DNA of 20,142 nt. Origin: a virus. The stretch is from the IMG/VR virus record IMGVR_UViG_3300022602_000512, positions 1 through 20,142 of that record, one strand, 5' to 3'. Below are positions 1-20,142 of the stretch, in pieces (the first letter of the stretch is position 1; each line of letters starts with the position of its first letter). The translations under genes were made by a program, and so were the position numbers. The notes under the pieces are model-generated. The model did no database searches, was not told where the DNA came from, and worked only from the letters and a program-made list of their open reading frames with translations.

Positions 1-4
1 AAGG

Positions 5-10
5 TTGACA
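5..10 (+). promoter_or_regulatory. TTGACR start-associated motif, copy 1
   Basis: TTGACA preceded by G and followed by ggtggcatcggga. Its first T lies 19 nt before the ATG at 24, which opens a 14-codon leader, and not the small-terminase ATG at 65. It is one of nine copies 19-23 nt upstream of starts. The function is inferred. Confidence 0.5.
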
Positions 11-23
11 GGTGGCATCGGGA

Positions 24-68
24 ATGAATCCACCCACCGTGTTTCACACTTCCCTGCTCCGGTCATGA
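24..68 (+). CDS. putative 14-aa leader peptide coupled to the small terminase
   Basis: ATG at 24, fourteen codons (MNPPTVFHTSLLRS), and a TGA at 66-68 that overlaps the ATG at 65 of the small terminase as ATGA. The terminase start itself has no Shine-Dalgarno, whereas ATG 24 has the TTGACA motif 19 nt upstream and a GGGA just before it. This suggests ribosomes load at 24, read the leader, stop at 68 and restart at 65. The peptide has no recognisable function. It is too short for statistical support, so the case rests on the motif spacing and the overlap. The alternative is that the terminase starts further upstream, for example at the in-frame TTG at 5 or outside the window. Confidence 0.3.
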   Translation: MNPPTVFHTSLLRS

Positions 69-655
69 GTACCGCTGCCGAAATCGCCCAGGCGTGGGGG
101 TGCAGCCGTCAGGCCGTTTTCAAGTGGATCAAAAAAGGAATGCCCACCTCTTCGATCGAAGCCGCTTCGTCCTGGCGTCTCGGTCACGGTCAGCGATCGG
201 CCCGGGTGAAGCTCCTGCCCACGGTCACGGCTCCGGAGCCGGTGGTTGATGGTGTTGATGTCGATCCGGCTGCGCTTCTCGATGTCGAATCACCCGAAGC
301 CGTCCGGGATCGGGCGCGAAAAGCCGAGCGAGCCGCCTATGCTCTCTTCCAACAGCGCCTTGCCGCAAAGGATTTCGATGGAATCAACGCCGCCCTGAAG
401 GCATACGCGACCGCCAGATCCGGAAGAGCGGGTGCCGAGATGGACTTCATCAAGCATCAGCAGGCAGTGGGGGTGCTGGTCGATCGTGAAACGATCAAAA
501 GCATCCACCTCCGTCGCATCGCGGCCATCAAGGATCACCTCCTTTCCATTTCGGATGCCCTGGCGAAGCGCTGCAACCCTGCCGATCCGGGTCTGGCAGC
601 CTTGGCCCTTCAGGAATGGGCCGAGCGGACGCTCCTTTCCGTCTCGGAATCATAA
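65..655 (+). CDS. terminase small subunit (Nu1-like, HTH DNA-binding)
   Basis: About 196 aa from ATG 65. Residues about 3-26 form a helix-turn-helix/MerR-like segment (TAAEIAQAWGCSRQAVFKWI followed by KKGMP), the usual start of Nu1-type small terminases, which bind the packaging site and hand DNA to the large subunit. The rest is Ala/Arg-rich and helical (about residues 75-190), consistent with an oligomerisation region. ATG 65 was chosen because homologues begin right at the HTH; the frame stays open upstream to the window edge (TTG at 5 is in frame), so a longer N-terminus is not excluded. The large terminase follows after 16 nt. Confidence 0.72.
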   Translation: MSTAAEIAQAWGCSRQAVFKWIKKGMPTSSIEAASSWRLGHGQRSARVKLLPTVTAPEPVVDGVDVDPAALLDVESPEAVRDRARKAERAAYALFQQRLAAKDFDGINAALKAYATARSGRAGAEMDFIKHQQAVGVLVDRETIKSIHLRRIAAIKDHLLSISDALAKRCNPADPGLAALALQEWAERTLLSVSES

Positions 656-671
656 CAAAGCATCACCGGGC

Positions 672-2450
672 ATGATTGAAGAGCTGGAAATCGAAAACGA
701 GGAAAAGGCGGCATGGATGCCACCGGCCCGCCAGACGGTCTCGCAATGGTCGGAGGCCAATCTGATCATCTCGGCACGATCAAGCTCGTCTCCGGGCAAA
801 TACAGCACTCTCCTGACCCCCTACGTCCGCGAGCCACTGGACAAAACCGGCGAGCTCGGCGTGAAATCGGTCACCCTTTGCTGGGCGGCACAAACTTCAA
901 AGACCACGACCATGCTCGCGGCCCTCGCCTACCGGATCGCCTGCAAGCCCACCCCTGCCCTTTGGGCCATGCCGAGCGAGAACCTCGCCCGATCCTTCAG
1001 TCGCGATCGCCTCCAGCCCCTCATCGATGACTGTCCTGCCCTGGCAGCGGAGAAACCCGAGGATCCCGACCGCTATCAAAACCTCGCAATGGCGATGCGG
1101 AAGATGAACCTCGACCTCGTCGGGGCTGGGAGCGCCTCCGCACTGGCATCGAGGTCATGCGGATTGGTGGTGGCCGATGAGATCGACAAATTTCCCGAGG
1201 AATCCAAACGCGAAGCCGGTGCCCTGCGCCTCGTCGAGCTCCGCACGCGCAATTTCCCCCAGGGGATGGTGCTCAAGACCAGCACCCCCACCCTCGATAC
1301 CGGTTCGATATGGTGTGAATGGATTGCCGGAGATCAAAGGCACTTCCTCGTCGCATGCCCGACATGCAATCATCAGCAGAAACTGGAGTGGGAGGCCGTC
1401 CGATGGGATCAGACAGCACGGCAGGACGATGCGTGGGATTTTCGGAAGGTCGCCGCATCCGCGCACATCATCTGCTCCGGGTGCGCCGGAGTAATCGAGG
1501 AACATCACAAGAGCGCCATGCTTCGCGGCGGCCGCTGGGTCGCCAGCAATCCCGACGCACCCCGTGGTGTCCACAGCTATCATTTGAACGCCCTCTATTC
1601 CCCATGGGTCTCCTGGGGCGAGCTTGCCATCGATTTCCTACGCGAGAAAGAAAGCCCCGGAGGACTCCGGAGCTTTATCAATTCGACCTTGGCCCTCCCT
1701 TGGATCCCGCAGGCCGCGACGATCAAGAGCGGCGAGATCGAGGAAGTCGTCAAGGCCTCCCCCGACTACCGCCTCGGCACCGTTCCCGTCGAGGATCCCG
1801 GAGTGCTCATCATGGGAGTCGACGTCCAGCAGACAGAGCTCTGGTGGGCCATCCGCGCTTTCCATCTCGACGGATCCTCCCACCTCATCGACTACGGCAC
1901 GGCCATCGGCTGGGAAGCGATCCGGCTCACCTTTGCCCAAAAATACACCACCCCCTCGGGGAAAGAGATCGCTTGCCAGTTCGGGATCGTCGATTCCGGC
2001 TATGCCGCCCGCAGCGCAGCGGGCGTCTATGATTTCGTCAGCGGATGGCCGAGAACATGGGCCGCGTACAAGGGACGCACCGTCTCCCAGGGGATGAAAA
2101 CCCCCGTCGTTTTCGGGGAGATCATGTCCCGGGACAAGCTCATCCCCATATACCAGGGCGACGACGACTGGTGGAAAGAGCGCCTCTATCTTCAGGCCAT
2201 CCAGCGTCGCGAGGTGCCCTGGCACCTGCCCCGCGATCTGCGCCGCGACTACATCACGCAACTCACCGGTGAGCGCCTCGTCGAGAAACGCGGCCCCCGG
2301 GGGGCCACCGGATTGGAATGGCGCACCGTCGGGGCAAACCACCTCGGGGATTGTGAAAAGATGCTCCTGCTTGCCGGTGGCGAATGGCTCCAGAACAATG
2401 CCCCCGCCGAACCGAGCGGCCCGCTCATCACCGTGGCCGGTCAGGGATGA
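672..2450 (+). CDS. terminase large subunit, GpA family
   Basis: About 592 aa from ATG 672. This is the ATP-driven packaging motor and nuclease that cuts the concatemer and pumps DNA through the portal. Visible elements in order: Walker A-like AAQTSKTT (residues 72-79), Walker B LVVADE (165-170), the coupling motif TSTPT (203-207), a zinc-binding pair C229-x2-C232 and C268-x2-C271 typical of GpA terminases, and an RNase H-like nuclease half beginning at MGVDVQ (D384) with FGIVDSGY further on. The length fits the family. An in-frame ATG lies upstream at 432, but that stretch is the coding region of the small terminase in another frame, so 672 is preferred. The gene ends in an ATGA overlap with the next one. 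Confidence 0.93.
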   Translation: MIEELEIENEEKAAWMPPARQTVSQWSEANLIISARSSSSPGKYSTLLTPYVREPLDKTGELGVKSVTLCWAAQTSKTTTMLAALAYRIACKPTPALWAMPSENLARSFSRDRLQPLIDDCPALAAEKPEDPDRYQNLAMAMRKMNLDLVGAGSASALASRSCGLVVADEIDKFPEESKREAGALRLVELRTRNFPQGMVLKTSTPTLDTGSIWCEWIAGDQRHFLVACPTCNHQQKLEWEAVRWDQTARQDDAWDFRKVAASAHIICSGCAGVIEEHHKSAMLRGGRWVASNPDAPRGVHSYHLNALYSPWVSWGELAIDFLREKESPGGLRSFINSTLALPWIPQAATIKSGEIEEVVKASPDYRLGTVPVEDPGVLIMGVDVQQTELWWAIRAFHLDGSSHLIDYGTAIGWEAIRLTFAQKYTTPSGKEIACQFGIVDSGYAARSAAGVYDFVSGWPRTWAAYKGRTVSQGMKTPVVFGEIMSRDKLIPIYQGDDDWWKERLYLQAIQRREVPWHLPRDLRRDYITQLTGERLVEKRGPRGATGLEWRTVGANHLGDCEKMLLLAGGEWLQNNAPAEPSGPLITVAGQG

Positions 2451-2647
2451 GTTGGAAACCCCCACGCACCGATTTCGAAATGAAGCGAGTCGTTTCCGAA
2501 TTAAGGAAAGCCCACCGGTTTCAGCCCGGCGAGCTCCACGACGAACTCCTGGCGGCCACCCTCGCGACCATCATCCACCGATTCGGCGCGCGTTATGTCC
2601 CCCCGGATGAGCACCGGAGGATCTGCCATGACAACCCCCCCCTCTGA
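2447..2647 (+). CDS. small hypothetical protein (66 aa)
   Basis: ATG 2447 overlaps the terminase stop (ATGA), so translation is likely coupled. The 66-aa product starts MSWKPPRTDFEMKRVV, has a charged amphipathic helix (about residues 10-45) and ends RRICHDNPPL. I do not recognise a family. It sits between the large terminase and the gpW-like joining protein, where phages often carry a small packaging accessory protein; that is position only, not evidence of role. The next gene is separated by 33 nt containing a TTGACG motif. Confidence 0.6.
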   Translation: MSWKPPRTDFEMKRVVSELRKAHRFQPGELHDELLAATLATIIHRFGARYVPPDEHRRICHDNPPL

Positions 2648-2661
2648 TCACTTTGGATCCG

Positions 2662-2667
2662 TTGACG
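2662..2667 (+). promoter_or_regulatory. TTGACR start-associated motif, copy 2
   Basis: GTTGACG, 19 nt before ATG 2681, followed by a run of G. The whole block resembles that before 15463: both read GTTGACGCRGGGG, then CATGAC at the start codon. Confidence 0.5.
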
Positions 2668-2680
2668 CGGGGGATTCGGC

Positions 2681-2944
2681 ATGACGAGAGCCCTCCTATT
2701 CAGCCGCGCCTTCACGCTGGCGGAGCTTCAGGCGATCCAGAAGCAATGCACCGACCGCATCCTCTCCGGATCGGGCCAGTCTGCATTCGTGGCGAGCACC
2801 AGTGCCGGAGGCCGCAGTGCCTCCATGCTGATGAACTACAGTTCCGAGGATCTGCTTGAGATCGTCCTCGAGGCGCAGGACATCCTGAACGGGAAACTTC
2901 TCGGCATGCCCGTCACCTACATTTCTTTCGGAGGCACCTACTAA
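2681..2944 (+). CDS. head-tail joining protein, gpW-like
   Basis: 87 aa. Lambda-type phages keep a small protein (gpW) between the large terminase and the portal; it binds under the portal ring and completes the head for tail attachment. This product has the size, position and layout: an N-terminal helix (FTLAELQAIQKQCTDRIL, residues 11-28), a short polar hairpin (about 30-52), and a second helix with SSEDLLEIVLEAQDIL. The C-terminus is longer than in lambda gpW and ends in an aromatic tail (YISFGGTY). ATG 2681 is supported by the TTGACG motif 19 nt upstream. The stop overlaps the portal start as TAATG. Confidence 0.65.
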   Translation: MTRALLFSRAFTLAELQAIQKQCTDRILSGSGQSAFVASTSAGGRSASMLMNYSSEDLLEIVLEAQDILNGKLLGMPVTYISFGGTY

Positions 2945-4341
2945 TGAATATCACCGCATACATCGGCCGCATGGTCGACGCCCTCGGCTGGCGTCCTAAT
3001 GAACGCCAACTCGTCTGGGCCCGCGCCGCCGATTCCCGCACCGACATCGGCGACATCGACCGCATGCGCCTCGTGGCGCTCTCGCGCAAACTCTACCTGA
3101 ACAACCCCATCGTCAAGGGGGCCATCACCGACCTCGCCCGCTACTCCGTCGGAGCGGGCTTGCAGGCCCTTCCGGATTCTGGCGATTCCGCATGGGATCA
3201 GCAGGCCGAGGAATGGTGGAAACACTGGCAACGTTACCCCGAGGTCACGGGTCGGTTTGATTTGCCGACCCTTGAACTTCTCGTTTCCGAGACCATCGAT
3301 CGAGACGGGGAAATCTTTGCCATTTTGACCAAAAGCGATGACGAACGCACCGCGCAGCTTCAGATGATCGAGGGGCACCGCGTCCAGACCCCTCCCGACC
3401 TGGCAGGCCGCGAAGACATCTTTGACGGAGTCCAGATCGACAAGTTCGGACGTCCGAAAAATTACTGGATCCTGACCAGCGTCGGGGAATTCAAGAAAGT
3501 CCCCGCCCGGGACATGATCCATATCTTTGAGCCCGAAAGGACGGATCAGGTGCGCGGCTATCCGAGGATCGCCGTGGCGATCAATACCTGCCTCGACCGT
3601 GACGAACTCCTCCGGCTGGAGATGCAAGCCGCCAAGGCCGCATCGACCATTTCACTCGTTGTGAAGAGCAAGACCGGATCCTCCTCCGGCATGTTCGGCC
3701 CCATCACCCTCGACAATGCTTCCACCAACGACGACCAACGCGCCATGCAAACCGTCTGGGGCGGAGGGGCAATCCTGAATGTCAGAAACGACCAAGATGT
3801 CTCCAACTTCCAGATGGAGCGTCCGAATGCCAAACTCGACGCCCACCTCGAGCAATACATCCGATCCGCCTGCCTCGGCCTCGGCCTCCCCTACGAGTTC
3901 GTCTGGGATTCGCAGAAAGTCTCGGGAGCGAATACCCGATTGATCACCGCCAAGGCCGCCCGCCGGTTCGAGCAGCGACAGAACCTTCTCATTTCCCAGT
4001 TTATGCGCCGCGTCTGGCGCTACGCCGCAGCGGTCGCTATCAAGAACGGAGACCTCCCCGCGACGACCCGTTGGCATCATGTCGACTGGATCCCGCCCCG
4101 GTCGATTACCGTGGACAGCTCCCGCGACGCCATGAGCGACATCGCCCTGGTCGAGGCCGGACTCATGTCCCGTGCCGAGTATTTCGGCATGTATGGGCAG
4201 AACTGGAGAAAGGAAATCGCCCAGATCAACCAGGAGAAAAAGGACATGGGTCCGCTCACTCCGGAGCCATCCCCCGTCGTCCTTCCCTCCCCGCTGCCTC
4301 CCCGTGTTCCCGCCGATGTGGTAGGCATGCCGCAGGCTTGA
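2944..4341 (+). CDS. portal protein, lambda gpB family
   Basis: 465 aa. This is the dodecameric portal at the capsid vertex through which DNA is packaged and which docks the terminase and connector. Family signs in order: YSVGAGLQ (residues 67-74), the GVQIDKFGRPKNYW strand pair (162-175) and the QVRGYPRIA motif (202-210), followed by the helical stem/crown region and a Pro-rich C-terminus (about 437-460). It is somewhat shorter than lambda gpB. The start overlaps the upstream stop (TAATG), so translation is coupled to the gpW-like gene. It is followed by a 181-nt non-coding stretch before the protease. Confidence 0.92.
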   Translation: MNITAYIGRMVDALGWRPNERQLVWARAADSRTDIGDIDRMRLVALSRKLYLNNPIVKGAITDLARYSVGAGLQALPDSGDSAWDQQAEEWWKHWQRYPEVTGRFDLPTLELLVSETIDRDGEIFAILTKSDDERTAQLQMIEGHRVQTPPDLAGREDIFDGVQIDKFGRPKNYWILTSVGEFKKVPARDMIHIFEPERTDQVRGYPRIAVAINTCLDRDELLRLEMQAAKAASTISLVVKSKTGSSSGMFGPITLDNASTNDDQRAMQTVWGGGAILNVRNDQDVSNFQMERPNAKLDAHLEQYIRSACLGLGLPYEFVWDSQKVSGANTRLITAKAARRFEQRQNLLISQFMRRVWRYAAAVAIKNGDLPATTRWHHVDWIPPRSITVDSSRDAMSDIALVEAGLMSRAEYFGMYGQNWRKEIAQINQEKKDMGPLTPEPSPVVLPSPLPPRVPADVVGMPQA

Positions 4342-4416
4342 ATCTTGCCCCTACCCCCTCTCCGTGATCGAAAGGTTGCGTGATGGCCAAGGGCTGGCTG
4401 ATCCCAAAGCCTAAAA

Positions 4417-4522
4417 CCCGCTGACGAGCGGGATGGGAACATCAACGGCCGCCAGATGGCGGACCGGGGCGGGAGGTCAGGAACTGCCTCCCGCCCACCC
4501 GTTGACGCTCCCCCGGGAGCGT
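4417..4522 (+). other. candidate structured RNA leader: four successive stem-loops
   Basis: The portal-protease gap (4342-4522) holds no convincing gene but four perfect hairpins in series: 4417-4422 with 4427-4432 (6 bp, loop GACG); 4449-4453 with 4458-4462 (5 bp, loop AGAT); 4467-4476 with 4487-4496 (10 bp, 10-nt loop); and 4505-4512 with 4515-4522 (up to 8 complementary bases, folding as 7 bp with loop CCCG). The last hairpin ends at the base before ATG 4523 and includes the SD-like GGGAG, so it could block initiation. No U-tract follows any stem, which argues against a terminator. A 13-codon micro-ORF (4383-4424) ends inside the first hairpin. Confidence 0.4.
4502..4507 (+). promoter_or_regulatory. 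TTGACR start-associated motif, copy 3
   Basis: GTTGACG, 21 nt before ATG 4523. Its last bases overlap the 5' arm of the hairpin at 4505-4522, so motif and hairpin could be alternative states. Confidence 0.5.
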
Positions 4523-5545
4523 ATGAAATTCCCTTCCATTTCCGTCATCACGGCGGGCCCCGCGCTCGGTCACGGCTGCTTTATCGACGCCACCACGCTC
4601 CAGCAGGTGCTCCAGCTTGGCAATGAGAACGCCCCGCTCAAGGTATTCCCCGACCATAACGAGACCGTCACCGACCTGATCGGTGCCATGTCCAACTTCT
4701 ATCTCGACGGCGACCAGGTGAAAGCCGACCTCGACTTGATCGAGGAGAATCCCCTTTCCGGATACTATGCAAAGATCCTCGACATCTTCCCCGACCAGCT
4801 TGGCTTTTCGATTGCCTGGACCGGCGGCCTCGAGGAGATCGACGGCCAGCAGTACGCCCGCATCAGCGACCTGACCAGCGTCGATCTGGTTAGCCAGCCT
4901 GCGGCCAACGAGGGAGGCCTCTATTCTGCCAAGATCGGATCCCGGAAGCTCAAATCTTCCAAGGCCTCCAAGTCACCCCGAGTTGCCAAGGTGCAGAACC
5001 GCACCCTCGCCCCGAGCGACAAGGGACTCACCCCCGAGGAGATCGCCGCCGATTCCCTTCCCGAGCCCGTCGCGGAACGCCCTGCCGATGTGGCCGAGAC
5101 CCTGCCCGACGTGATCGAGCAGATGCCCAAGCAAGTTGACAGCGAGGATTTGGACACTATGTCGACCGACGCCAACCCCATGCCCGTGACCGCCGAAGAG
5201 GCGCTCTCCGCCGCGCTTGCAAAAGCGCTCGAACCCATCACCGCCGCGATGGCTTCTCTCAATGAGAAGCTCGACCAGCTTGCCGCCGCCGAGACTCAGG
5301 AAGTCATCGGGGACAAGGCCGAACCGATGGACGAGGACGAAGGCATGAGCGCCAAGCTCGCCGAGATCACCGCCAAGCTCTCCGTGCTGGAGACCGCAGC
5401 GACCGGCAGCGCCCCCGTCGCCGGTGGGGCTTTTGAGCAGGCTCCCGTCGACCTCGCCGAGACCTACGCTTCCCTCTCCGGGAAAGAGCAGTTCGCCTTC
5501 GCTAAGAAGCACTTCAACAAGCTCCGCCACATCCTCGTCAAGTAA
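4523..5545 (+). CDS. prohead protease with C-terminal scaffold domain
   Basis: About 340 aa from ATG 4523. The N-terminal domain (about residues 1-140) looks like an S78-type prohead protease: the candidate catalytic His is H45 (FPDHNETVTDLIG) and the candidate Ser is S96 (QLGFSIAW), followed by the strand ISDLTSVDLVSQPAANEGG (114-132). It would mature the prohead by cleaving scaffold and itself. A basic/Pro-rich linker (about 138-212) leads to a helical C-terminal third. ATG 4523 is preferred to the in-frame ATG 4433 because the upstream 30 codons run through the hairpin region and 4523 has the TTGACG motif 21 nt upstream. The acid of the catalytic set is not clear by eye. Confidence 0.8.
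   Translation: MKFPSISVITAGPALGHGCFIDATTLQQVLQLGNENAPLKVFPDHNETVTDLIGAMSNFYLDGDQVKADLDLIEENPLSGYYAKILDIFPDQLGFSIAWTGGLEEIDGQQYARISDLTSVDLVSQPAANEGGLYSAKIGSRKLKSSKASKSPRVAKVQNRTLAPSDKGLTPEEIAADSLPEPVAERPADVAETLPDVIEQMPKQVDSEDLDTMSTDANPMPVTAEEALSAALAKALEPITAAMASLNEKLDQLAAAETQEVIGDKAEPMDEDEGMSAKLAEITAKLSVLETAATGSAPVAGGAFEQAPVDLAETYASLSGKEQFAFAKKHFNKLRHILVK
5136..5141 (+). promoter_or_regulatory. TTGACR motif, copy 4, inside the protease gene
   Basis: GTTGACA, 23 nt before the in-frame ATG 5159, with GCGAGGA between. It sits inside coding sequence, and the ATG it marks is where a nested scaffold should start. Confidence 0.5.
5159..5545 (+). CDS. capsid scaffold protein from an internal in-frame start
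   Basis: 128 aa sharing frame and stop with the protease (Met213 of the long product). Lambda makes its scaffold Nu3 from an internal start in the protease gene C, and this gene offers the same arrangement. The product (MSTDANPMPVTAEEALSAAL...) has heptad-rich segments at AKALEPITAAMASLNEKLDQL and MSAKLAEITAKLSVLET, an acidic stretch between them (EPMDEDEG), and a basic C-terminal helix (KKHFNKLRHILVK) of the kind scaffolds use to hold coat protein. The start is chosen from the TTGACA motif 23 nt upstream and the purine stretch GCGAGGA. Nothing here proves it is expressed separately from the protease. Confidence 0.6.
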   Translation: MSTDANPMPVTAEEALSAALAKALEPITAAMASLNEKLDQLAAAETQEVIGDKAEPMDEDEGMSAKLAEITAKLSVLETAATGSAPVAGGAFEQAPVDLAETYASLSGKEQFAFAKKHFNKLRHILVK

Positions 5546-5586
5546 GCTCCGAACAACTCAACCCCAAAATCTAACCACCCACGACC

Positions 5587-6486
5587 ATGTCCGTCTCCCT
5601 GACCTCACTCAACGACAACCTCATCTCCCAGCTCGCCCTCGAGGCGTTCGTGGTTCAGATGGCTCCCCTGGCGAAGTTCTCGACCAGCTACAGCGCCGAC
5701 GCAGCCCGTCGCGGCACCGTCATCAGCGTGCCCATCGTCTCCAACATCACCGCGACCACGGCATATCCCGCCTATGAGTCCGCCGATGCCGGCAGCGCCC
5801 TGGCCGCTCAGGTCTCGATCACCAGCTACCAGAAGGCAACGGTCGGCGTCACCGACCAGCAGTTCCACGGCAGCAGCTTCGTCGATGTCGAGAAGTTCGC
5901 CTATCAGCAGGGCAAGGCGGTCGCCAAGGCCGTGTTTCAGGATGTGATCGGCGGCACAGTCGGCGTCACCGCCGGATCGAACGCTTACACCAGCGTCACC
6001 ATCACCAGCGGAGCGAGCGCCTTCACGGTTGCCCAGGTCCGCAGCGGCCGTGCGACACTCGTGAAGAACGGGGCAGCGATCGAGGATTGCGTCATGCTTC
6101 TCAATCCTGACACCTTCTCCAACCTCCTGAGCGATTCCACCAACTTGCTCGCCAACCTGGCATTCGGTGGCGACGCGATCAAGGAAGGCAAGCTCCCGAA
6201 GGTTCTCGGCCTCGAGACCCACGAGGTGGCCGCTCTCCCGAGCACCAACAACGTCCTCGGATTCATCGCCCACCCCTCCTCGATCGCCCTGGCCGTCCGT
6301 CCTCTCATCCCTCAGGACAACAGCTACTACATCGAAAGCCGCGTCGTGGAAGATGAGGAGACGGGACTGGCAATTACATACCGCCGTCACTATGCCCCAG
6401 CGAACGGCACCCACTGGGTCTCGATGGAGTCCCTCTATGGTTACACCGCAGGGATCACCGGCGGCGCAGTCATCTGGCACAACTGA
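5587..6486 (+). CDS. major capsid protein (HK97-fold type)
   Basis: 299 aa, directly after the protease/scaffold gene, the canonical position. The N-terminal helix-strand region (residues about 1-60), the Ala/Thr/Ser-rich beta segments, QQGKAVAKAVFQDVIGG as spine helix (about 103-119), the AIEDCVMLLNP strand (about 158-168) and a late domain with SMESLYGYTAGITGGAVIWHN are typical of HK97-fold coat proteins of about 300 aa; the exact family is not clear to me. The start has no Shine-Dalgarno: the 41-nt leader (5546-5586) holds only 3 G and 4 T, so initiation probably relies on an unstructured A/C-rich leader. A strong terminator follows. Confidence 0.82.
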   Translation: MSVSLTSLNDNLISQLALEAFVVQMAPLAKFSTSYSADAARRGTVISVPIVSNITATTAYPAYESADAGSALAAQVSITSYQKATVGVTDQQFHGSSFVDVEKFAYQQGKAVAKAVFQDVIGGTVGVTAGSNAYTSVTITSGASAFTVAQVRSGRATLVKNGAAIEDCVMLLNPDTFSNLLSDSTNLLANLAFGGDAIKEGKLPKVLGLETHEVAALPSTNNVLGFIAHPSSIALAVRPLIPQDNSYYIESRVVEDEETGLAITYRRHYAPANGTHWVSMESLYGYTAGITGGAVIWHN

Positions 6487-6510
6487 TCCGGTTAGTTTCT
6501 TAACGCGCAC

Positions 6511-6537
6511 AGGGGGATCCTTCGGGATCCCCCTTTT
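6511..6537 (+). terminator. intrinsic terminator after the capsid gene
   Basis: Perfect 10-bp stem (6511-6520 with 6525-6534, AGGGGGATCC / GGATCCCCCT) closed by a C(UUCG)G tetraloop and running into TTTT (6534-6537). It lies 24 nt after the capsid stop. The U-tract is short, so partial read-through into the glycosyltransferase and tail genes is plausible, which would set a high capsid-to-downstream ratio. The 60 bases between this and ATG 6598 show no convincing promoter. Confidence 0.8.
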
Positions 6538-6574
6538 GCTTGCCCATGGAATCCGCAAAAGTTCCCCCGTTAGG

Positions 6575-6580
6575 TTGACA
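6575..6580 (+). promoter_or_regulatory. TTGACR start-associated motif, copy 5
   Basis: GTTGACA, 23 nt before ATG 6598, followed by GGGAGG. As a sigma-70 -35 box it would put the -10 on the start codon with a poor match, so a promoter reading is unlikely. Confidence 0.5.
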
Positions 6581-6597
6581 AGTCGGGAGGCCTGAAT

Positions 6598-8385
6598 ATG
6601 CACCCGAATACACCCGCACATCCCGTTAGCTTCCCCCCCGGCAAATCCCTCGCCCTCTGCATCATCGCGGGGAATGTCGAACATTACATCGAGCGATTCA
6701 TCCGCTCCTTTCAAAAACTCACCCCGCACATTTTCGTTGTGCGAGCCGTGGGGAATCAGGTGCCCGACCGCACGTTGGAGATCGCCCAGGCGATGGGGTG
6801 CCAGATCAATGCTTATTACAATTCGCCCGAGCATGCCGACTGGCCCCATGTCGACAATTTCGGCGCGGCCCGCCAGATGGCCTTCGACCTCGGCACGGCA
6901 GCCGGTCATCAGTTCCTCATGTGGGCCGACACCGATGACTGCATCGATCCTGAGAGTGTGAAAGAGATTCATGCCCTTCTCCGCGAGCAGGAATTCGACT
7001 GCCTCTATCTTCCCTACCGACTTTCCAATAACAACCTCGCCCCCGTCCGCGAGCGCATCATCCGTGCCGGGACATTCCGCTGGCAGGATCGCGTGCATGA
7101 AAGCCTCGCCGCCGTGATCGAGGAGCCTCGCTATCTCCGGGGAACCGGGGCCGAGGTCACCCACATGCCGGGCACCCATCGGAACGATCAGCCCAATGCA
7201 CGGAACACCCGCATTCTGGAAAGTCTCCGCAAGGAAGATGGGGGTCTTTTGCCCCGATGGTGCTTCTATCTCTGCCAGGAGTACGAGGTGCAAGGCCGTC
7301 AGGAGGAAGCAATCCGCACGGCCTTGGAGGGCATCACCGGTTGGCAGGCCGACCGCAGCGCGCTCCAGTCCTGCGAGGCCTACGAACTCTACGTCATGCT
7401 TGCGCGGTGGGGATCGGATCCGAATGCCAAGCTGGCCCTCCTGCGCGAGGCGTGGGCACTCGAGCCGTGGCGTCGCGAGGCCCTCGCCCTCATGGCCGGT
7501 GCCTATGCCGACCTTGGATCGGCTGCGGAATGCCTCGCCCTGGCACGCATGACCGTCTCCCTTCCCGAACCTCCGTTGCAGCCGTGGACTCATCGTTCCA
7601 GCATCTACCGTTTGGGAGGAATTTACCTCTACACGATGGCGTTGCGGATGAATGGGATGAATTCCGAGGCCGACACCCTCGAGGAGCAGATGTTCCGTCA
7701 GGGTGGATCGATGATCTCCATCATTCACCCGACGCATGGCCGCCCCGCTGCGGCCGCCCGGGTACGTTCCCTCTTCCTGGAGCGCGCCCGTCACCCCGAG
7801 CGGATTGAGTATCTCTTTGGATACAACGAGGCCGACACCGAGAGCGCCGCGATCCTGAGCCGGTTCCGGCATGCCGTCAGCCCGGCCTTTGACGATCCGC
7901 AAAAGCCGACCACCGTGGCAAATGCCAATGCCGCCTTTGCCAAAAGCTCCGGCCAGATCCTTGTCATGGCAGCCGACGACGTCGAGCCTCCCTTCTGGTG
8001 GGACGAGACACTGCTTCAGCAGATCGGCGACCCGACCCAGCCCGCCGTCCTCGAGGTCGGCGACGGCCACCGCAAGGACGATCTCCTCGCGCATCCCGTT
8101 TTTACTCGGAGCGTCCCCGCCCTGCTCGGCCTGCCCCCGGGGGAAATGTTCTCAAGCGAATACGATCATCTTTTTTTCGACACCGAATTCACATTCCGAG
8201 CGCGCAGGGCACGCCTGGTGAAACCTTCCACCCTCACCCTGACCCATCATCACCCGATGTTCGAGCCGGTCGAATTCGACGCCACCTATCAGCGCGGGAA
8301 CAACCCCGAATCCTACGCCCGAGGCGAGGCCACCTATCGCCGCCGCAACCCGGAGGCCTTCGGCCCCGCCGATCTGATTGTATGA
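6598..8385 (+). CDS. two-domain glycosyltransferase (GT2-like, GT-A fold)
   Basis: 595 aa. Domain 1 (about residues 15-240) is GT2-like: it opens KSLALCIIAGNVEHYIERFI, has the family-typical conserved D/N stretch around HVDNFGAARQMAF, and a DXD-type metal/nucleotide-sugar site at D111-T-D-D114 (LMWADTDDCID). A helical middle (about 240-370), with TPR-like helices such as EEAIRTALEGI and AKLALLREAWALEPWRREAL, links to a second GT-A-like domain starting at M372 (ISIIHPTHGRP) with an acidic pair D460-D461 (MAADDVEPPFWW). It probably transfers sugar from a nucleotide donor; the acceptor (capsid, tail or host surface) is unknown. It sits between the capsid terminator and the connector genes and ends in an ATGA overlap. 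The lack of a signal peptide suggests a cytoplasmic enzyme. Confidence 0.8.
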   Translation: MHPNTPAHPVSFPPGKSLALCIIAGNVEHYIERFIRSFQKLTPHIFVVRAVGNQVPDRTLEIAQAMGCQINAYYNSPEHADWPHVDNFGAARQMAFDLGTAAGHQFLMWADTDDCIDPESVKEIHALLREQEFDCLYLPYRLSNNNLAPVRERIIRAGTFRWQDRVHESLAAVIEEPRYLRGTGAEVTHMPGTHRNDQPNARNTRILESLRKEDGGLLPRWCFYLCQEYEVQGRQEEAIRTALEGITGWQADRSALQSCEAYELYVMLARWGSDPNAKLALLREAWALEPWRREALALMAGAYADLGSAAECLALARMTVSLPEPPLQPWTHRSSIYRLGGIYLYTMALRMNGMNSEADTLEEQMFRQGGSMISIIHPTHGRPAAAARVRSLFLERARHPERIEYLFGYNEADTESAAILSRFRHAVSPAFDDPQKPTTVANANAAFAKSSGQILVMAADDVEPPFWWDETLLQQIGDPTQPAVLEVGDGHRKDDLLAHPVFTRSVPALLGLPPGEMFSSEYDHLFFDTEFTFRARRARLVKPSTLTLTHHHPMFEPVEFDATYQRGNNPESYARGEATYRRRNPEAFGPADLIV

Positions 8386-8546
8386 AACAAGACTCCGAAA
8401 AAGTAAAAAAGGCCAAAGCCGACCTTGCCCAGGCCAAGGCTGGAAAATGGCGCAACCTGAAAGAAAACCAAGCCGGGAAAGGGGACAAACCCCGTCACAA
8501 CCTTAAAGCTTACGCAAAGGGCTGGGATGCCATTTTTGGAAAATGA
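8382..8546 (+). CDS. small Lys-rich hypothetical protein (54 aa)
   Basis: ATG 8382 overlaps the glycosyltransferase stop (ATGA). The 54-aa product is strongly basic and helical at the N-terminus (KVKKAKADLAQAKAGKWRNL), then GKGDKPRHNLKAYAKGWDAIF. No family is recognised. The base composition suggests nucleic-acid or acidic-surface contact, which is only inference. It is followed by another ATGA overlap, so it is part of a coupled chain from the glycosyltransferase to the connector. Confidence 0.55.
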   Translation: MKQDSEKVKKAKADLAQAKAGKWRNLKENQAGKGDKPRHNLKAYAKGWDAIFGK

Positions 8547-8665
8547 AACCGAAGAAACTCGTTTTCAAAAAGCTCTCCCCTGCCGAAAAACTGCTCGCCC
8601 AGTTCCGCAAGATTCAGGAACCCCGCGCTAGAAAAGCCAACTTGACACCCCCGGAGAGGAAATGA
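8543..8665 (+). CDS. tiny basic hypothetical protein (40 aa)
   Basis: ATG 8543 overlaps the preceding stop (ATGA) and its own TGA (8663-8665) overlaps the next ATG at 8662 (ATGA). The product starts MKPKKLVFKKLSPAEKLLAQ and ends LTPPERK; it is basic with one likely helix. Support comes from the exact overlaps on both sides and the lack of any other use for the 115 bases. The TTGACA motif for the next gene lies inside its last codons. Function unknown. Confidence 0.5.
   Translation: MKPKKLVFKKLSPAEKLLAQFRKIQEPRARKANLTPPERK
8642..8647 (+). promoter_or_regulatory. TTGACR start-associated motif, copy 6
   Basis: TTGACA (preceded by C), 20 nt before ATG 8662, with an SD-like GGAGAGG between. It lies in the 3' coding end of the 40-aa gene. 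Confidence 0.5.
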
Positions 8666-8979
8666 ATGCCGCCTCCGTCCTCCTCGATGTCGCCCTCGGC
8701 GATCTGACCGGGATCGCCGGTGAGATCCTGACCTTCGCGGCCGGATCGGTCAGCGCCGTGGTGAGCGCCGTCGATTTTCAGGACGAGTACCAGATGGGGG
8801 GCCATAACGTGAAGCACGGGGTCACCGCCGCGCTGAGGAAAAGCGATTTGCGTCAGCGGGGAATTCCGACGCCTGGCATCGGGGATCTTTTCACCTACAA
8901 CAACCTGACCCTTCAGGTCATCCGCGTCGATTACGAGGCCAGCGGACTCACCCTCACCGCCTCGGAGGTCAGCGTATGA
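8662..8979 (+). CDS. head-tail connector, gpFII-like
   Basis: 105 aa. Position (after the capsid, before the tail terminator) and size match lambda gpFII-type connectors that attach to the gpW ring and present the surface for tail joining. Visible: an N-terminal Ala/Val-rich half (residues 1-40), a loop YQMGGHNVKHG (43-53) of the kind left disordered in gpFII, and a beta-rich C-terminal half with PGIGDLFTYNNLTLQVIRVD and ending LTLTASEVSV. It has an ATGA overlap at both ends. The family call is by architecture; sequence identity to lambda is low by eye. Confidence 0.5.
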   Translation: MNAASVLLDVALGDLTGIAGEILTFAAGSVSAVVSAVDFQDEYQMGGHNVKHGVTAALRKSDLRQRGIPTPGIGDLFTYNNLTLQVIRVDYEASGLTLTASEVSV

Positions 8980-9401
8980 CCCTTGAGAATGCCATCATGG
9001 CGGCAGTCACCTCCCGGCTCTCGTCCGTCGGGGGGCTTTCCGGCATTTCCATCGTCCAGGGGAACGGTGACGAGGTGCTCACTGTCCCGAGAATCGCCGT
9101 CGAGGCCACCCGCGAGGCCGTGGCGATCCCGGGTTATTCGGTCTACGGAGTAAAGCTCGACGTCGTCGTGACGGCGAATGCCTGGGAGCAGGCCCAAGGA
9201 GGGACTTCCGGAAATCAAGAGATCGAAACCCTTTTCGCCCTGATTGAGGGATCCCTCACAGGCGACCTTACCGACATGACCGATGGCGACGTGATCGTCC
9301 ATGGCGCACGCTGGGACGGAGGGGTCAGTGATTTGAGGCAGAACCGCACCATTTCCCGCACCTGGACGATCACGCTTCTGGCAAGTCCCCTGACGGATTG
9401 A
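8976..9401 (+). CDS. tail terminator / minor tail protein (gpU-like position)
   Basis: 141 aa, ATGA overlap with the connector. Proteins here usually cap the tail tube and dock it to the head. The layout is a helix (LENAIMAAVTSRLSSV), a beta strand pair (VPRIAVEATREAV, GVKLDVVVTANAW), a second helix (NQEIETLFALIEGSL) and closing strands (RTISRTWTITLLASP), which agrees with the alpha/beta fold of gpU-type terminators. No catalytic motif. Called by order of genes and fold pattern only. It is followed by a 32-nt gap with a TTGACA motif before the tail tube gene. Confidence 0.5.
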   Translation: MTLENAIMAAVTSRLSSVGGLSGISIVQGNGDEVLTVPRIAVEATREAVAIPGYSVYGVKLDVVVTANAWEQAQGGTSGNQEIETLFALIEGSLTGDLTDMTDGDVIVHGARWDGGVSDLRQNRTISRTWTITLLASPLTD

Positions 9402-9411
9402 TCCGGATCAG

Positions 9412-9417
9412 TTGACA
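9412..9417 (+). promoter_or_regulatory. TTGACR start-associated motif, copy 7
   Basis: GTTGACA, 22 nt before ATG 9434, with CGGGGAA between. It favours ATG 9434 over the out-of-frame ATG at 9427. Confidence 0.5.
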
Positions 9418-9433
9418 CATCGGGGAATGCATT

Positions 9434-9802
9434 ATGGCATCCCTCATCGGCGTAACCTCTGGCGTGGCGTTCGGTCTCACTTCCGAATCCGGCATCCTCG
9501 TTCAATCTTTCAGCCTCACGGCCAACTCGGAGAAAACCGAGGTCAAGAACCACCTCGGCGACGTCGCCCTGGTGGCCTACCACAACAACAAGATGACGGG
9601 ATCCGTCGCGGGCACCGTGGCCGGGACGACCGGAGTCGCCGGTGCCGCGATCGCGGCCTCCCTCACCGTGGCAAACCTTGAATCCCTCGGTGGCGTGACC
9701 GGCACGGCCTATGTCGATTCCGTCGCCCTGACCAAGGGAGCCGACAAATTCCAAGACATCTCCGTCAGCTTCACCATCTACCCGAGCCTCGGGAACTCTT
9801 AA
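9434..9802 (+). CDS. major tail tube protein
   Basis: 122 aa. It is beta-rich, with one short helix, and lies between the terminator-like gene and the tail chaperones, as expected for the tube subunit. Visible segments: SFSLTANSEKTEVKNHLGDVAL (about 26-47) as the tube beta-hairpin with its charged loop, YHNNKMTGSVAGTVAG (49-64), and a C-terminal strand DISVSFTIYPSLGNS. At 122 aa it is short for a siphophage tube protein, but complete start and stop are present. ATG 9434 is backed by TTGACA 22 nt upstream and GGGGAA. Confidence 0.68.
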   Translation: MASLIGVTSGVAFGLTSESGILVQSFSLTANSEKTEVKNHLGDVALVAYHNNKMTGSVAGTVAGTTGVAGAAIAASLTVANLESLGGVTGTAYVDSVALTKGADKFQDISVSFTIYPSLGNS

Positions 9803-9833
9803 TCCAGGCTCCGGTCGGTCTGAATAAAACGCG

Positions 9834-10250
9834 ATGAATAACGAGACGGACATGATGCAGGGGGGATGGTTTTCCACCACCGACCTGAAGCTCGCCGTCT
9901 CGCTTCACGCGGCGGGATTTGCTTTCCGCGAGCATGCCGAATGCACCCGGCTACTCCATGAGGGTAGGGAGAGCTTTACCTGGCACTTCCGCACCGTGAA
10001 TTCCGAGGGCCGCAAGATCGAGGAATTCGTTTCCCAATGGGAAAAGCCCGCCGGAAAGGATCTTGAGCGGCCCGATTCCATGGTCTGTTTCTTCCTTGCC
10101 CGGGAAATCATGTTTTCTCGCACCCACATCATCGCGGAGAGCCACCGCGTTCCGCAGCATCGACTCCTGCAGCGGGGGGACAAGCGACTCCTGGTCACCG
10201 GGCGGCTCGGCCGCGAGGAGCGCGAAGGCCTCGCCCGATTGGCAAGCTAG
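9834..10250 (+). CDS. hypothetical protein between tail tube and tail chaperone (138 aa)
   Basis: Start ATG 9834; in-frame ATGs also occur at 9849 and 9852, so the true start could be 5-6 codons later. No SD and no TTGACR motif precede it. The product is a mixed alpha/beta protein with TTDLKLAVSLHAAGFAF (about 14-30), FTWHFRTVNSEGRKIEEFV, and a basic C-terminal end (QRGDKRLLVTGRLGREEREG). I do not recognise a family. Its fixed place suggests a tail-assembly accessory role, but nothing in the sequence identifies it. Confidence 0.55.
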   Translation: MNNETDMMQGGWFSTTDLKLAVSLHAAGFAFREHAECTRLLHEGRESFTWHFRTVNSEGRKIEEFVSQWEKPAGKDLERPDSMVCFFLAREIMFSRTHIIAESHRVPQHRLLQRGDKRLLVTGRLGREEREGLARLAS

Positions 10251-10264
10251 GAATCCCCTTTCCC

Positions 10265-10759
10265 ATGAAAAACAAAAACAAGAACATCCCCAAAAGCACC
10301 CTCGCCGAGGAAATGGATTCCTTCGATGCCGAGAATCTGAACGCGATCAATACCGATGAGCGCAACCGCGAGCTCGATCATGAGATTCTCAAGGACGGAG
10401 ATGAGATCGCAGGCCTCCTCCTAAGGCCGATCAGTGCCGGGGATCTTGCGTTGCTGCTCGATCTCGGCGTCGGATTGCTGGTAGGACGGATGTCTTCCCT
10501 TTTCTTTGATGTCGGGGCGATTCTCTACTGTCAGAGCCATTCCAAATCGGAAATCCGGCATCTTGCGGCCCGCCCTTCGGAATTCCGTGCCGCCGTCTAT
10601 GACTTTCTGGACGAATTCGAGCCCAATGTCTTTGCGGAAGCCCAGCCCAAGATCATGGCCATGATTGAACGGATGAACAAATCGCGTACCGCGCTCAAGG
10701 GAACCCTCGGGGGCAACGGGGAAAGCATCTCCCCAAAAGCTGGCGGCCGGGCTGGCTGA
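10265..10759 (+). CDS. tail assembly chaperone, gpG-like
   Basis: 164 aa. In lambda-type phages the gene before the tape measure makes a chaperone G and, by -1 frameshift, a longer G-T that coats the tape measure and recruits tube subunits. This product has a polar N-terminus, a central hydrophobic helix region (GLLLRPISAGDLALLLDLGVGL, about 55-76), a second helical part (RPSEFRAAVYDFLDEF) and a loose Gly/Ser-rich end. A slippery CCCAAAA in the right phase lies 7 codons before its stop. The first 20 codons are Lys/Asn-rich. Confidence 0.62.
   Translation: MKNKNKNIPKSTLAEEMDSFDAENLNAINTDERNRELDHEILKDGDEIAGLLLRPISAGDLALLLDLGVGLLVGRMSSLFFDVGAILYCQSHSKSEIRHLAARPSEFRAAVYDFLDEFEPNVFAEAQPKIMAMIERMNKSRTALKGTLGGNGESISPKAGGRAG
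10732..10738 (+). promoter_or_regulatory. -1 ribosomal frameshift site C CCA AAA
   Basis: In the G frame the codons are TCC CCA AAA GCT, so the heptamer C-CCA-AAA (X-XXY-YYZ) is correctly phased; slipping back gives CCC AAA. The G stop (TGA 10757-10759) is close downstream. A possible stimulatory stem is 10748-10752 with 10771-10775 (CGGGC/GCCCG), 9 nt after the heptamer, with a small inner stem 10753-10755 with 10760-10762. Confidence 0.6.
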
Positions 10760-10932
10760 CCAGTTACCTGGCCCGCCTGGCCGAAAAGACAAGCTGGAGC
10801 TACGAATTCATCCTCTGGGAACTCCCTTTTTCCGAAGGGATGAGGATCCTCGATTTTCATGCATGGATCGGGGGGAAACTCCTCCGATGGGCCGACGATG
10901 TCTGGGACATTGACAGGGAGCCCCTGGAGTGA
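10738..10932 (+). CDS. gpT-like extension, expressed as G-T frameshift fusion
   Basis: Reading in the -1 frame from the slip gives 64 more codons with no good start of its own, ending at TGA 10930-10932. The fusion would be about 222 aa (158 from G plus 64). The extension has the look of T domains of tail chaperones: a helix with SYLARLAEKTSWSYEFILWE followed by LPFSEGMRILDFHAWIGG and a Trp-rich acidic end (WADDVWDIDREPLE). The conserved-looking coding sequence covering all of the otherwise empty 170 bases between the G stop and the next start is the main support. The stop overlaps the next GTG start (GTGA). Confidence 0.62.
   Translation, partial: SWRPGWLTSYLARLAEKTSWSYEFILWELPFSEGMRILDFHAWIGGKLLRWADDVWDIDREPLE
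10910..10915 (+). promoter_or_regulatory. TTGACR start-associated motif, copy 8
   Basis: TTGACA (preceded by A), 19 nt before GTG 10929, inside the end of the T-like frame. It supports the GTG as a start and is followed by GGGAG. Confidence 0.45.
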
Positions 10933-11846
10933 AGGCCACCGTGAATATCGACAACGAAAAGCTCCTGGCAAAGCTGCGGAAATACGAGGAAGTCACCGGG
11001 AAAACCGTTGCTGATTCCATGCGCCGGGCGGCCCGCCTTCTGGCCGTCAATCTCGCTTATAATACCCCCCCGTTCGGCATGGACAAGGAAGCCCAACGTC
11101 AGGGGGAGCGTGCCGTTCAAAATGACATCCTGCGGGTCTACACGCCCGCTGCCCCGATCAAGCTGAAGCACGATTCGGTGAAATTGAGCCTTCGGGAATC
11201 GGCCCGCCGGTTCCTGACGCGCGATTTCGATTTGAGGGACTCCATCATCGCGGCCATCGACGCGGGGAATCGCGTGCATAACCGGCACGCCGACAACCCT
11301 CAGAAGAAAATAACAAAAAAATCCAAGGCCCTTGGACAATCCGATCTCGTGGCAATTCTCAAGGATGCTCCCGGATTTAACAGGCTCAATGTCTCGACCG
11401 GCGTCGATGTTTCCTTTCACCAGCGCACCCGCAATGCCGTTGGCCGCGTCCGCAAAGGGTGGAAGGGACGCGAAGTCGTCTACAATTCCAAGGAACTGGA
11501 AACCTACATCAAGGAAAAGCAGGAAAAGGTAGGCATGACCAAAGCGGGCTGGGCCAAGGCCGCCATTCTGGTGAACGCCCCCGTTTCCAATGCCCTGCGC
11601 GGGATTTCCTCATGGGTCAAAAGGCATTGTGATTTCGTCCAGGCATCGGTTTCGGATCGAGCCGAGGCCGAACTCCCGGAGATCGTCCTCACTTCAAAGG
11701 TTCCTTGGGCCGACAAGGCGACCCGGGAGCAGGCCTACAAGGATGCGCTGAGAATCGCGCGTGAGAAATTCTACAAATCCCTCGGCAAGGAAATCCGCGA
11801 AGAGCTTAAACGATCCGCTGCGATGACATCGGGGGCCACGGTATGA
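10929..11846 (+). CDS. hypothetical tail-region protein (305 aa)
   Basis: GTG start overlapping the T-frame stop (GTGA), with TTGACA 19 nt upstream. The 305-aa product begins KATVNIDNEKLLAKLRKYEE and has an N-terminal helical region (about 8-50) reminiscent of tail-completion or HK97 gp10-type proteins, then a basic middle (NPQKKITKKSKALGQ), a segment KVGMTKAGWAKAAILV, and a helical charged C-terminus (REKFYKSLGKEIREELKRS). The family is not certain. The slot between the frameshifted chaperone and the tape measure is normally empty in lambda-type phages, so its role in tail assembly is worth noting but unproved. The stop overlaps the tape-measure start (ATGA). Confidence 0.65.
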   Translation: MKATVNIDNEKLLAKLRKYEEVTGKTVADSMRRAARLLAVNLAYNTPPFGMDKEAQRQGERAVQNDILRVYTPAAPIKLKHDSVKLSLRESARRFLTRDFDLRDSIIAAIDAGNRVHNRHADNPQKKITKKSKALGQSDLVAILKDAPGFNRLNVSTGVDVSFHQRTRNAVGRVRKGWKGREVVYNSKELETYIKEKQEKVGMTKAGWAKAAILVNAPVSNALRGISSWVKRHCDFVQASVSDRAEAELPEIVLTSKVPWADKATREQAYKDALRIAREKFYKSLGKEIREELKRSAAMTSGATV

Positions 11847-13834
11847 GCGACGTATCCGTATCCCTGGGAGTCACCGGGAAAGATCAGGTCATCGGGGCCT
11901 TCCATGAGGTCGGTGACTCGGCCAAGGAGCTCGGGGATGCCCTCATGGAGCATACCAAGAAACTCGCCGAAATGTTTCTGGGATATGAGGCCGCCCTGAA
12001 GGCGCTCGAAACTTTCAAGAAAGCCCTCGAGGTCGGCAAAGAATTGGACAATCTCTCGCAGGAGACGGGAATCTCGGCGGGGAAAGTGGCCGTTTTGCAG
12101 CGTGCCTTTGAGGATGCAGGCATCGGTGCCGATAAATTCGGCCCCCTGGTGAACAAGATGCAGAAATTCATCGAGGGAGCCGGTGATGCCTCGGGGAAAT
12201 CTGCCGAGGCTCTGGCTAATCTTGGGCTGACAGCGGAGGATCTGACCAAGCTCTCCCCGGACGAACAATTCAGAAAGCTGGGCCAAGCCATCAATGCCAT
12301 CCATGATCCTGCGACCAAGGCCGCCTACAGCATGGAAATCTTCGGGAAGGCAGGGGGGCGCACCCTGGCACTGTTTAACGATTTTGACCGAAAAGTCGCG
12401 GATGCTTCCGGATCGCTCGGATCCTACGGTGACGAGATGGACAAGAGCGCCGAAGGATTCCATTTATTGCTCAACGGATTTGAGGATGTGGGGAACAAGG
12501 CCACGGAATTTGCAGCGGGAATTCTGGGCGACGCCTATCCGGCGCTCAAGACACTGGTCGAATACGCCGCGAACTTCGACGCGACATCGATGGGGAAAGC
12601 ATTCAGCGCATCATTCCGAGACGGTATTGATTTTGCCCTGGGGATTTTCCGAGATCCGGGCGACACGTTTTTGGCGTTCGGGGATGCTTTGGTGCTGGCG
12701 TTCAAGACGGCCATCAATGCCCTCGATAATGGGTTGGTCTATGTGTTCGATTTTGCGACCAATTATTACAAGGAACTCCTCCCTCAAGCTGCGGAATTGC
12801 TGAGGGATGAATTTAAGGCCGCCTTCGGGTTCGTCGTTTCTTCCTTTGGGTCGCTTTTGGCGGAAGTTTTCACCGGGATCGCCGGATATCTTCCCGAGAA
12901 ATTGGGCCGCCCGATGGCCGAACTCGGGGAAAAGATGCGCGCATCGTCGGAAAAATGGGCGACCGATGCCTCGGTCGGTCTGGCCGGAGCCTGGGACAAA
13001 ATTTCCGGGGCCGCCGCCAAAGCCACCGAAGAGACGCATCTTCAGGCAATCGATTATATGGACATGGAAGGATCAGGCGAACGGCTCAAGGGACACACGG
13101 CCGCCGTCGTCGAACATGGAAAAGCGTTCCGTGAAGAAATTGAGCAAGCGAACGAAGAATCGGCAAAAATGGCCGAGATGACGGCCCAAATGAAAAAAGA
13201 CGCCATCGCCATCGCGGATGCGTTTTCCGGAGCCACGGCCAGTTTCAAGGACTTCAAAGGGCAGGGCGGAGACGCGAGCTTTGCCAACATCGCGGCTGGA
13301 GGAGGCATCCAGGGGACGCTGAACATGCAGGGGATCGGGCAGGACTCGGCCAATCCATCCATCGGCCCCGTAGACTCCCCTCGTGACCGGGCAACCGTGG
13401 ATTCCTCCACCGGACGCATCAGCTACACCCGCGCCACCGGTGCGACCCTGGATGAGAATGCGGCGGCTAACAAGACGGCTGCGGATTTTTCAGCGTACAC
13501 GTCGCATCAGGGGGGTCGGATCGGAGATCAGTCAGGGCAATACAATCCCGACGCCCTCGAAAATGCCGACACGGTCAAATCCCGCCTCGCATCGCAGCTC
13601 TACCTCGACTCGCCCGGCATGACGGTGGACGAATCCCAGCAAGCAGCGGCCCAAATGTATGACGAACAACTCAATAAGAACCGTGGCCCGCAAGAGGCTG
13701 CCGGGGGAGCTGCAGGGGGCAAATCAGGATCGGGTAAGCCTGCTTCCGATCCGTTCGCTGACATCGTGGCCCTGCTGAAACAACACCTTCCCAAGATCGA
13801 CACCAACACCGAGGCCTTCGCCGTCCTCACGTAA
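11843..13834 (+). CDS. tape measure protein
   Basis: 663 aa. It sets tail length and is ejected ahead of the DNA. N-terminal coiled-coil helices (about residues 15-75: KELGDALMEHTKKLAEMF, ALKALETFKKALEV), then the tape-measure signature region LSQETGISAGKVAVLQRAFE (about 72-91), long alternating helices, a hydrophobic stretch FGFVVSSFGSLLAEVFTGIA (about 327-346) and a Gly/Ala/Ser linker near the C-terminus (AAGGAAGGKSGSG). Using the usual rule of about 0.15 nm per residue, the tail would be near 100 nm; that is an estimate. No lytic transglycosylase or peptidase motif is seen. ATGA overlap with the preceding gene. Confidence 0.85.
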   Translation: MSDVSVSLGVTGKDQVIGAFHEVGDSAKELGDALMEHTKKLAEMFLGYEAALKALETFKKALEVGKELDNLSQETGISAGKVAVLQRAFEDAGIGADKFGPLVNKMQKFIEGAGDASGKSAEALANLGLTAEDLTKLSPDEQFRKLGQAINAIHDPATKAAYSMEIFGKAGGRTLALFNDFDRKVADASGSLGSYGDEMDKSAEGFHLLLNGFEDVGNKATEFAAGILGDAYPALKTLVEYAANFDATSMGKAFSASFRDGIDFALGIFRDPGDTFLAFGDALVLAFKTAINALDNGLVYVFDFATNYYKELLPQAAELLRDEFKAAFGFVVSSFGSLLAEVFTGIAGYLPEKLGRPMAELGEKMRASSEKWATDASVGLAGAWDKISGAAAKATEETHLQAIDYMDMEGSGERLKGHTAAVVEHGKAFREEIEQANEESAKMAEMTAQMKKDAIAIADAFSGATASFKDFKGQGGDASFANIAAGGGIQGTLNMQGIGQDSANPSIGPVDSPRDRATVDSSTGRISYTRATGATLDENAAANKTAADFSAYTSHQGGRIGDQSGQYNPDALENADTVKSRLASQLYLDSPGMTVDESQQAAAQMYDEQLNKNRGPQEAAGGAAGGKSGSGKPASDPFADIVALLKQHLPKIDTNTEAFAVLT

Positions 13835-13842
13835 CAAACCAC

Positions 13843-14412
13843 ATGCCCACTTATCTCGGATCATCGGGACTCGTTTTGCTCCCTGGGGACAAGGTGTCGA
13901 CCGCCCCCTCGGGGCTTCAGACGCTAACGAGGAGTTATGCCTGCCGCTCCAATCTGGCGGGAAGTTTCCGGGCGTTATTCAATTCCCAACGGGAAGAAAA
14001 CTATTTGGGCCAAACATTTTTCCTCTACACATTTTCCGAACGGTCGGACGGGGTTTTCACGACGTTCGATCTGAATTGCTACAGTTATGTCCCGGGGACG
14101 ATCTACACGACCTATTCCACGGAATTGCGTTCGGTTTCCTGGACGGTGGGAGAACGCACTGTCTCCGGCAAATATCTGGCCCCGATCGTTTCTCAAAAGT
14201 TTTGCCAGCAAACTGGCATGTCCTTGAATTATGTCAGCCCGTCGATCCCGTCGAATCAGGCGACTTTATTTGAACTGACGGTTGCAGGGTTTGTTTTTCC
14301 GCAAGCCACCTTTCAAGTCCAACTCACGCCCACGATTCAGAGCGAAACTCAGTCCAATTACGGAAAGATCGAGGAGGTGGAACTAAAGTTCTCAGGGATT
14401 GCCGTTATCTAA
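13843..14412 (+). CDS. tail-tip hypothetical protein (189 aa)
   Basis: First gene after the tape measure, start preceded only by an A/C-rich stretch (caaaccac), no SD. The product is beta-rich with many Tyr/Phe/Ser/Thr (FFLYTFSERSDGVFTTFDL, about 59-77) and ends in long strands (ATFQVQLTPTIQSETQSN). The position is that of lambda gpM or a distal-tail protein, and the all-beta pattern would suit either, but no motif is recognised. Cys residues at about 34, 79 and 125 have no clear pattern. Codon use is a little less GC-biased than in the head genes. Confidence 0.55.
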   Translation: MPTYLGSSGLVLLPGDKVSTAPSGLQTLTRSYACRSNLAGSFRALFNSQREENYLGQTFFLYTFSERSDGVFTTFDLNCYSYVPGTIYTTYSTELRSVSWTVGERTVSGKYLAPIVSQKFCQQTGMSLNYVSPSIPSNQATLFELTVAGFVFPQATFQVQLTPTIQSETQSNYGKIEEVELKFSGIAVI

Positions 14413-14422
14413 CTCTCATAAT

Positions 14423-14662
14423 ATGGCTGACAAAAATGGTCTGATTCAGTTTCGGGATTACCTCACGGATAAAAAAACCCGTGCCCATGTGAAAGCTGCG
14501 GATCTGGATAATAATTTTCGCAGATTGACTCCAATCAATCCGGATAAAAAACAACTTTTTACAATTCAGGACGGAGGGATCTCTTTCAACACGATCGAGC
14601 TCGACGTCTGCGTCGATGGCGTTGCAAAAAAAATCACCGTGATCGGATTCGGGCCCTATTGA
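14423..14662 (+). CDS. small tail-region hypothetical protein (79 aa)
   Basis: ATG 14423 starts MADKNGLIQFRDYLTDKKTR; a TTG at 14399 would add 8 residues overlapping the previous gene and is less likely. The product has a short helical N-terminal half with AHVKAADLDNNFRRLTPI, the kind of segment seen in proteins that seat a fibre or hub component, then a beta-hairpin ending KKITVIGFGPY. No family is recognised. It lies between two unknown tail-tip genes and is spaced 6 nt from the next start. Confidence 0.55.
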   Translation: MADKNGLIQFRDYLTDKKTRAHVKAADLDNNFRRLTPINPDKKQLFTIQDGGISFNTIELDVCVDGVAKKITVIGFGPY

Positions 14663-14668
14663 TCCGCC

Positions 14669-15271
14669 ATGATTTCCCTGGGAATCATCCCTCATTGTTA
14701 TCCCGTCGCGGAAAAAGGAGAGGTCGGCCCCGGCACCCTCTACCCGTTGGGATTTTCGGCAGATGAATTGGCCGCCTTGTATTGGAAAACATCCGGGATC
14801 GAGATTTCCATGCGCGTTTCCGTCGATGAAGCCACGGAATCACAACCTGATCCGATCAAAGGGTCGGGAAACTATTTTTTCAAAAAGCCCTGGACGGAAA
14901 TTCCCCAGACATCGCTCGAGCTCCTCTGCGGATCCATCCGTCATCAGATCATAGAATTTGGAAGCGGTCCTCTTTTTCGGATTGATCTGACAACCGATAC
15001 CGGGGGATCGGCAATTTTTGACCCCCTTTATTCCGCATCCATCAATTTTTCGGAAGGATACCGGTCGGGGAACCTTTATTTCCCGGCGATCCGCATGGAA
15101 TTCCCACCCTACTCGACTTATCAGAACCCGGAAACAACGTCTCAACCGGTGGATGGCATCGCCTTTGGGAAAACGGTCACCTTTTTCGGATCTTCCCCGT
15201 TTGTTTTGTTTTATGAATCAGGAGTCACGGAAAGTTACGATTCCTTGCAATTTGAATTTGGTGCCTATTGA
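14669..15271 (+). CDS. tail-tip hypothetical protein (200 aa)
   Basis: ATG 14669. The 200-aa product is beta-rich and aromatic, with PHCYPVAEKGEVGPGTLYPL near the N-terminus, a Pro/Lys region GSGNYFFKKPWTEIPQTSLE (about 66-85) and a C-terminal strand series ending YDSLQFEFGAY. Only two Cys (about 10 and 97 by eye) and no signal peptide. No family is recognised. Together with the 189-aa and 79-aa products it fills the region where lambda encodes gpM, gpL and gpK. The stop overlaps the following GTG start by 11 nt. Confidence 0.55.
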   Translation: MISLGIIPHCYPVAEKGEVGPGTLYPLGFSADELAALYWKTSGIEISMRVSVDEATESQPDPIKGSGNYFFKKPWTEIPQTSLELLCGSIRHQIIEFGSGPLFRIDLTTDTGGSAIFDPLYSASINFSEGYRSGNLYFPAIRMEFPPYSTYQNPETTSQPVDGIAFGKTVTFFGSSPFVLFYESGVTESYDSLQFEFGAY

Positions 15272-15485
15272 AATCAAAGACCGCCTCAAGGTCTGCAAAT
15301 CGTGTCCGGAATTCGTCCAGGAACCGGGAAAATTGCGTCGCTGCCGATTGATCCGGTGCGTCGGATGCTGCGGGTGCGTTTTCTGGGCACGCCTGCGTGA
15401 TCCGTCAGGGAAATGCCCTCGGGGGAACTGGGGGCCTGCTCAGTTGACGCAGGGGCCGAGTCATGACCCGCGATCTCTATGTTGA
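15261..15485 (+). CDS. small Cys-rich putative zinc-binding phage protein (74 aa)
   Basis: GTG 15261 is the only reasonable start after the upstream in-frame region; it overlaps the previous gene by 11 nt. Cysteines are at 12, 15, 28, 33, 36, 37, 39, 52 and 74. The pattern C-x2-C-P, then C-x2-CC-x-C and a closing CPRGNW (52-57) matches a widespread set of short phage proteins of the form CxxCP...CGC...CPxGKW, which probably bind metal; I know this pattern from memory and have no name for the family. The final 17 residues (after about 57) run over the initiation region of the next gene and overlap it by 23 nt. Confidence 0.6.
   Translation: MPIEIKDRLKVCKSCPEFVQEPGKLRRCRLIRCVGCCGCVFWARLRDPSGKCPRGNWGPAQLTQGPSHDPRSLC
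15444..15449 (+). promoter_or_regulatory. TTGACR start-associated motif, copy 9
   Basis: GTTGACG, 19 nt before ATG 15463, within the end of the Cys-rich gene. Bases 15443-15467 resemble 2661-2685 closely (GTTGACGCRGGGG, then CATGAC). Confidence 0.5.
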
Positions 15486-16659
15486 TCTGACCAACTCATC
15501 CCTGGTCGCATCCGTGAGTTCCACGTTGGCGACTGCTCCCTCGTTTTTTTTCGGTGATGAGATGTCACTGAATGTCACGTTTTTGCGTGAGACGGGAATC
15601 GTCGGGAACCCGCTCGCCGCCGTGAGTTTTTCTGCCTCCACGATCGAGCTTGGGATCGGAACCCTCGGCGGCGGGGCCGTCATCACGGCCGGGAGCTGGG
15701 CCAATAATAGCACGCCGACCGGGTCGGTCGCCGTTTCGGTCACCGGATCGACGACCTCGAGTGCTGTCCAGACGCTGACCTTTTCCGGAAGTCCGCAGAG
15801 CGGATCCTTCAGCCTGACAATGTCAGGGATCACCGGGAGCGTGACGAGCGCGGCGAATGCCACCCTTTTCACAACTTCGGGCAATCACGGACTGATCGTC
15901 GGGGAGCCCATCGCCCTTTCAGCCTCGGTCGGATCCTATGCCGGGAGCTTCGTCGTTTATTCCACCCCCACGCCCAGCACCTTCACGGTGACGGCATCCG
16001 GAGGGACGGCTGCCGTGGCACCGGCTGCCCAGCTTGCCACCGTGAATGACGCCACCACGGCAGGCAGCGCCGTGATCAGCCAGATCACCGCCGACATCTT
16101 CCAGACCGCGTCCGCCCATGGATTTTCGGTGAATGATGCGATTGTTTTTCCTCTCTCAGGAGTCTTTGCAGGGATCACAGCCGGAACCACCTACTATGTG
16201 CTCGCGGTTCCGAGTTCGAGTTCCTTCACCATCGCCGCCTCGAGCGGCGGGTCTCAGATCACGGGAATTTCTTTTTCCAGCTTTTCCCTGAATTATTCGG
16301 TGGCCGCTTCGACCAGCGCCCTGATTGCGTTTCCCCCTTCCTCTTCCGACATTCAGACGGCCCTTTCGGCATTGTCTTCGGTCGGCTCGGGGAATGTCCT
16401 GGTCTCCGGCGATTCCCCCGCCTTTTCGATCAGTTTTGTGAACCAGTTGGCGAATGTTCCCATCGCCGCGCTCACCCTCGGGGCCACCATTAACGCGATT
16501 CCCTCGAAATCCGCCACCCTTTCGGTGACCGGTTCGACGCTCAAAAACCTGATGACATCGAACGCTTCCCTGATCCTCGAAATCTCCAGCGTCTCGGGAG
16601 GGGTCAAGACCACCCTCTGTCAGTCGCCCGTCACCGTCTCCCCCACCCTCTTCACCTAA
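15463..16659 (+). CDS. beta-rich tail/fibre structural protein with FCCH-like repeats (398 aa)
   Basis: The product is Ser/Thr/Ala-rich and almost all beta. An N-terminal domain (1-95) precedes a module I know from many phage and surface proteins: SAVQTLTFSGSPQSGSFSLT (100-119), which is normally followed directly by a segment like SDIQTALSALSSVGSGNVLV (295-314) and SISFVNQLANVPIAALTL (322-339). Here the halves are separated by about 160 residues containing two similar repeats, HGLIVGEPIALSASVGSYAG (142-161) and HGFSVNDAIVFPLSGVFAGI (219-238), each ending in a SxFTVxAS-type strand (FCCH-like). Likely a virion tail-tip or fibre component. The start is fixed by the TTGACG motif 19 nt upstream. 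Confidence 0.6.
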   Translation: MTRDLYVDLTNSSLVASVSSTLATAPSFFFGDEMSLNVTFLRETGIVGNPLAAVSFSASTIELGIGTLGGGAVITAGSWANNSTPTGSVAVSVTGSTTSSAVQTLTFSGSPQSGSFSLTMSGITGSVTSAANATLFTTSGNHGLIVGEPIALSASVGSYAGSFVVYSTPTPSTFTVTASGGTAAVAPAAQLATVNDATTAGSAVISQITADIFQTASAHGFSVNDAIVFPLSGVFAGITAGTTYYVLAVPSSSSFTIAASSGGSQITGISFSSFSLNYSVAASTSALIAFPPSSSDIQTALSALSSVGSGNVLVSGDSPAFSISFVNQLANVPIAALTLGATINAIPSKSATLSVTGSTLKNLMTSNASLILEISSVSGGVKTTLCQSPVTVSPTLFT

Positions 16660-16671
16660 TCGCCCATCGTC

Positions 16672-17025
16672 ATGCCTGCCATCTACGACCTCACCGGCAC
16701 CGCCGCCATCCAGCAGGGAGCCGACTATTCCCTCGCCCTAGCCCTGACCGGTTCGACCAGCGCCCCGCTCGACCTCACCGGATGCACGGTGGCCTCGCAG
16801 ATCCGGGTGAATCACAATTCCGCCATCCTGGCATCCTTCAGCGTTTCCACGGCCGGAACGACCGGATCGGTCACCATGACCCTATCCCATGCCGTCACGG
16901 CTGCCCTACCCCCCACGGCCGGGAGCCTCTATTACGGATACGACGTTCTTCTGACCGATGCTTCGGGCCTCAAGACCCGCATCCTCGAGGGAAACGTCGA
17001 GATCGATCCTTCCATCACCCAGTAA
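16672..17025 (+). CDS. small fibre/baseplate-associated protein (BppU-N-like, 117 aa)
   Basis: The sequence has the layout of the short Ig-like/beta proteins that precede phage fibres: IQQGADYSLALALTGSTSAP (13-32), then LDLTGCTVASQIRVN (33-47), alternating strands, and YGYDVLLTDASGLKTRILEG (88-107) closing with EIDPSIT. Such proteins usually anchor fibres to the tail tip. There is one Cys and no signal peptide. The start lies 12 nt after the previous stop, without SD. The family call rests on the QGxxxxLxLxL...LDLTGxT pattern and on position. Confidence 0.5.
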   Translation: MPAIYDLTGTAAIQQGADYSLALALTGSTSAPLDLTGCTVASQIRVNHNSAILASFSVSTAGTTGSVTMTLSHAVTAALPPTAGSLYYGYDVLLTDASGLKTRILEGNVEIDPSITQ

Positions 17026-17026
17026 C

Positions 17027-18142
17027 ATGAGCGACGTCACGATCACGGTCGATCCCTCGCCGATCTCGGTCGGCGTCTCGGTCAGCCAGCCCGCCCAGAC
17101 AACGGTTTCCGTGGTCACCGGCGGCGGTGGTGGGGGCATTACGGACGCGCCGAATGATGGTCACCTCTACGGCAGGAAAAACAATGCATGGGTTTCTCTT
17201 TCCCCGGTCAATGTGACGCTTCCGACCATTTCAGGAACTCTGGCGGTTGGGTATGCACTTTCCGCAAATTCCGGATCTTGGGACTATTCGCAGACCTATG
17301 CCTATCAGTGGCGTCATTCTTCAGACGGCACGAACTGGACAAACATAGACGGTGCCACCGGTTCCACTTACACCTGCCAATCCGGCGACCTTGGGTTTTA
17401 CATCGATGTCGTGGTCACGGCTTCTAATGACTGGGGAACATCGTCAGCGACCAGTTCGCCAACAACAACTGTTTTTACGATATCATTGCTTTCCAGTCTT
17501 CTTGCATATTGGAATTTTGACGATAGTGGGTGGGAAGATTCCACGGGAAACGGTTTTGCATTATCTCAAATCGGAAGCGGGGTTAGCATCGGCACCGGCC
17601 TTTTGAATGGAGATGCAAGTTTTGATGGAGATGGTTCCACCTATTTAACCACCGGATCAAACATTGTTCCAACGGGTCTTTCTAGTTTTTCAATGTCGTT
17701 TTGGGTTAAAGCAACCACTGGGTTTTTTATTTGCTGCGCTTCCAGTGGTAGTTCTTATCCTAATTCAGGGCCGTCAATTTTTGATAATCAATGGACTGTT
17801 TATACCAACAACGATGGATCAGGAGATAACATTAATTTTTCATCTATTGCCGATGGAAACTGGCACCACCTAGTCGGAACATGGAATCAGTTTGGATATA
17901 CCACCGTTTATGTTGATGGTTCCCAAATAGCTCAACAAACTTCGTCGGGGAATCCCATGAACACTTCATTTAGCAACCCTTTTGTGTTCAACGGAAATGG
18001 TGATGCTACTTATGCGGTAGGTCAACCAGGAGAAATCGACGAAGGTGGAATCTGGAACCGTGAGCTTTCCGCGTCCGAAGTCACCGCTCTCTACAACGGC
18101 GGAACTCCATTACCATTCAGCAGCTTCTCAACAACTACCTGA
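17027..18142 (+). CDS. receptor-binding fibre protein: anchor, Ig-like domain, LamG-like domain
   Basis: About 371 aa from ATG 17027. Residues 1-60 form an anchor with a Gly-rich hinge (VVTGGGGGGITDAPNDGHLY) and the fibre-typical YGRKNNAWVSL. Residues about 62-149 are Ig-like (LPTISGTLAVGYALSANSGS, YQWRHSSDGTNWTNIDGATG, DLGFYIDVVVTASN). Residues about 156-360 are a concanavalin/laminin-G type sandwich (LLAYWNFDDSGWEDSTGNG, FSMSFWVKATTG, DGNWHHLVGTWNQFGYTTVY, GEIDEGGIWNRELSASEVTA), usual for binding surface glycans. The LamG coding part is much more AT-rich than its neighbours (43% and 38% GC in 17701-17760 and 17881-17940 against 65% in 16681-16740, counted by hand), a sign of recent acquisition. 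Confidence 0.78.
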   Translation: MSDVTITVDPSPISVGVSVSQPAQTTVSVVTGGGGGGITDAPNDGHLYGRKNNAWVSLSPVNVTLPTISGTLAVGYALSANSGSWDYSQTYAYQWRHSSDGTNWTNIDGATGSTYTCQSGDLGFYIDVVVTASNDWGTSSATSSPTTTVFTISLLSSLLAYWNFDDSGWEDSTGNGFALSQIGSGVSIGTGLLNGDASFDGDGSTYLTTGSNIVPTGLSSFSMSFWVKATTGFFICCASSGSSYPNSGPSIFDNQWTVYTNNDGSGDNINFSSIADGNWHHLVGTWNQFGYTTVYVDGSQIAQQTSSGNPMNTSFSNPFVFNGNGDATYAVGQPGEIDEGGIWNRELSASEVTALYNGGTPLPFSSFSTTT

Positions 18143-18145
18143 CGC

Positions 18146-18706
18146 ATGAATGCTCTCTCCACAAAGTTGCTCGATGCGGCGATCGAGGAAGCCGTTACAT
18201 CTGCCCGCAGCCTCGGTGCCAATGTGCAGCGGGTTGCTCCTGTCTCGCTTTCGGTAATTGATCAGGGAACAACTTCCGAGACGATCCGCACCGATGTCGT
18301 CACCTACAAAGGACAGAAAGGATTCAAAGTCACGGGAACCCTATCGATCGGAACATTTTCAGTTTCTCGATACGTCCAATCCCTCCCCGAATCCAAAACG
18401 ACGGCATGGCCCGAAAATCTGGCAACCGAAGCCGCCGCATGGCCCGCTGCCTGCCTAATCGCCGCCGAAAAACATGTCGAGCTACAAGGATTCACCGCGA
18501 CCCGTCTGGTGACGTTGCTGAACGCTTATCTGGTGAAGTTCGCCGCCACCGGAAACAATCCATCCGTTTTGGCCGCGAGCAATCCGAAGCTCGCTGCGGT
18601 CTATGCCTGGACACAATCCGTTCAAGCCGCAGCAGCCACAGGGTCGAAACAATTCCCTCCGGCTCCATTCACGTTTGCCTCGGTCATCGAGGAGTTGCAC
18701 GCATGA
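18146..18706 (+). CDS. hypothetical protein after the fibre gene (186 aa)
   Basis: Starts 3 nt after the fibre stop. It is helical at the N-terminus (LLDAAIEEAVTSARSL), then a beta region (FKVTGTLSIGTFSVSRYV), then helices rich in Ala (ATEAAAWPAACLIAAEKHVE; AAVYAWTQSVQAAAATGSKQ) and a proline end. The location suggests a fibre partner or fibre-assembly protein, but I recognise no family. GC-rich codon use returns at once here, in contrast with the LamG part upstream. The stop overlaps the next start (ATGA). Confidence 0.5.
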   Translation: MNALSTKLLDAAIEEAVTSARSLGANVQRVAPVSLSVIDQGTTSETIRTDVVTYKGQKGFKVTGTLSIGTFSVSRYVQSLPESKTTAWPENLATEAAAWPAACLIAAEKHVELQGFTATRLVTLLNAYLVKFAATGNNPSVLAASNPKLAAVYAWTQSVQAAAATGSKQFPPAPFTFASVIEELHA

Positions 18707-18900
18707 ACCATTCCGAACCCATCATCCCTGGCATCGCTGGCTCGGTGATTTCCGCGATCACTTCCGTCACGTTTCTTGGAGTCTCCCTTCTTGAAACTCA
18801 CCCCGCGGTTCAGGATATCGCGGTTTTCATTTCCATCGGTGCGGCTTGCTTTTCCATCTGCGCCTCGGCGGTAACGATCTGGAAAAATCTGAAGAAATGA
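18703..18900 (+). CDS. holin-like small membrane protein (65 aa)
   Basis: 65 aa with two hydrophobic segments, IIPGIAGSVISAITSVTFLG (about 7-26) and IAVFISIGAACFSICASAVT (about 39-58), and a basic tail (IWKNLKK). This is the layout of a class II holin, which permeabilises the inner membrane at lysis. ATGA overlaps link it to both neighbours, so it is translated with the lipoprotein gene. No family signature was found, so holin is inferred from size, topology and the nearby muramidase-like gene. Confidence 0.55.
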   Translation: MNHSEPIIPGIAGSVISAITSVTFLGVSLLETHPAVQDIAVFISIGAACFSICASAVTIWKNLKK

Positions 18901-19115
18901 AACCGTCGACCAAAGAATATCTGGTCTTGGTTTTGGAAATCCTTCTGGCGTTCTTTGTCGCGGCCACCGTCCTTGTGGGGGTCATGGGATGCTCCGCTGC
19001 TCCCATCCGTCACACTTCGGCTCCAGACACCTCGATCTCCCAAGCTGCGGCGATCTCAGACCAAATTGACGGGAAGGCCGTGCTCATCCAGCAGTGGTTG
19101 AAACAGAATCACTAA
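18897..19115 (+). CDS. small lipoprotein, possible outer-membrane spanin (Rz1-like, 72 aa)
   Basis: Lipoprotein signal: basic start (MKPSTKE), hydrophobic core LVLVLEILLAFFVAATVLVG (about 9-28) and a lipobox-like VMGC with C32 as the lipidation site; Met at -2 is slightly off-consensus. The mature part is about 41 aa, polar, without the high proline content of classic Rz1. In Gram-negative phages such a protein spans from the outer membrane to an inner-membrane partner to fuse the membranes at lysis. The next gene encodes a coiled coil with TM segments that could be the partner. The alternative is an unrelated membrane-anchored protein. Confidence 0.5.
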   Translation: MKPSTKEYLVLVLEILLAFFVAATVLVGVMGCSAAPIRHTSAPDTSISQAAAISDQIDGKAVLIQQWLKQNH

Positions 19116-19156
19116 TATGAAATCCCCCAAGGTGATTTCTTTCTTTTCCTGAGTTC

Positions 19157-19621
19157 ATGAGTTCCACATTCAAATTCTCCCTGCTTTTTCTTCTCTGCGT
19201 CTCTGCGCCTCTGCGCGAGATTTCTGCGGCTGATCTCTCCAATGTCAGCAAAGCCGACATCCTCGCCACGGTCTCCCACATGGAATCGCTCGCCCGTGAG
19301 CAAAAGGTAGCACTCCTTAAAGCTCAAGCCGATTACCAGCAGCAGGGGGCAGCTCTCCAAGAAGAGACTGTCTTGGCCGAAAAATACAAGGCTCAGCGGG
19401 ACACGGCAGAAAAGGAGCGGGACGCCCTTGTCTGGATTTTCTCCCTTGCTGCCGGGATGGCTGCTCTTTCCACCTTTTCGCCAGCATTGAAAATTATCCA
19501 GATGCCTTGGCAAATCGTCGCGCTGGCTGGGGTCTTCGTCGCCGGGTTCGCACTCGGATTCTCGGTGGGCCGTTGGTGCCTCCATTTTCTCGCCCAATTT
19601 ACCCCCCACCTTCCGTTCTAA
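19157..19621 (+). CDS. coiled-coil membrane protein, possible spanin-like (154 aa)
   Basis: The N-terminus (MSSTFKFSLLFLLCVSAPLR, with possible cleavage after EISA, about residue 24) looks like a signal peptide. Residues about 30-92 form a long charged coiled coil (SKADILATVSHMESLAREQK; AEKYKAQRDTAEKERDAL). Two hydrophobic segments follow, IFSLAAGMAALSTF (about 94-107) and QIVALAGVFVAGFALGF (about 119-135). This could place a coiled coil in the periplasm anchored by C-terminal TM helices, as in spanins. The signal-peptide codons overlap a tandem CTCTGCGY repeat tract (19193-19216), so the N-terminus may come from repeat DNA, or the true start may lie further in. No SD precedes ATG 19157. Confidence 0.5.
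   Translation: MSSTFKFSLLFLLCVSAPLREISAADLSNVSKADILATVSHMESLAREQKVALLKAQADYQQQGAALQEETVLAEKYKAQRDTAEKERDALVWIFSLAAGMAALSTFSPALKIIQMPWQIVALAGVFVAGFALGFSVGRWCLHFLAQFTPHLPF
19193..19216 (+). repeat. tandem octamer CTCTGCGY x3, dispersed-repeat-like
   Basis: CTCTGCGT (19193-19200), CTCTGCGC (19201-19208) and CTCTGCGC (19209-19216), followed by GAGATTTCTGCGG. I recall the same wording as a frequent intergenic repeat in many bacterial genomes (reverse strand GCGCAGAGGCGCAGAGACGC), but I have not searched for it. It lies inside the signal-peptide codons of the 154-aa gene. Confidence 0.65.
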
Positions 19622-19882
19622 ATGAATCTTTGGAGCTACATTCGCTCCGTCCATGCGGAGAATACGACCGATTCCTGGATGAGGTGGGTCGGCACGGCCT
19701 TCACGGGATTCCTCGTTGTGATCTTGGGATATTCCGTCTTCTGCCACCATGCCCTCGATGAGGCAATGAGCGGGATTCTAAAAGATCTCGCCTACACGAT
19801 CTACGGCGGCGGGGCACTCCGCAAGGGCATCGAGGTGGCAGGATCGGCTTTTGGCAATCAATCTCCCCCACCCGGCGCATGA
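19622..19882 (+). CDS. small membrane protein, second holin-like candidate (86 aa)
   Basis: Starts at the base after the previous stop and ends in an ATGA overlap with the muramidase-like gene. A polar N-terminal part (MNLWSYIRSVHAENTTDSWM) precedes one hydrophobic segment (WVGTAFTGFLVVILGYSVF, 22-40). A second amphipathic part (GILKDLAYTIYGGGALRKGI, 51-70) may be membrane-associated, and the Pro-rich tail is short. The tight link to the muramidase favours a holin or antiholin role, but the family is not known. Confidence 0.5.
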   Translation: MNLWSYIRSVHAENTTDSWMRWVGTAFTGFLVVILGYSVFCHHALDEAMSGILKDLAYTIYGGGALRKGIEVAGSAFGNQSPPPGA

Positions 19883-20142
19883 CGATTCATGATATCCTGG
19901 CCGACGGCACCCGCCCTCGGCTTCCTCGATTCCTTCAGGCTCTCGCGATCCTGCTCCCTCTGGAATGTGCTTTCGAGCGGGATGGGGTGACCATTCGGAT
20001 GGAATGCGTCCCGGGGGACTCGGGCGGGCGCACTTTTGCGGGCATCGATGAATCGTCCCATCCCGGATTTCCGTTTGATCACCCCACCCCCTGCGCCGTG
20101 CTCGACACCTACGAAACGGAATTTGACCTCCTCCGCAGCGGA
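19879..20142 (+). CDS. GH108-like muramidase/endolysin, 3' end beyond the window
   Basis: 88 codons are present and the frame is open at the window edge. The start ATG 19879 overlaps the previous stop. The N-terminal part (RFLQALAILLPLECAFERDG) places an acidic residue (E29 or E33) where GH108 muramidases have the Glu of their EGG motif, and VPGDSGGRTFAGIDESSHPG (44-63) corresponds to the DPGGxTxxGI-type stretch of that family. It would cleave peptidoglycan at lysis. No signal peptide is seen, as expected for a holin-dependent endolysin. The catalytic and cell-wall-binding C-terminal parts cannot be judged, so the call is tentative. Confidence 0.5.
   Translation, partial: MTIHDILADGTRPRLPRFLQALAILLPLECAFERDGVTIRMECVPGDSGGRTFAGIDESSHPGFPFDHPTPCAVLDTYETEFDLLRSG

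Follow-up and report, generated by a model that had tools for sequence, protein, structure and literature searches.

Genes for scaffold proteins nested within those for capsid proteases are of a kind already known. In phage lambda, C and Nu3 form a nested protease/scaffold pair with an in-frame internal start, the C protease having an SppA/ClpP-like fold. In the Mu-like phage KS10, the protease gene gp28 contains the embedded in-frame scaffold gene gp29 (PMC2628397), and for the cytomegalovirus family four 3'-coterminal transcripts have been cited (PMC4498786). Here we describe an arrangement of this kind in a viral DNA of 20,142 nucleotides (hereafter the window), in which, judging from sequence comparison, a short second scaffold protein is very probably made from inside the capsid-protease gene. 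The unusual and new part of the system is a hexameric start tag, TTGACA, upstream of the nested start codon; a search of the literature brought up no relevant account of TTGACA as a motif in translation.

The protease gene and the reading frame nested in it

In the window, genes for a GpA-type terminase and a lambda-family portal come first and are followed by those for the protease and the major capsid protein and then by tail genes. The major capsid protein gene (5587-6486, plus strand; phrog_283 major head protein, 1.5e-17) has no TTGACA upstream, and in most homologous loci, too, the capsid gene comes after that of the protease. In the window it is directly followed by a glycosyltransferase family 2-like gene (6598-8385), located within the structural cluster. 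The protease sequence gave no match in Pfam or PHROG, and neither it nor the capsid protein of the window had a named phage relative. The protease-scaffold fusion comprises 340 aa and occupies positions 4523-5545 of the plus strand, its start being most likely ATG 4523 rather than the start of the longer ORF at 4433, and a GTTGACG of its own is located upstream at 4501-4507; the numbering of Met213, used below, implies the same start. The tag proper, TTGACG (4502-4507, plus strand), lies 15 nt before this ATG, and in homologues TTGAC[AG] is found 13-16 nt upstream of the protease start.

The fold of the protease and the boundary between linker and helices were computed directly. The AlphaFold2 model, built on 26 relatives, reached an overall pLDDT of only 64.7, and hence its local elements alone were used: residues 1-125 are confidently predicted as a domain, 126-222 form a disordered linker, and helices span 224-259, 274-293 and 311-339. 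In a Foldseek search the protease domain matched gp21 of phage T4 (5jbl; probability 1.00, E 8.7e-4) together with many herpesvirus proteases, as well as many phage prohead proteases. His45 and Ser96, candidates for the catalytic Ser/His pair, are invariant in the alignment of relatives. As modelled, the N-terminal domain is a prohead protease with a T4 gp21/herpes-assemblin-like fold. Assignment to the SppA/ClpP-like family of lambda C was rejected, considering the missing Pfam and PHROG matches and the listed Foldseek protease matches, all of which have the other fold.

The initial annotation had drawn attention to a GTTGACA and a downstream in-frame ATG inside the protease gene, spaced by 23 nt. 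Both elements are present, at 5135-5141 (plus strand) and 5159, respectively, and the spacing is correct when counted from the first T of TTGACA to the ATG, 17 nt being located between the hexamer and the start codon. In the protease frame GTTGACA encodes Val205-Asp206 and provides the first base of Ser207. The reading frame opened by this ATG (5159-5545, plus strand) is in-frame and 3'-coterminal with 4523-5545, so that its product of 128 aa, as had been stated, extends from Met213 to the shared stop at 5545. Met213 itself is located where the linker ends, the first predicted helix beginning 11 residues later, and the model agrees with the proposed scaffold-like character of the C-terminal product, which is predicted to be helical and to follow a disordered linker.

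We infer that the short product is translated, serves as a scaffold and exceeds the fusion in amount. The long ORF would give a fusion in which the disordered linker connects a prohead protease with a helical scaffold region, and the second in-frame start would give the scaffold domain alone. This internal start would be selected by TTGACA, located 17 nt upstream, an element that also marks many other genes of the phage lineage. The short protein, present in excess, would build the procapsid, and the few copies of the fusion would bring the protease into it and later clear the scaffold.

The TTGACA tag in the window and in related phage loci

TTGACA is present in six copies in the window, all on the plus strand and each 13-17 nt before an ATG or GTG; such a six-for-six placement has p of about 4e-6 at a background rate of 0.127, and the total number of copies is near the shuffle expectation (6 vs 7.3). 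Apart from the nested site, tags precede the ATG of the glycosyltransferase-like gene at 6598 (6575-6580), ATG 8662 (8642-8647), ATG 9434 (9412-9417) and GTG 10929 (10910-10915), all on the plus strand, where the variant TTGACG is also found before ATG 2681 (2662-2667) and ATG 15463 (15444-15449). The remaining copy, at position 5, stands before ATG 24 of a 14-codon ORF, the stop of which overlaps ATG 65 (ATGA) of a probable small-terminase gene; the segment 5-68 resembles a leader peptide that has a tag and is coupled to the gene downstream. A tag before the gene next after the capsid gene occurs also in L007, L008, L009 and other loci.

In 190 kb of 16 related phage loci, a ranking made without any gene assumption placed TTGACA first among hexamers for the presence of an ATG 13-17 nt downstream (z=23.7), with 57 of 68 sites followed by such an ATG against 4.9 expected. 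Variants serve as well: TTGACT does so at 24 of 53 distinct sites, and TTGACG in the branch to which the window belongs. Over 25 phage loci (the window and L007-L190), 89 of the 93 coding-strand copies of TTGACA were located 13-17 nt before ATG or GTG, leaving four untagged; the total predicted by a second-order Markov model is 54. The same model expects 41 copies on the other strand, where only seven were seen; within coding sequence, antisense TTGACA is depleted fivefold relative to synonymous shuffles (5 vs 25.9 expected), holding rank 21 of 4011 among depleted hexamers. The tagged starts open long frames, as 217 of 222 distinct ones begin an ORF of at least 60 codons, vs 57% of sampled ATG/GTG triplets, and whole contigs carry 5-7 tagged ATG starts each, all on a single strand. 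Around 68 non-redundant tagged sites the distance from hexamer to start was 13-17 nt and about 19% of the starts were GTG; no second conserved element was found around these sites.

Conservation of the nested tag and start codon

Loss of the motif or of the Met in close homologues, named in the initial annotation as the observation that would speak against a nested gene, did not occur: two relatives with 92% protein identity (L002 and L003) keep GTTGACA and the ATG exactly. Conservation of the tag, its codon phase, its spacing and the start codon was computed directly in two sets of genes. The first was collected through relatives of the terminase and comprised 51 distinct protease genes, the window included; in all 51, TTGACA stands in codon phase 1 and an in-frame ATG lies downstream, at a distance of 14 nt in 44 genes and of 17 nt in seven. 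When synonymous codons of these genes were shuffled, the nested arrangement appeared in 9.3 genes on average and in 17 at most. The notion that an ordinary Val-Asp codon pair happens to precede a Met in a Met-containing tail is therefore exceedingly improbable; the near-expected number of copies in the window accords with it, whereas the maximum of 17 genes, set against the observed 51, and the first rank of the hexamer in the related loci do not, and at the level of sequence comparison chance can be regarded as already refuted by the conservation tests.

The second set, also of 51 distinct genes, was obtained by a protease-alignment search, in which 80 of 374 matched viral loci were listed, and among the matches listed TTGACA together with an in-frame start was found at the junction without exception. 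The tag is thus kept in all distinct viral homologues of both sets, with its codon phase and its distance of 14 or 17 nt to the start, the homologous proteins reaching down to about 26% identity. In the 95 distinct genes of the pooled sets the nested start is ATG in 87 and GTG in eight, with spacing unchanged, so the expected conservation of Met213 is replaced in these eight genes by an exchange of ATG for GTG, more readily understood at a start codon than at a position where Met is required. The GTT and GAC codons of the tag show no synonymous variation in seven clusters of the 95 genes. Elsewhere in the homologous genes Val is encoded by GTT in only 26% of cases and Asp by GAC in 66%, and other Val-Asp pairs have varied codons. 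The linker differs in length and sequence among the homologues, although the junction tag stays. Between the window and its nearest relative, L002, 75 of 340 codons differ synonymously and none of them falls within codons 198-244 (5114-5254, plus strand), the longest run devoid of synonymous change; by shuffling, such a 47-codon run has P=0.00035, and it brackets the nested start. Since the sequences within each viral set are related, the gene counts are not independent events, and the argument is carried by the seven-cluster result and the deep homologues.

The Val-Asp-[Ser/Thr] encoded here could matter at the protein level, e.g., as a cleavage site. Self-cleavage by the protease would then release the short scaffold by proteolysis with no second start; the Val-Asp encoded by the tag is indeed located at the protease/scaffold boundary in homologues, and self-cleavage at a boundary of this type occurs in related proteases, as at the R-site of herpesvirus assemblin (PMC4498786). 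This reading, however, leaves unexplained the fixed GTT and GAC codons and the fixed A that follows them, the start codon 14 or 17 nt further on, the exchange of ATG and GTG, and the presence of the same hexamer before other genes, and we consider it very improbable.

Four more protease homologues came from searches covering 388 genomes in the phylum to which a Verrucomicrobiales MAG belongs and 369 in the class of a betaproteobacterial MAG. Those in G236, presumably a member of the Verrucomicrobiota, and in G002 have a tag at each of the two starts, that of the protease and the nested one; in the G182 homologue TTGACG marks the protease start and the internal in-frame ATG is bare; in the G288 homologue the tag is absent. 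The divergent G002 homologue with both tags (L216, G002:C230) belongs to the betaproteobacterial MAG, and its contig may be misbinned, as it was the single match among the 369 genomes of the class. Homologues from Bacteroides phages have no TTGACA at the junction, yet an in-frame ATG (MSK...), preceded by AT-rich sequence, occurs there in five of five records (L208, L209, L210, L211 and L212). This junction ATG is unannotated in the records. The nested start, occurring without a nested tag in the Bacteroides phages and G182, is thus broader than the tag, and the tag is lineage-specific. We assign a probability of about 0.88 to the nested start at ATG 5159 being genuine.

Possible mode of action and comparison with known systems

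Several ordinary explanations of the tag were considered and rejected. A Shine-Dalgarno start is not supported, as L002 and L003 have GAGA in place of the window's Shine-Dalgarno-like GAGG but retain TTGACA, and an AGGAGG-like sequence 5-10 nt before the nested start is absent in many homologues. A host-wide start motif was rejected as well: the four genomes used as hosts in this test (G136, G124, G236 and G002), to any of which the window is linked indirectly, show no TTGACA enrichment before ATG, and the excess in G136 over a reversed-pattern control vanished in an unbiased hexamer test. Pairing with 16S rRNA finds no counterpart in G236, in whose 16S locus the CACCTCC tail is normal and TGTCAA is absent. 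A hairpin in the spacer has a weak average effect (MFE -1.8 vs -1.4 in shuffled sequences) and is not evident at many nested sites. Small perfect hairpins do lie between tag and start at some sites, e.g., at about 4506-4521 (CGCTCC-CCCG-GGAGCG), where the loop is changed in L002.

A sigma-70 promoter was rejected, since no -10 box is found 16-18 nt after TTGACA and the plus strand of the window contains no promoter-like site; with the hexamer as a -35 box, moreover, the transcript would start after the ATG. A different possibility is that TTGACA works at the DNA level, as part of a phage-type promoter, the nested transcript beginning between the hexamer and the ATG and being leaderless or short-leadered. 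The depletion of TTGACA away from starts on both strands (by the Markov model, and for the antisense strand also by synonymous shuffles) speaks for it, and so do terminator-like features: a strong hairpin of this kind at 6511-6534 separates the capsid gene from the tag at 6575, and terminator-like sequence is located upstream of the tag of the gene after the capsid in several relatives. The late promoters of phiKZ, TATG with G as the transcription start, offer a precedent for a promoter overlapping a start codon (PMC5312081). On the other hand, the 68 non-redundant sites share no second box; their varying distance to the start and their share of GTG are also awkward for leaderless starts. Considering both sides, we regard this explanation as rather unlikely, with a real chance left to it.

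The reading that we favour, and hold to be somewhat probable, is that TTGACA acts in the mRNA as a non-Shine-Dalgarno signal for ribosome recruitment, perhaps together with a phage factor. It is favoured by the flexible spacing of 13-17 nt, the GTG starts and the absence of a promoter partner; the antisense depletion, which a signal in mRNA does not predict, goes against it, as does the missing enrichment of TTGACA at ATGs in the host sequence analysed. Under either the mRNA or the promoter mode, a separately started scaffold protein begins at Met213. A broader view, which we put forward tentatively and with slightly less than even confidence, is that an environmental phage lineage marks its own starts, the nested one included, by a TTGACA 13-17 nt before ATG or GTG that its bacterial hosts do not use; a phage-specific factor of translation or transcription would read the element, which would have been purged elsewhere from both strands. 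If a phage factor does read the tag, it would be a new viral way to steer ribosomes or polymerase to the virus's own genes. In practical terms, standard gene calling overlooks scaffold genes of the nested type and would not recognise the TTGACA tag, which locates starts, internal ones included, across a large group of environmental phages that have no annotation.

Among the known systems, KS10 resembles the window in that its scaffold gene lies within that of the protease, in the same frame and with a common 3' end, and upstream of the capsid gene; it differs in the Shine-Dalgarno-like AGGA listed before the nested ATG (PMC2628397), whereas here TTGACA is located 14 or 17 nt upstream. The Bacteroides phages BKR1, BK687P3, BK745P3 and BC669P3 share a distant protease homologue, a capsid-type gene next to it and the junction ATG; in contrast to the window, they have no TTGACA, the sequence before the ATG is AT-rich and the nested gene is unannotated. 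The parallel with lambda C/Nu3 suggested in the initial annotation holds for the nested strategy but does not extend to the protease, which in the window matches T4 gp21 and herpes assemblin. The herpesvirus pair UL26/UL26.5 has the same general protease fold, the same order of N-terminal protease and C-terminal scaffold, identical 3' ends and a short form that starts in or after the linker (PMC4498786); it belongs to a eukaryotic virus and has no TTGACA tag. A protease of the T4/herpes type combined with a nested scaffold adds to the head-assembly features common to tailed phages and herpesviruses.

Follow-up and report, generated by a model that had tools for sequence, protein, structure and literature searches.

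A dispersed octamer repeat has probably replaced the start and signal sequence of a putative phage lysis gene

How a gene in a phage lysis cassette can begin with DNA that elsewhere lies dispersed and mostly between genes is the question raised by this locus. The window analysed here is the whole 20,142-base IMG/VR virus record (IMGVR_UViG_3300022602_000512), which belongs to a lambda-type tailed phage according to its terminase, portal, major head protein and tape measure. Its right end carries the following genes:

18703..18900, + strand: 65-aa small membrane protein, homologous to a 60-aa protein of the related phage G015 (BLASTP, 40% identity, pairwise E 7e-13)
18897..19115, + strand: 72-aa lipoprotein, candidate o-spanin, with lipobox VMGC; its start (ATG 18897) overlaps the upstream stop
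19157-19621, + strand: open reading frame of the 154-aa protein, N-terminus MSSTFKFSLLFLLCVSAPLREISAADLSNVSKADILATV
19622..19882, + strand: 86-aa membrane protein in a holin-like slot, by its position and a weak pairwise similarity to a 102-aa protein of G015 (E 0.15)
19879..20142, + strand: GH108-type endolysin gene, 5' part, truncated by the record end, 54% identical over 79 aa to L024:6610-7185

The endolysin homologue in phage contig L024 scores with Glyco_hydro_108 and PG_binding_3, while profile searches gave no Pfam or PHROG family at a convincing E-value for the 65-aa membrane protein. The 72-aa lipoprotein has its cysteine after a hydrophobic signal and is homologous in four relatives (38% identity and pairwise E 2e-17 to the 68-aa lipoprotein of contig L069; 64% over 28 aa to that of G015), with VMGC being only a partial fit to the lipobox consensus quoted in PMC6139136. 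On the opposite strand, positions 19112-19750 hold an antisense open reading frame of 212 aa, longer than the real lysis gene, so that a length-based caller chooses the wrong strand here; reading the octamers backwards yields pseudo-proteins rich in R/E.

The preliminary description had proposed that a dispersed repeat with a triple CTCTGCGY writes the signal peptide of the 154-aa gene. The octamer run is indeed present at 19193-19216, composed of CTCTGCGT (19193-19200) and two units of CTCTGCGC (19201-19208 and 19209-19216) followed by GAGA, and the three octamers encode L13 to R20 of MSSTFKFSLLFLLCVSAPLREISAAD. An order-1 model predicts about 0.0003 two-unit copies for the window, which puts the run far beyond chance. 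Two phrases of repeat DNA were delimited by BLASTN-short matches:

19142..19178, + strand: left repeat phrase TTTCCTGAGTTCATGAGTTCCACATTCAA with its core at 19145-19173, including a TGA and the new ATG
19186..19222, + strand: octamer phrase, TTTTTCTT + (CTCTGCGY)3 + GAGATT

The left phrase, of which GAGTTCATGAGTTCCAC at 19151-19167 is a part, matches the sister phage L013 in 23/24 nt (window 19142-19165), L008 in 27/29 nt (19145-19173) and L024 in 32/35 nt (19144-19178). The octamer phrase with its T-rich leader (19186-19215) is identical in 30/30 nt to the Nostoc HK-01 plasmid (L067), and the octamer phrase matches a Thiodictyon plasmid (L066) in 34/35 nt (19188-19222) and phage contig L002 in 30/30 nt. 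Together, the phrases cover 74/81 nt of 19142-19222 and 56/63 nt of codons 1-21 of the 154-aa gene, which supports the proposed origin of the signal; of the 25 codons originally assigned to the repeat, the first 21 or 22 belong to it, but the stretch up to codon 25 does not, ISAAD being part of the native gene. A left-phrase variant stands directly 5' of an octamer run at L024:12869-12922, which is also their order in the window. The whole composite, with both phrases as in the window, was not found elsewhere, and two scans of the genome contig collection gave 0 hits with long, over-specific patterns that exclude only the exact composite.

The octamer repeat is a dispersed intergenic sequence, occurring at many unrelated sites and replicons. 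An exact 27-mer from it is present in two copies in L002, with an expectation of ~4e-7 per billion bases under an order-1 model of the window. In the viral contig collection, the pattern CTCTGCGYCTCTGCGYCTCTGCGYGAGA was found in 11 stretches and two units plus GAGA in 26. A distant BLASTN search with 19120-19240, the check proposed for dispersed matches, retrieved 22 of 72,556 plasmid records, from Sphingobium, Sphingomonas, Nostoc, Thiodictyon, Anabaena and others. The copies are mostly intergenic, as the preliminary description had stated: 19 of the 20 plasmid rows listed, out of the 22 records, have no annotated gene at the match (by an incomplete PLSDB table), and 18 of 43 distinct viral copies lie between open reading frames, which make up all but 10% of that DNA, as judged by a crude caller that favours the antisense frame in the window itself. 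The repeat query matched 0 of 20,395 records in the E. coli collection, and annotated phages gave three weak matches to the repeat region, all inside other genes. The repeat had also been suggested as a clue to the host; with copies on plasmids of Cyanobacteria, Gammaproteobacteria and Alphaproteobacteria, it names no host by itself.

Some octamer copies in the Thiodictyon plasmid and in one Sphingobium plasmid form inverted pairs. Such pairs, tens of bases apart, lie in W01 (NZ_CP020372.1) at 195169-195227 and 204132-204191 and in W04 (AP027328.1) at 73095-73242, and they resemble hairpin arms or element ends. Contig L024 harbors six octamer-repeat copies (5068, 6333, 7216, 7340 and others), several of them where genes of the lysis region meet.

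Movement of the left phrase was seen within the same phage lineage. A stretch of 233 nt between two tail genes of sister phage L013 is absent from the window; it carries the left phrase, together with a 28-nt inverted partner, 75% complementary and 153 nt apart. The corresponding junction is 32 nt long in the window and 32-37 nt across the window, L017, L018, L039, L040 and L041. Since L013 has an insertion with the same phrase and the six other records are without it, repeat-type DNA does enter this lineage; in this insertion only the left phrase is seen to move, without the octamers. With its inverted TTCCTGAGTTCC-type arms, the insertion (L013:9427-9659) looks like a small mobile non-coding element. 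In the sister phages L013 and L014 (96% portal), the sequence stops short of the 154-aa gene, which leaves the stage immediately preceding the change out of view.

A search with the 154-aa sequence alone gave no relatives. A search from the window protein aligned with G015 recovered L068-L071, of which L071 is G015 itself, making four homologues (L068, L069, L070 and G015). The portal of G015 is 67% identical to that of the window, and its cassette has the order 60-aa protein, lipoprotein, 114-aa protein (MKAILGAIVALGMASCTLHAIEISKADQIATL...). Contigs L068-L070 have the same operon, with the gene following a 68-aa lipoprotein at a TGA-4 nt-ATG spacing, and they share with the window an identical 18-residue block, ISAADLSNVSKADILATV, which begins exactly where the repeat ends; before it stands another signal peptide (MKSQFLRHVLPLMFIFCGFID in L069). 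The N-terminal reading of L069 is MKSQFLRHVLPLMFIFCGFIDISAADLSNVSKADILATVRHM, from which L070 differs by one residue and L068 by three. Over 151 aa, the 154-aa protein is 40% identical to that of L069 (pairwise BLASTP, E 2e-32). The octamer tandem is absent from L068-L070 and L065. Thus, the homologues of the coiled-coil part, when their native N-termini were inspected as had been advised, differ from the window as the repeat origin predicts. With dispersed copies present as well, neither of the refuting outcomes named beforehand was observed.

19220..19621, + strand: native part of the gene, by homology to L069 and the helix model: cleavage-site residues ISAAD, coiled coil, membrane hairpin, stop

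Neither the 154-aa protein nor its L069 homologue had a convincing Pfam or PHROG family in profile searches. Among 14 phage records, no match appeared at E up to 1 in a search that missed the distant cassette of G006 and excluded G015; in annotated phages, the mature protein had no significant match, and the window end gave matches at chance level. A 186-aa neighbour found no relatives in its search. The impression that the remainder of the protein is ordinary agrees with a low-confidence AlphaFold2 model (five sequences, mean pLDDT 70), in which a long helix (32-111) is followed by the membrane hairpin (118-148), with a further helix at 3-19 and a break at 20-31. The predicted signal cut would fall in this break.

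Homology to the relatives breaks at the join. In the comparison with L069, z over shuffles is 13.7 for the 67 nt that precede the native ATG, -0.6 and -0.1 for the signal codons, and 26.3 for the 63 nt that follow them. Across L068-L070, the ranges are 5 to 15 upstream (weakest in L068, z 5.1), -0.8 to -0.1 in the signal codons and 24 to 26 after the join. Ungapped nucleotide identity is 87/120 from the ISA codon onward versus 24-25/63 before the join, and the nonsynonymous difference per site falls from 0.59-0.60 to 0.22-0.23. No residual homology above shuffles was detected between the native and the new signal-region DNA. Beyond the join, codons 1-21 run in frame into the conserved block, and the repeat is thereby predicted to be read as part of a conserved protein. 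We infer that the relatives' form, with the native signal, is the ancestral one.

Remains of the older arrangement can be recognized beside the new one:

19117..19152, + strand: presumed native-start remnant MKSPKVISFFS; a single base separates its ATG from the stop codon of the lipoprotein gene (TAA 19113-19115) and it ends at TGA 19150-19152
19157..19219, + strand: repeat-coded signal n- and h-regions, codons 1-21, MSSTFKFSLLFLLCVSAPLRE, by phrase matches and hydropathy

Directly after the lipoprotein gene, the homologues start with MKS (L068-L070) or MKA (G015). ATG 19117 lies 103 nt before the ISA codon in the window, and the corresponding distance in L069 is 63 nt; the net increase of 40 nt shifts the old start into another reading frame, and its TGA sits inside the repeat. 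Four nucleotides after this TGA stands the new ATG 19157, so that the stop-to-start distance is that of L068-L070 (TGA-GTTC-ATG in the window; TGA-TGCC-ATG in L069 and L070). Copies of the left phrase in L008, L013 and L024 have C at the position of the A in this ATG; the start codon itself may have arisen by one substitution in the left phrase. The expected hydrophobic core was found in this frame: over ten residues, the new signal peaks at a Kyte-Doolittle hydropathy of 2.59, versus 2.43-2.55 in four native signals, a value reached by 31 of 6,902 reads from an ATG in shuffled DNA of the window.

These data are best explained if the repeat entered and replaced the native signal and start, supplying a new start and signal with the rest of the protein kept, and this is probably what happened. 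The earlier alternatives, that a repeat landed and supplied a signal or that it displaced the real start, would then both be partly true at once. The ancestral cassette would have held, after the small lipoprotein gene, a gene with a Sec signal peptide (MKS...ISA-AD), a coiled coil in the periplasm and a membrane hairpin at the C-terminus. Intergenic repeat DNA, comprising two phrases of 8-bp units, would have entered and replaced the signal-coding stretch; the old ATG (19117) would now open an 11-codon minicistron ending at the TGA inside the repeat, and the repeat's own ATG (19157), four nt on, a new frame. In it the T-rich leader and octamers would encode the hydrophobic core LLFLLCVSA, in frame with the old cleavage region. 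Ribosomes coming to the minicistron from the lipoprotein gene would presumably stop at the TGA and restart at TGA-GTTC-ATG, and such reinitiation is a plausible route to expression because the new ATG keeps the stop-to-start distance of L068-L070. The protein would be exported, probably cut after ISA or SAA, and may form a spanin-like pair with the lipoprotein during lysis.

A less favourable outcome is that the repeat broke the gene: with the native start destroyed, and ATG 19157 unused or its new N-terminus non-working, the locus would be a young pseudogene. The insertion shifts the reading frame relative to the native ATG (the 103 versus 63 nt given above), and no Shine-Dalgarno sequence is evident by eye before 19157. 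Against this, the new signal equals the native ones in hydropathy, the stop-4 nt-start geometry is restored, and the frame is intact for 133 codons downstream, although a very recent insertion would leave it intact as well. We consider loss of function unlikely.

A wider reading goes beyond replacement at this one gene, taking the octamer repeat as a portable export signal that, by landing before genes in these phages and their hosts, mints signal peptides repeatedly. As the unit is 8 bp and stop-free, any sense frame gives the octapeptide L-C-(A/V)-S-A-(P/S)-L-R, and with the T-rich leader a hydrophobic N-terminus would result in any frame; the leader matters, since the octapeptide alone reaches a hydropathy of only 1.31. 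By crude calling, two of the 43 phage copies lie within 25 codons of a same-strand frame start and neither is convincing as an N-terminus, one being in a frame antisense to a likelier gene and the other in a TTG-started frame. The 26-aa signal peptide found no match on plasmids. Repeated minting is quite unlikely.

It could also be that ATG 19157 was always the start, that only the end of the signal gained octamers and that the 37-nt longer upstream gap was a separate event. This is weakly favoured by the equal length of the new and native signals (21 codons up to ISA) and by their agreement with L069 at 4 of residues 2-21, a level that 885 of 10,000 shuffles reach. However, the dispersed left phrase covers 19142-19178, including ATG 19157, and it is the upstream ATG 19117, rather than 19157, that carries the conserved MKS, which makes a constant start rather improbable. 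Assemblers do misjoin at repeats, and a metagenomic chimera joined at the repeat would bring foreign sequence together, but the two genes flanking the join are the same neighbours in the same order in L068, L069, L070 and G015, an order that a random misjoin would not restore; an artefact of this kind is very improbable. Signal-coding DNA is pyrimidine-rich and diverges fast, yet ordinary divergence of a T-rich stretch into repeat likeness by chance is hardly credible when a 27-mer with the above expectation occurs twice in L002 and two separate phrases both match elsewhere. A split of one unimolecular spanin (u-spanin) gene into two by the repeat was considered and dropped: G015 and L068-L070 have two genes without the octamer repeat.

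Replacement of the start and signal by repeat DNA has a partial precedent. According to PMC10969869, Rickettsia palindromic elements are ~150-bp repeats translated in frame inside unrelated open reading frames, and the likeness is that a dispersed repeat becomes a translated in-frame part of a gene. They differ, as described there, in being palindromes fused into the frame, whereas here phrases of 8-bp units would replace a start and signal, in a phage; no inverted repeat was found in window 19040-19300. The octamer repeat is also similar to MITE/REP-type elements in being short, non-coding and mostly intergenic with some copies in inverted pairs, but no terminal repeats or target duplication are shown by the window copy. 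Six-base ATTTCT on both sides (19135, 19220) was rejected as a target-site duplication, being too short for the claim. Among open-licence PMC papers, no report was found of a repeat supplying a start codon and signal peptide, nor, among those listed, of such an octamer repeat, and, judging by their listing, none of the papers containing one of five octamer strings deals with a bacterial repeat. Translated repeats inside bacterial genes are known; supply of a start codon together with an export signal seems new. The locus looks like a non-coding repeat caught in the act of rewriting an export signal, next to which the old start can still be read. It also hints at a way for a lysis gene of a phage to outlast an insertion expected to destroy it.

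The 72-aa and 154-aa proteins resemble a two-component spanin of unusual topology, a function predicted from sequence. As in lambda Rz/Rz1, a small lipoprotein gene adjoins that of a coiled-coil periplasmic protein bound to the inner membrane, in a holin/endolysin cassette. An Rz-type i-spanin has an N-terminal membrane domain, whereas sequence and model give the 154-aa protein a cleavable-looking signal and a C-terminal hairpin; because its membrane part is C-terminal, it was not filed as an Rz-type i-spanin (Kongari et al.). A lipoprotein signal and a C-terminal membrane domain in one protein characterize the unimolecular spanin T1 gp11, and the genes of G006 and G020 in this slot share that layout, but the window has these features in two separate genes. 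The 192-aa protein of G020 (contig L024) has a lipoprotein signal; it clearly shares only its C-terminal part with the window family, its last 88 residues being 42% identical to the L069 protein (pairwise E 8e-24), and no significant match to the lipoproteins of the cassettes was obtained with its N-terminal part. The membrane module thus appears to have carried three kinds of N-terminus. That this slot of related cassettes holds one-gene (u-spanin-like) and two-gene forms whose membrane modules are homologous bears on the origins of spanin types, with L024:5740-6318 (a single u-spanin-like gene) and L069:3932-4387 as a possible link between them. Elsewhere in the window, a 595-aa gene at 6598-8385 with a family-2 glycosyltransferase domain (Pfam E 2.9e-8) lies inside the head-tail morphogenesis module.
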